64,000 nt of DNA from Pseudomonadota bacterium (GTDB taxonomy: Bacteria > Pseudomonadota > Gammaproteobacteria > Xanthomonadales > SZUA-36): the NCBI GenBank assembly GCA_015222805.1, contig JADFVZ010000125.1, positions 24,342 through 88,341 of the forward strand. Direction: 5' to 3'. Of the stretch, positions 1 to 64,000 are shown piece by piece (positions within the stretch are counted from its first letter, which is position 1; each line of letters opens with the position of its first letter). Below the pieces are notes generated by a model. The model ran no database searches and had not been told where the DNA came from. It worked only from the letters and a program-made list of their open reading frames with translations. Made by a program: the position numbers and the translations under genes.

Positions 1-282
1 GATAAGGGGTTACTACTCATATATCTCTCATTCTCAGCACATATCCCAATGCCCTGTGCACTGAGATTGTTTATCTATAATTATTGGATGCAGAGAAGTT
101 TTAAGAAAACACTTGATTTTCACTTCACTGACCACGATATTAGTGGGTAGAAATTTGAACCTGCGGAAAGAAATCTTCCCATTTGCAGGTCTGCCTTACC
201 AACAATCCGGAGATCAACAATCCGGCACTAAATATTAGGTGCATAATTGCACCGTCAGCCAATGATACAGCAGGAGAACTCT

Positions 283-609
283 GTGAGCGAAAATATCAAG
301 CATATAACTGAAAGTGATTTTGATTCGGAAGTCCTCGGCGCCGATGGCCCGGTACTCGTAGACTACTGGGCCGAGTGGTGTGGACCCTGTAAAATGATCG
401 CCCCGGTACTGGATGAATTGGCCACCGAGTTCGAAGGCAAGATCACCATCACCAAAGTTGATGTCGACACCAACGCTGCCATTGCCCAGAAATACGGTAT
501 TCGCGGTATCCCGACCCTGATGATTTTCAAGGATGGCGAAGTCCACGGAACCCGTGTGGGTGCTGCGACCAAAGGTCAATTGAAAGAATTTATCGAGTCA
601 GCAGTTTAA
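283..609 (+). CDS. trxA: Thioredoxin
   Basis: WCGPCK active site and thioredoxin fold sequence; GTG start at 283 ([13 protein letters not shown]); lies directly upstream of rho. Confidence 0.95.
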
Positions 610-630
610 ACCGTACATAGAATCTAATTA

Positions 631-652
631 GCCTCCGCAGATTGCGGGGGCT
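631..652 (+). terminator. Hairpin downstream of trxA
   Basis: GCCTCCGCA-GAT-TGCGGGGGC stem-loop just after the trxA stop. Confidence 0.6.
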
Positions 653-839
653 AATTTGCAGGGTTTTTCTGGACTATGACCCTTTAACTGTGTTAAATTG
701 CCCTATCTTCCTGGCGGACCCGCCGGACCAGTTTCAAAACTATTCAAAAAAATAATATTAAATAAACAATTCACAGCATTTCCGCCTGATTTTCAATCGG
801 CCTGACAACAACCCTATATAAATCAAATAAATAACCTTC

Positions 840-2096
840 ATGAACCTATCAGATCTAAAACAAAAATCCATATCCGAACTATTTGAAATTGCCACCGAAA
901 TTGGCATTGATAACGTTGGTCGTTCACGTAAACAGGATATTATCTTTACAATCCTGAAAAAACTCGCCCGTAAAGGCGATGATATTTATGGCGACGGTGT
1001 ACTGGAAATCCTCCAGGATGGCTTTGGCTTCCTGCGTGGCCCATCCAGTTCATACCTGGCAGGTCCGGACGATATCTATGTATCACCAAGCCAGATTCGG
1101 CGCTTCTCTTTACGCACAGGCGATATGCTTGAAGGTAAAATCAGGCCACCCAAGGACAGCGAACGTTATTTTGCCCTGCTAAAAGTTGAAAAACTCAATT
1201 ACGAAACGCCTGACAAAGCCAAACACAAGGTTTTGTTTGAAAACCTGACCCCGGAGTTCCCGCGCAAGCAAATGATACTGGAACGCGGCAACGGCTCAAC
1301 TGAAGATATCACATCGCGTATCATTGACCTGATGTCACCGATCGGCAAAGGCCAGCGCGGCCTGGTTGTATCGCCACCGAAAGCCGGTAAAACTTTAATG
1401 CTGCAAAATATTGCTGCCAGCATCCGCGCCAACAGTCCGGATTGTAAAATGTTTATCCTGCTGATCGATGAGCGCCCGGAAGAAGTAACTGAAATGATGC
1501 GCTCGGTGGATGCAGAGGTTATTTCATCTACATTTGATGAACCGGCCACCCGCCATGTACAGGTAGCAGAAATGGTGATTGAGCGCGCCAAACGCCTGGT
1601 TGAACATAAACACGATGTAGTCATCCTGCTCGATTCTATTACCCGTCTCGCACGTGCCTATAACACTGTAGCACCCTCCTCCGGCAAAGTTCTCACCGGC
1701 GGTGTTGATGCCAATGCCCTACAGCGTCCGAAACGCTTTTTTGGTGCAGCCCGTAACGTAGTCGAAGGCGGTTCATTAACTATTATCGCCACCGCACTGG
1801 TAGATACCGGTTCACGCATGGATGAGGTTATCTACGAAGAATTCAAAGGCACGGGCAATATGGAAGTCCACCTGAGCCGGCGTATTTCTGAAAAACGTGT
1901 ATTCCCGGCCATCGACATCAACAAATCTGGCACCCGCCGTGAAGAGCTGATGATCGACCAGGACCTGATCCAGAAAGTCTGGATTCTGCGCAAGGTACTG
2001 CACCCCATGGATGAAATCCAGGCAATCGAGTTTGTTCTCGATAAGATGAAAGCAACCAAGACCAATGATGAATTCTTTAACTTCATGAAGCGGTAA
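840..2096 (+). CDS. rho: Transcription termination factor Rho
   Basis: 418 aa; [19 protein letters not shown]-terminus, [12 protein letters not shown] Walker [27 protein letters not shown]. Confidence 0.98.
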
Positions 2097-2108
2097 TTAA
2101 CTTTCATT

Positions 2109-2161
2109 AAGCAATAAAAAACCCGATCACTATCCGAGGCGTTCAATAAAAGTGTTGAAAA
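2109..2161. repeat. Left copy of ~52-bp inverted repeat flanking the island
   Basis: AAGCAATAAAAAACCCGAT-N7-CGAGGCGTTCAATAAARGTGTTGAAAA; inverted copy at 29193-29244. Confidence 0.8.
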
Positions 2162-2166
2162 GAATT

Positions 2167-2198
2167 AACCTCTCAAGCATACTTTTGCTTGGGAGGTT
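2167..2198 (+). promoter_or_regulatory. Hairpin overlapping the Shine-Dalgarno of the following CDS
   Basis: AACCTCTCAAGCA / TGCTTGGGAGGTT stem (one wobble) contains GGGAGG just before ATG 2201. Confidence 0.6.
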
Positions 2199-2200
2199 TT

Positions 2201-3907
2201 ATGCGTCAAGATCGTTCATACCCTAGAGTTCCAAGGGAATATCAAGGTATTCAAGTTAATCATTGCAAAAATTCAAATTGTAAATATTTTGGCATACCAG
2301 CTAAAACAGACTTTCACCAAGGTAAAGACAACTACCGCTTAACTGGCGGTAAGAGTTCAATCATTAGTTTGAAATGTAAATTCTGTGGAAAGTATTCTGC
2401 ACTAAAAAGCAATGAAGGAATTTATGAAGAATATCAACGTATATACAATCTACATAACCCCTCAGAGCTCATAAGTTGTAGAAACGAAAAATGCAAAAAC
2501 CACTTAACTAGTGTCACTGAGGGTAAACAGTTTTACTCCGCATATGGAAAAACAAAAGCAGGATCAAAAAGATATAAGTGTAAAGCTTGTGGAAAAATAT
2601 TTTCATTCAAGGGCCAAGCAAACTTAAGGCAACGTCGTAAAGACGTTAACTCTATGGTTTTTAGGTTGTTAGTTAATAAAGGAATTATGCGACGAATATG
2701 TGAAATTGTTGATATTCACCCTGCAACTTTATATTCAAAAATCAACTTTATTCATAAACAATGTGTCCTTTTCTCATCACACAAAGAACATAATTTCTTT
2801 AATGATCAGGAGATAAAAAGACTTTATGTTTCTACTGATAGACAAGAGTATGTATTCAACTGGGGTTCTCAATTAGATCGGAGAAATGTAAAGTTACATT
2901 CAATAGGTACAGCTGATAATGTCAGTGGCTTCGTGTTTGGCATGCACCTTGATTTTGATCCAACTATAAACTCTGAGGAATTGGAAAAAAAGGTTTCTGA
3001 AGTAAACGATTATGAATTACCAATTCCATATAGGAAATATGGTAGGTATTGGCTTCAAGGTGATTATGTTGATCATAGTCTCGGACTTCCAATAGGAAAG
3101 CCTTCACCACCTGTCACTGGGTCAGAAAATGAAGATGGCCGATTTGTTAATGAAAACCTTAAAAGACCATCAGTCGGTGTCCAAGTACGGATGGACTATA
3201 CTCAATTTGGGCACTTTTATTACTTGGCCGATTTATTTCAAAAAGTTGAAAAAGTAAGATTTTTTCTCGACAGAGAGCCAGGTATTGACGCTGCTGTTAG
3301 TTCAGCATTTAAAAACAAGGTTGCAAATTCTGATGTTGATGCGTTTTTTGTTAGTATCAATAAAAACCTCACTGTTGATCAGAAAAAAAGTTTAAAGGCA
3401 CAGGGAGGTAAAAATTTAAAAAGGTTTTTTGATGAAAACCCAGGACTTACTCAAAAAGAGGCAGAAATTGAATATTTGATTGAAGCAATTTCTGGTTTAA
3501 GCATAGATGAGCTTTCCAAGAACAGGATCAGTCACCCAACATCAAATATGAACGAACCTCAAAAAACGATTCAATGGATAACCCCACGTCTAAATTATGA
3601 GAATGAGCATGTTGCTCGGCTATACAGATTGGCAAGTTTACATAGTATTGACAGGTTTTTTATGCTTGTTAGAAGAAGGTTGTCTGTGTTTGAAAGACCA
3701 ATAGCTTCAGCAAGTAACCAAAATCGAAGTTGGTATGGTTACAGTGCCTACAACCCGGAAATTGGAATGAAGCTACTAGACATATTTCGTGTTTATTATA
3801 ATTACTCACTTATGGGAAAAGATAAAAGTGTTCCTGCAGCTCGTATTGGAATTGTTAACAAACCAGTTTCCTTAGAGGAAATACTAGAGTTCATTCCTAG
3901 TAAATAA
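2201..3907 (+). CDS. Double zinc-ribbon, transposase-like protein of unknown function
   Basis: 568 aa from ATG 2201; two CxxC...CxxC ribbons (CKNSNC..CKFC; CRNEKC..CKAC) as in InsA-type N-termini; RNase H/DDE-like segments (YVSTDRQEYVFNW..GTADNVSGFVFG, VRFFLDREPGID). Confidence 0.6.
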   Translation: MRQDRSYPRVPREYQGIQVNHCKNSNCKYFGIPAKTDFHQGKDNYRLTGGKSSIISLKCKFCGKYSALKSNEGIYEEYQRIYNLHNPSELISCRNEKCKNHLTSVTEGKQFYSAYGKTKAGSKRYKCKACGKIFSFKGQANLRQRRKDVNSMVFRLLVNKGIMRRICEIVDIHPATLYSKINFIHKQCVLFSSHKEHNFFNDQEIKRLYVSTDRQEYVFNWGSQLDRRNVKLHSIGTADNVSGFVFGMHLDFDPTINSEELEKKVSEVNDYELPIPYRKYGRYWLQGDYVDHSLGLPIGKPSPPVTGSENEDGRFVNENLKRPSVGVQVRMDYTQFGHFYYLADLFQKVEKVRFFLDREPGIDAAVSSAFKNKVANSDVDAFFVSINKNLTVDQKKSLKAQGGKNLKRFFDENPGLTQKEAEIEYLIEAISGLSIDELSKNRISHPTSNMNEPQKTIQWITPRLNYENEHVARLYRLASLHSIDRFFMLVRRRLSVFERPIASASNQNRSWYGYSAYNPEIGMKLLDIFRVYYNYSLMGKDKSVPAARIGIVNKPVSLEEILEFIPSK

Positions 3908-3914
3908 AAAGTGA

Positions 3915-4784
3915 CTATTGAAATTTATATGTTTTGACTATGTCTTGATCGTTTAAACTTAGGTATATGTGATTTTCCGGTTTATCAAGTCTGATCCAAT
4001 ATAAAAAATATGGGATTAAGCACTCTCTAATTTCAACATCCCAAACCCAGTTCCCTTTGCTTTTCAGCATCCCATATTCCTTGGCAATTGCATTTTTCTG
4101 AGATTCTGAAAGTGTATTCTTGGGACTTATTTGAATTTTCTTGAAAGTATTAAACCTTTTATCTTCCGGCAAATCTATGACATCTGTTACATGACGAACT
4201 TTTGATGAGCCAAATCTATGTAAGACAAAATCTTTGTAAGCTTTTTCATCTTCGTCAAATGATCTGGCATGCCATCTGTATCCAGAGTAAATCAGTGATT
4301 GAGGCCAAATAATTTTTTTAGACGCTTCGGCATTCTTCATTGTTTGGTAGGTAATCACTAAACTACTTTTTTGAGAAATAGCTCTTGTAACATTTCTCAA
4401 GATAGGGGGCTCAAGATTACATTTAATTGGTGGAATGCCAAAAGCGCTTACTGTACCTGTTATAGATGAAATCACATCATAACTTTTTATCTCAGTATGA
4501 GTTTTCAATAAAGACAAATATTCTTCAGGCGATCCATTGCTGATTTGGGGTTTAAACTTTTTAGCAGGCTTATAAGCTCTGATTGAAACATCGTAGTCCA
4601 AGTTTTGAGGAAAGGATTTCCTATACAGCGTAAAGTCTTTAGTTATGTGGTTGCCACTGATTCCAAATACTTTTGCAACATCATTCCTTCCAACGGTTCC
4701 TTCCCAGTAGGCCATTGACTCAATGTAAAGCAACCTTTGCCTTTGAGCAAAACTAATTTCTTTAATTTTTGTAGCAGTTGTCAT
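3915..4784 (-). CDS. WYL-domain transcriptional regulator (BrxR/CapW-like)
   Basis: N-terminal HTH (GRNDVAKVFGISGNHITKDF) and WYL-type core (SGYRWHARSFDEDEKAYKDFVLHRF); divergent from the methylase operon. Confidence 0.75.
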   Translation of the reverse strand: MTTATKIKEISFAQRQRLLYIESMAYWEGTVGRNDVAKVFGISGNHITKDFTLYRKSFPQNLDYDVSIRAYKPAKKFKPQISNGSPEEYLSLLKTHTEIKSYDVISSITGTVSAFGIPPIKCNLEPPILRNVTRAISQKSSLVITYQTMKNAEASKKIIWPQSLIYSGYRWHARSFDEDEKAYKDFVLHRFGSSKVRHVTDVIDLPEDKRFNTFKKIQISPKNTLSESQKNAIAKEYGMLKSKGNWVWDVEIRECLIPYFLYWIRLDKPENHIYLSLNDQDIVKTYKFQ

Positions 4785-4792
4785 GTATAAAA

Positions 4793-4855
4793 GTATACTA
4801 CATTAAATATGTAGGGCAATATATTTATTTGCTGTAATTATAACATGTAATATAC
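4793..4855. promoter_or_regulatory. Candidate operator between WYL regulator and methylase operon
   Basis: GTATACTACAT (4793-4803) and inverted ATGTAATATAC (4845-4855), one mismatch, in the divergent intergenic region. Confidence 0.45.
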
Positions 4856-4928
4856 TGATTATATGTTGCATTAAATTGCATATGGATTTAAAATCAAAGA
4901 ATGGGTCTAGAGGGTCTAGAATTTAACA

Positions 4929-7900
4929 ATGAAACGAATTGATACAACACAGTGGCTTAACAAACTCGGATATGATCCGAGCAATGTTAGTTTGCCTGGA
5001 AGTGGTGTCGGACTGGATTCGCCCTACGCCCGAGAAATTAATCGATTACTTGATCCTGAAGCCATTTGTGCATCTGCTGTGGTTACTATGGATGAACACC
5101 CAGTTGTTTGTTTCATCGATAGTAATGGAAGAGGTGTCAAGAAAACGAAGTGGCTTGATAAGATCAGAAAAAAGATTTGGAATCAGAGTTTGGTTTCTTT
5201 AATTCTTGTTATCGACGATGATGAATTAACCGCTTTTCCCGTTAACAAGAAATCAAAGCCAGATGAAAAGTTGAAATTTGATTCAGCTGGCACAAGCAGC
5301 CAGTATTCAATGGCTGATATAAACACAGGTGAAATACAGAAACGACATCCTGATTGGTTTGACCCTGAAAACAATGTTGATCAGGTGCTTCTTTCCAATT
5401 TAAAACAATCCATCACTAAATTAAAGACCATGGGTGCAAGCGTTGATGATGCTCAATACCTCATGGGCCAATGCTTATTTGTTTCCTATCTCGAACACAG
5501 AGAAATAGTTAGTGACGAATACCGTAATCGAAGAGGTGTTGAGGGTCTTCACTCATTGATAAGCGCAAGAAATGGCAAAGGGTTGGAAAAATTATTTTTA
5601 TCTCTCAAAAAGAATTTCAATGGCGATTTCTTTGAGCTCAGAGAAAAAGGTCACTCTTATTGGACATCATTATCTGATGAAGTTTTTTCGCTCTTAGATG
5701 ACTTTTTGAACCGTGTGGACCTTAATTCTGGTCAATTATCTTTTTGGGGGTATGATTTTAGATATATTCCTGTTGAAATGATTTCTGGTATTTATGAGAC
5801 TTTTCTCGGAGATGATAAAGGTAATATTGGTGCCTACTACACGCCAAGGCATTTAGCCAACCTAACAATTGATCAAGCATTTGGTGAGAGTAAAGACATT
5901 ACTAAAGAAGTGGTGTTTGATGGAGCTTGCGGTTCTGGCATCTTATTAACTACAGCTTTTAGAAGAATAGTCTTAAGCTCAATGAGCAAAGGCAATGGTG
6001 ACCCATCTTTCAGAGAAAGAATTGATTTGTTGCTCAAATGTATTCGCGGAAGTGATATTAATCAATCGGCATGCAGGATAACGGTGTTTAGTTTGTATTT
6101 AGCACTTTTAGAGGACATACAACCTAAAGACATAGCTAGGCTGCAAGACGATGAAAAAATCAAACTCCCCAAATTGCTTGGTGAAATTATTGTTTGTGGC
6201 GAGAATGACGGTGATTTCTTTAATAAATCGCATAAGTTTATTACAGGTTCCAAAAACACTATCCTTGTCTCTAACCCACCTTGGTATGAAGCCAAAGGGT
6301 ATGAGAAAAATACAAGTTTCGAATTGTGGGCACAGTCAAATGAAAAAGAACTAGTCAGGCGACAAATTGCTTGCGCTTTTGCTCACAGATCATGTGATGC
6401 AGTTATTGAAAATGGGAGGGTTTGTTTAATACTTCCTGCTAGTATTTTAACAGCATCTACCAGTCAAGCATTTGTTTCACAGTTGCTCACAGAAATTGAA
6501 GTAGATCGAGTTATTAATTTCTCTGATATTAGGCGATTACTCTTTGCTAAGGCCATTCATCCTTGTGTGGTTATAAGTGGCAAAGTAAAATCCGGTTCTA
6601 ATTATGGAGTAGTTAAAAGTGATGAGTTCTGTGACTATTGGGTTCCTAAAGCGGATGTGAGTTTGGCTTTTGGCAGGCTTACCGTTCACAGCAGTGATCG
6701 TCACAGAATACTCACTCAAGATATATATTTTGACAATGAAATATTGCGCGTGTTTTTTTGGGGAAGCCAAAAAGACCACTCATTAATTTCTAAACTGAGA
6801 ATCAAAGGTCAAATAAATGACCTTGTTTCTCAAAAAGACTCCCGATGGACTATTTGTAAAGGTTTCCATCAAACTGATAGGTCAAAGGAACCATTACCCC
6901 CTGGGAAATTAAAGGCAATTCCATTCTTGGATTCTCGTAAGTTTCCAAAACAATCACCCATTTTAGACAGAGATATACTGGAAGAGTTTCCAGACTCCAT
7001 TGTCACTGTAGCTGATTATGGTTCAAAATCAGGTGCGGCATTTAGCGGTCCTCGGGTGTTATTTCCAGATGGAGCCACCAATAATTTTGAGGTAAAGGCT
7101 TTATTTACCAATATTGAGTTTTGTTTTAAACAAACAATTTCAGCAATAGTAGGACCTAGTGATGATAGTGATATATTACGATTCCTTACAATATACCTAA
7201 GATCTAAGTTGGCTAGCTATGTGCTATTCCATACTGCTTACTCATTAGCCAGTGAACGACCACACATTAAATTAATAGAAATAAGAGATTTGCCATTTGT
7301 ATTGCCAGAAGATCACTCTGATCCACAAAAAGCAAAAAAAATAGTCACTGAAGTTTCTAAAAAAGTAAAAGCGCTGAACAACGTAAACGTATTTGAATTT
7401 GAAAATAAATACAGAAAATTGAAATCTGAGTGTGAAAAATTAATTTTTGAATATTTCGGCTTAGATTATGCAGAACAAAGCATGGTCAATGATACATTTG
7501 AATATCTATTACCAAGTGTTCAACCCAATGCTTATAACAAAATAAAAACACCACTTTATTACCCAGTTTCTGAGAGTGATATTGACTCATACTCTCATGT
7601 TTTACTCCATGAGTTAAATGAATGGAGAGCAAAACTTGGAGGTAAAGGAAAAATAAAAATAGAAACTATTTATGATGATGCAACTCTTGCCTATACATTA
7701 GGCATAGTCAAGCTATCAATTTCCTCAACATCAACAATCTCTAGTTTCACAAATGATAATTCGGATGTGATGAGCATTCTTACTATTTTGAGAAACAATA
7801 ATGTGCTACCTATGCAAATCGCACATGGAAATTATCACCTGGGAAGTGATTTTTTAATTCACGCAGGAGAGCATATATATTTAATCAAACCACTTGTAAA

Positions 7901-7991
7901 ACGTTTATGGCTAAAAAACCAAGCTGTCCATGATGCTCAACGCATTGTTACATCAATCCAGACCAATCTGATGCCAGAGAATGCTAGATGA
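4929..7991 (+). CDS. N6-adenine DNA methyltransferase-like protein (type IIG/Eco57I-like)
   Basis: 1020 aa; motif I VFDGACGSGILL, motif IV VSNPPWYEA, preceded by IGAYYTPRHLANLTID. Confidence 0.85.
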   Translation: MKRIDTTQWLNKLGYDPSNVSLPGSGVGLDSPYAREINRLLDPEAICASAVVTMDEHPVVCFIDSNGRGVKKTKWLDKIRKKIWNQSLVSLILVIDDDELTAFPVNKKSKPDEKLKFDSAGTSSQYSMADINTGEIQKRHPDWFDPENNVDQVLLSNLKQSITKLKTMGASVDDAQYLMGQCLFVSYLEHREIVSDEYRNRRGVEGLHSLISARNGKGLEKLFLSLKKNFNGDFFELREKGHSYWTSLSDEVFSLLDDFLNRVDLNSGQLSFWGYDFRYIPVEMISGIYETFLGDDKGNIGAYYTPRHLANLTIDQAFGESKDITKEVVFDGACGSGILLTTAFRRIVLSSMSKGNGDPSFRERIDLLLKCIRGSDINQSACRITVFSLYLALLEDIQPKDIARLQDDEKIKLPKLLGEIIVCGENDGDFFNKSHKFITGSKNTILVSNPPWYEAKGYEKNTSFELWAQSNEKELVRRQIACAFAHRSCDAVIENGRVCLILPASILTASTSQAFVSQLLTEIEVDRVINFSDIRRLLFAKAIHPCVVISGKVKSGSNYGVVKSDEFCDYWVPKADVSLAFGRLTVHSSDRHRILTQDIYFDNEILRVFFWGSQKDHSLISKLRIKGQINDLVSQKDSRWTICKGFHQTDRSKEPLPPGKLKAIPFLDSRKFPKQSPILDRDILEEFPDSIVTVADYGSKSGAAFSGPRVLFPDGATNNFEVKALFTNIEFCFKQTISAIVGPSDDSDILRFLTIYLRSKLASYVLFHTAYSLASERPHIKLIEIRDLPFVLPEDHSDPQKAKKIVTEVSKKVKALNNVNVFEFENKYRKLKSECEKLIFEYFGLDYAEQSMVNDTFEYLLPSVQPNAYNKIKTPLYYPVSESDIDSYSHVLLHELNEWRAKLGGKGKIKIETIYDDATLAYTLGIVKLSISSTSTISSFTNDNSDVMSILTILRNNNVLPMQIAHGNYHLGSDFLIHAGEHIYLIKPLVKRLWLKNQAVHDAQRIVTSIQTNLMPENAR

Positions 7992-8656
7992 TATCACCAG
8001 ATTGGCGTGATGTATTTCCATATGAAGAGGCCAGCCAGGTTATAGACGCCATAAAAAAAACCTGGGGTAAATTGGTAAAACGAAACTTTGAGGATTTTCA
8101 ACCCGAAACAGATGAGCCTAAGTTAACAATTCGATTAAAAATACTGCTTAGTAACATAAAGAATGAATTTGGACTTACAGGGTACTTCACTGCTGAGGGC
8201 GTAGAAGGTAAGCTGGATATGCGAAGTGGTAGTTTGGACAAAATGGGTAGAACAGACATCTTATATGTTTCTAGGGGGGTCGAGGAAGAATTCACATTTG
8301 AATTTAAAAAGCTAACAACCAAACCTGACAGCAGAAGAGCGTATCATAAATTTGGGATTATGCGATTTGTCACTGGAAAGTACAGTGATAAAAAAAACTT
8401 AGACTTCATGGTTGCGATCATCATCAAAGAAGCTGAGGCTGATGAAATACTTACTGGTCTGACTAAATCTTTTGCGAAGCCAGATATAAAATCAGCGCTG
8501 CATATGCTCACAAATGATGATGGGGATTTTGTCATCAAACCTTCTAGTGAGCTTCCAGATTCTGTAAACTTTGACACAAAACATGCAAGAACCCTTTTGC
8601 CTGATTCACCAGATATAACTATTTGTCACTTCCATGTCTCTCACATCAAAAACTGA
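7988..8656 (+). CDS. Putative PD-(D/E)XK nuclease-like protein
   Basis: 222 aa; starts inside the methylase stop (ATGA overlap); GRTDILYVSRGVEEEFTFEFKKL fits a D...ExK core. Confidence 0.5.
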   Translation: MISPDWRDVFPYEEASQVIDAIKKTWGKLVKRNFEDFQPETDEPKLTIRLKILLSNIKNEFGLTGYFTAEGVEGKLDMRSGSLDKMGRTDILYVSRGVEEEFTFEFKKLTTKPDSRRAYHKFGIMRFVTGKYSDKKNLDFMVAIIIKEAEADEILTGLTKSFAKPDIKSALHMLTNDDGDFVIKPSSELPDSVNFDTKHARTLLPDSPDITICHFHVSHIKN

Positions 8657-8657
8657 T

Positions 8658-8702
8658 TGTTAATTTGCATCCAAAAGGTACAAATTTGAGTGCAATTCAA
8701 CA
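8658..8702. repeat. IS21-like terminal repeats, two facing ends abutted
   Basis: TGTTAATTTGCATCCAAAAGGTACAAATTTGAGTGCAATTCAACA; related half sites at 14657-14671 and 24070-24088. Confidence 0.45.
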
Positions 8703-8721
8703 TTCTCCACTTATTGTATTG

Positions 8722-8956
8722 CTATAATCCCAGCTTGTTTCCCCTAAACGATTGGTCACCTGCCTCCCTCTGTTCAGCAGCCCAGCGACCGAGCATATTA
8801 CTATTAAGCCCAAGATTCCTCGCAGCTTCTGCACGACTATAATCCTGATCCAACACCAGGCTGACTGCGTCTAGCTTGAACTCCTTTGAATACTTCTTTC
8901 TTTTGCTCATTTTACTTCTCCCAGTTAATTGAATTATCCCTTAACTGGGTTGTACA
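8722..8956 (-). pseudogene. IS3-family OrfA remnant with one IS end
   Basis: MSKRKKYSKEFKLDAVSLVLDQDYSRAEAARNLGLNSNMLGRWAAEQREAG then truncated; terminal repeat TGTACAACCCAGTTAAGGGATAATTC on the minus strand ending at 8956. Confidence 0.8.
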
Positions 8957-9087
8957 ATCTATTGGGCCACGTCATGTCTTATAACAAGGCTGATCGATCG
9001 AGATAAACGTTTTAACGAAAAAGCATAGGTTAGTCTAAGGTAGGTAAGCGAATCTCCTAAGCTGAACAAGCACAATACAGAGGTTAA

Positions 9088-12000
9088 ATGCAGTTTCGTG
9101 CCAAGCAAATAGCCCCTCCAAAGGAGTGGGCAATCTTCGAGGATTTGTGCCACGCCCTATTCAAACAGGTATGGCAGGATCCGCTTGCGCAGAAGAACGG
9201 GCGGAGGGGGCAAGCACAGCACGGTGTCGATGTCTTCGGTTCACCAAACGATGACCTCCAGTTATACTTGGGCGTCCAGTGTAAGGGTAAAGACAGCAAC
9301 TACGGCAGCAAGGTCGTATGGTCGGAAGTGGTGGCGGAAATTGCTAAGGCGGAACAATTCTCTCCTAAACTGGACAAGTGGATATTCGCAACCACCGCTC
9401 CTGCGGATGCCAAACTACAAAAGGCTGCCCGGGAATTGTCCGTCGAGCGTAAGGCCAAAGGTCTATTTAGTGTCGATGTGCTGGCCTGGGAAGAAATCCA
9501 GGCCCTGATGGCTGGCGCGCCTGAAGTGATAACCGAGTTCTATCCTGAGCACGCCGACCACCTGCCGCAGGTGATCGAGGCATTGCGTGCCCTACCTCCG
9601 CTCGCAGAAAAAATCGCAAGCCTCGTTGAGAGGTTCAATGCGAAGCTACCTGAGCCTTCAAATCCGCACGGCCCCGCGCTTTGGGAAGTGGTGACGTTTG
9701 ATGGCGATCGCGGGCTAGGTCCTGCCTTAATGGGCTATTCGCTAGGGCCTTCTGACGCCACTGCGTGCCCGCGCTTGACCGAAGTCGGCACCATTCTATC
9801 GCAGCTGAAAATAGCTTATTCAGCGCGCCTTATTGGCGCGTCCGGAGCTGGAAAGTCGATTTGCTCATACCAAGCTGCGAAAGTGTTGGCGGCTAGGGGC
9901 TTCCAAGTACAGCGCCTGCTAGATCCTGAGGCCGACAATATCGCATTGGAGGCGGCATTACCCGGCAAGCGCCGTCTGTGTCTCATAGACGATGCTCACC
10001 TACTAAAACCTCATGTTCTTAGTAGAATAGAGGGTCAGGCTGATCCGGCTCTACTGGTCCTTACGACGCACAATGCTATTGAGGGCGTCAGCCATCGAGG
10101 TGCGATCACACTTGACCAGAAGCGTGCGGTAAAGACGATTGCAGCTGCTCTGCGAGCCAACTTGCCCAAGACCCTGGAGGCCGTGCGTCTCGCTAACGAC
10201 AATGTGGGTGAGCGCATGATGAACACCGATATCGGCGAACGCCTGGACCATGCGGAAAGCACTTCGGATCGTCCCTGGCAGTTCTGTTTCGTGCTTGGAG
10301 GTGGTTGGCGCCGATCAAAACAAGCAGCGGATTCAGCCCGTGCAGCTAATGCTGACCTCATCCTTGCGGCGGTTGCGATCCGGCAGCTGGCATCTCGCGA
10401 TGCGCGTGCGGTTCCAGGAGAGATTGTGGAAGTCTGTGCACGTGCCGGCATCGATGCCGGAATGGTCGATCAGGGATTGGAATGGCTGGGGAAGCAAAGG
10501 CTGATCGTGGGCGTGGCGGATTGTCGGGCTCCGCATCAGCGCTTCGCTACGGTCGTGCTCAAACGTATCCTAGAGGGGTAAGGCAAGGGTGCGCGCGAGA
10601 AGGTCGCCACAATGATAGAAGGCGTATTACGCGATCCGCAATTCCCGTATGCAGGTTTGCAAGTCCTTATACATGAACTCCGCTTCGGAAGTGGTAACTA
10701 CAGATGGACGCGCCTTCTCGGACAGCCCGGGGTTGAGGCTGTGATTGCGCGATGTTGGGCGGCCGAAGGTTCGGATCGCGGTTTTGCGGCACTCGCCCTT
10801 TCAGACCTGTGGGATTTCGCGGAGGGTGGGGCGACTGCCGTGGTGGGTCCAAATGTGTCCACACTGGCGAATTGGATTTCCAATCCCAGCGATGGCGCAT
10901 ACGGTTTCGGCCACATCTTGAACAATCTTGTTCAGCAGGATCAGAATGTTGCCGAGAGGGTCGTTGCAGCCACTGATCCGATCGCAATCGCGACAGCCTA
11001 TTCCAACGCCAACCCCGATACGGCATACGGTCTTGCCGATCTCTTGAGCAGCGTCGCCTATGTGAAGGTTGATGACTTCAACACCAAGGTTCGGACTGCT
11101 ATTGATCGGGACAAACTGCGCGAGCTCGCCAAGCACGAAGCCTTTCTTGAGGACGCCTTCATCTTCTCGAAATTCTGCGCTTCCGTAGTTTGGTTGGACG
11201 AGGATCTGGCGCTGGAAATGGCCGAACTTTTCGTGCCAACTGCGCAGCAAGTCCTAGCCAAAGACCCGGTGGAAGGATTTCATCAACTCAGCCGCGATTT
11301 CGCTTCGACCGTACTACGCGTGTTTGACGTGTTGCATGTGTATGTCGGGAAGCTGAAGCCGACTCGCCGTCAGTGGGTAATCGCGCGGCGCATGTGCGAG
11401 AAAATCGACCCCAAGCGGATCGCAGAACACATCTCGACGGTGCGCCCCCGGAATTTTCAGTCAGCAGGCTTCTTCCTTCATTTCCTCTGCCAGTCGGCAC
11501 CACGGAAATACGAAGCGGCCCTTTGCCAAGTCGATTGGAACAAGCTGGATTCGGTCATTGGCGATGATTGGGGGAATATGCCTCATGACACCGAGGTGCT
11601 CTTGGCCACCCTCTATTTGCGGCCATCGACGCGGCACCTTGTCCAAAAATTCATCTCCGACAGGGCCGACCGGATCGTGCATTTTCCACCGCGACTGATG
11701 CTAATGGTGCCGGAAGTTGGCCTCGCACATCTAGCCAAGGGCAACTCGCTTCGACTAGCCCAACACGGCCACTTGAGTTGGGACTTCGGCGGCATAGCCT
11801 TGGCCTTCATCGTAGATGCGCGACCCGAATTGGTTGAGCAGGCTGTCGGCCCCTTTGTTGATGAGATAGCGCGTGGGGTGACGAACTACAACCGAAACTC
11901 CACCGGCCAAGCAGAAGGTTTTGTTCGCGTGGTGATTGAGCATACGCCTGCCGTTTGGCACCAAATTTTAGCTAAACTTGATCCCGCTGTGGCTGAGAAA

Positions 12001-12204
12001 AATTTGGCTGAATGCCTCAGAGGAGACGTGGATCATCGGCGAACGGCAGCGGCCGTCATTGAGTCCGCAATGAGCTTGGATGGCCCCGTCAGCGGCATGG
12101 CTCGTCGTTTGCGGGCACGATTCCCAAATGCATCAACCGCGCCGACCGACACGCCGCGTTTCAGCAGACGGCGCGGGCGGGCGCGTCGGAAGCGCAAAGG
12201 ATAG
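9088..12204 (+). pseudogene. Restriction endonuclease-like/STAND NTPase interrupted by in-frame TAA at 10579-10581
   Basis: Mrr-like N-terminus (FEDLCHALF..QHGVDVFG..LGVQCKGKD), Walker A GASGAGKS, Walker B LCLIDDAHLL; ORFs 9088-10581 and 10612-12204 share one frame with no other stop between them. Confidence 0.7.
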
Positions 12205-12250
12205 CTGTAAAGAATGATAGCCTTTTGAATCAGGCGCTGATGTCATCAGG

Positions 12251-12398
12251 TGTAAATGTACAAGAAAGCATCATACTAAAGCTCATTTAAGCCTTTGATT
12301 TTATTAATGGACATTTTTGAACTCAAGTGAAAGTATCATACTTACAAACTAGACCTTCCCTAATTTACTCAATTCTCTTACAAATAAGTATCATACTT
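12251..12398 (+). repeat. Family A transposon-like left end (degenerate) with three iterons
   Basis: TGT at 12251, 16 bp before AGCATCATACT, then AAGTATCATACTT at 12331-12343 and 12386-12398. Confidence 0.5.
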
Positions 12399-12524
12399 AA
12401 TTTCAGTCTTGCTCAATAACTTAACAATACCGGCGCAAGCGCTTTGTGTGGCATTATGGATGCGTGATGCGCCAATTACCTTTATTGGAGCACTTTGTTC
12501 TGTTGTCCATCTTCGCAGCGCTAT

Positions 12525-13157
12525 CTAGGAAAAATTACCTGTAGATTTATCCCTTTTCCTCGTCACTAATTCATTTGCCCCATGAGTAACCACATTAGCC
12601 AGATATTCTGATCGGTTCATTCCGAGCCCTGCAGCTTTGTGATTAATGATATCTAATGCTCCAGATTTTATCGTCGCATTAATACGTATTGCAGGAACGG
12701 TTGGTACTTCGGGATTAATGCCATCTTTGGTGCGCTTTATCGGAATGCTAGGCCCAGTGTGTTTTATTAAACCTAACATACCAACATGGGCCAAATACTC
12801 AGAGCGGCTCATGCCGTGATCTGCGGCCTTAGTATCGGCGAGTTTTAATGTTTCCGGTTTGAACGTAAGATTAATCCGCTTGGTTGGCCCAAGCAGCGAA
12901 TCAATGTCGACATCAACATAGGCCAGAAAAGAGAACCCTTTATCACAATGAAGGTCCGATAATTTGACCTCGTATGCGGCTGAGGGCACGTCCAGACCAT
13001 CCCTGATCAAACACTCAGCGCGAAACACAATTGCTTCCTGCGCGTTTGAGATTGCTCCATCAATAGAATGGGCGCGTGTAGTGCACCTCGGAAGATCGGG
13101 CACCATCACATTAAAATTTATTTCATCATCCGTATGTACAATTACTGGATATCGCAT
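12525..13157 (-). CDS. HicB-like antitoxin/regulator with tandem ribbon-helix-helix-like C-terminal repeats; no HicA seen
   Basis: MRYPVIVHTDDEINFNVMVPDLPRCTTRAHSIDGAISNAQEAI (HicB N-domain) plus two similar modules RINLTFKPETLKLADTKAADHGMSRSEYLA and RINATIKSGALDIINHKAAGLGMNRSEYLA. Confidence 0.7.
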   Translation of the reverse strand: MRYPVIVHTDDEINFNVMVPDLPRCTTRAHSIDGAISNAQEAIVFRAECLIRDGLDVPSAAYEVKLSDLHCDKGFSFLAYVDVDIDSLLGPTKRINLTFKPETLKLADTKAADHGMSRSEYLAHVGMLGLIKHTGPSIPIKRTKDGINPEVPTVPAIRINATIKSGALDIINHKAAGLGMNRSEYLANVVTHGANELVTRKRDKSTGNFS

Positions 13158-13209
13158 AGAACCTCCAACTAACAAAATCATTTACCTGAATAGCATGATA
13201 GATTAACTA

Positions 13210-13238
13210 TACACACTAATACACACTAATACACACTA
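13210..13238. repeat. Three 10-bp tandem repeats upstream of the hicB-like gene
   Basis: (t)acacactaat acacactaat acacacta. Confidence 0.8.
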
Positions 13239-13351
13239 CGCCAAGGGAAAGCGTCAAGAAAAAGCCTCAAAATTGCATATTCCGGTTAATTTGAACACCG
13301 ATTCCGGTTTTATTTGAACACCTGATTTCTCAACGCATTCCGAAGTCTCTT

Positions 13352-13609
13352 TTAACTCAAGTGTTCATATTGGTCAACTCCTCCGATTAATTTCTGCATG
13401 GATTCACCTTTTAGTTTAAGCCGGTGTGAGTTGTGCATTAACCGATCCAGGATGGCATCAGCCAGCGTGTTATCACCGATGCTGGCGTACCATTTATCGG
13501 TTGGCAACTGACTGATGACAACCGTAGATGTGTGACCGTGACGGTCATCCATGATTTCCATAAGATCATTTCGATGCGCGGGTTTTAGTGCTTCAAGTGG
13601 TATCGCCAA
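13352..13609 (-). pseudogene. istB: IS21-family IstB C-terminal fragment
   Basis: DDRHGHTSTVVISQLPTDKWYASIGDNTLADAILDRLMHNSHRLKLKGESMQ; adjacent IS21-type end repeats TTCCGGTTTTATTTGAACACC. Confidence 0.85.
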
Positions 13610-13640
13610 GTTAACCGGCTGTAACTGCTAGAATCAGGCG

Positions 13641-13960
13641 ATGAATACTTATAAGCGTCATAGGTTTCCTCCAGATATCATTAGTTACTCAGTTTGGCTC
13701 TACTATCGATTTAATCTCAGTCACCGGTATATCGAGGATCTCCTGGCCGAGCGGGGAATCACTGTCAGCCATGAATCAATCAGACTGTGGTGCATCAAAT
13801 TCGGTGCAAGATATGCGAGACGCCTGAAGCGCCGACACAGAGGCTATGGCGACACATTCTACATCGATGAAGTCTTCATAAAAATTAGCGGTGAGCAACA
13901 CTACCTTTGGCGGGCAGTGGATCAGGATGGTGTGGTGGTAGCTGTGTATCTCCAAAGAAA
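13641..13960 (+). pseudogene. IS6-family transposase, truncated
   Basis: HRFPPDIISYSVWLYYRFNLSHRYIEDLLAERGITVSHESIRLWCIKFG...YIDEVFIKISGEQHYLWRAVDQDG, then sequence diverges. Confidence 0.85.
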
Positions 13961-14371
13961 GCGTTTAGTTCGGGTAGAGGGTTGTACCTGGGTTGTTAAA
14001 ATAGTGTTCTTTTAGAATGCTTTTAATATGTTGGTCGCTCGCTTTGTCTGTAAACGCTTTGAGTGTTTGACCATTTTTCCAGCCAACCGTGTAATCGTCT
14101 AAGGACTTAGGTAGGGTTGACAGCCATGCTTCGGCGGACGGATGGAATACGCCATTCGTCCAAATACTCCTCTATTTATAATACTTACCTCTTACACGGC
14201 TAGCTCAATTTTGTATAAAAATATTAAAATTAAAACCCATATAATCAAAAGGTTATATTTAGTAAAAGAGCTCAGCTTTGACCCAATGTCACAGCATATC
14301 TGTATGAACCGGTTTTTACGCCTCCATCACCTTCTATGTTGAATTGTACTTAAATTTATACCGGCAATTGC

Positions 14372-14573
14372 TGTCGGAGAGTAATAAAGTATCATACTGA
14401 GTAATAAAGTTGCATACTGGATTTCTAGGCCATTGATAAATAATGATTAAAATATAAGGTCAGGCAAATTGTGCTTAGCCAGTATGATACTTTATTAATT
14501 ATGGACAAAAATACACCCATATAGAATGCGGGATACAGTGGGTTTAAGTATGAACCTTTATTACTCTCCGACA
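14372..14573. mobile_element. 202-bp family A mini-element (MITE-like) with TIRs and 5-bp target duplication
   Basis: TGTCGGAGAGTAATAAAG (14372-14389) and inverted CTTTATTACTCTCCGACA (14556-14573), flanked by ATTGC at 14367-14371 and 14574-14578. Confidence 0.85.
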
Positions 14574-14709
14574 ATTGCACTGAATAATGATCAGGGATGA
14601 ACTTGGTATTATATTGATTACACACTATATTGTCGTCTATATGCTGGTATGAATATGAGTGCGATTCAACAGTCTTGATAATTATTATTAGTCATCCTCC
14701 CAGCATCAA

Positions 14710-15105
14710 TCACAACTTTGCCAGAGATAAGCCATAGAGCACAATTACTAATACGATGAACAAGCATAGGGCAGTAAACAGCCCAATTTTTCTGGCTCTG
14801 CTTATAAATCCGTAATAGATATCGTGGGAGCAATCTTCACTCGCCGACTTGGCAACCTCTGCAACTTCTTTTAGGCCTATCCAAACGCCCCATCCAACCA
14901 CGGCCACACATATGGAAGCAATTACAGAAATTAAAACTATAATAAGAAAGATGGCATTTTTAGTTTCATTGCTAGTATCAGCACTCAAAATGTACCCAGT
15001 TATGGCAACCAAAATAGCCAGATAAAAGGTAAACCCCTTCTGAATAGCCGAGCTAGCTTCTGAAATATTACTCCACATTAGACCTGCTAGTTCTGATGAT
15101 TTCAT
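14710..15105 (-). CDS. Small membrane protein of unknown function
   Basis: 131 aa with at least three hydrophobic segments. Confidence 0.5.
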   Translation of the reverse strand: MKSSELAGLMWSNISEASSAIQKGFTFYLAILVAITGYILSADTSNETKNAIFLIIVLISVIASICVAVVGWGVWIGLKEVAEVAKSASEDCSHDIYYGFISRARKIGLFTALCLFIVLVIVLYGLSLAKL

Positions 15106-15246
15106 TTGTTACATAACCTTGAGGTAAGTTGAAGTCTGAAGCCTAGCGTAAGCTTATCCGTTTGGCCACTTATTATGTGACTTTTTGGACTTACCAGATG
15201 TCGTAGACAACACCAAGCTATTAATTGAGCGGGGCAAGGGGTTGTC

Positions 15247-15392
15247 AGTATGATGCTTTATTACTCAGAATAAACCAGAATTTAGTAAATTCAACTTTCA
15301 GTATGATACTTTATTTATTTCAGGTTGATTTTATTAACGGTGGAATGCGGGTTATAGGGGATCTCAGTATGAAACTTTAATACTCTCCTACA
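15247..15392. repeat. Family A transposon-like right end with three iterons
   Basis: AGTATGATGCTTTATTA (15247), AGTATGATACTTTATTT (15300), AGTATGAAACTTTAATACTCTCCTACA ending 15392; last 93 bp match the layout of the mini-element right end. Confidence 0.7.
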
Positions 15393-15834
15393 CATGGACC
15401 ATTCTTGGTGGTGCCGGCACCGGCCAGGGAGTGGTTGATCTGGAACAGGGCTGGACCCTAAACCATGAAGACCTCACTGCTCATGGCGCCAGCTTATTAT
15501 TTGGCGTCTTACAAAACGGATCACGTCCACATGGTACCTCGGTTCTGGGTGAGATATGCGCCGTTGATAATACTGTAGGTTGTGTCAGCATAGCGTCGGA
15601 AATTGCCTCAGTGAACGTATCTTCCCATTCGGGCTCACTGGCTAATGTACCTGATGCCATCGTAGCGGCAATTGCCACTATGGATTTCGGTCAGGTGCTG
15701 TTGCTGGAAGTTCAAACCGTTGCACCGGCCGCACCGGTATTCGGAGCGCCAGTAGAACTGATTGATGAATCATTCGAGGCTATTCGCCTGGCTTCAGCCC
15801 TGGGGATTATCGTGGTTGAAGCCGGAGGCAATGG
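15393..15834 (+). pseudogene. S8 (subtilisin-like) peptidase fragment truncated on both sides by transposon-like ends
   Basis: In-frame WTILGGAGTGQGVVDLEQGWTLNHEDL, HGTSVLGE, GIIVVEAGGNG. Confidence 0.7.
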
Positions 15835-15881
15835 TGTCATTTTTGGTAATAGATGAGACTGAGTTGAAATAGATGAGACTG
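15835..15881 (+). repeat. Family B terminal repeat with two iterons
   Basis: TGTCATTTTTGGTAATAGATGAGACTG followed by GAAATAGATGAGACTG. Confidence 0.75.
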
Positions 15882-15981
15882 AGATAGTGATAAAGGCTCA
15901 ATCAGCAGCTTTTAGGTGAGAGAACCTGGATTGTGACGACAGTATTACCATGAATACAGAGTTTAATAATAGGAGTATGTT

Positions 15982-16254
15982 ATGACAAGTAAAAGAACAG
16001 CTTTAATGATAATGTTGGTCACCATGGTACTAATAAGTGCTTGTGCAATGAAAAAACCCACAACAGGTGTTGGTCAATGTAAGACGCAGTGTTCACTGGA
16101 TTACCCAGAAAAATTAACTGAATGTAGAGACTACTGTGATTGTGCATACAAAGGAGCAAGTATTGCTGATAAAACAAATGGCTCCCCAAAAAAGACAACG
16201 GAACTGGCCTGTCGCGCAATAGCCAAAAAGGCGGGTGTAGTAATAACAGATTGA
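15982..16254 (+). CDS. Small cysteine-rich lipoprotein of unknown function
   Basis: 90 aa with signal and lipobox LISAC. Confidence 0.6.
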   Translation: MTSKRTALMIMLVTMVLISACAMKKPTTGVGQCKTQCSLDYPEKLTECRDYCDCAYKGASIADKTNGSPKKTTELACRAIAKKAGVVITD

Positions 16255-16260
16255 GCTACT

Positions 16261-16287
16261 TGTCATTTATTGAAATAGATGAGACTA
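16261..16287 (+). repeat. Family B terminal repeat
   Basis: TGTCATTTATTGAAATAGATGAGACTA. Confidence 0.7.
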
Positions 16288-16347
16288 GATCATCTTTGGT
16301 AATCAATGAGACAAAATTAGAAAACAGCTGTAACAACTAGAATCAGG

Positions 16348-16374
16348 TGTCAATATCTGAAATAGATGAGACTG
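16348..16374 (+). repeat. Family B terminal repeat
   Basis: TGTCAATATCTGAAATAGATGAGACTG; the following ~65 bp resemble the sequence after 15881. Confidence 0.7.
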
Positions 16375-16652
16375 GGTTAGTGATGAAGAGCTAAATCAGC
16401 AGCTTTAGGTGAGAGAAGCTGGTTTGTGGTGACAGTAAATCTATAAGGAACGTAATAGGAGGCTGGTTACAGCCAATGCAGTAACTAAAGTGAATAGTGA
16501 AATGAAAACAAAACCAAAGGCTGTTGTGCAGGAATTCCTGTAGAGCAATAGTCCAAGGTATGTAGCAAAAAACATGAAAACTCTGGCAGGGTTGAAGCTC
16601 CCACTGAATGACAAATCTTCCTTGCATCAGAACTTTCCAAAGGAGGCGACTA

Positions 16653-18011
16653 ATGAAATGCGTAATATTTATACCGGGAATCATGGGCTCAGAGTTACGG
16701 CTCAAAAACTCCAACAAGAAGGTATGGCCGCCCAGTATTTTTGAGCTCACAATCGGTGGGTATGGTCGGATCAACGAACTGATGGACCCGGCTTTGGTGG
16801 CGACCAGGCCCATTGTTGCGATCGGGGGTTTCTATTCCGTCTATCGTTGCATACTCGATGATATCAAAACCTGTGGCTACACCAACTCTGGCGCGAGCGG
16901 GCGGAAATTTATTTCTTTTCCCTACGACTGGCGCCTCTCAAATTTGGAAACCGCACAGAAACTAGCCACCCTCCTGGACTCCGAAGATGCTTTCGATGAA
17001 CTGATTCTGATTGGCCACTCAATGGGTGGACTGGTGCTTCGCCTGCTTCTTGAAAGTGGTGAGTTTGATCACCGCCCCTGGTTCAATTCAATTACCCGGC
17101 TGATTACATATGGTACGCCGCACAATGGGGCTGCCGCTGCCCTGGAGCAGGTTACCGTTGGCGATAAAACCCTGGGCGTCAGTGCCGCAAACATCAAAAT
17201 GCTGGCCTCTGATCCAAGATACCCATCGGCCTATCAGTTAGTACCGCCGGCAGATACAGCGCTGACCATCAAGACCGCTGGTAGCGGTCAGACACCCGAA
17301 GCCATCGATTCATTCGACCCCGCAATTATCAGTGCCTTCGGTCTCAAGCAGAGTAATATTGATGCTGCGCGCGCCCAATGGGCTGCTTTGAATATAGATG
17401 ACAAACCTGCCCAAGTCGATTATTTTTCCTTCGTCGGTTCTGCGTTAAAAACTAAGTATCGGAACGACTGGAACGGAATCCAGCTCAGCACACAGGAACG
17501 CAAAGACAGTGGCGATGGCACGGTGCCGATCAGCAGCGCTATTAATATTAGGATCCCACACGCCTTTTCGCTCAAAAAGCACGCATCAATTTTTGAGGAT
17601 CGAACAACGCGTTTTGCGCTTTATCGAATGCTCGACGCACCTTCCGGCGTGAAGCCAATGTCCGCCGATACGGCTGCTGAGGTAGGTGACCCCACAGCAC
17701 TGGGGCTGAGTGTCAATAAGGAAAGCTACCAACCTCAGGACATTATCGAGGTGACGGTTTCCTACGTAGCGCCACAAACGGACCCGGGTGCAAACTTCGA
17801 AATATTTAAACTGGATGTTGAGTCTGATGAAGGTGATAGGCTGGAGTCTGTGAGTGAACCGATCAAAGTCACGTTTGAAGGGGCTGAAGTCGATAGCTTC
17901 ACTTTCTCTATCAAAATCGATCTTGAACCGGGCGTGTACGAGCTACGCACTAACAGGAAGGTAGATGACCCGGGAAGGACCCTTTTCATAGTATCAAGTG
18001 TTGAGGAGTAG
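16653..18011 (+). CDS. LCAT/lipase-like alpha/beta hydrolase, no signal peptide evident
   Basis: FIPGIMGSEL, FPYDWRLS, LIGHSMGGLVLR nucleophile elbow; AGGAGG SD before ATG 16653; beta-rich C-terminal extension. Confidence 0.8.
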   Translation: MKCVIFIPGIMGSELRLKNSNKKVWPPSIFELTIGGYGRINELMDPALVATRPIVAIGGFYSVYRCILDDIKTCGYTNSGASGRKFISFPYDWRLSNLETAQKLATLLDSEDAFDELILIGHSMGGLVLRLLLESGEFDHRPWFNSITRLITYGTPHNGAAAALEQVTVGDKTLGVSAANIKMLASDPRYPSAYQLVPPADTALTIKTAGSGQTPEAIDSFDPAIISAFGLKQSNIDAARAQWAALNIDDKPAQVDYFSFVGSALKTKYRNDWNGIQLSTQERKDSGDGTVPISSAINIRIPHAFSLKKHASIFEDRTTRFALYRMLDAPSGVKPMSADTAAEVGDPTALGLSVNKESYQPQDIIEVTVSYVAPQTDPGANFEIFKLDVESDEGDRLESVSEPIKVTFEGAEVDSFTFSIKIDLEPGVYELRTNRKVDDPGRTLFIVSSVEE

Positions 18012-18015
18012 TGAA

Positions 18016-19137
18016 ATGCCCAGCCCTACGGATTTGATCAATGGCCTGTTTATGTGGGCCCTGAAATATGGCATTTTAACGGATGATGCAATGCGCGAAG
18101 CTTCGATGATTTCTGGCGATGCGGATTTGATTCCATTCGATGGTTCACACGCAGAATTTTTCAAGACCCGTAAGATCGTAAAGATCATTTCACGCAGCCG
18201 TGGCTCCACCTCGGTGATCTCTTTGTTCGCGAGGTTACCCATCGCGAGGACCAAGGCTACCAAATTAAAAGAGTTGTTTGATGACCGATATCACGAAGAG
18301 GGTTTTTCACTCGAGATTGATGTCGCCAAACCATTCAAGATTGATCAGAACATCAAGAGTACTATTAACCCGATTTACTACCACGATAGGCGCATTGCCT
18401 GTGGTTCGTCAGTTGGGTTGGGCAATCAACGCAATGCCGGCACTCTCACTGCATTGGGCAAAACGTCCAAAGAGGTTTTGATTGGTATTTCCTGCAACCA
18501 TGTAACGGGTGGTTGCAACACAGCCCGACCTGGCACGCCTATCGTCGTGCCGGGTATCCAGGATGTCAGTCCCGAAAACCCCGAAATATCTGTGATAGGT
18601 GTGCATGATTTTACCGGCCCCATGAGCCAGGGGCTTCCACAAGTGTTCGATATCTCGAAGAACTGCGATATTGCTTTTTTTCAGATCGATGATAAACAAA
18701 GTCAGTTGCTCAGTTCCATGCAGGGCAGCGATACTAATGCTTACGATACACCGACCAAATTTGCAAATGTAAAAGAAGGTCTTCTGGTGCAAAAGTGGGG
18801 AAGAACCTCTGGCCACACACAAGGCGAGGTCAAGAGAATTGTCAGCGACCCGGAATCAATCGAATACAAAGTAACCAGCTATTTCGGACCCACGAGTTCG
18901 CAAACATTCAACGGTACGGTCTACTTCAATGATTTTTTTGAAGTTGAGTCTATTGGTACTGACCCATTTTCAGTGAGTGGAGACTCTGGTTCTTTGGTGG
19001 TAACCGGGGGCAAAGGCAAGAAAATAAAAGTTGTCGGGATAATGATCGGCGGCAATGACTCTAAAAGCTACGTCTTGCCTCTAAAGCACATACTGAAAGT
19101 TCTCAAGGTACGACTAATTGGCAGCCATAATATCTAG
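18016..19137 (+). CDS. Trypsin-like/NAL1-like serine protease, no signal peptide evident
   Basis: His in ISCNHVTGG, Asp in NCDIAFFQID, Ser in SGDSGSLVV; starts 5 bp after the lipase stop. Confidence 0.75.
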   Translation: MPSPTDLINGLFMWALKYGILTDDAMREASMISGDADLIPFDGSHAEFFKTRKIVKIISRSRGSTSVISLFARLPIARTKATKLKELFDDRYHEEGFSLEIDVAKPFKIDQNIKSTINPIYYHDRRIACGSSVGLGNQRNAGTLTALGKTSKEVLIGISCNHVTGGCNTARPGTPIVVPGIQDVSPENPEISVIGVHDFTGPMSQGLPQVFDISKNCDIAFFQIDDKQSQLLSSMQGSDTNAYDTPTKFANVKEGLLVQKWGRTSGHTQGEVKRIVSDPESIEYKVTSYFGPTSSQTFNGTVYFNDFFEVESIGTDPFSVSGDSGSLVVTGGKGKKIKVVGIMIGGNDSKSYVLPLKHILKVLKVRLIGSHNI

Positions 19138-19300
19138 TGCAATTCTTTATTCGACTTAAGATAATTGGCTCAGCATTCTTCACCTCTAGTTAGGTGGCCA
19201 AATTAACTATGCCACTACAATCCTATTAAAAAGAGCCAGTCTAATACCTCACCGGGAAGCTGGCTCAAATCATGAAGATGAATCTATATATTCAAAACTG

Positions 19301-20287
19301 CTATGAATTAAATGGGGTCGAATCAATCTTTATTGCCTCGAAGGTATGCCCATCTATGGTCTCTCCAAATATTCGATAAGCTCCTAAGCCACCCAGTGGA
19401 AAATTGAATTCACGAGAGACACCGAGCTGATCAAACCAAAAACCATCATTATTTTCAAAAGTACAAGTTGGCCCTCGTAATTGACCTTCCACCTCAACCA
19501 ATTTACAAGTAATAGTACCTATTATCAGTACTTCTGGGGGGGGGAAGTATCTTGCAACCGCATAAGTCACTTCACGGCCTGTCGGTGTCTCTCGAATATT
19601 TTTTTTCGTCAGCCTTAGCACTTCAGAGTAAAAAGCCCACTGATTACCAATAAGTAGAATATTGGTTACTGCTTCTCCATTGACATGGTATACAAAGGTC
19701 CATAGTCCATCAAGATTTGGTAACAAATACTCAGTTCTGTGTGGAAAGTCTGCAGTTGCTCCATGACCAAAAATAAAAGGTGTAATATTCTGCCAGGGGC
19801 CACCATCAAAACTAACACTGGCTAAGTTTTTGTGTCGAAACTTCATTTTCACACGACCATAGTCAGTAATGTCAAAACCTGTAACCTCACAATTAAAACA
19901 ATTGCTGTTTGAGAAGTGATTTAAGGTGGCATCGATCGTCCACATCACACCCACCTCTTCTGAAGGTGTTAGCGCAGCAGTAAATGTCAACCAGATTGCA
20001 GTACCCTCTTCATCGTAGCCATAGTAAATACCAGACACTCTGCCGTTTTGGGTATCAAAATTAAATCCCTGAGCGGTTTGGTCTTTGTTGTACCACACTC
20101 CGTTGGTTGGCTCAGTTCTCTGTGTGTATTGTTCACAATTGACGCAGGGGACCTCAACACCCGTCTGTGCTAAAGCAACAGAGGTGGGCACACCCAATCC
20201 AAATAACATCAATATGATAATTATCATCTTCAATTTCTTTTTCATTTGCATGTCCACCTTATTCAATTGCTTACTAACTATGGGCAA
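19301..20287 (-). CDS. Secreted protein of unknown function
   Basis: Signal-peptide-like N-terminus; GVWYNKDQTAQGFNFDTQNGRVSGIYYGYDEEGTAIWLTFTA pattern. Confidence 0.6.
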   Translation of the reverse strand: MPIVSKQLNKVDMQMKKKLKMIIIILMLFGLGVPTSVALAQTGVEVPCVNCEQYTQRTEPTNGVWYNKDQTAQGFNFDTQNGRVSGIYYGYDEEGTAIWLTFTAALTPSEEVGVMWTIDATLNHFSNSNCFNCEVTGFDITDYGRVKMKFRHKNLASVSFDGGPWQNITPFIFGHGATADFPHRTEYLLPNLDGLWTFVYHVNGEAVTNILLIGNQWAFYSEVLRLTKKNIRETPTGREVTYAVARYFPPPEVLIIGTITCKLVEVEGQLRGPTCTFENNDGFWFDQLGVSREFNFPLGGLGAYRIFGETIDGHTFEAIKIDSTPFNS

Positions 20288-22014
20288 ATATTATAGTAAT
20301 TTGCTGTTACTTGGGTACTATAAGCACCACAGCCTGCAGCATTACAAGCCGTTGCTTTGAGGTACCAGGTGCTACCCGGATTCACATTTACAGTTGTGTA
20401 CGTATTAGTGCCACTATACACAAGTGTAGGACTCGTAAAGCTCGATGATGTTGACATATACAACTTGTAATCTGTCGCGCTTGTTTGTGCGGTCCAGTTA
20501 ACGTCATTATAGCCATAACAAGGATCATACGCGACAGCAATTGGGTTAGGGGCTGCTGGTGGAGGCAGCGGGTCGTCATTATAGCTTGATACCGCAGTCA
20601 TTGCCGTCTCATACAACCATTTCTTCATGTTTCTACCATTTGGACCGTACGCACCCAACTGTACGCCGTTATAGGTCAATTGTGGGCTGGTAAAATAGTC
20701 AATTCGTTCACAGTTAGAAGGCAAACCATAAAAATAACAAGGAGCCGTATCATAAGATCCCATTATTGTCTGCCACGGCACAGTCGTCTCAGTCATTCCA
20801 CGCGCAAATACTGTGGTGCCATTGGTTGTGTTAGCCGTATCAGAATGAGAACCGCCGAGCATATGACCAATTTCATGTAAAGCCGTTATATCGGCTATGG
20901 CATAACCAGCTGCTGACAAGCCAAATGGGCTAGTCGAGCTATAAAGATATGCAATACCTCCCACACGTCCAGGTTGTCCTGGGAAACAGCCACTTGCGGA
21001 ATTATCACCAACCAATAAGAACGCAAGGTCGGCACCGGCAAGGTCCATTTCAGTGTCAATGTTTGCAAAAACCCCTACTTTTGCAGCCATATTATTTACA
21101 AGTATTGGTGTTTTGCACAACCCCGAAAATGTCGTAGAGACACCAGTAACGCCTACCGATGTCACCCACTTTGATGTAGGAACCAAGCTGCGGGCAAGCG
21201 CTGCATTCATCTCTGTAACAGTTTGACTAACTATTAAGCTTGGATTACTTACATCGGATGCATAATAAAACAAAATATCAACTCGGCCTGTCCCTTGCCC
21301 AGCACTTTGAGCTTGTACTGTGCTTTTTCCAGATTTACTAGCTTCTGTAGTCTGCATAGAAACCTCTGATGCTTGGTCACTGACAATCACATCTTCGCCA
21401 GTGTCGGCATTCATCATGGATTTATCGAGCTTGCTGATAATAAAACGAGATGAAGTATCATCTGTAGCTGTAATTAGATAGATATGCTTACCGTAATTAA
21501 TTTTCCCAATCACACCATTTGCGGATAGTGATAACGAAAAAAATGAATGCTCAGAACCTACAACATGGCCGCTATAGCTAACAACATCTTCATTTTTTAT
21601 TGGATTTTGTACTATTTCAACCGCTAAAAACACTGGATCAGTTATTCCAGGCAAATGAATCAAGATATCTTGGCCAGACATTTGAGCATTCTTCATATTA
21701 ACAATATCAAGGCCCTGATTTTTATTGTTGCTATTTATTGCATCCTCTTCGTTCACTCCTTTAATGATACTCAGAGCATCAACATTTATCGTTATATACT
21801 GAGAGTCCAGTAAAGCTTCTTCAAATCCTACACCAACCTGTTTGTATTCTGAGGTGTCTAATTTCTGCCCGCTAAGAGCAATCAGTGATGGTTGAGTATC
21901 TAGCTTTACTTTACTGGCTGCTAAGGCTGGATTAATAATGAGAAGACTAGTCAATAGCATCGAAGAAAGAATAGTGCGATTTAGAAATTGTCGATGTTTA
22001 CTTATTGTTTTCAT
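20278..22014 (-). CDS. Secreted M12-type zinc metallopeptidase with C-terminal FN3-like domain
   Basis: ITALHEIGHMLGGSHSD (HExxHxxGxxH); signal peptide; VNWTAQTSATDYKLYMSTSSSFTSPTLVYSGTNTYTTVNVNPGSTWYLKATA. Confidence 0.85.
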   Translation of the reverse strand: MKTISKHRQFLNRTILSSMLLTSLLIINPALAASKVKLDTQPSLIALSGQKLDTSEYKQVGVGFEEALLDSQYITINVDALSIIKGVNEEDAINSNNKNQGLDIVNMKNAQMSGQDILIHLPGITDPVFLAVEIVQNPIKNEDVVSYSGHVVGSEHSFFSLSLSANGVIGKINYGKHIYLITATDDTSSRFIISKLDKSMMNADTGEDVIVSDQASEVSMQTTEASKSGKSTVQAQSAGQGTGRVDILFYYASDVSNPSLIVSQTVTEMNAALARSLVPTSKWVTSVGVTGVSTTFSGLCKTPILVNNMAAKVGVFANIDTEMDLAGADLAFLLVGDNSASGCFPGQPGRVGGIAYLYSSTSPFGLSAAGYAIADITALHEIGHMLGGSHSDTANTTNGTTVFARGMTETTVPWQTIMGSYDTAPCYFYGLPSNCERIDYFTSPQLTYNGVQLGAYGPNGRNMKKWLYETAMTAVSSYNDDPLPPPAAPNPIAVAYDPCYGYNDVNWTAQTSATDYKLYMSTSSSFTSPTLVYSGTNTYTTVNVNPGSTWYLKATACNAAGCGAYSTQVTANYYNICP

Positions 22015-22809
22015 ATCCTATTTCCCAAAGTGATAATAAAAGTGGGTTAAATCCCACAGTAATAGAGGAAAGGAATAACACCCTGCCCCCCTGAAATTAA
22101 CTCTAAATAGAGTCAATAACTCTAGTTCTAAAAGCCTGCAATACAGAAACCTTTAAGTTTGGTGTGCTGTGAATTTTTCGATGATCCTTTTTTAAACAAA
22201 GACATAATTATTAAAGCTGGCAGATCTCGGATAAGGAAATTGGCAACATTAAACCCCATTTAAATGCCTACCATAATATCTTGATCTAAACAGTCGTAGA
22301 ATTCTGTAAAATGCTTAGATACAGCTAATCTGATGAAAGTTTATCAATCCCCAGTTCGAAACAATAGGGTTCTTATTAGCTTAATTCAATGTACTTGATA
22401 CATATCATTTAGCAGCTAATCTATAGCGAAATAGTGAGAGAATTTAGCTTGTGGTGGCAGTACTTAAAAGGGTAAAATATTTTTTTCAAAAATTTAGTTC
22501 TTAATTGAGGTGAGAGCTACTTAAGCACTTGCTTTGGTGACTAATACAAATTTTCAATAGAACAAAAATTCGTATTATGTTAGTAAAATCCAGATCTAGT
22601 CTTCTTGATTCTTTGGTATGGATATCACAAGACACTCTCTTATTACAATTGATCCACTGTCATGCCCACTTAGAAATACACTTGACCCAGCTTGAGGATC
22701 GACTCGATGCTCTTGTAACGGCAACTACCCAGCAAAAAAGCTCGGCCACAGGCGGCTTCCAGCCGTCTGTCACCATAGGGTTTACAATACCCAGGCAGCT
22801 TCGATAGCT

Positions 22810-23768
22810 TTATGCCTGGGTAATCACAGTGGCTGTGGATGGCCCGCACTTCTCCGCCCAGCGTATAAAGCGCTGCGGCGACCAGGCACTGTATTTTTGA
22901 TGGGACTTGGGCATGTGTTCACGTACTGTAGTGTGGCCACCTTTTGTAAAAGACCGCAGGTGGCTTGCCACCCGCTTGTTCCTGTAGAAGCACTCGACGG
23001 TGTTATCGGTAATACGCAGACCCAGTTGCTTTTTGATGAGCTGATACGGCACCGAGTAATAGTGCCGTTCGAACTCCACGTGATAATCAATATGTACCCG
23101 CACCTTTTTTCACTCGGCGTAGGTGTACACATTGGCTGGTCCAGGGAAGCAAACATCTCCTGGCGTGAACCCGGCAGCTTTTTGAAGGGTCGATTGTTAA
23201 GCCGGATCAATAGCTCCCGGATCACCTGATTGAGTTCTGCCAATGAGAAAAAGGTGCGATTGCGCAGTGCCCCCAGTACCGCAATAAATATCTGCGCTTC
23301 ACGTATCTCACCGGTATATTGATCAACCACTGGCATCGTCTGGCCGGCATAGTCAGCGAACAGTTCACCGGCGCGGTGATCCTGGCGCATCACCACATCC
23401 AGCTTGCCGCGCCATTGGCGATACATGTCACAGAACCAACTGTATTGATAACCACACGGGTGTTGCTCCAGGTATTCCTGCCACAACACTTCACCCACAA
23501 AGCCCACCGATACACCGTTTGGTAAACCAATCCGCCACTGGCTGTCGGGATGTGCATCCAATACCTGTGCCCGTTGAAACCGGGCGGGTTGTACACCCGG
23601 TAAAACACCCTTTTTAATCAGTATATTCTTGCTGGCATACAAGGTCTGTACAGGGAAGCCCTCTGTTGCTGCATACTCAGTCATACTTTTACCGGAGGCT
23701 TCGCAGGCCCGGATATGTTCTAGCCAATAACGCTGACGTGTCGTCAGCGTGGGAATTATATTTTGCAT
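22810..23768 (-). pseudogene. Chimeric IS66 TnpA::IS21 IstA relic with internal frameshift
   Basis: N-part TLTTRQRYWLEHIRACEASGKSMTEYAATEGF...WRIGLPNGVSVGF is IS66 TnpA-like; continues in frame into IstA-like EYLEQHPCGYQYSWFCDMYRQW...AGELFADYAGQTMPVVD; IstA C-part resumes in another frame (22810-23103). Confidence 0.75.
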
Positions 23769-23861
23769 CGCTCGTTACTCCTGATTACCAGGTGTATAGC
23801 GTGACGGGTAATCGTTTAGGAAAACAGGGTGGGGTTTACTTTGCGCTTACAATTGATGAGA

Positions 23862-23940
23862 CTGGCCGAACTAATAATCAGTCACTTATGCAATAAATAT
23901 TGGTAATAGATGAGACTGAATGACGGTAATAGATGCGACT
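23862..23940 (+). repeat. Internal family B iterons
   Basis: aattgatgagactgg, ggtaatagatgagactga, ggtaatagatgcgactgc; the outer TGTCA terminus is missing. Confidence 0.6.
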
Positions 23941-24099
23941 GCGTTACAAACTTTGAAAAGAGCCTGAAGATTTAGTGATCAAGCAAACCCGAAAGATTGG
24001 GCCAACTCGCCGGAGCGTATCTGGGGTCTATGTTTTTCGTGGAAAAGTGGGGATATCATTCGAGTCTACTGTTGATTTGCATCCAAATATATACCATTT

Positions 24100-24165
24100 T
24101 GAATCGCCCCGTGAGGTAACGTGATACAAAGCACCTGCAAATTCCAGTCGAAGTGGACGTGCCAT
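24100..24165 (-). pseudogene. REP-associated (Y1/RAYT) transposase N-terminal fragment
   Basis: Minus-strand translation MARPLRLEFAGALYHVTSRGDS. Confidence 0.65.
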
Positions 24166-24352
24166 AGAAACCTTCTAAACTATAAATCGACCCTCAAATC
24201 AATCAGAAGGGTATACAAAATACAAGACCTGACCCCTTTCTTTTTTACCATCGAGAGGCTCCAGTCTTTTAAGCACTATCGCAAAAACACAGCTTGGTGA
24301 AAAAACTTTACGTGTTCAATCGATCCTGCCAATATCTGGTCTCCGTGCCGCA

Positions 24353-27300
24353 TCAACTTTGTAAGCTTGAAGAAAAGTAGCTCGGAAGTTCCAACAAAAC
24401 ATCATTAACAACCTGAATATTCTGTTCCAGGATCTTAGTACTAAAACCTTCTTGTGCAACACCGTTTTTAACCAATGCACTAGATAAAGTTTTACAAACT
24501 TCCCTATCCACAAATCCTTTGGAATAAAGCCACAATTCCAAACCACTTGATAGTCCGAGTTTGAGGCGTGTTTGCAATACCCTTACTCTATCAACAATTT
24601 TGTCTGTAAAGCCTTGCCCCTCTAATATATCCGCCAAAGCGCCAACATATAACATCGAGTCGAAAGATAGAGCACCATTTGCAAAATCAATCACATGATC
24701 CATCTTTATTCTACGTGCTTGGGTCTTGGCTTGATAATGAGCCTCTTTGTCTATTAACAGGCTTTGTAATTCGATATAACTGTCACCGGAAATCCATTTT
24801 TGGGCGAAATCCAGCAGAACTTTTTGTGGCTGAATCTTATTCATCAACACATTGTTATTTAGCAGGACTATTAGGGGCCAACACACTTGCAATAAGTCTT
24901 CCGGTGAGTCTGACAACTCCAAAATGAGAGCATTCTCACTGACCCACTCTTCTATCACCTGCAGTTGCTCAACGCCTAGAAGCGCTTTGCCATAATAGAC
25001 AAATTTTTCAGGGTCTAGACTTAAAACTCTTCTCGAGATCAAGTTAAAAGCATCAATAAAGATTAACTTTTCAGCTTCGTTCGCTAAGTAATACGCTAGA
25101 GTATTGCTAGCCAGTTCGACAAAGTATGATTGATCCACATCGGGGTTATCTTTGAGGTGCGACAGGAAATAGCTTTCAATACTTTGTATTAAGCTCTCCT
25201 TATAATCCATCTGCTCAAGCAATGAATCGATATCAATCTCTGCCTCTGTTGCAAGATCAATGCATTGTTCTCGGTAGTCTTTGGGGTTAGTTATAAATGC
25301 AATAACATCAAGGTGGATTTCTTCAAAATCAAACGGGGTAATTAGCTCTTTTAAGCTACTCAGACAGTCTTCCGTGTTCGTGAAATCGAGGAGGTGAATG
25401 GCTCTTTTCCACTTCCTCTGCCAATAACGGTGTCGCCGCAAATCATAGATTTCAGAATCTGTGAAAATAACACTCCCTTCAGTGTGATAACCCGCCCGCC
25501 CGACTCTACCGATTAGATTGTGGAAATCCCTGGCTGATATTTTCTGTCCTGCTTGAAAAGTACTGGATACGATTAAGTACTTTATCGGCAAATTCACGCC
25601 CTGAGCCAAAGTGGAAGTACAAACAACAAGGCAGGCCTTATTGTGTTCCATTGCCCACTCAGCAGAAACTCGTAGCCCATTCGGTATGTTTGCACTGTGA
25701 GGCAATATGCCCAACCTGATTGATTCTGAAAGGATATATTGACCTCCAAAATGCAAACTCGACAGATAGGAAATCTTGTCAAGCTCCTGTTGGTCGCTAC
25801 TCGCATTTGGAGGTGAAAGTTGAAGCCCTCTACTATAGTAATCGACAAGCAATTCACTTATTGTCGTCACCGTACTCTTAACGCCACAAAAAATTGCTAC
25901 GGGCCCTTGGTGACACAACCTGACACCTAAATAGGCTGCCATACTGGAAGCATTATTTCTTTCAGGGAATAGGCGATCCTTCCGCTCTGATCCTCTCGTG
26001 CCAAGGTTAATTTGTTCGATGACCCTCGGAACAAAAAAATCTCTATCAGCCTCTAATTCCTGATCTATGTAAACTAATCGGCCCAGGCTAGTTAGCCAAC
26101 TTACGAATGCTACACTTCTTACCGTTGGCAAGCAGTGTATGCCCTGCACCTCAACGCCAGCCTCACCATTAAGCCAATCCCCAATGGATTCTGCATTTGA
26201 CATCACGGCTGAAATCAGGATCTTCTGCGTTTCTTCACCCACACTTTCCTTGAGAGATGCCAGCAATAACTCATAGGTAACTCCCCTTTTACCAGTATCA
26301 AATTGATGCCCCTCATCAAAGATCAGCAAACCAATGGCATCCGCCAACTTCGGTTCGTGGCGCAGTAGATAAACCAGTTTCTCGGGGGTAGAAACTAGTA
26401 CTGACTTACGGTGCCGCGTGTCCTGCTCGGACTCACCCAATAGAAACCTTATGAAGTATTCTTCATCATCACTAACCAATGTAACATCTTGCAATTCATT
26501 AATATTGACATCTTCGCCATCAAACGCGAGAGCGAATGATGAAGAAATCTCCCTACACAATGCTCTGAATGGCGCTATAACCACGGCCAATGTTGCGCGA
26601 CCCGAGATAAAAGCACTGCGAATAATCAGTTCTGTCGATTTTGTTTTTCCTGTACTGGTCGGCATTTGTACAACCGCCGAAGTTCCGGACAATATTCCTT
26701 TTTCCCCCAACAGCTTTTGAGCCGGCCAGAACTCTTTGATGAAACCAGGTTTTTCTAATACGGAAAGCCAGTTACTGATGGATAAATCTGTATATTGAGG
26801 AAGACAGTTTATCGAGGAGTTTGCAATTTTCTTAAGGCTTAATGACACAATGACATCAATGAATAACAACTCCCTGTCATTCCCACATTCATAAGTATTT
26901 TTTCTTATAGAATGAGCAATCTCAAGAAATTGCGAGAATTGATATGAACGGTCAAAGTACCCTCTAAAAATTTCAATGAATGATTCGATGTCATTGACTA
27001 ATGGGCTGTCCTCAAGTCTGTAGAACTGATGTTCCATGTCGGATTTCAATAACCAAACCAAAACACCTTCAAGATAATTTGGTGTTAGCTCATCCATTTC
27101 ATATGGTAATTCTTTTGAAAGAACTAACGAGCTACCCGGCATATCCGCCAAATAGTATGCAGATGAACCAACTAGCCTTAAGTACTGCGAAAGGTTATCC
27201 GCAACATGAGATTGATCAAGTGCATCGAAATACTGGCTAACAGAAATCAGCTGGCTTTTTAGCTCTAAGTAACGCTCACCATGCATATTAGCAATTCGGG

Positions 27301-27466
27301 ACTCAATGGCAGCTAGTTCTCCCAAAATCCCAATGGTTGCTATGAGCAGGTTTTTTGGGTCTTGCACTAAAGTGATATGGTGACTTTCGTCGATACCAAA
27401 CTCATACATCTTTGCTTTTGATTTGGTTATCGCCATTAACTTCTTGGAGTTAGCTTCAAGCCTCAT
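24353..27466 (-). CDS. hamB: Hachiman helicase HamB
   Basis: QMPTSTGKTKSTELI (motif I), LLIFDEGHQFD (II), CTSTLAQGVNLP (V), HNLIGRVGRAGY (VI); overlaps hamA by 11 bp. Confidence 0.88.
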   Translation of the reverse strand: MRLEANSKKLMAITKSKAKMYEFGIDESHHITLVQDPKNLLIATIGILGELAAIESRIANMHGERYLELKSQLISVSQYFDALDQSHVADNLSQYLRLVGSSAYYLADMPGSSLVLSKELPYEMDELTPNYLEGVLVWLLKSDMEHQFYRLEDSPLVNDIESFIEIFRGYFDRSYQFSQFLEIAHSIRKNTYECGNDRELLFIDVIVSLSLKKIANSSINCLPQYTDLSISNWLSVLEKPGFIKEFWPAQKLLGEKGILSGTSAVVQMPTSTGKTKSTELIIRSAFISGRATLAVVIAPFRALCREISSSFALAFDGEDVNINELQDVTLVSDDEEYFIRFLLGESEQDTRHRKSVLVSTPEKLVYLLRHEPKLADAIGLLIFDEGHQFDTGKRGVTYELLLASLKESVGEETQKILISAVMSNAESIGDWLNGEAGVEVQGIHCLPTVRSVAFVSWLTSLGRLVYIDQELEADRDFFVPRVIEQINLGTRGSERKDRLFPERNNASSMAAYLGVRLCHQGPVAIFCGVKSTVTTISELLVDYYSRGLQLSPPNASSDQQELDKISYLSSLHFGGQYILSESIRLGILPHSANIPNGLRVSAEWAMEHNKACLVVCTSTLAQGVNLPIKYLIVSSTFQAGQKISARDFHNLIGRVGRAGYHTEGSVIFTDSEIYDLRRHRYWQRKWKRAIHLLDFTNTEDCLSSLKELITPFDFEEIHLDVIAFITNPKDYREQCIDLATEAEIDIDSLLEQMDYKESLIQSIESYFLSHLKDNPDVDQSYFVELASNTLAYYLANEAEKLIFIDAFNLISRRVLSLDPEKFVYYGKALLGVEQLQVIEEWVSENALILELSDSPEDLLQVCWPLIVLLNNNVLMNKIQPQKVLLDFAQKWISGDSYIELQSLLIDKEAHYQAKTQARRIKMDHVIDFANGALSFDSMLYVGALADILEGQGFTDKIVDRVRVLQTRLKLGLSSGLELWLYSKGFVDREVCKTLSSALVKNGVAQEGFSTKILEQNIQVVNDVLLELPSYFSSSLQS

Positions 27467-28298
27467 TTGCAGCCCTCTCATAAAGAGCATGAACCAAAGG
27501 CATTAGTTGCTCCCCTGTAATGACAATCAACTCAAGGGCGCCAGGTGCAACATGACTATTTGAATCAGATTCAGATAAGGTTTCGGGGCAAAAAGAAGTC
27601 TTTGTTATAACCGCAGCGGCACCATAGGAACGTTTATAAGGTTTATCTGGAGTTCTCTGAAACCGGCTGACAATGTCAAACCCAGTGTCATCGCCTTGGT
27701 CGAAAAGTCGTTGTTTTATGCCGTTCAGTGATTCTGCCAACCGAATCTCGTCTTTCGAAGAGTCTGTGATTGCGAGTTGCAAAACATTAGATTTGCTATT
27801 CTCAGACAACTTCGCTTTAACCTCGTAGATTATCAACTCATCATCTGTGCGCGGTTCGTTGTTGAGTTGTTTGAATCCTATTATATCTGATCCCTTTGAT
27901 GACTCGTTTCCAATGATTTTTCTGTCATATCGAGTTCTTGGCACATAATAATTACGTAGAAATTCAAGGTAATCTGCAATGAGGATTTCAGCAAAGTCAC
28001 CAGACCTTATACTCGGCCCAGGTTTCACAGAAGCACTGGGAAATTTCAATTCCAGTAGATACTCTGCACTTGTCATTCCATCTGGCTTTAAAGAAACCAG
28101 ATCGGCATCAAGGCAATAGTGGTTTCGAAAATGCCTTGCCCATGCGCTCATGATCCTTCCGTCATTCGCATCATGGCAAAACTCGAATACAGGAACATCT
28201 TTGCCGCATGATGTCCTTATGGTGCTTCCTGTTTCTTGCAGCCAAGCAAGATGTTCATTTGTCCATGGCATAGGATTGTTTCCAAGTTGTAGTGGCAT
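27456..28298 (-). CDS. hamA: Hachiman effector HamA (DUF1837)
   Basis: RSGDFAEILIADYLEFL..KGSDIIGF..DELIIYEVKAKLS (PD-(D/E)XK-like core); directly upstream of the helicase. Confidence 0.88.
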   Translation of the reverse strand: MPLQLGNNPMPWTNEHLAWLQETGSTIRTSCGKDVPVFEFCHDANDGRIMSAWARHFRNHYCLDADLVSLKPDGMTSAEYLLELKFPSASVKPGPSIRSGDFAEILIADYLEFLRNYYVPRTRYDRKIIGNESSKGSDIIGFKQLNNEPRTDDELIIYEVKAKLSENSKSNVLQLAITDSSKDEIRLAESLNGIKQRLFDQGDDTGFDIVSRFQRTPDKPYKRSYGAAAVITKTSFCPETLSESDSNSHVAPGALELIVITGEQLMPLVHALYERAANEA

Positions 28299-28532
28299 AG
28301 TTAATGGTCTATGGCCTTTTGTCCTTTGGATTCTTTAAAAATTAATTACCATATACACGACGCTAAGAAGTTGGATTCCAACCAAGATTCTAGCTAACCA
28401 GGTAAATAGCATATATTCAGTGTTTTTTGAATTAATGAGGTTACGTCCATATAATGCTGTAAATTCATAAAAAAGCCATTGAGGCTTCCTGTAGGATTAA
28501 TTCACAACTAAAAATCTTATGGAGAGACCTCA

Positions 28533-28613
28533 ATGACTGAGTACGATATTAAATTGAACCCCACCACTTTGTCCAATCTTCTGACGGATTCAAATGGCCT
28601 GGCGCAGTACTGA
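28533..28613 (+). pseudogene. IS256-family transposase N-terminal remnant
   Basis: MTEYDIKLNPTTLSNLLTDSNGLAQ then stop. Confidence 0.45.
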
Positions 28614-28921
28614 ATTTACAGCAAAATTTGGACTTGACCGGTCAGGCCACGTTTATTCCCTATCCAAAAATGACCTTACAACCCAATCCAACTCCACCAT
28701 CGGTAAGTTATTAGATACTATGTAAGACTATGCTTAAACCAGCTTACATGACTGTTGGACTTGACCACACGCTGTTTATGAAAAGAATGGGGTCTACTTG
28801 ATAAGAGTCAGCTAATCAGCAGATTAGCACTTAAATATCGGGAGAATTCAGTTGCTGGTGACAGTTAGAATAAGGGCTTTATTTAATACAAGAGTTCGCT
28901 GCATTGCCATCTGGTTCTCCC

Positions 28922-28948
28922 CAGTCTCATCTATTTCCAAAAATGACA
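28922..28948 (-). repeat. Family B terminal repeat, inverted
   Basis: Reverse complement TGTCATTTTTGGAAATAGATGAGACTG; one mismatch to 15835-15861. Confidence 0.75.
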
Positions 28949-29158
28949 CCTTTTGCTCCTGCTCTTTTTATTCGCAGGATAGGATTACACATGGGTCAAT
29001 TTTTGGTGAAAATTAGGGAGTAAAGTGGATCACTCTTTACATGTTTTCCGTTGGTGGATATTTGAAGTTTTCACAGGATGGGGTTTAGCAATGATTGACC
29101 AGTATGCCTTGATAAGACATTGGAATCCGTAATTTGGCTGATAATTTTGTCATGCAAA

Positions 29159-29184
29159 CTCTCTGTGGTACTTACCACAGAGAG
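29159..29184. repeat. Perfect 12-bp-arm palindrome
   Basis: CTCTCTGTGGTA-CT-TACCACAGAGAG. Confidence 0.85.
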
Positions 29185-29192
29185 TATACAAT

Positions 29193-29244
29193 TTTTCAAC
29201 ACCTTTATTGAACGCCTCGATCACTATCGGGTTTTTTATTGCTT
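29193..29244. repeat. Right copy of ~52-bp inverted repeat flanking the island
   Basis: Inverted relative to 2109-2161. Confidence 0.8.
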
Positions 29245-29388
29245 GCAGCATGGACAGGCAATGCACCAGGAATCAGTGTGCTTTCATCCAGGATGGTTTT
29301 CAGAGCAAAAACCCCGTTCCACTACCAGGCCTTAACGGGTCACAATATATGGCATTCAATATTCCCGGTAAACACCTGGTTGATTAGA

Positions 29389-30510
29389 TTAACTCCGGTC
29401 TTCAATTGAGTTAACCGTGCGATCATCCGGCCCTGTGTAGTCGGCCGTCGGGCGGATTATGCGGTTATTGGCACGCTGTTCAAAATCGTGCGCGGTCCAG
29501 CCAGTAATCCGTGACATCACGAATATCGGGGTAAACAGTCGGGTTGGAATACCCAGGAAATGATAGGCTGATGCATGGAAGAAGTCGGCATTGGCAAACA
29601 TGCCCTTCTCTTCTTTCATCACCCGTTCAACAGTTTCTGATACCGAGTAGAGAACTGTGTCACTAATTTCTTCAGCCAGGCGTTTCGACCAGCCCTTGAT
29701 AATCGCATTGCGCGGATCGCGTTTTTTGTACACCGCGTGTCCAAAACCCATGATTAATTCACGCGCCACCAGTTTACGTTTGATTTCTGTTTCAGCATGC
29801 TCAGCAGAATCCAGGGTTTCAATCAGGGCCATGGCTTCTTCATTGGCACCACCGTGGAGCGGACCGCGTAATGCACCGATAGAGGCAGTTACACAGGAGA
29901 ATAAATCTGACAATGTGGATGCGACCACCCTACCGGTGAAGGTAGAGGCATTAAATTCATGCTCTGCATATAATATTAATGAAACATCCATCACCCGCGC
30001 ATGCAGTTCGGATGGTTTTTCACCGTGTAACAGATGCAGGAAATGCCCACCGATAGAATCGTCATCGGTCTGGGTTTCTATTCTGATACCATCATGTGAA
30101 TAACGATACCAGTAGCAAATAATCGAGGGGAACGCAGCCATTAAGCGTTCGGCCACCTGCTGCTGGTTACTGAAATCGCCTTCGGGTTCGATATTGCCGA
30201 GGAAGGAACAGCCGGTGCGCATCACATCCATGGGATGGGTATCTGCCGGAATGCGCTCAAGTACATCGCACAATGCCTGCGGCAGTCCGCGCTGGCGGAT
30301 GCTGGCCGCCTTAAATTCATCCAGCTGCTGCTGGTTGGGCAGTTCGCCATGCCAGACCAGGTAAGCCGTTTCATAAAACGTGGCGTTTTCTGCCAGGTCG
30401 TCAACAGAGTATCCCCGGTAACGCAGGCTGTTGCCTTCAGCGCCAACGGTACAAATGCTGGTTTGACCAGCAGACTGGCCGCGCAGGCCGGCTTGTGGAT
30501 TGTCACCCAT
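29389..30510 (-). CDS. prpC: 2-methylcitrate synthase
   Basis: Citrate synthase family (GPLHGGANEEAM, MGFGHAVYKKRDPRN); next to prpB. Confidence 0.9.
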   Translation of the reverse strand: MGDNPQAGLRGQSAGQTSICTVGAEGNSLRYRGYSVDDLAENATFYETAYLVWHGELPNQQQLDEFKAASIRQRGLPQALCDVLERIPADTHPMDVMRTGCSFLGNIEPEGDFSNQQQVAERLMAAFPSIICYWYRYSHDGIRIETQTDDDSIGGHFLHLLHGEKPSELHARVMDVSLILYAEHEFNASTFTGRVVASTLSDLFSCVTASIGALRGPLHGGANEEAMALIETLDSAEHAETEIKRKLVARELIMGFGHAVYKKRDPRNAIIKGWSKRLAEEISDTVLYSVSETVERVMKEEKGMFANADFFHASAYHFLGIPTRLFTPIFVMSRITGWTAHDFEQRANNRIIRPTADYTGPDDRTVNSIEDRS

Positions 30511-30521
30511 GATAATTTTCC

Positions 30522-31406
30522 TTATTCAGTATTGTCTTTCTGCCCAGCAAACAGCTGATCCAGTTTTTGTTCATATTGGTGGTAACCGAGATACTCGTAG
30601 AGTTCTTCCCGGGTCTGCATGATTTCTACAACATTGCGTTGATGCCCGTCTTTCAGCAGGGCCTGGTAAACATTCATTGCCGCCTTGTTCATCGCCCGAT
30701 AAGCACCGCAGCAATATAAAACAATATCGACACCGACTTCACCCAGTTCGGGGGTGGAAAAGAGCGGGGTATGACCAAACTCGGTGATATTGGCCAGGAT
30801 TGGCACGCCGATTGCCTGACGGAACTTACGATAGTCCTCCAGCTCAAGCATGGCTTCCGGAAAAATCATATCCGCACCGGCTTCAACATAAGCAAGCGCA
30901 CGCTCGATTGTCGCATCAATACCTTCCACTGCCAGCGCATCCGTACGCGCCATAATCACAAAACCATCATCTGTGCGCGCATCAACTGCAGCTTTAATGC
31001 GGTCGGCCATTTCTGATTTGCTAACGACTTCCTTGCCCGGTCGGTGGCCACAGCGTTTCTGTGCTACCTGGTCTTCTATATGCATGGCAGCAGCACCAGC
31101 CTTACTGAGCGCACGTACTGTGCGGGCAATATTGAAGGCACCGCCAAAGCCGGTGTCTACATCCACCAGCAGGGGCAGGTCGCAGACATCGGTAATCCTG
31201 CGGATATCGATGAGAATATCTTCAAGGGCGGAGATGCCTAAATCAGGCATCCCCAGGGAATTGGCAGCAACGCCACCACCGGAGAGATAAATCGCCTTAT
31301 GCCCTGCATGTTTGGCCATGCGGGCGGTATAGGCATTTATGGTACCGACCACCTGCAGGGGTGCATGCCCGGCAACCAGTTGGCGGAATTGCTTACCCGC
31401 ACTCAC
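30522..31406 (-). CDS. prpB: Methylisocitrate lyase
   Basis: [39 protein letters not shown]. Confidence 0.95.
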
Positions 31407-32374
31407 AGTAAGTTGCTAACCGCATCGGCCTCTTCACGTAATTCCTTATCGGTGGCATCCATACGTTCACGGCTGAAATCTGAGATTTCCAGGCCCTGGA
31501 CTATTTCATACTCACCGTCTTTACAGACACAGGGGAAGGAGTAGATAACCCCAGGCTCAATACCGTAACTACCATCTGCAGGAACCGCCATGGAAACCCA
31601 TTCGCCTTCAGCTGTTCCCAGTGCCCAGCTACGCATATGGTCAATTGCAGAAGATGCTGCGGAGGCCGCTGATGAAGCACCGCGGGCTTTAATAATGGCT
31701 GCGCCGCGCTGCTGCACTGTCGGAATAAAGGTATCTACATACCAGTCACTATCGACTTCGAGTGCATGCCCGCCAATTTCAACACTGCTGATATCAGGAT
31801 ACTGGGTGGATGAATGATTACCCCAGATAGTCATCTTGCGGATATCGCTGTTATGCGCACCGGTTTTAGTTGCCAGTTGCGCCAGCGAGCGATTGTGATC
31901 AAGGCGGGTCATCGCCGTAAAGTTGCGCGGATTAAGGTCAGGTGCGGCCGCACGTGCAATAAGTGCATTGGTATTGGCCGGGTTGCCAACAACCAGGACC
32001 TTGATATCCCGACTTGAATGTGTGTTCATCGCCTTGCCCTGGGGACCAAAAATCTGGCCATTGGCTGAGAGCAAATCGGCGCGTTCCATACCGGGACCGC
32101 GGGGTCTGGCACCAACCAGCAAAGCGTAATCAGTATCTTTAAAAGCTACATTGACATCATCGGTTGTTACCACGCCCTGTAATAAAGGAAATGCAGAATC
32201 ATCCAGCTCCATGGCAACACCTTCAAGCGCGCCCAATGCCGGCGCAATTTCCAGCAACTGCAGGATAACCGGCTGGTCCGGGCCCAGCATATCGCCGGCA
32301 GCGATACGGAAACAAAGTTGGTAACCAATTTGACCAGCGGCGCCGGTGATGGCAATACGAACGGGTGCTTTCAT
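31403..32374 (-). CDS. mdh: Malate dehydrogenase
   Basis: [40 protein letters not shown]. Confidence 0.95.
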
Positions 32375-32535
32375 GGGAGTTCTCCAAATATTGAGCTCTG
32401 TATAGAGCAATTAAAGGCGGTAAATAATGATCCTGAATATCTGTGCTATTGTACCGCAAGCTGAGTCGGGATTGCCCGATACTGGAACTACTTTAGTCTA
32501 AATATTGACACCAATTAAATGAGGCAGGTCAATCG

Positions 32536-34278
32536 ATGCTACATAAACCCACACTTTCCGGCTTTACACCACGAAAACTCACATTTTGCATCACTCTGGC
32601 ATTCCTCAGCCTGGGTTTACCTGCCCCGTCCCAGGCCGCGGACCGGGTTACCGGTAATCCCTTTGTAACCCGCTCTGAAGTTATCGCCACCGAGGCCATG
32701 GTTGCCAGCTCCCAGCCGCTGGCGTCACAGATCGGCCTGAACATACTAAAAAAAGGTGGCAATGCCATTGATGCCGCCATTGCCATGAACGCTGCCCTGG
32801 GTTTGATGGAACCTACCGGTAACGGCATGGGTGGTGACCTGTTTGCAATCGTCTGGGATGCGAAGTCACAAAACCTGTATGGCTTGAATGCCAGCGGGCG
32901 CTCCCCGCTGGGACTGACACGTGAATGGTTTATTGAAAACGGGCATAAGAAAATCCCTGCCTATGGTCCCCTGCCCGTTTCCGTTCCCGGCGCAGTTGAC
33001 GGCTGGTTTGAGCTGCATCAGCGGTTTGGCAGCCTGCCGATGGCTGATATTTTAAAGCCAGCCATTAATTACGCCCGCAAGGGTTTTCCTGTCTCCGAAC
33101 TGATCGCCTATTACTGGAACCTTTCAATTCCAGCACGCAAGCAATATCCGGGGTTTCTTGAGCAGTACACCATTGACGGACGGGCACCAAAGACCGGGGA
33201 AATCTGGAAAAACCCGAATCTCGCCAATACCCTGGAAAAAATCGCCACCAGTGGACGGGATGTGTTTTATAAAGATGAAATCGCCCACACCATTGCCGAT
33301 TATATGCAGGCCAACGGTGGCTTCCTCAGTTACGAGGACCTGAGTTTGCACAGCTCGGAATGGATCACCCCGGTTTCCACCAGTTACCGCGGTTACGATG
33401 TCTGGGAACTGCCACCTAACGGCCAGGGAATTGCAGCACTGCAGATATTGAATATCCTCGAGCCGCATGATTTGAAGAAAATGGGCTTCGGCAGCGCTGA
33501 CAGCCTGCACTTAATGCTTGAAGCCAAGAAAATCGCCTATGAAGACCGGGCAAAATTCTATGCGGACCCTGCCTTTAATAAAATCCCGGTAGAGATGCTG
33601 ATCTCCAAATACTATGCCGAGAAAAAAGCCAGCCTGCTGGATATGAAAAAAGCCGCGAAAAGCTATCCCAGTGGTGATCCCGAGGTCTTGCGCGATGGCG
33701 ACACCATCTACCTGACTACTGCCGATAAAGACGGCAACATGGTCTCGTTGATCCAGAGCAATTACCGCGGCATGGGCTCCGGCATGACCCCACCCGGGCT
33801 GGGCTTTATCCTCCAGGACCGGGGTGAGTTATTTACCCTTGAAGAAGGCCATTTCAACAGCTTCGAAGCGGGTAAACGTCCTTTCCACACCATCATCCCC
33901 GCCTTTATTACCAGAGACGGCAAGCCCTGGGTCAGTTTCGGCCTGATGGGTGGCGGCATGCAACCACAGGGACATGTGCAGATCGTTACCAACCTGATTG
34001 ACTTTGGGATGAACCTGCAGGAAGCCGGCGATGCTCCCCGGTGGCACCATTATGGCTCCAGCCAACCGGATGGTGGGGTGATGAAAGACGGCGGCACGGT
34101 TAACCTGGAAACCGGCTTTGATTACAAAGTCATCCGCGAACTGATGCGCCGTGGACATAAAATCGAATACGCCAACGGCCCATACGGTGGCTATCAGGCC
34201 ATTTTGAAAGATCCAGCCAATGACGTTTATTACGGTGCCTCAGAATCTCGTAAAGATGGCCAGGCGGCAGGTTACTAA
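32536..34278 (+). CDS. ggt: Gamma-glutamyltransferase family protein
   Basis: GGNAIDAAIAMNAALGLMEPTGNGMGGDLF; DKDGNMVSLIQSNYRGMGSG. Confidence 0.9.
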   Translation: MLHKPTLSGFTPRKLTFCITLAFLSLGLPAPSQAADRVTGNPFVTRSEVIATEAMVASSQPLASQIGLNILKKGGNAIDAAIAMNAALGLMEPTGNGMGGDLFAIVWDAKSQNLYGLNASGRSPLGLTREWFIENGHKKIPAYGPLPVSVPGAVDGWFELHQRFGSLPMADILKPAINYARKGFPVSELIAYYWNLSIPARKQYPGFLEQYTIDGRAPKTGEIWKNPNLANTLEKIATSGRDVFYKDEIAHTIADYMQANGGFLSYEDLSLHSSEWITPVSTSYRGYDVWELPPNGQGIAALQILNILEPHDLKKMGFGSADSLHLMLEAKKIAYEDRAKFYADPAFNKIPVEMLISKYYAEKKASLLDMKKAAKSYPSGDPEVLRDGDTIYLTTADKDGNMVSLIQSNYRGMGSGMTPPGLGFILQDRGELFTLEEGHFNSFEAGKRPFHTIIPAFITRDGKPWVSFGLMGGGMQPQGHVQIVTNLIDFGMNLQEAGDAPRWHHYGSSQPDGGVMKDGGTVNLETGFDYKVIRELMRRGHKIEYANGPYGGYQAILKDPANDVYYGASESRKDGQAAGY

Positions 34279-34529
34279 GCCGGCAAAGCAGCTGGACCAA
34301 CCAGGACTTCAATAAGGCCAGCCAATTTTATCGGGAATACTCGATTAAAGCAGGATGAATCCCTGTTTAAGCAGCCATCATTACTACAAAGACAAGCTAA
34401 CTTGCTCTTTTTTCAATACTTTGCTTGATCTGTGACATGGCGATTTTCCATCGGAATGGCATTATTCAGTCAGTGCTGATGTCAACTATTTTCAGCATTG
34501 CTTAATACGAATGGAACGAGGAAAATTTT

Positions 34530-35897
34530 ATGTTAGATACTAGTCAGTTAAAAACAGAATCCCAGATACTGGACGACTTTATGCGGGTGGTTATACAAAG
34601 AAACCCTGCCGAAACTGAATTTCACCAGGCCGTACTGGAATTTGCCAAAGATGTTTTACCCTTTGTCGCCGAAAACCCTGAATACCAGGGGGCCAATCTT
34701 TCACAGCGCCTCACCGAACCGGATCGGGTTATCACCTTCCGGGTAACCTGGGAAGATGATGACGGGAAAATTCATGTTAATCGTGGATACCGGATTCAAC
34801 ATTGCAACGCCATCGGACCCTACAAGGGTGGCTTACGATTCCACCCATCTGTGTCCCTTAGTGTGCTTAAGTTTCTCGCATTCGAGCAGACTTTCAAAAA
34901 CAGCCTTACAGGCTTGCCAATGGGTGGCGCCAAGGGTGGTTCTGACTTTGACCCCAAGGGTAAATCAGACCGTGAGATCATGCGTTTTTGCCAAAGTTTC
35001 ATGACCGAACTCTACCGCCACATTGGTCCGGATACGGATGTTCCTGCAGGTGACATTGGTGTCGGCGGACGCGAAATCAGCTATCTATTCGGCCAGTATA
35101 AACGTCTGGTAAACCAGTTCACCGGCGTACTTACCGGTAAATCCATGGAATTCGGCGGCAGTCAAATTCGTCCTGAAGCCACAGGCTATGGCACCATCTA
35201 CTTTATGGAAGATATGCTCAGGCACAAAGGACAATCAATTAAAGGCAAGACCTGCCTGGTTTCCGGCTCCGGTAATGTTGCCCAGTTTGCGGTGGAGAAA
35301 TTAATTCAACATGGTGCCAAACCGGTAACTATGTCTGATTCATCAGGATTTATCCACGACCCTGCTGGTATCGATAATGAGAAATTGACCTGGATCACAG
35401 AATTAAAAAATGTTCGCCGCGGTCGCATCTCTGAGTATGCCGAAAAGTATGGCGTAGAGTACTTCCCCGGTCAGCGCCCATGGTCAATCCCCTGTGACCT
35501 GGCATTTCCCTGCGCTACCCAGAATGAAGTCAACCGGGAAGATGCTAAAACACTGGTTGGCAACGGCTGCATAGGTATATCTGAAGGTGCCAATATGCCT
35601 TCCGACATGGAAGCCATTGATGTTTACCTGGAGGCAAAAATCCTTTACGGTCCTGCCAAGGCAGCCAATGCTGGCGGTGTTGCAATTTCCGGACTTGAAA
35701 TGTCGCAAAACAGTCTGCGTATGTCATGGACCCGCGAAACACTAAACGACCACCTGGGTGACATCATGCGCAATATCCACGAAAGTTGCCTGGAGCATGG
35801 CACCGAGCCTGACGGTTACGTGAACTATCTCCGTGGTGCCAATATAGCCGGCTTCAAGAAAGTCGCCAACGCTTTGCTGGCCTATGGTGTAGTTTAA
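34530..35897 (+). CDS. gdhA: NADP-specific glutamate dehydrogenase
   Basis: YKGGLRFHPSV, LPMGGAKGGSDFDPKGKSD, GFKKVANALLAYGVV. Confidence 0.95.
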   Translation: MLDTSQLKTESQILDDFMRVVIQRNPAETEFHQAVLEFAKDVLPFVAENPEYQGANLSQRLTEPDRVITFRVTWEDDDGKIHVNRGYRIQHCNAIGPYKGGLRFHPSVSLSVLKFLAFEQTFKNSLTGLPMGGAKGGSDFDPKGKSDREIMRFCQSFMTELYRHIGPDTDVPAGDIGVGGREISYLFGQYKRLVNQFTGVLTGKSMEFGGSQIRPEATGYGTIYFMEDMLRHKGQSIKGKTCLVSGSGNVAQFAVEKLIQHGAKPVTMSDSSGFIHDPAGIDNEKLTWITELKNVRRGRISEYAEKYGVEYFPGQRPWSIPCDLAFPCATQNEVNREDAKTLVGNGCIGISEGANMPSDMEAIDVYLEAKILYGPAKAANAGGVAISGLEMSQNSLRMSWTRETLNDHLGDIMRNIHESCLEHGTEPDGYVNYLRGANIAGFKKVANALLAYGVV

Positions 35898-35913
35898 TAA
35901 AAACCATTCCATC

Positions 35914-35948
35914 GAGGTCGGGCTAAATACCTGTTTTAGCCCGACCTC
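35914..35948 (+). terminator. Stem-loop after gdhA
   Basis: GAGGTCGGGCTAAA...TTTAGCCCGACCTC. Confidence 0.8.
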
Positions 35949-35985
35949 ATATTAGCTAAACAACCCCGGGAATAGGAGAAACACG

Positions 35986-37062
35986 GTGAAAATAGCAGTA
36001 TTAGGAGCCGGTGCCGGCGGCACAACAATGGCATTTGATTGTGCCGCCCATGGACACGAAGTCAGCCTGTTTGATTTCCCGCAGTTCGCTGGCAATATCG
36101 AGGCAATCTCCAGTCAGGGAGGTATTCACTCAGAAGGAAATATCTCCGGGTTTAGCCACATTGCTTATGCGGGCCATGATATCGATAAAACCCTGGCGGG
36201 AGCCGCTCTAATCTATGTTGTCGGACCGGCCTATGCCACCGAGCCCTTTGGCAGGGCTGTAGCAGGAAAACTGCAGCAGGGCCAAACAGTGATCGTCAGC
36301 CCCGGATCCTGCGGTGGAGCACTTGCCTTTAAACGCTCTGCCGGCCTGGCCGTTGATGATGAAACCATTCGAGTCGCAGAGACCTCAACCCTGCATTACG
36401 CTGTTCGCCTGATTAAACCGGGACGAGTAAACGTATTCCTTAAACTCAGGGCTGGCAACCTGCTGGCAGCATTGCCGGGCGGTCATACCGCGGATATCCT
36501 ACAACTAATCCAGGATGTTTACCCTGGCATGGAACCCGCACACAATGTAATTCAAACCAGCCTGCAAAATGCCAATCCTGTGATCCATCCGGTAGTTTCG
36601 CTGGCAAATGCGGCTCGCATTGAAGGTACAGGCGGGGATTTTCTATTCTATGAGGATGGAGTCACTGATTCCGTCGGCCGCCTGATCGAGGCTGTCGATA
36701 AAGAGCGCATCAGCATCGGCAGGAAGATGGGTATTACGGTTTTGCCTGATCCGGAGCTGGGTATACGTCAGGGCTATATGCTGGAAAATAATTACGGTAG
36801 TGGTTACCGCGAAGCACCGGGCTTTTTAGGTATCGGTGCGCAGCCACAACTCGATCATCGTTATATCAATGAAGATGTAGGTTACGGCCTGGTGTTTATG
36901 TCAACTCTCGCCCGTCAGGTAGGTGTCGCTACCCCGACTATAGACGCAGTTATCCAGATGGCATCGATACTTATGGATCGTGACTATGCCGGCGAAGCAT
37001 TGCGTACACCCCTGAGTCTCGGCATTGGCGAATATACTGCTGCAGAACTTGCTACGCTTTGA
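35986..37062 (+). CDS. NAD/NADP octopine/nopaline dehydrogenase family protein
   Basis: GTG start; MKIAVLGAGAGGTTMAFDCAAHGHEV; YRE-rich C-domain. Confidence 0.75.
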   Translation: MKIAVLGAGAGGTTMAFDCAAHGHEVSLFDFPQFAGNIEAISSQGGIHSEGNISGFSHIAYAGHDIDKTLAGAALIYVVGPAYATEPFGRAVAGKLQQGQTVIVSPGSCGGALAFKRSAGLAVDDETIRVAETSTLHYAVRLIKPGRVNVFLKLRAGNLLAALPGGHTADILQLIQDVYPGMEPAHNVIQTSLQNANPVIHPVVSLANAARIEGTGGDFLFYEDGVTDSVGRLIEAVDKERISIGRKMGITVLPDPELGIRQGYMLENNYGSGYREAPGFLGIGAQPQLDHRYINEDVGYGLVFMSTLARQVGVATPTIDAVIQMASILMDRDYAGEALRTPLSLGIGEYTAAELATL

Positions 37063-37160
37063 TTTATCGAAAGTTTGTGCACAGACAGCAAAGCTGATCT
37101 GCAGACGCCCGGATTGCTGGAATGGGATGAAGTCCGAGTAGTTACAAATACAGCTAATTA

Positions 37161-37277
37161 ATCGAATATGCCAATGGCCCATACAGCGGCTATCAGACTC
37201 TTTTGAAAGACCCAGGTAATGGTGTTTATTACGGTGCCAGGGAGTCGCGCAAAGATGGGCAAGCCGCAGGATATTGA
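37161..37277 (+). pseudogene. Duplicated 3' fragment of gamma-glutamyltransferase
   Basis: IEYANGPYSGYQTLLKDPGNGVYYGARESRKDGQAAGY* versus intact ggt C-terminus IEYANGPYGGYQAILKDPANDVYYGASESRKDGQAAGY*. Confidence 0.92.
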
Positions 37278-37400
37278 AAATATGACAGCAACATAACTTT
37301 TTCTTAAGATTACAGAAATACTTTGTAACAAAATAACACATTCCTGAAATGGATTTGAAACGGCTCCTGTATATATTGAAACCTGGAATCCACCAGACCC

Positions 37401-38753
37401 ATGCAGGAGATACCCATGCAAAGGAAGCCTACAGCTGGAATCAGCATACTCGCACCTGGCCTCTATGCCGCCCTACTCGCCTTATTTATTTTCCCTGCAA
37501 CACAGGCAGTTGCCGGAGATGGCCCGAAAGGCCCTGAACATCGCTATCGAAACCCAGGCTATAGCAATCAAGATGGCTACAACAGTGAAAACGCCTATGG
37601 AATTAAAAACCTGGCTTACTATGGCGACTGGGATTCAAATCGCGTCTTCATAATTGATGTTGATGAAATGAGCCTGGTAACAATCGTCGAAAATACCGGG
37701 GACGGGCCCTACGGCATAGACCAGCAAGGCAGCACAAAGGCTTATGCGTTAACCCGCAAGACTGAATCCCTGACCGTTGTTGACAACTATGAGATTGAAA
37801 ATGCTGGTGAGATTCCCCTTGAGCACAAGCCTCGCTCAACACATTTCAATTCGAACACCGGCCTGACACTGGTTGCTGGCGCCGACAAAGTGATGACCAG
37901 CATCATCCGTGTTAAACATGACAAAGTCGTGAAAGTCATGGGTTATACCGAACTGGCACAGCCGCATGATTACGGCGGCTCACTGGCAACCGGACACCCC
38001 ATGTGGGTGGATGATGAACGTTTTCTGATGCTCGACCGGGATGAACGCGAAATTCAATTATGGGACCGCAGGGGAAAACTCCTGTCAGTACTGGAAACAC
38101 CAACCTCTGTTCACCATGTTTTTCAGTCACCGCTGGATATGCAGAAAAACAAGATGACTTTCTACGCCGTTGCCGAAGGTAATCGGGATGAACTCGTGTC
38201 TCCCTCTATTTTACGCTTCAAAATCCACCGTGGAAAAATGCGCATCAGTGGAGAAGCAGTACTCAGCGAGTACGATACTGAAGTACTTGATGTAACTATA
38301 ATGGGCTCCCACCATGCAGACTTTCATCCAGATGGTGTACATATTTATATTGGTTCCGCCGAAGGCCATGTTTTTGTAGTCAATAAAAATACCATGAAAA
38401 TTATAACCATGATTGATACCGGCAAGGGCTCAGGTCACACAACTTTTATACCGATGCATGACCTGGCAATCGTAACCAACCACAACGACACCCACATGAC
38501 CGTGATTGATACCGTGGAACATAAAAAGCTGCAGGATATTGAGGTTGCCAGCTCCGCCGACCCTACCTATAAGTCCCAGTCACATACATCAGGCGTCAGT
38601 GCAGACATGCAGTATTTCTACAGTGCCGCCAGCCATGATGGTGAATTCTTTGAAATTGACCTGAACACGTTGGAAGTTTCGCGCCGGGTTTACCTGGGTG
38701 GCAATGTACTGATGGGCAGTTTCATCTGGGATGGTGATGCTGAAAACATGTAA
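37401..38753 (+). CDS. Secreted beta-propeller (YncE-like) protein
   Basis: Signal peptide; repeated blade-like motifs (VFIIDVDEMSLVTIVENTGDGPYGID). Confidence 0.6.
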   Translation: MQEIPMQRKPTAGISILAPGLYAALLALFIFPATQAVAGDGPKGPEHRYRNPGYSNQDGYNSENAYGIKNLAYYGDWDSNRVFIIDVDEMSLVTIVENTGDGPYGIDQQGSTKAYALTRKTESLTVVDNYEIENAGEIPLEHKPRSTHFNSNTGLTLVAGADKVMTSIIRVKHDKVVKVMGYTELAQPHDYGGSLATGHPMWVDDERFLMLDRDEREIQLWDRRGKLLSVLETPTSVHHVFQSPLDMQKNKMTFYAVAEGNRDELVSPSILRFKIHRGKMRISGEAVLSEYDTEVLDVTIMGSHHADFHPDGVHIYIGSAEGHVFVVNKNTMKIITMIDTGKGSGHTTFIPMHDLAIVTNHNDTHMTVIDTVEHKKLQDIEVASSADPTYKSQSHTSGVSADMQYFYSAASHDGEFFEIDLNTLEVSRRVYLGGNVLMGSFIWDGDAENM

Positions 38754-38912
38754 AGGGGATAAGCCTTAACCCTTTGCAGGGGAATATGCATACCTGCAGT
38801 ACAGAAAGGTCGTAATTTTTAGGTAAACATTGTACAATTGACCGGCTAAGCCGCCTGTATTTCAGGCGGTTGTTACTTTATAACTTCAAACAATTTAAGC
38901 CGAATCAAGATT

Positions 38913-40739
38913 ATGATTAGTAAACTCCGTAATATCGCGATTATCGCTCACGTTGACCACGGAAAAACCACCCTGGTTGACTGCCTGTTAAAACAGTCGG
39001 GCACTATCGATACCCGCAAAGAAACCACTGAACGGATGATGGATTCCAACGATCTTGAAAAAGAACGTGGAATAACCATCCTTTCCAAAAATACTGCGAT
39101 TAAATGGGGCGATTACCGGATTAATATCGTGGATACCCCCGGACATGCAGATTTTGGCGGCGAAGTTGAACGTGTGCTCTCCATGGTCGATTCGGTACTA
39201 CTGCTGGTAGATGCGGTTGAAGGACCCATGCCGCAAACCCGCTTTGTGACCCAGAAAGCTTTTGAAATGGGTTTCAAGCCAATCGTTGTTATCAACAAAA
39301 TTGATCGTGACGGTGCCCGCCCCGACTGGGTTATGGACCAGACTTTTGATCTTTTCGATCGCCTCGGCGCCACCGAAGAGCAACTGGATTTTCCGGTAGT
39401 TTATGCATCAGCCATCAATGGCTACGCCAGCCTCAGCGATGATGTACGCGATGGAGATATGACACCGCTGTTTGAAACCATTATTAATGAGGTGAACAAA
39501 CCGGATGTTGACCAGGACGGTACATTCCAGATGCGCATCACTTCGCTTGATTACAACAGTTATGTGGGTATCATCGGCATCGGCCGGATTCAGCGCGGCA
39601 GTATCAAACCCGGCGCACAGATCAAAATTATTGATCGTGAAGAAAAAGTCCGTAACGGGAAAATCATGCAGGTGCTGGGCTTTATGGGGCTGGAACGGGT
39701 CGAGTTTAAAGAAGCCCACGCGGGCGATATTATTGCTGTAACCGGCCTTGACCCACTGAATATCTCCGATACCCTGTGCGACCCCTTGAATGTGGAAGCT
39801 TTACCACCACTCAAAATTGATGAACCGACCATCAGCATGACCTTCCAGCCAAACAATTCACCGTTTGCAGGCAAGGAAGGCAAATATGTCACCTCCCGGA
39901 ATATCTGGGATCGGTTAATGCAGGAAATTAAACATAATGTAGCCCTGCGGGTTGAAGAAACCGGTGGCGAAAAATTCCTTGTATCCGGTCGTGGCGAGCT
40001 GCATCTGTCAGTATTGATTGAAACCATGCGTCGTGAAGGCTTTGAGCTGGCGGTGAGTCGTCCGCAGGTTATTTTGCGTGAGGTCGATGGCCAGACACTG
40101 GAACCATACGAGCAACTCACTGTAGATATTGAAGACCAGCATCAGGGCGCAGTAATGGAAGCCCTGGGTGTGCGTAAAGGCGAATTACGCGATATGCTTC
40201 CCGATGGCCGTGGCCGGGTACGTATGGATTACCTGATTCCGGCACGTGGTTTGATCGGTTTCCGGACCGACTTTATGACCATGACCGCAGGTACCGGACT
40301 GATCTACAGTGTTTATGATCATTACGGCCCGTATAAAACCGGCGAAATTGGCCAGCGCCTTAAAGGTGTATTAGTTTCCAACGGTATGGGCAAGGCCCTG
40401 GGTTATGCCCTCTTCAACTTGCAGGAGCGCGGTAAATTATTTATCGGCCATGCTGTTGAGGTTTATGGCGGCATGATAATCGGCATTCACTCACGTTCCA
40501 ATGATTTAACCGTAAACCCGCTGAAAGCCAAACAGCTGAACAATATCCGCGCCGCCGGTACCGATGAAAACCTGGTGCTGGTACGGCCGATTGAATTCAC
40601 CCTGGAACAGGCGCTGGAATTCATCGATGATGATGAACTGGTTGAAGTAACCCCGAAGAACATTCGTATTCGTAAGAAGCACTTGCTAGAGCATGAACGT
40701 AAAAAAGCCGGCCGTGAGAAAGAAAAGACGACTGATTAG
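38913..40739 (+). CDS. typA: GTP-binding protein TypA/BipA
   Basis: [49 protein letters not shown]. Confidence 0.97.
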
Positions 40740-40861
40740 ACCTCTGTCATCCTGGCCTCTGAGCCGGAACATCCTTATAAAAGCACGGTACCCAATGAGG
40801 TCCCGGGTTCTGCTACTCGCAGCCCCGGGATGACACCGAGTTTTATTAACCTTTTTGTGGT

Positions 40862-42244
40862 TTAAACTCTATCCTGGGATGAACTCTCGATGCTGACAAT
40901 CTGCATCGCCAGTTCCAGCGCCTGTTCGTAGTTCAGGCGCGGATCAACCGTTGTGGTATAGGCCCTGGCAAGATCGGCTTCACTCAGGTCACGCGCGCCA
41001 CCGGTACATTCGGTTACGTTTTCACCGGTTAACTCAAGATGCACCCCACCCAGGTGGGTACCCATCTGCTGGTGGATTTTCACCGCTTTTTTCACTTCAC
41101 CACGAATCTTCCGGAAACGTCGTGTTTTAACACCATTAGCAACAGTTTCAGTATTACCGTGCATGGGGTCCGCCATCCATAACACCGGGGCATCCAGGCT
41201 TTGGACTTTTTCTATCAGCGGTGGCAGATGCTCTTCGATTTGGTCAACACCCATACGGTGGATCAGCACAATCCTGCCAGCTTCTTTATCCGGGTTCAGT
41301 GTTTTCAGCAACTCCTGCAGCCATTGGTCATCCATTCCAGGACCAATTTTGATTCCTATCGGATTCTGGATACCACGGAAAAACTCCACATGGGCCATGT
41401 CCATTTCTGCTGTGCGCATGCCTATCCAGGGGAAGTGGGTAGCAAGGTTGTAAAAACCTTCGGCATTTGGGACTTGCCGGGTCAATGCGGTTTCATACTG
41501 CAGATGCAATGCCTCATGCGAAGTATAAAAGTCAGCACGTTTCAAACTCCCCGCAGCGCGGCCGCTAATGGCTTCAACAAAGTGCAGTGAGTTACCAATA
41601 GACTCAGCCAGGCGCCTGAACTCATCCGCCAATTGCGAATGCTCAACCCAGCTTAGATCCCAGTACTCCGGGTGGTGTAAATCTGCAAAACCGCCATCTA
41701 CTAATGCGCGCACAAAGTTAATTGTCAGCGCTGAGTGATTATGCGCCTGCAGCAATCTTTCCGGATCAGGGTTGCGGGCTGCTCTGGTAAATGCCGGTGA
41801 ATTCACCAGGTCACCGCGATAACTGGGCAAGGTAACGCCATCCTGGGTTTCAGTATCGGAAGATCTCGGTTTGGCATACTGGCCGGCAAAACGACCAATG
41901 CGGGTTACCGGTTTATGCAAACCATGCAACAGCACCAGCGACATCTGCAACAGCACTTTCAGACGGTTGGTAATAATCGTCGGAGTGCAATCGGCAAAAG
42001 TTTCCGCACAATCACCACCCTGGAGGATAAAGCGTTCGCCGCGCTGGGCTTCAGCAATTTGTTGGCGCAGGTTGTTAATTTCCCAGGATGTCACCAGCGG
42101 CGGCAGGACCGAAAGCTTATTCAGTGACTGTTCCAGCTGAGCCGTATCCGGATAGCTTGCCTGTTGGGTGATTCGTTTCGTTTTCCAGCTATCAGGCTGC
42201 CAGTTTTGCGCTTGCCTGAGAGGAGATATTACTGAGTTATTCAT
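40862..42244 (-). CDS. Class II 3-deoxy-7-phosphoheptulonate synthase
   Basis: SWKTKRITQQASYPD, FILQGGDCAETFADC, RIGRFAGQYAKPRS. Confidence 0.95.
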   Translation of the reverse strand: MNNSVISPLRQAQNWQPDSWKTKRITQQASYPDTAQLEQSLNKLSVLPPLVTSWEINNLRQQIAEAQRGERFILQGGDCAETFADCTPTIITNRLKVLLQMSLVLLHGLHKPVTRIGRFAGQYAKPRSSDTETQDGVTLPSYRGDLVNSPAFTRAARNPDPERLLQAHNHSALTINFVRALVDGGFADLHHPEYWDLSWVEHSQLADEFRRLAESIGNSLHFVEAISGRAAGSLKRADFYTSHEALHLQYETALTRQVPNAEGFYNLATHFPWIGMRTAEMDMAHVEFFRGIQNPIGIKIGPGMDDQWLQELLKTLNPDKEAGRIVLIHRMGVDQIEEHLPPLIEKVQSLDAPVLWMADPMHGNTETVANGVKTRRFRKIRGEVKKAVKIHQQMGTHLGGVHLELTGENVTECTGGARDLSEADLARAYTTTVDPRLNYEQALELAMQIVSIESSSQDRV

Positions 42245-42283
42245 CTATACATCCAGTTTTCTATATGTGCAATAAAGTTGCTA

Positions 42284-42784
42284 TTAAGCTGTACTACGCG
42301 CCCGTTGCCACATCCACCAACTGCCCAGGAATATGGACAGGTAAGCAATTAGTGTCCACTCGGGCATGGTCAGGCCAATAAATTGCCAGCTGACTTCCGC
42401 ACAGCTGCCCGAACCTTTAAATATCATCCCCAGGGCCTCTGCCAGTGGAAAAACGTCCAGCATGTACTCTAGCCCAGGCCCGCAGTCGGGAACCTTATCG
42501 GCGGGCAAATGCTGGAGCCAGACATGCCGCCCGGCAATACCAATACCAGCAAGCGCTGTGAGGCTGATCAACAGGGTATAAAGCAGTCGCCCGAGTGCAG
42601 CCGGATTGTGAATTGCAGCGATCAGGGCAAATCCACCGATCAGCATAAATACTACACGCTGCAGGATACATAAGGGGCAGGGTTCGAGCAGGTCAACTTC
42701 CTGCACCCACATGGCATATGCCAGCAAACCGGCACAGCCTGCAAACAGCAAAAAAAACCATTTTCTAATCGTTAACCACTGCAT
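42284..42784 (-). CDS. dsbB: Disulfide bond formation protein DsbB
   Basis: EPCPLCILQR; four hydrophobic segments. Confidence 0.9.
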   Translation of the reverse strand: MQWLTIRKWFFLLFAGCAGLLAYAMWVQEVDLLEPCPLCILQRVVFMLIGGFALIAAIHNPAALGRLLYTLLISLTALAGIGIAGRHVWLQHLPADKVPDCGPGLEYMLDVFPLAEALGMIFKGSGSCAEVSWQFIGLTMPEWTLIAYLSIFLGSWWMWQRARSTA

Positions 42785-42884
42785 TTCATCAGCCTGTTGT
42801 TTTCTGTCTGCCGAAGCGTTTCCAAGACAAATTGTTGGAGTATAATCGACATATCTTTGGATAAATAAATCAGTAGGTCGAATA

Positions 42885-44579
42885 ATGAATGTAAGCACCG
42901 GACAAAGCAAGCTTCAATCTCAATCTCCGGGGAAAATTATTGCCCCACATGGCAGTAAACTGACATGCCAGGGCTGGCACCAGGAAGCTGCGATGCGCAT
43001 GCTGATGAATAACTTGGATCCCAATGTTGCAGAAAAGCCTGATGAATTAATCGTTTACGGCGGTACCGGGCGGGCGGCGCGCAACTGGGAATCCTATCAC
43101 CGGATTATTGCCACCCTGCAGCGGCTGAAAAATGATGAAACCCTGATTATCCAGAGTGGTAAGCCTGTAGGCGTATTCCGGACCCATGATGAAGCACCGC
43201 GTGTGTTGATTGCCAATTCCAACCTGGTCCCCCGCTGGGGCAACTGGGACGTTTTCCGCGAGTTGGAGCAGCAGGGCCTGACCATGTACGGGCAGATGAC
43301 CGCCGGCTCATGGATATATATTGGCTCCCAGGGCATAGTCCAGGGTACCTATGAAACGTTTGCCGAGCTGGCGAATCAGGAATTCGGCGGCAGTATGCGC
43401 GGGCGCCTGGTGGTCACCGCCGGCCTCGGCGGCATGGGTGGTGCCCAACCGCTTTCGGTGACCATGAATGACGGCAAATGCCTGGCGGTCGAAGTTGACC
43501 CCTGGCGCATCGACCGCCGGGTTGAAACCGGTTATTGCGACCGTAAAGCCACCAGCCTGGATGAAGCGTTGCAGATGTTAAATGAAAATGATGAGCCGCT
43601 GTCAGTAGGTTTACTTGGAAATATAGCCGAGGTGCTGCCGGAACTGGTGCGCCGCGGCATCGTTCCCGATGTAGTTACCGACCAGACCTCGGCCCATGAC
43701 CTGCGTGAAGGCTATATTCCCGCCGGATATAGCCTCGAAGCTGCAGCAGAACTGCGCAGCAGCGACCCTAAAGGCTATGACAACCGGGTCCTAGACTCCA
43801 TGGTCACCCATGTTGAAGCTATCCTCGAACTACAGAAGCTGGGCTCGATCTGTTTCGATTACGGCAATAACCTGCGCGGCCAGGTGGCTGACCACCGCGG
43901 CCTTAAACAGGCCTTCGATTACCCCGGTTTTGTACCAGCCTATATTCGCCCCCTGTTTTGCAAAGGTGCGGGGCCCTTTCGCTGGGCGGCCCTGTCCGGA
44001 AATCCAAAGGACATTTATACGACTGACAAAGCCATTCTCGAATTATTCCCGCAGAAAACCTCATTACATCGCTGGATCGACAAGGCACAAAAACAGATCC
44101 AGTTCCAGGGCCTGCCGGCACGCATTTGCTGGCTGGAATACGGCGAACGCGCCGAAGCCGGTGAGAAGTTCAACTGGCTGGTGAAAAAGGGCCTGGTAGA
44201 TGCACCGCTGGTAATCGGCCGTGATCACCTGGATACCGGCTCTGTAGCCTCACCCAATCGTGAAACCGAAGCGATGATGGATGGCTCCGATGCCATTGCC
44301 GACTGGCCGCTGCTCAATGCCATGCTGAATACCGCCTGCGGTGCCTCCTGGGTCTCCCTGCATCATGGTGGCGGGGTTGGTATCGGTTATTCAATGCATT
44401 CAGGCATGGTCTGTGTTGCCGATGGTTCCGAGCAGGCCTCGCGGCGATTAAACCGCGTGCTGACAGCCGATCCCGGCACCGGGGTGATGCGCCATGCAGA
44501 TGCCGGCTATCCATTGGCAATCGAAACTGCAAATGAGCGCGGGGTAGATCTGCCAATGATTAACGGAGATGGAAAATAA
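42885..44579 (+). CDS. hutU: Urocanate hydratase
   Basis: [34 protein letters not shown]. Confidence 0.97.
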
Positions 44580-44581
44580 TC

Positions 44582-46090
44582 ATGGCTGCCACCCGATTAA
44601 GTATCGATAATCTTTATACCGACCTGGATACCAGTATGGCGGCTTTGAATGCCGACCAGTCCCGGGTCGAAGACTCACGGAAACTGGTTGAGCAAGCCCT
44701 GCAATCGGGTGAAGCACACTACGGCATTAATACCGGGTTCGGTATACTTGCGAATAAAAGAATCAGTGACGCTGAGCTTAACAAACTGCAGCGAAACATC
44801 TTGCTGAGCCATGCCTGCGGTGTCGGTGATCCGGTGCCTGAAAAAATAAGCCGCTTAATGTTGCGCCTGAAAATTCATTCGCTGGGGCTAGGCTTTTCCG
44901 GTATTTCCCGTACCACGTTCAAGCAGCTGCTGGCACTGGATAGTGCCGACATTATCTCAAGAATTCCCAGCCGCGGCAGTGTTGGCGCCTCTGGCGATCT
45001 CGCCCCGCTGGCCCATATGTGCCTGCCGTTAATCGGCCGCGGTGAAGTCTGGAATCTGACAGGTGATGGCTTTTCTCCGGCGGCTGAAAGCCTGGCAGAA
45101 CAGGGCCTGGAAAGCATTGAACTTAAGCCCAAAGACGGTCTTGCATTGATCAACGGCACCCAGCTAATGCTGGCCTACGGCAGTTATTGTACCGAGCGGG
45201 CACTCAGCTTATGCAAGGCCGCGGATATACTCGCCTGCATGAGCCTGGAAGCCCTCCAGGGCAGTGCGGCACCCTTTGACCCGCGTGTACATGCCGTACG
45301 CCCGCATAAGGGCCAGCAACAGGTCGCTGCAAATATCCGCAAACTGTTGGAAAATTCAGAAATTATGGATTCACACCGCAACTGCGGCAAGGTCCAGGAT
45401 CCCTACTCACTGCGCTGTGTACCCCAGGTTCACGGTGCCAGCAGGGATGCCTTTGATTACGTGGTTGCAGTGCTGGAAACCGAACTCAATTCGGTCACCG
45501 ATAATCCCCTGGTATTCGAGAACGGCGATATTATCTCCGGGGGTAATTTTCACGGCCAGCCACTGGCACTGTCGCTGGATTTTGCGGCCATTGCTTTAGC
45601 CGAATTAGCGAGCATTTCTGAGCGCCGCAGCTACTTGCTGCTGGAAGGCCATGACGGCCTGCCGACACTGCTGATGAGTGATACCGGGGTTAACTCCGGC
45701 TTTATGATTCCACAGTACACTGCAGCAGCCCTGGTATCGGAAAACAAAGTCCTCTGCCATCCGGCCAGTGTCGATTCCATCCCTACCTCACTGGGGCAGG
45801 AAGACCACGTCAGCATGGGCTCTATCAGTGCGCTAAAACTGCTGGGTGTATTGAAGAATGTGGAGCGCGTACTGGCGGTTGAACTTTTATGTGCTGCCCA
45901 GGCACTGGATTTCCGCCGTCCGATTAAACCCGGTGACGGCGTAGATGCAGCCTACCAGTTCCTGCGCAAAAAAATCAATCATGCCAGTGAGGATTATGAA
46001 GTCCGCAATGACCTGGATATCTGTGCAGAGATCCTCCGCAGCGGTGAACTGGTCGATGTTGTTGAGTGCGCCGTTAGCGAGTTTTCCTAA
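44582..46090 (+). CDS. hutH: Histidine ammonia-lyase
   Basis: GSVGASGDLAPLAHM MIO motif; YGINTGFG. Confidence 0.97.
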   Translation: MAATRLSIDNLYTDLDTSMAALNADQSRVEDSRKLVEQALQSGEAHYGINTGFGILANKRISDAELNKLQRNILLSHACGVGDPVPEKISRLMLRLKIHSLGLGFSGISRTTFKQLLALDSADIISRIPSRGSVGASGDLAPLAHMCLPLIGRGEVWNLTGDGFSPAAESLAEQGLESIELKPKDGLALINGTQLMLAYGSYCTERALSLCKAADILACMSLEALQGSAAPFDPRVHAVRPHKGQQQVAANIRKLLENSEIMDSHRNCGKVQDPYSLRCVPQVHGASRDAFDYVVAVLETELNSVTDNPLVFENGDIISGGNFHGQPLALSLDFAAIALAELASISERRSYLLLEGHDGLPTLLMSDTGVNSGFMIPQYTAAALVSENKVLCHPASVDSIPTSLGQEDHVSMGSISALKLLGVLKNVERVLAVELLCAAQALDFRRPIKPGDGVDAAYQFLRKKINHASEDYEVRNDLDICAEILRSGELVDVVECAVSEFS

Positions 46091-46092
46091 GC

Positions 46093-47316
46093 ATGGACCT
46101 GCTGCATAATATTTCCCAGTTGGCTACTTGTCCCGTTAATGGTAAACAGGAAGAAATCGGCAGTATTAGCGATGCCGCACTGGTGTGGGAGTTCGGCAAA
46201 ATCTTATGGGTGGGAAAAGAAAATGCGTTACCGGACACATACCGCGATGCCCTGCCCCATGACTGCGGTGGCCGACTGGTCATTCCGGGACTGATCGACT
46301 GTCATACCCACCTGTGTTTTGGTGGTTGGCGCGGCAATGAATTTGCCCAGCGGATCGAAGGCAAATCCTACCTCGAAATAGCCGCCGCCGGTGGCGGTAT
46401 TGCCAGTACCGTCAAAGCCACTCGCGAATCCAGCTTTGATGTATTGAAACAAAAGGCCGCTGGACTGCTCGAGGAAATGCTGGCTCTCGGAGTGACCACA
46501 GTTGAATGCAAATCAGGTTACGGCCTCGATTATGACAACGAAATAAAACAGCTCGAAGTCTACGCTGCTCTGCAGCAGGAACAACCCCTGGATCTAGTAC
46601 CCACCTTTCTCGGTGCACATATCATTCCACCTGAATTTACTGAGCGCAGGGATGACTATATTGAGTTACTCACAAATAAACTGCTACCTGAAATAAAACG
46701 CAGGGAACTGGCAGAGTTTTGTGACTGCTATATCGACGAGGGTGCCTACACTGTAAGTGAAGGGCGGAAAATCCTTCAGGCTGCTCACGCTCTTGGTTTT
46801 GGCTTGAAAATCCATGCTGAACAGCTGACCCATACCGGAGCGGCCTCGCTGGCTGCTGAACTGGGGGCAGTCTCGGCTGAACACCTGGAGCGGATTACAG
46901 TAAAGGATCATAAGTTGCTGGCAGATGCAGGTACGGTTGCCGTTAGCTTGCCGCTGGCTTCAATGTACCTGAAAGATGATTATATTGATGCCCGCGGACT
47001 AATTGAAGCTGGCGTAGCAGTTGCCGTGGCCACTGATTTAAACCCGGGTTCGTCTCCCAGCGGGCACCTGCCCCTGGCTATGTTGCAGGCCTGTTTAAAC
47101 CAGGCGATGACGCCTGCTGAAGTGCTCAAAGGCGCTACCAGCATTGCCGCTAAAGCCATCGGCAGGGAAAATTTAATTGGTAGTTTGCTAGCCGGTTACC
47201 AGGCAGACATCACCATTATTGATGCCAAAGACATCAATCACTGGATGTACCATTTCCGCGCCAATGCCTGCGCTGCGGTGATTAAAAACGGGGTCTGGCA
47301 ACATAATCGACTGTAA
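46093..47316 (+). CDS. hutI: Imidazolonepropionase
   Basis: IPGLIDCHTHLCFGG; ATDLNPGSSP. Confidence 0.95.
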   Translation: MDLLHNISQLATCPVNGKQEEIGSISDAALVWEFGKILWVGKENALPDTYRDALPHDCGGRLVIPGLIDCHTHLCFGGWRGNEFAQRIEGKSYLEIAAAGGGIASTVKATRESSFDVLKQKAAGLLEEMLALGVTTVECKSGYGLDYDNEIKQLEVYAALQQEQPLDLVPTFLGAHIIPPEFTERRDDYIELLTNKLLPEIKRRELAEFCDCYIDEGAYTVSEGRKILQAAHALGFGLKIHAEQLTHTGAASLAAELGAVSAEHLERITVKDHKLLADAGTVAVSLPLASMYLKDDYIDARGLIEAGVAVAVATDLNPGSSPSGHLPLAMLQACLNQAMTPAEVLKGATSIAAKAIGRENLIGSLLAGYQADITIIDAKDINHWMYHFRANACAAVIKNGVWQHNRL

Positions 47317-47318
47317 AG

Positions 47319-47336
47319 TGGGCATAAATGCCCACC
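47319..47336 (+). terminator. Stem-loop after hutI
   Basis: GTGGGCATAAATGCCCAC. Confidence 0.6.
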
Positions 47337-47396
47337 CTTGTATTTTTGAGCCAGACACAGATTAGACGCCCCGTATGAGCTCATTTATCATGTGCT

Positions 47397-49769
47397 TTAG
47401 TCGCAGGTCAGGCCACAAATACTGCCCACCTTATCCACGCAGGCCTGGTTGAATTCGCTCAAACAGCATTCAGGATTACTGACACAGATCTGGGTCACGC
47501 AGGAATGACAGCCGTCCAGCATAGGTTCTACGCTAGTTTCACACAAACTCTGACCACAAACTTTAGCATTCATGATCCCACCCTGTTCTACTGTAAACCC
47601 ACCACCCAGGGAGATCCCCAATCCCGCCGCAAGGTTGAGTTCACCGTTCTGGGTAACATAAAGTGACGGATCGGCAATAATATTTTCGCAGGCTTCCATG
47701 GAAACCCCAGTGATATTCACCATTCCTGAGGCTGTGGTAACCTTGCAAGTGGTCACACAGCTAACGGTTACATTGCTGATATTTTCTCCATCCAGGTCGC
47801 CGCTTGCATTACCGACAGTACAATTTTGGTCTGGAATTGGCGGCTCAGAAAGAACGGTAACCAGATAACTGGAGCCATCGAGAAGCGCTGTGTCAAAAGT
47901 AAAAATGCCGTCGGTACTGATAGCCAGGTCATCCCCACCATTGTTTTGCAGCACCAAGCCATCGCCGGCAAGACCGCTGACGGTACCGCCAATCGTGTAA
48001 TCAGCGTTTGGACAGGTTGAACCGAAGCGCTGATTACCGAGATCCAGCGCATCTTTCAGCTGAACCAGGCCAAAACCGGTATGAGTATCCCAACCAGCAC
48101 CATAAACCTGTCCACTGAAATCATGGGTACCGCTCAGATCCCTGGCAGAGTCACGCAGCAACTGGCGCAATTGTTTATTGGTGATACTAGCAGGCCCACC
48201 ACAGGCATCCCAGGCCCAGGCCACACCGGCGGCGACACCGGGTGTTGCCATGGATGTTCCACTGATGGTTTTGTAACCACCGGAACAGCCGACGCAACCA
48301 GCACCGTCATCTACTAATACACGGGTTGGTAGCCCCAGACCATTGGCCTGCAATAACTGTCCTTCGGACTGGGTAATGGATACACCGGGTATGTTTGCAC
48401 CACTGGTACAGTTACCACCACAGGTCGCAGACAGCGTTCCAGCAACATTGTTGTATAAAACGACCGCCAGACCACCGATTGAAGCCACATTATTCATTTT
48501 ATCCGAAAAAAGTATGTCGCCGCGCTCACAGAGTACAATACTGCCGTTCCAACTGCCATCAACGTCACCCGCATCACAGAGGTTGCCATCAACAAGGCTC
48601 TGGGTAACATCACCTGCAGCGGTTTCAGCAATTTGCGATGCCGGATAATCTGTACCATCATTGGTTACCTGAATAATCGGCACATTACCATTTGGGCCGG
48701 CAGGTGGGCCGGGCCAGGTGCTTAGCACCTGTTCACCACCACCGGACAATTCAACCACATCCCACTCTGTATTTGCAGGCTGATTCAAGGGATCGTGACT
48801 AGTGGCGGGGTATTGTGAAAAATTTGCCACATTATCAGATTGTCGTACTGCTGCAACTGAGACCACCGATTCGTAACTTGCCGGATAACTTCTTACCTCT
48901 GCTCCAGCATTGTCACCATCATTACCTGCTGCGGCGATTGGAAGAATATTATGGTTATCATAGACATCCTGGAAAATGGCATCTTCAGTTGCGCTGAAGC
49001 CGCCACCCAGGCTCATACTGATAACATTGGCACCCTGGTCACGACAATATTCAACCGCAACACCCAGGTTGGAGTTACCGCTGGACCAAAGACCATTATT
49101 GCCAAATATTTTAACAATAATTAATTCTGCGCCACCCGGCATAACGCCGACGACACCAATCGAATTATTTACCGCATTTGCGGTTCCAGCCACATGGGTC
49201 CCGTGGCCATTTTCATCCTCGGTATAGGCTTCCCCAGGAATTTGCGACATACCACTGTGGGTAATCCCCTGGAAATCATCGTGCGCGGCCCAGAAACCTG
49301 TATCGATAATACAGAATTTCACACCGGAACCATCCGGTGCACCATTGTCTATTACCCCGTCACGGTCGGCATCCCAGACATCCCTCGCCTGAAACTGGTC
49401 AATATTCCAGGGAACAAGCTGGGCCTGTAGTTTGTATTCCGGAACAGGTTCAAGCAGTTTTACATTGGGTAATGATGAGAGGGCATTTACAGCTTGTTCC
49501 GGGAGTGATATTGCCAATGTGTCATAGCGGTCAAATTGGTAATCGACCCTGGCACCCAGGCCTCGAACAGCAGCTAACATACTGGCTTTTTTTCCTGCTG
49601 AAAAACGCAGATAAAATGCTTTGCGATTAGCTGTAGCCTGGGTGACCTGTATTGATTTGCTCTTTTCTGATTTAGCACCTGTCTGCGGAAGGATAACCGC
49701 CTGGCTGACACCAAAGAATAGCATCAGGGCAACAAAAGTAATTGTTGTTACTAAATTCCTAATTTTCAA
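47397..49769 (-). CDS. Secreted S8 subtilase with PA-domain insert
   Basis: CIIDTGFWAAHDDF, GHGTHVAGTANA, GTSMATPGVAAG; signal peptide. Confidence 0.9.
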   Translation of the reverse strand: MKIRNLVTTITFVALMLFFGVSQAVILPQTGAKSEKSKSIQVTQATANRKAFYLRFSAGKKASMLAAVRGLGARVDYQFDRYDTLAISLPEQAVNALSSLPNVKLLEPVPEYKLQAQLVPWNIDQFQARDVWDADRDGVIDNGAPDGSGVKFCIIDTGFWAAHDDFQGITHSGMSQIPGEAYTEDENGHGTHVAGTANAVNNSIGVVGVMPGGAELIIVKIFGNNGLWSSGNSNLGVAVEYCRDQGANVISMSLGGGFSATEDAIFQDVYDNHNILPIAAAGNDGDNAGAEVRSYPASYESVVSVAAVRQSDNVANFSQYPATSHDPLNQPANTEWDVVELSGGGEQVLSTWPGPPAGPNGNVPIIQVTNDGTDYPASQIAETAAGDVTQSLVDGNLCDAGDVDGSWNGSIVLCERGDILFSDKMNNVASIGGLAVVLYNNVAGTLSATCGGNCTSGANIPGVSITQSEGQLLQANGLGLPTRVLVDDGAGCVGCSGGYKTISGTSMATPGVAAGVAWAWDACGGPASITNKQLRQLLRDSARDLSGTHDFSGQVYGAGWDTHTGFGLVQLKDALDLGNQRFGSTCPNADYTIGGTVSGLAGDGLVLQNNGGDDLAISTDGIFTFDTALLDGSSYLVTVLSEPPIPDQNCTVGNASGDLDGENISNVTVSCVTTCKVTTASGMVNITGVSMEACENIIADPSLYVTQNGELNLAAGLGISLGGGFTVEQGGIMNAKVCGQSLCETSVEPMLDGCHSCVTQICVSNPECCLSEFNQACVDKVGSICGLTCD

Positions 49770-49895
49770 AACATGCTCTCCTGCTTTATTTTTATAGCAG
49801 CTAGTATTAGATGGTCATTATTTTCTGTCTTTGCCTGTTTTTAATAGGCCGTGAAAAGAAATACGTTCAAAAAGCTAATAACCTCACCTGAACAA

Positions 49896-50135
49896 TCAAC
49901 TCTCGTCTTCAAAATCGAATTTGAGTGTGTCATTTTGATACTCAAACACCAACTGTGCGGCCTGCTCGTGTTGATTTTCCGGGACTCGCAAAATATATAA
50001 ATCTGCCGCCGGTAACTCACCGACACCGCCAACAAGGAAATTACCGGATGATTCCGCGGCAAATCCATCACTTTGTAGCAAGCCGAGAACAATCTGGGCT
50101 TCCAGGTAATTATCTGATTGGAATACTTTTTTCAT
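49896..50135 (-). CDS. DUF2007-type small protein
   Basis: MKKVFQSDNYLEAQIVLGLLQSDGFAAE...LYILRVPENQHEQAAQLV. Confidence 0.7.
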   Translation of the reverse strand: MKKVFQSDNYLEAQIVLGLLQSDGFAAESSGNFLVGGVGELPAADLYILRVPENQHEQAAQLVFEYQNDTLKFDFEDES

Positions 50136-50171
50136 GTCTGCAGTTAACACTCGTACAGAAGTTTATCAAGG

Positions 50172-50205
50172 CAAAAAAAAGCCCGGTAATAACCGGGCTT
50201 TTTAA
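50172..50205. terminator. Rho-independent terminator after rplQ
   Basis: AAAAAAAAGCCCGGTAATAACCGGGCTTTTT. Confidence 0.9.
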
Positions 50206-50219
50206 TAGTATTTTACTGT

Positions 50220-50606
50220 TTATTCAGCATCCACAACCGTATCGGCTGTAGGCCGGCCAACCAGTTCAACGATCGCCATCGGGGCTTTATCACCGGTACG
50301 GTAACCGCACTTGAGGATACGCAGGTAGCCACCGGGGCGTTCTACATAACGCGGTCCAAGATCAGTAAACAGTTTGCCCACTGCTTCTTTATCCCGCAGG
50401 CGATCAAACGCCAGGCGACGATGGGCGACGCTGTCTTCCTTGGCCAGGGTAATCAAAGGTTCTGCTACACGACGCAATTCCTTTGCCTTGGGCAAGGTGG
50501 TTTTAATGATTTCGTGTTTAAACAGTGACGAGGCCATGTTTTTAAACATAGCTTTACGATGTGAACTGTTACGATTTAATTGACGTCCTGATTTTCTATG
50601 ACGCAT
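50220..50606 (-). CDS. rplQ: 50S ribosomal protein L17
   Basis: [21 protein letters not shown]. Confidence 0.98.
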
Positions 50607-50633
50607 TGCAATATCCTGTTATTCAGTGGCGTC

Positions 50634-51623
50634 TTAAACGCTGGTTTGTAAAGAAGCTGGCGGCCAGTTTTCTAATTTCATCCCCAAAGACAGCTCATGT
50701 GATGCAAGCACATCTTTGATCTCAGTCAATGATTTCTTACCAAGATTAGGGGTTTTGAGTAGTTCAACTTCGGTGCGCTGTACCAGGTCACCAATGTATA
50801 GAATGCTTTCTGCTTTCAGGCAGTTGGTTGAACGTACGGTCAGTTCAAGATCATCAATCGGCTGCAGCAGGATCGGATCAACCTGGATTTCAGGCTCAAC
50901 CTCTTCAACCTTGGCACGTTTTTCAAAATCGATGAAGACAAACATCTGGTCAACAAGGATGTTGGCTGCAAGTTTAACCGCCTCTTCACAATCAACTGTA
51001 CCGTTAGTTTCGATATCCATGGTCAGACTATCAAGATTGGTACGCTGCTCAACCCGGGCCGCTTCGACTTCGTAAGATACGCGTCGAATCGGTGAGAAGG
51101 AAGCATCCAGCATCAACGCACCGATAGAGCGGGCTTCTTCTGATTCTTCCTTGCTGCGAATTGCAGGCCGGTAACCAACGTCTTTCTCGACCTTGATTTC
51201 CATGTTCAGGGAACCGTCTTTGGACAGGTTAGCCAGCACATGGTCCGGATTAACAACCTCAATATCGTGATCAACAATGATATCACCGGCAGTAACTGTA
51301 CCCGGTCCCTGTTTGGACAGGCGCAGTACGGCAGATTCATGCTCATGCATGATCAGGGCAACACCCTTGAGGTTAAGCAGGACTTCAATGATGTCTTCCT
51401 GCAAATTCTCAATGGTAGTGTACTCATGACTGACGCCATCAATAGTGACTTCAGTAATCGCACAACCCGGAATTGATGACAGCAGTACACGACGCAGGGC
51501 ATTACCCAGTGTGTGTCCAAAACCGCGTTCCAGCGGTTCCAGCTTAACCCGTGAACGGGTTGGGCTGATCTCGTCGACGATAACCCCAGTGGGTTTCAAC
51601 ATTTTTTCAGTAACATCCAGCAT
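50634..51623 (-). CDS. rpoA: RNA polymerase alpha subunit
   Basis: [25 protein letters not shown]; alpha-[15 protein letters not shown]. Confidence 0.98.
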
Positions 51624-51698
51624 GGATGCGGCCTCTCTGTATCAGCGACAAAAAAGCAGCCAGGGTAAAATCCACCCGACCACAGCTTGTCTGGGTTA

Positions 51699-52325
51699 TT
51701 ACTTGGAGTAAAGCTCTACAATCAGGTTTTCGTTGATATCAACCGGAAGGTCATCGCGCTCAGGCAATGATTTAAAAACACCTTCTTTCTTCTTGCTGTC
51801 GACATCTACCCATTCCGGAGCGAGATCCAGTTCTTTGGAAATACGCAGGGCTTCTTCAATCCGGAGCTGCTTTTTAGCTTTCTCACGAATGCTCACCTTG
51901 TCACCGGCTTTAACCTGGTAAGAAGCAATATTCACCAGTTTGTCATTCACCATGATGGATTTATGGCTAACGAGCTGGCGCGCTTCTGAGCGGGTTACTG
52001 CATATCCCATCCGGTAAACAACGTTATCCAGACGGCCTTCGAGCAGTTGCAGCAAGTTGCTGCCGGTAGCACCTTTAATCCGTGCTGCCTTTTTATAGTA
52101 ATTACGGAACTGTTTTTCCAGTACTCCATAAATACGACGAACTTTCTGTTTTTCACGTAACTGCAAAGCGTAATCTGACAGACGCTGGCGACGACCGCCG
52201 GCCTTGGTACCGGGTACCTGGTCAAGTTTACATTTTGATTCCAGTCCACGAACCGGGCTCTTGAGGAAGAGATCCACGCCTTCGCGACGAGCAAGTTTAC
52301 ATGTAGGTCCAATATATCTAGCCAT
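51699..52325 (-). CDS. rpsD: 30S ribosomal protein S4
   Basis: [23 protein letters not shown]. Confidence 0.98.
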
Positions 52326-52336
52326 GATTTCAGTCC

Positions 52337-52726
52337 TTACACACGACGTTTCTTGGGTGGGCGACAACCATTATGTGGAATGGGTGTCACGTCCAGGATG
52401 CTGGTAATTTTGTAACCGACGGCGTTTAACGCACGTACGGATGATTCACGCCCGGGGCCGGGGCCTTTAACACGTACTTCAAGGTTCTGCAGGCCGTAAT
52501 CCAATGCGGCTTTACCTGCATTTTCAGCTGCAACCTGTGCGGCAAACGGGGTGCTCTTACGAGAACCGCGGAAACCTGCACCACCAGCAGTAGCCCATGC
52601 AAGAGCATTACCCTGACGATCGGTAATCATGATAATAGTATTGTTAAATGATGCATGCACATGTGCGATACCATCAACAATCGTTTTTTTGACCTTTTTA
52701 CGAGGCTTGCTACTCGGCTTTGCCAT
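52337..52726 (-). CDS. rpsK: 30S ribosomal protein S11
   Basis: [24 protein letters not shown]. Confidence 0.98.
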
Positions 52727-52744
52727 AATTGCTCTCGCTAATCC

Positions 52745-53101
52745 TTAACGTTTAATCGGCCGCTTCGGACCCTTACGGGTACGTGCGTTGTTTTTAGTAT
52801 GCTGTCCACGGACAGGCAAACCACGACGGTGGCGAATACCGCGATAACAACCAAGGTCCATCAGACGCTTGATATTCATCGCAACTTCACGTCGCAAGTC
52901 ACCTTCAACAAAAAGTTTGGCAACTTCTGAACGAATGTTTTCGACATCGGGATCGGTAAGATCACGAATTTTCACACTCGGTTCTACACCGGCCGCAGTA
53001 CAAATCTGATACGCCCGTGTACGGCCGATACCATAGATACTCGTTAAACCAACCCATGTGTGCTTCTGCACTGGTAAATTGACACCCGCTATGCGAGCCA
53101 T
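52745..53101 (-). CDS. rpsM: 30S ribosomal protein S13
   Basis: [26 protein letters not shown]. Confidence 0.98.
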
Positions 53102-53210
53102 CGCATTCTCCTGAAATTTCTAGCCGGCCTGGATCCCCCTAACGGGATTAGCCAAACGGCGTATTGTAACCTAAATTTAAATATAATTAAAGACAATAGT
53201 CGACTAAAAA

Positions 53211-53327
53211 TCAACCTTGACGCTGTTTATGTTTCTTATCTTTACTGCAGATAACAAACAAAACACGTTTGCGTCGGACAATTTTACAATCTCGACAAAT
53301 TTTCTTTACTGAAGCTTGAACTTTCAT
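53211..53327 (-). CDS. rpmJ: 50S ribosomal protein L36
   Basis: [38 protein letters not shown], below the ORF-track length cutoff. Confidence 0.96.
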
Positions 53328-53372
53328 CGTCTTTCTCCGTGGTGCCCCACTATATGGGCACTCTATTAATAC

Positions 53373-54731
53373 TTAGCGCCGGACAACCCCGGAACGACCA
53401 TAAGATTTCAAATTGGTTTTCTTCATCACCCCATCGTACTGATGGGAAATCAGATGTGCCTGAACCTGTGACATGAAATCCATAATCACAACAACAATAA
53501 TCAACAACGAGGTACCACCGAAGTAAAACGGTACGTTCCACATTGCAATTAAGAAACCGGGTAGCAAACAAACTGCAACCAGGTACATAGCGCCGACTGC
53601 GGTCAGGCGTGTCAGCACCCGATCAATATATTCTGCGGTTTGTTTACCGGGACGGATCCCGGGGATAAACGCACCTGACTTCTTCAGGTTGTCAGCTGTT
53701 TCCTTGGAATTGAAAACAATCGCTGTGTAGAAGAAGCAGAAAAACACAATCAGCACAGAATAAAATACTGAGTACGGTAAAGTACCGGGTGTCAGCGCAG
53801 CAGAAATGTCCTGCAGCCAGCGCGCACCACTGGACTGGCCGAACCAGGTCGAAATCGTCGCCGGAAACATCACCAGTGCCGAGGCAAAAATAGCTGGAAT
53901 AACACCAGACATATTCACTTTCAACGGCAAGTGTGTGGCATTGTTCTGATAAGCCACCCTTCCCTGCCGACGTGCATAGTTAACCGTAATCTTGCGTTGG
54001 CCACGTTCAACAAATACCACAAAGGCAATCGTTGCAAAGGCCAGCACCGCCAGGAACAACACGATCAATGGTGACAGCTGACCATTTTGCGCCAATGATA
54101 AAGTACCACCGATTGCAGCAGGTAAACCGGCCACAATACCCGCAAAAATCAGCAGGGAAATACCATTACCGATACCACGCTCAGTAATCTGTTCACCCAA
54201 CCACATCAGGAACAGGGTTCCAGCGGTTAGCGAAACGATTGCTGTAAATATAAATCCAAAACCCGGTGCCATCACGATTGGAAGCGATGCACCCGCACTC
54301 TGGGCCTGCAACGCAAAAGCTACGCCACCACCCTGGAATGCTGCCAGTACTAATGTAAAGTAACGCGTGTACTGGGTGATTTTATTCCGTCCGGACTGAC
54401 CTTCTTTTTTCAACTGCGCCAGATGTGGAATGGCAGAGGTCATTAACTGGATAATAATTGAAGCCGAAATATACGGCATTACACCCAGCGCAAATAATGA
54501 AAAGCGTGACAACGCACCACCGGAAAACATATTGAAAATATCAATAATGGTGCCTTTCTGGGAGTCCATAAGGGACGCCAACGCTGCAGGATTGACGCCC
54601 GGTACCGGTACAAAGGTACCAATCCGGAAAACAATCAGTGCACCAATGACAAACATGACCCGCCGACGAAGTTCTTTCAGCCGACCCATGCTTCCCAATG
54701 TATCTGCGATATTTGACCCGCTAGCTGACAT
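53373..54731 (-). CDS. secY: Preprotein translocase subunit SecY
   Basis: Multi-[20 protein letters not shown]. Confidence 0.98.
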
Positions 54732-55162
54732 TATTCGACCTTACCACCCGCAGCTTCAATTGCAGCCTGTGCACCCTTGGAGGCTAACAGGCCCTGCAGG
54801 GTTACCGCACGGGTAATTTCACCGGTGTTAATAACTTTTACTTTCTTGATCCGCTGACTAATAAGGCCGGCATCAACCAGTACGTCAAAATCGATGACAT
54901 CCGCTTTTAGCACTTCGATCTGGTATAAACGAATTTCTGCAGAGAACTTCGCCTGGCGTGAAGCAAAACCGATTTTAGGCAGGCGACGCTGTAATGGCAT
55001 CTGACCACCCTCAAAACCGATTTTCACTTTACCACCGGAACGAGATTTCTGGCCTTTATGACCACGACCGCCGGTTTTCCCCAAACCCGAGCCGATTCCA
55101 CGGCCACGACGTTTAGCATTAGACTTGCTACCCGGAGCCGGGCTTAATGTATTCATCTTCAT
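54731..55162 (-). CDS. rplO: 50S ribosomal protein L15
   Basis: [26 protein letters not shown]. Confidence 0.98.
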
Positions 55163-55206
55163 TTTCGTACTTTCCTATATTGGGGCGCAAAAGAACCGCT
55201 GATAAA

Positions 55207-55392
55207 TCAGGCTTCTTCCACTCGTACCAGGTAATCTACTTTATTCACCATACCGCGTGTCGATGGTGTGTCTTCAACCACGACCGTTTGGTGCATGCGT
55301 TTGAGACCTAAACCAAGAACGGTCTGGCGGTGACTGCCAATGGTGCCGTTAGTTGAACGGACCAGGGTTACTTTCATCTGTTTCTTAGCCAT
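55207..55392 (-). CDS. rpmD: 50S ribosomal protein L30
   Basis: [29 protein letters not shown]. Confidence 0.97.
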
Positions 55393-55897
55393 GATTCGCG
55401 AGTATCTCATCTACTGATTTACCACGTTTGGCAGCTACACTTTCAGGACTCTGCATGCTCTGCAGGCCTTTAATAGTAGCCCGAACGAGGTTGATCGGGT
55501 TATTGGAGCCATTACTCTTTGCCAGTACGTTGTGCACACCCACTGTTTCAAATACTGCACGCATCGCGCCACCGGCAATTACTCCGGTACCTTCAGATGC
55601 CGGCTGCATGTATACACGCGAGCCACTGTGACGTGATTTGATCGGATGCCACAAAGTATCACCTTTAAGAGTGATGGTGATCATGTTCTGACGGGCTTTT
55701 TCCATTGATTTCTGGATCGCTAAAGGTACTTCGCGTGCCTTGCCGTAACCAAAACCAATTTTGCCATTGCCATCACCGACTACGCTCAATGCGGTAAAGC
55801 CGAACTGACGACCGCCTTTTACTACTTTGGCAACACGGTTGACTGCAACCAGTTTTTCCAGCATGCCGTCGCCGATATCTTTATCTCTATTCGCCAT
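55385..55897 (-). CDS. rpsE: 30S ribosomal protein S5
   Basis: [31 protein letters not shown]. Confidence 0.98.
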
Positions 55898-55935
55898 TGT
55901 ATTTTTACCTGTTTATATTCTTTTCTATAACTAGC

Positions 55936-56292
55936 TTAGAACTGCAGGCCGCTTTCACGGGCTGCATCTGCCAGCGCTTTAATCCGACCGTGATAACGGA
56001 AGCCGGAGCGATCAAATGCTACTTCTTTAACACCTGCGGCCAACGCTTTCTCAGCAATCGCCTTGCCTACAGCAGTTGCTGCATCGATGTTTTTAGTTCC
56101 TTTTAAACCTTCTCGGATGTCTTTTTGCAAAGTTGATGCACTTGCAATCACAGTCTGCTCAGGTGTAATCACCTGGGCATAGATGTATTTCCCGGTACGG
56201 TGAACGCTTAAACGCGGCACTCCGAGAATCCGAATCTTGGCGCGAGTCTTGCGAGCGCGTCGAATACGTGCGGTGTTCTTGTTAATAGCCAT
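55936..56292 (-). CDS. rplR: 50S ribosomal protein L18
   Basis: [20 protein letters not shown]. Confidence 0.98.
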
Positions 56293-56322
56293 GCTGTTCT
56301 ATCCTTCCTGACAAGAACGCCG

Positions 56323-56850
56323 TTAGGCTTTCTTGGCTTCCTTACGTGCGACATATTCATCCGCGTAACGTACACCTTTACCTTTATAAGGTTCCGGCGG
56401 ACGATAGGCACGAACTTCAGCTGCAACCTGTCCAACTTTCTGTTTGTCGGTACCGCTAATAATGATCTCGGTCTGGCTAGGTGTTTCCACCTTAATACCT
56501 TCCGGAATGTCATAATTTACCGGATGGGAAAAACCCAGTGTCAGGTTCAGTTTATTACCCTGAACAGCCGCACGATAACCAACACCAACCAGCTTTAGTT
56601 TCTTCTCAAAGCCGTCAGTCACACCGATAACCAGATTGTTCAGCAATGCACGCATTGTGCCTGCCATGGCAACCGTGTGTTTTGTCGGTTCCTGGATTTG
56701 TAGAGTGCTGTCTTCCATTACCAGACTAATAGCCGGGTGCAGATTCAGTTCCATTTTGCCTTTCGGTCCTTTTACCTGAATATTCTGGCCATTGATGTTG
56801 ACATCAACGCCGGCAGGTATAGCGATCGGAGCTTTTGCGATACGAGACAT
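56323..56850 (-). CDS. rplF: 50S ribosomal protein L6
   Basis: [33 protein letters not shown]. Confidence 0.98.
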
Positions 56851-56862
56851 AGTAATTCTTCC

Positions 56863-57258
56863 TTATGACACGATGCAGAGCACTTCACCGCCGTAGCCGG
56901 CAGAACGTGCTTTTGCATCAGTCATTATACCCTTGGATGTGCTGATTACAGCAATACCGAGACCGTTTAAAACTTTAGGCAACTCTTCCTTGCCGCAATA
57001 TTTACGCAGGCCGGGACGGGAGATACGCTTCATACTGTCAATCACACCACGGCCCTGGGAATACTTAAGGGTAACCTCAAGTGCCGGCTTGCCATCAACT
57101 TCAATATTGCTGTGACCATTAATATAACCTTCATCCGCGAGGACTTCGGCAATACCAACTTTCACAGTTGAAAGCGGCATGGTTACAGTAACTTTGTTCA
57201 TCGCCTGGGCGTTGCGAATACGGGTTAGCATATCCGCTATAGGGTCGCTCATGCTCAT
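56863..57258 (-). CDS. rpsH: 30S ribosomal protein S8
   Basis: [22 protein letters not shown]. Confidence 0.98.
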
Positions 57259-57301
57259 AATATCTACCTTCTAAATCAAGGGGTTTAAATAACCCGAATT
57301 C

Positions 57302-57607
57302 TTACCAACTGGCTTTACGCAAACCGGGAATATCACCACGCATACATGCTTCACGCAATTTGTTTCGGCTCAGGCCGAATTTGCGATAATAGCCATGCGG
57401 ACGGCCGGACAGTGCACAACGATTACGCTGGCGTGCCGGACTTGAATCGCGAGGTAATTTGGACAAGGCCATTACGGCTGCCTGTTTTTCCTCAAACCCT
57501 ACTTCAGGATTGGCGATAATCGCTTTCAATTCAGCCCGTTTACCGGCATATTTCTCTACCAGTTTGGCTCGTTTCAGCTCACGCTGGATCATTGACACCT
57601 TTGCCAT
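57302..57607 (-). CDS. rpsN: 30S ribosomal protein S14
   Basis: [26 protein letters not shown]. Confidence 0.98.
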
Positions 57608-57618
57608 GAATAATTCCT

Positions 57619-58164
57619 TTACTTATCTCTGAACGGGAAGTCGAAAGCTTTTAATAAAGCCAGGCCTTCTTCGTTGTTTTTCGCAGTAGTGGTTATGGTG
57701 ATATCCATACCACGAATCTTATCGATCTTATCGAAATCAATTTCCGGGAACATGATCTGCTCGGTTACACCCATGCTGTAGTTACCACGACCGTCAAATG
57801 ACTTACGATTCAAGCCGCGGAAATCGCGAATACGAGGGATGGAAACATTAACCAGTCGGTCCATGAATTCCCACATATTGTCGCGCCGCAAAGTAACCTT
57901 GCAGCCTACCGGCCAGCCGTCACGAATCTTGAACGTGGCAACTGATTTACGCGCCAGGCGTACAATCGGTTTCTGTCCGGCAATCAGGGTCATGTCATTA
58001 ACCGCATGCTCCATTACCTTTTTATTGGCGGCAGCTTCACCGACACCCATATTCAGGGTTATCTTGGAAATACGCGGTACTTCCATCACATTACTGAAAC
58101 CAAATTCTTCCATCATTTGTGGAACAACGGTTTCGCGATAGTGTTGTTGTAATCTTGCAATCAT
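57619..58164 (-). CDS. rplE: 50S ribosomal protein L5
   Basis: [22 protein letters not shown]. Confidence 0.98.
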
Positions 58165-58175
58165 TATTCTAAGCC

Positions 58176-58493
58176 TCAGATATCAACGACTTCGCCGGTC
58201 GACTTAAATACACGCACCTTAGTGCCGTCTTCCAGGATTTTAAAACCAACCCGTTCGCCTTTATTGGCAGCAGGGTTGTACAGCATTACATTAGAACCGT
58301 GTATTGCAGATTCCTTTTCAATAATGCCGCCCGCTATATTACGTTGCGGATCCGGCTTGGTATGCCGTTTAACCATATTTACATTTTCAACGATGAACTT
58401 GTTGTTATCCATTGCCTGCAACACATGACCACGTTGGCCCTTGCTGCGTCCTGCAATAACGATTACTTCATCACCTTTACGAATTCTTTTCAT
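58176..58493 (-). CDS. rplX: 50S ribosomal protein L24
   Basis: [25 protein letters not shown]. Confidence 0.98.
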
Positions 58494-58507
58494 CTTCTTA
58501 CCCTGCC

Positions 58508-58876
58508 TTACAGCACTTCAGGTGCGAGGGAAACGATTTTCATAAACCTGCTGGTACGCAATTCGCGTGTAACAGGCCCGAAAATACGGGTGCCGATTGG
58601 CTCTAATTTCGGGTTCAGCAGCACTGCTGCATTGCCGTCGAAACGAATCAGTGAGCCGTCTGGACGACGAACACCCTGGGCCGTACGTACAACAACTGCA
58701 TCGTACACTTCACCTTTCTTGACCTTGCCGCGTGGAATAGCATCTTTAACGGTAACTTTGATAATGTCGCCAATCCGCGCATAACGCCGCTTGGATCCAC
58801 CCAGTACCTTGATACACTGCACTCGACGCGCGCCGGAGTTATCCGCTGCGCTCAGCATGGTTTGCATCTGAATCAT
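58508..58876 (-). CDS. rplN: 50S ribosomal protein L14
   Basis: [27 protein letters not shown]. Confidence 0.98.
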
Positions 58877-58907
58877 TGTTTAATCCTCAATTCCTGTGAA
58901 ACGAGCC

Positions 58908-59168
58908 TTATTGGGCACGTTCCAGAATTTCTACTACCTTCCAGGACTTTGTCTTTGACAATGGCCTGCACTGGGCAATTTTTACTTTATCGCCTTCACC
59001 GCAATCGTTGGTTTCATCATGCGCGTGCACCTTGGTGGAACGCTTGATGTATTTACCATACAGCGGATGCTTGACTTTACGTTCAAGCATGACAGTTACT
59101 GTCTTGTCCGCTTTGTTGCTTACAACACGACCGGTTTGGGTCTGTTGGACTTTTTCACTTGCACTCAT
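58908..59168 (-). CDS. rpsQ: 30S ribosomal protein S17
   Basis: [29 protein letters not shown]. Confidence 0.97.
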
Positions 59169-59371
59169 GCCGTACTACCTTCTTTCTGTACTTGTGTCAG
59201 TACGGTTTTAATCCGCGCTATATCGCGGCGTACTTCCAGCAATAAATTGCTTCCAGCCAGTTGACCTGAACCTTTCTGCATCCGCAGGTTGAACTGCTCC
59301 TGAAGTTTGTTTTTCAACTCTTCATTCAGCTCAGTCACAGACTTCTGACGTAACTCGCTTGCATTATTCAC
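59165..59371 (-). CDS. rpmC: 50S ribosomal protein L29
   Basis: [27 protein letters not shown]. Confidence 0.97.
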
Positions 59372-59781
59372 AGCATTGACCTCGTAACAAAGGTGGTTTT
59401 AACCGCCAGTTTTGCAGCCGCACGGGAGAAAGCCTCACGTGCTATTTCTTCAGATACACCCTGGATCTCATAAAGCATGCGACCAGGCTGGATCGGGGCT
59501 ACCCAATACTCGACATTACCCTTACCTTTACCCATACGTACTTCTACAGGTTTTTTGGTAATCGGCTTGTCAGGAAACACCCGAATCCAGAGCTTACCGC
59601 CACGACGAACGTGACGCGTAATAGCACGACGGGCTGCTTCGATTTGACGAGCAGTAATAAACCCGCGAGTCGTAGCTTTCAGTCCATATTCACCGAAGCT
59701 TACGCGGTTGCCACGGTTGGCCATACCACGATTACGACCTTTATGGGTCTTTCTAAATTTTGTTCTTTTAGGCTGTAACAT
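59368..59781 (-). CDS. rplP: 50S ribosomal protein L16
   Basis: [24 protein letters not shown]. Confidence 0.98.
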
Positions 59782-59799
59782 CGCTGTTAATTCCTGTTA

Positions 59800-60486
59800 T
59801 TAATCCCGACGGCTGTTTTTGGCAGCCGCAGCTTCTGCTTTACGGGTAGTTTCATCCAGGTCAAATACTTCACCCTTGTAGATCCATACCTTGATACCCA
59901 GCACACCATAGGTAGTGTTGGCTTCAAAGGTGGCGTAATCCACATCTGCACGTAATGTGTGCAGGGGCACCCGACCTTCGCGGTACCATTCGGTACGGGC
60001 AATATCTGCACCGTTCAAACGACCCGATACCATTACCTTGATACCCTGTGCTCCGAGGCGCATGGCAGTACCAACTGAGCGTTTCATCGCCCGACGGAAC
60101 ATAATACGGCGTTCCAGTTGCTGGGCTATGCCTTCAGCTACCAGGTAGGCATCAATTTCAGGCTTGCGGATCTCAGCAACAGAGATGTGTACCGGAATAC
60201 CCATCAACGCACCAACATCTCGGCGCAAACGCTCAATATCTGCACCTTTCTTGCCGATCACAATGCCTGGTCGCGCCGTGTGGATAGTTATCCGGGCGGA
60301 CTTGGCAGGGCGTTCGATCTGAATCCGGCTTACAGACGCATCTTTCAACCGTTCCTGCAAAAATGCACGCGCTTTCAAATCTGATTTCAGATTTTCAGCG
60401 AAATCTTGTTTCTCGGCGAACCACTTGGCATTCCAGTCTTTGGAAATACCGAGGCGGATGCCTATTGGATGTACCTTCTGACCCAT
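59800..60486 (-). CDS. rpsC: 30S ribosomal protein S3
   Basis: [24 protein letters not shown]. Confidence 0.98.
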
Positions 60487-60501
60487 ATTCTCGTCCAGTC
60501 C

Positions 60502-60837
60502 TTATGCGTCGTCTGCGACGATTACAGTGATGTGGCTGGTACGCTTGAGGATCCGGGTGCCCCGGCCTTTTGCGCGGGCCCGACCACGTTTCAAAATCGG
60601 ACCTTCATCCACAAAGATTGTGCTGATTTTCAGTTCATCAATATCAGCGCCTTCGTTATGTTCGGCGTTAGACACCGCAGATAACAAAACTTTCTTGATT
60701 ATCTGTGCCGCCTTCTTGGTGCTGAACTTTAATAACTGTTCAGCCTGCTCAACCGGCATTCCGCGAACCTGATCCGCTACCAGTCGAACTTTCTGCGGAG
60801 AAATCCGCGCGCCTCTGAGTTTTGCTGCTGTTTGCAT
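60502..60837 (-). CDS. rplV: 50S ribosomal protein L22
   Basis: [23 protein letters not shown]. Confidence 0.98.
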
Positions 60838-60849
60838 GTCTATACTCGC

Positions 60850-61119
60850 TTACGAACTGCGGTTTGCTGTATGACCACGATATGTACGGGTCGGTGCAAA
60901 CTCACCTAATTTATGTCCAACCATCTGCTCATTGATGAGCACTGGAATATGCATCCGTCCGTTATGGATGGCTATGGTCAGCCCTACCATTTCTGGAAGG
61001 ATCATTGACCTGCGAGACCAGGTTTTGATCGGACGTTTAACATTATTGGCAACAGCGTCTTCTACCTTGCTTGCCAGGTGATGGTCAACAAACGGGCCTT
61101 TCTTAATCGAACGTGGCAT
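60850..61119 (-). CDS. rpsS: 30S ribosomal protein S19
   Basis: [20 protein letters not shown]. Confidence 0.98.
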
Positions 61120-61124
61120 ATTGG

Positions 61125-61958
61125 TTACCTGCTACCTTTGCTGCGACTGCGAACAATATACTTGTTCGATGTCTTATTCTTACGAGTCTTATAACCCTTG
61201 GTTGGAACACCCCAGGGGCTAACCGGATGACGACCACCAGAGGTACGTCCTTCACCACCACCATGTGGATGGTCAACAGGATTCATGGCAACACCACGAA
61301 CCGTCGGGCGAACACCGCGCCAGCGACTGGCACCGGCTTTACCGAGCTTACGCAGGCTGTGTTCCTGGTTGGAAACCTCACCGATGGTTGCACGACAGGC
61401 GGTAGCAATCTTGCGCATTTCGCCGGAGCGTAAACGCAGGGTCGCATACTGACCTTCGCGGGCAACATACTGGGCATAGGCACCTGCACTACGTGCAATT
61501 TGCGCACCCTTGCCGGGTTTCATTTCAACACAATGAACCAGCGTACCTAGCGGGATGTTACGCAGTGGCATGGAGTTACCCGGTTTAATCGGGGCCTCAC
61601 GACCGCTCATTACAGGATCACCGGCACGCAAATGGCGCGGGGCAATAATGTAACGGCGTTCACCGTCTGCATACAACACCAACGCGATATGTGCGCTACG
61701 GTTCGGATCGTATTCAATGCGCTCAACGCGCCCCTGGATACCATCTTTGTTGCGTTTAAAATCAATAACCCGGTAGTGCTGCTTATGCCCGCCGCCGATA
61801 TGGCGAGTGGTAATGCGGCCGTTATTATTACGTCCACCGGATTTGCTTTTCTTTTTCAACAGGGCCGCATGCGGAGTACCTTTGTGCAGGTGATCATGTT
61901 TGATCTGCACAACACCGCGGCGGCCTGGAGAAGTTGGTTTTGCCTTGACAATAGCCAT
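61125..61958 (-). CDS. rplB: 50S ribosomal protein L2
   Basis: [39 protein letters not shown]. Confidence 0.98.
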
Positions 61959-61970
61959 TAGGTAATACCC

Positions 61971-62285
61971 TTATGCTGCCTCGCCGCCGTCAAGAAGATC
62001 GATAACCTGATCAGCCTGAACGCGAACGTAAGCTTTTTTCCAGTCATTCCGTTTGCCAGTACGCTGACGGAATGCTTTTGTTTTACCCTTGACCTTAACT
62101 GTCGTTACTGACTCAACGTTAACGCCAAACAACATTTCCACGGCACCCTTGATATCTGCTTTTGTGCTATCAACGGCAACCTGGAATACATACTGATTAC
62201 TGCTTTCGCCCACACGTGTTGACTTTTCAGTCACCCGTGGTGCAAGCAGTACTTTATACAGCTTTTCCTTACTCAGCGAACTCAT
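61971..62285 (-). CDS. rplW: 50S ribosomal protein L23
   Basis: [16 protein letters not shown]. Confidence 0.97.
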
Positions 62286-62884
62286 GACAGCCTCTCCTGG
62301 ATTTTATTAATCGCAGCAACCGTCATTATCACTTTCTCTGAACGCACCAGGCTGACAGGATCAAGTCCTTCAGCATCCAGCACATAAACGGCTGGAATGT
62401 TACGCGCTGACAGGAACAGGTTGTCATTAACACTGTCACTAACCAGCAGACCTTTGGTAAAGTCATGAGCAGCCAGCATTTTGGCAAGCTCTGCGGTTTT
62501 CGGTGAATCCAGGTTGAAGTCTTCAATCACAACCAGGCGATCCTGACGGATCAGCTCAGACAAAATAGCCTGCATTGCTGCACGGTACATTTTGCGGTTA
62601 ACTTTCTGCGAGTGATCCCGAGGAGTTGCCGCAAAAGTAGCACCACCACCGCGCCAGATAGGTGAACGAATCGTTCCCGCACGCGCCCGGCCAGTACCCT
62701 TCTGTTTCCAGGGTTTTCTACCGCCGCCGCTTACGGCTGCACGGTTTTTCTGCGCCTTGGTACCCGCTCGCGCACCTGCCAGATAGGCAGTTACGACCTG
62801 GTGGACCAGGGCTTCGGAAAAATCACGGGCAAAGATCGCTTCATTGACCTTGATCGTGTTTCCGCCTGTTACTGTAAGTTCCAT
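62282..62884 (-). CDS. rplD: 50S ribosomal protein L4
   Basis: [33 protein letters not shown]. Confidence 0.97.
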
Positions 62885-62894
62885 CATGCGCTCC

Positions 62895-63533
62895 TTATGC
62901 CTTAGAGGACGGACGTACGAAAACGTGTCCACCTTTCGAGCCGGGTACTGCACCCTTAATCAGCAATAAATTGCGATCTGTGTCTACCCTGATAACTTCC
63001 AGGCGCTGTGTGGTTACCCGCACATTACCCATCTGTCCGGACATTTTCTTGCCCTTGAATACACGCCCAGGGGTCTGGCACTGGCCAATTGAACCGTTTG
63101 AACGATGCGACAACGAGTTACCGTGTGTGGCATCCTGCATTTCGAAGTTGTGGCGTTTAATACCACCCTGGAAACCTTTACCTTTAGAGGTACCGGTAAC
63201 ATCAACAATCTGCCCGATTTCAAATACATCAGCCTTGATTTCAGCACCGACTTCAATGTCGTTGCCTTCACCTTCATCCAGGCGAAATTCCCACAGGCCC
63301 TCACCAGCTTCAGCTTCTGCTTTAGCATAGTGCCCTGCCAGCGGTTTGCTGACGTGGTTGGCCTTGCGTGAACCAGTGGTTACCTGCAATGCACGGTAGC
63401 CGTCTGTTTCCAGGCTGCGAACCTGGGTTACCCGGTTCGGCTTAACTTCAATTACTGTGACCGGTATACCTTCACCAGCTTCGGTGAAGATTCGGGTCAT
63501 GCCGCGTTTACGGCCTACAATTCCGATAGTCAT
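62895..63533 (-). CDS. rplC: 50S ribosomal protein L3
   Basis: [21 protein letters not shown]. Confidence 0.98.
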
Positions 63534-63546
63534 CATCAGAGCCCTA

Positions 63547-63858
63547 TTAGTAAACCTTGAGCTGAACGTCAACGCCGGCGGCGAGGTCCAGTTTCATCAA
63601 GGCGTCAACGGTTTTATCGTTAGGATCAACGATATCCATCAACCGCTTGTGGGTACGGGTTTCATACTGATCGCGTGCGTCTTTGTTGACATGCGGTGAT
63701 GTCAAAATAGTTACGCGCTCGATTTTAGTCGGCAGCGGGATAGGCCCGCGCACCTGAGCACCGGTACGTTTAGCAGTTTCAACAATTTCAGCGGCAGACC
63801 GGTCGATTAAACGATGGTCAAATGCTTTCAGTCGAATGCGGATTTTTTGTTCAGCCAT
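63547..63858 (-). CDS. rpsJ: 30S ribosomal protein S10
   Basis: [30 protein letters not shown]. Confidence 0.98.
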
Positions 63859-63918
63859 TGAACTACTCCGAGTTGGCAGGGGTTAACCTGCCTCTCTTAA
63901 AAAAATAATTAATATGTA

Positions 63919-64000
63919 TTACTCGATAATCTTCGCAACAACACCGGCACCTACGGTACGGCCACCCTCACGGATCGCAAAACGCAGGCCTTCTTCCATC
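63919..64000 (-). CDS. tuf: Elongation factor Tu, C-terminal end (runs off window)
   Basis: Minus-strand translation MEEGLRFAIREGGRTVGAGVVAKIIE*. Confidence 0.93.
   Translation of the reverse strand, partial: MEEGLRFAIREGGRTVGAGVVAKIIE

Follow-up and report, generated by a model that had tools for sequence, protein, structure and literature searches.

Protease-linked effectors in bacterial conflict systems

The pairing of an alpha/beta-hydrolase with a caspase has been reported, on computational grounds, as a constant feature of the MoxR-vWA (VMAP) ternary conflict systems (Kaur et al. 2020, PMC7159879). Nuclease-protease pairs have been described in the Hachiman, AVAST, Lamassu and DRT systems (Tuck et al. 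2025, PMC12799240), and in the gated Hachiman and AVAST nucleases the trypsin-like partner activates the effector (PMC12799240). In CARD-NLR systems, phospholipases replace gasdermin as alternative effectors (PMC13236601).

Here, we analyse two adjacent genes, for a lipase and a serine protease, in a stretch of 64,000 nucleotides (the window) from a gammaproteobacterial assembly of 2.9 Mb in 138 contigs (GCA_015222805.1, contig JADFVZ010000125.1). The original prediction, made from the letters of the window, was of a candidate abortive-infection module in which the protease might activate or restrain a membrane-attacking lipase. The pairing of a lipase with a protease is not wholly new, since alpha/beta-hydrolase and caspase pairs had already been predicted (PMC7159879). 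What is new is the NAL1-like partner and the lack of a conserved linked sensor gene or NTPase.

The lipase and the protease

The lipase gene (16653..18011, + strand) encodes 452 aa and is preceded by the ribosome-binding site AAGGAGG (16640..16646, +), while the protease gene (18016..19137, +) encodes 373 aa. Both reading frames are open and intact and lie 4 bp apart, as originally noted. The catalytic motifs named at that time (GHSMGG in the lipase; NH, CD and GDSGS in the protease) are present as described, and both triads are conserved in relatives.

The lipase matches Pfam LCAT above the curated threshold (4e-14, 52.9 bits, cut-off 21). The catalytic core spans residues ~1–330, and an additional beta-sandwich is found at the C-terminus (residues ~350–448). 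The triad residues S123 (17019-17021), D288 (17514-17516) and H310 (17580-17582) are kept in every alignment row covering these positions; H122 and S123 are scored as "nearly invariant" because one truncated row lacks both. The best Foldseek matches of the lipase model are the LPLA2 structures 4x90-4x97, the T6SS lipase Tle4, and LCAT (E 1e-7). The protein is classified, by profile and predicted fold, as an LCAT/lysosomal-PLA2-type alpha/beta hydrolase, with predicted phospholipase/acyltransferase activity.

The protease consists of an N-terminal alpha/beta domain (residues 1-103) and a trypsin-like protease domain (residues ~120-373). The motifs N161-H162, C217-D218 and GDSGS supply the triad H162 (18499-18501), D218 (18667-18669) and S324 (18985-18987), which is invariant across 12 aligned homologues. 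The match to Pfam Nal1_C (2.4e-5, 24.1 bits) is slightly below the 26.1-bit cut-off, and the top 27 Foldseek matches of the model are all rice NAL1. On the basis of the model, the protease is assigned to the NAL1-like proteins, with the predicted NAL1 fold and a His-Asp-Ser triad. NAL1-type proteases are known from plant architecture.

The AlphaFold2 models of the lipase and the protease were built on 12-row alignments and are moderate (mean pLDDT 74 and 75), with low TM-scores (~0.4) that support the fold class and not the fine detail. Three low-confidence loops lie near the lipase active site (residues 155-172, 203-217 and 262-309). These could be a lid or a propeptide, and may equally be explained by the thin alignment.

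Conservation of the pair

When 84,980 species genomes were searched using the alignment of the protease, 11 relatives of the protease were found. The lipase gene is directly upstream on the same strand in all 11 loci, with a spacing of -11 to +32 bp where measurable; in one of these (L070) the lipase frame is broken, and another (L064) ends at a contig edge. The neighbourhood search proposed with the original prediction thus bears out the co-occurrence of the two genes, and a chance neighbourhood is ruled out. In a sample of the class, strong lipase and protease matches fall in the identical 5 of 369 genomes, three of them from one genus. The pairwise distances within the two families are correlated (r = 0.94, Mantel p = 0.0002), which partly reflects shared ancestry.

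The hosts of the pair are Arenicella and other Gammaproteobacteria, an Acidimicrobiia MAG, a Planctomycetaceae MAG and Methylobacterium sp. Leaf104, with binning errors possible in principle for the MAGs. The spread is patchy, covering the window, two other gammaproteobacterial families, the Planctomycete, the Acidimicrobiia MAG and Methylobacterium. No conserved third gene accompanies the pair across the lineages examined. As had been noted for the window proteins, signal peptides are not evident: by hydropathy, none of 24 aligned lipase and protease homologues has a hydrophobic N-terminus or a signal-peptide-like or transmembrane stretch. In all relatives found, the lipase and the protease form a genuine conserved two-gene unit, predicted to be cytosolic. 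Beyond this clade, broad searches of the class and phylum returned NAL1-like proteases that are distant and often secreted or placed differently.

A phage-borne origin of the pair was rejected. No relative of the protease was found in IMG/VR, and the lipase matches there are distant prophage genes (L074-L076). Further lipase matches in phage records are spurious, being DNA polymerases (E 4e-4). On the prophage-like contigs L074, L075 and L076 (6968-10194), an ~870-aa LCAT-like protein has a small TM-like protein after it, probably located in the membrane, in a slot that seems to vary, with a weak LmuA match only.

Relatives of the lipase and their partner genes

The lipase has relatives beside several kinds of partner. 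The L141 genome, which is alphaproteobacterium-like and belongs to the same phylum, encodes a nearly full-length relative (32% identity over 419 aa), with a caspase-VMAP-C gene and a MoxR-like AAA gene coming after it. On plasmids, relatives are found directly upstream of CHAT proteins (L153, L154, L157), Trypsin_2 proteases (L152, L155) and NACHT/NPHP3_N-like NTPases (L151, L156), and in L150 a CHAT gene lies upstream of the relative, separated from it by one gene. Two Rhizobium relatives (L016/L017) are followed by a HEXXH protein, which matches M4 weakly, and by an MBL protein. In other Gammaproteobacteria, fusions of ~1850 aa with the order LCAT-DUF7379-CHAT-TPR-S are found, one of which adjoins caspase and TIR genes. 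Plasmid-borne relatives are also fused to trypsin (L019) or to CHAT (L020). In L019, the trypsin half has matches to proteins elsewhere annotated as DNA/RNA non-specific endonucleases, which suggests that effectors may have been exchanged over one protease type. The Rhizobium sp. 007 plasmid (L017, 8001-15568) carries an LCAT-like lipase, HEXXH and MBL proteins, an S1/P1 nuclease, a trypsin and a DNA/RNA non-specific endonuclease, many lytic enzymes within a single gene run.

In the lipase tree, the NAL1-, caspase-VMAP- and HEXXH/MBL-linked lipases and one CHAT-linked lipase group together with support of 93/89, which is under the strict threshold and comes with several long branches. Because partners are mixed within this one group, the cytosolic lipases to which the window protein belongs appear to have exchanged protease partners. 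The Trypsin_2-paired lipases, secreted ones included, form a separate supported clade (99/97), and the two pairs of this sister clade that were examined (L142, L144) carry signal peptides. The possibility that homologues are secreted housekeeping enzymes, which had been named as one of two outcomes that would speak against the original prediction, thus holds for the sister clade but is ruled out for the pair clade, where 0 of 24 proteins have a signal peptide. Taken together, these gene arrangements show that the combination of lipase and protease recurs among predicted conflict systems.

The island in the window

The pair is located in an island of ~27 kb between rho (840-2096) and a citrate-synthase-family (prpC-like) gene at 29389. 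The island contains a type IIG restriction-modification enzyme (4929..7991, +; PADLOC 3e-268), a WYL regulator, a HicB-like/NikA-like gene, IS fragments and the Hachiman genes HamB (24353-27490, -; PADLOC E=0) and HamA (27456-28298, -; PADLOC 8e-107). Both Hachiman genes are separate from the pair, HamA being an ordinary separate gene. The defence island of the original prediction therefore stands for the window, but the description does not extend to the pair in the Arenicella clade or in the Planctomycete.

Transposon-like ends had also been predicted around the genes, and this is broadly right. A 26-nt motif, TGTCANTTNTNGNAATAGATGAGACT, occurs in four copies, three of them exact. It is absent elsewhere in the 2.9 Mb genome, and none is expected from shuffles of the window. 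Exact copies are found at 15835-15860 (+) and, just upstream of the pair, at 16261-16286 (+, left-type end), the latter followed by a copy with two mismatches at 16348-16373 (+, left-type end). The third exact copy is inverted and located beyond Hachiman (28923..28948, -), so that the copies at 16261 and 28923-28948 bracket the pair and Hachiman over 12.7 kb. An IS21-type transposase remnant with broken frames (22810..23768, -; Mu-transpos_C_2 2e-16) lies between them, and a further IS-transposase fragment is found at 13641-14015. The motif is presumably that of IS21-type ends. With the transposase remnant, the copies suggest that an IS21-like-ended unit carried Hachiman, with or without the pair. 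No target-site duplications were seen by eye beside the repeats, and for this reason no single transposon is claimed. Shorter relatives of the motif are present at 23851-23941.

Other features of the island were recorded. The two borders of the island coincide exactly with a 40-nt inverted repeat (83%, visibly extendable), located beside rho (2135-2174) and beside the prpC-like gene (29180-29219), which could represent island ends or related terminators. A two-gene unit at 9088-12204 encodes a 497-aa protein that weakly matches Mrr_cat and nSTAND and a 530-aa protein with no matches; its GC content is 0.47-0.56 against 0.35-0.36 just before, and it is a possible further defence gene. Right after the pair, on the opposite strand, is a secreted reprolysin-like metalloprotease with an fn3-like end (20278-22014, -), followed by a second protein that is probably secreted (19301-20287, -).

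Proposed mechanism and alternatives

We propose that the pair is a two-protein cytosolic module in which the protease frees a membrane-attacking lipase after a trigger, a tentative reading that we put a little short of an even chance. The lipase, as an effector of the phospholipase type with an LCAT/LPLA2 fold, would be kept inactive or off membranes, and the NAL1-type protease, made from the same transcript, would probably be in complex with it. Upon phage infection or another cell-damage signal, the protease would liberate the lipase by limited proteolysis, and the freed lipase would hydrolyse the phospholipids of its own cell, leading to growth stop or death. Since no conserved sensor gene is linked to the pair, sensing would fall to the N-terminal domain of the protease, to the beta-sandwich of the lipase or to a factor encoded elsewhere; of these, we infer the protease domain or the unlinked factor. 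The computed support consists of the tight gene coupling, the co-inheritance, the folds, the intact triads, the cytosolic location and the kinship of the lipase with a family found in predicted conflict systems. Activation of the lipase by the protease, rather than restraint, is proposed by analogy with the gated Hachiman and AVAST nucleases (PMC12799240) and with the phospholipases of CARD-NLR systems (PMC13236601), and membrane phospholipid is the presumed substrate.

The neighbourhoods of the pair in other genomes make a role in defence plausible. They were judged by eye from mechanical ORFs with selected neighbours scanned, and no defence enrichment is claimed. In Methylobacterium, a class II Argonaute (pAgo 1e-212) is 1.5 kb away, with an integrase-like gene further off. 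A DpdJ-like helicase is found near the pair in one gammaproteobacterial MAG, and a P4-type integrase is 2.3 kb from the pair in another. With Hachiman and restriction-modification in the window, pAgo in Methylobacterium and the DpdJ-like helicase, the pair has defence neighbours in separate lineages. Against this reading stand the missing linked sensor gene, the Arenicella synteny, the Planctomycete neighbours, the lack of a PADLOC match, the lack of viral protease relatives in IMG/VR and the signal peptides of the sister clade.

Some of these points would be expected if the protease switched an intracellular phospholipase for membrane remodelling or lipid turnover, as a housekeeping or stress module, with the window copy merely located in an island. 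In the Arenicella clade (L021, L022, L063, L064, L068), the pair is single-copy and in fixed chromosomal synteny with genes for an ABC transporter and for SixA-like and TraB-like proteins, with no known defence gene in the neighbourhoods read, and the neighbours in the Planctomycete look metabolic. In the Arenicella group, genes for CHAT, ECF sigma-like and anti-sigma-like proteins form a cluster that precedes the pair by ~4-5 kb (L021 37-2241, L022 29-2348), and this fits a stress module as well. However, the patchiness across phyla (5/369 genomes of the class), the mobile elements and defence genes around the pair in hosts other than Arenicella, and the lipase kin within conflict-system loci argue against the housekeeping role, which we consider unlikely.

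The protease could instead degrade the lipase to restrain it, as in a toxin-antitoxin system, so that loss or inhibition of the protease would free the lipase. The genes are coupled strictly 1:1, the putative toxin precedes its regulator, and there is translational coupling, all of which is consistent with such restraint. On the other hand, the trypsin-like partner activates its effector in the characterised precedent (PMC12799240), and a degradative antitoxin would have no need of lipases fused to CHAT or trypsin, which leaves restraint quite improbable beside activation. The signal peptides of the lipase-Trypsin_2 sister clade and the appearance of the T6SS lipase Tle4 among the fold matches could point to lytic enzymes that are secreted or injected, but with a signal peptide in 0 of 24 proteins of the pair clade and no secretion or immunity gene seen adjoining the pair, an outward-aimed effector pair is very improbable.

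A more specific form of the protease-freed lipase, which we consider doubtful, would be a minimal conflict system with no linked sensor gene, in which the NAL1-type protease, with its N-terminal domain as the sensor, would both detect the threat and set a phospholipase free, as the lipase counterpart of protease-activated gasdermins. If true, the membrane-lipase branch of bacterial protease-effector systems would be workable with two proteins and no NTPase sensor, offering a compact and tractable case in which to study the proteolytic control of a lipase, and extending NAL1-type proteases to bacterial conflict and cell-death control. The partner survey, in which a single lipase family is found next to NAL1, trypsin, CHAT, caspase-VMAP and NACHT-like proteins, may also serve as a guide to undescribed systems.

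Comparison with known systems

The pair had not been recognised as a named system in the original prediction. No PADLOC 2.0.0 family matches the lipase or the protease up to E = 1, which speaks against a known named defence system, and no described lipase-trypsin anti-phage pair was found in a literature search. The VMAP ternary systems share with the window pair a neighbouring protease gene and a homologous lipase (L141), but the protease of the window is NAL1-like and trypsin-type instead of a caspase, and caspase, VMAP-C, MoxR ATPase and vWA genes were not seen around the window pair or around L063-L073.

In the nuclease-protease pairs, as in the window, the effector hydrolase is immediately upstream of a trypsin-type protease, and Hachiman is itself present in the window island. 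The effector of those pairs is an MBL nuclease, whereas here it is a lipase, and their protease is fused to HamA, Avs or LmuA, whereas the window protease is standalone. The CARD-NLR and bacterial gasdermin systems have a protease-controlled membrane-attacking effector, as proposed for the window pair, which differs from them in that no CARD, NLR-like ATPase or gasdermin adjoins it. The LCAT-DUF7379-CHAT-TPR-S fusions (L083, L085, L086, L088, L091) likewise tie an LCAT-like domain to a protease, but this is a CHAT (caspase-like) protease within a single polypeptide, and the lipase domain falls in a separate clade of the tree. Finally, the window protease shares its fold and triad with the rice NAL1 family at ~17% identity, and it differs from rice NAL1 in being the standalone bacterial partner of a lipase.
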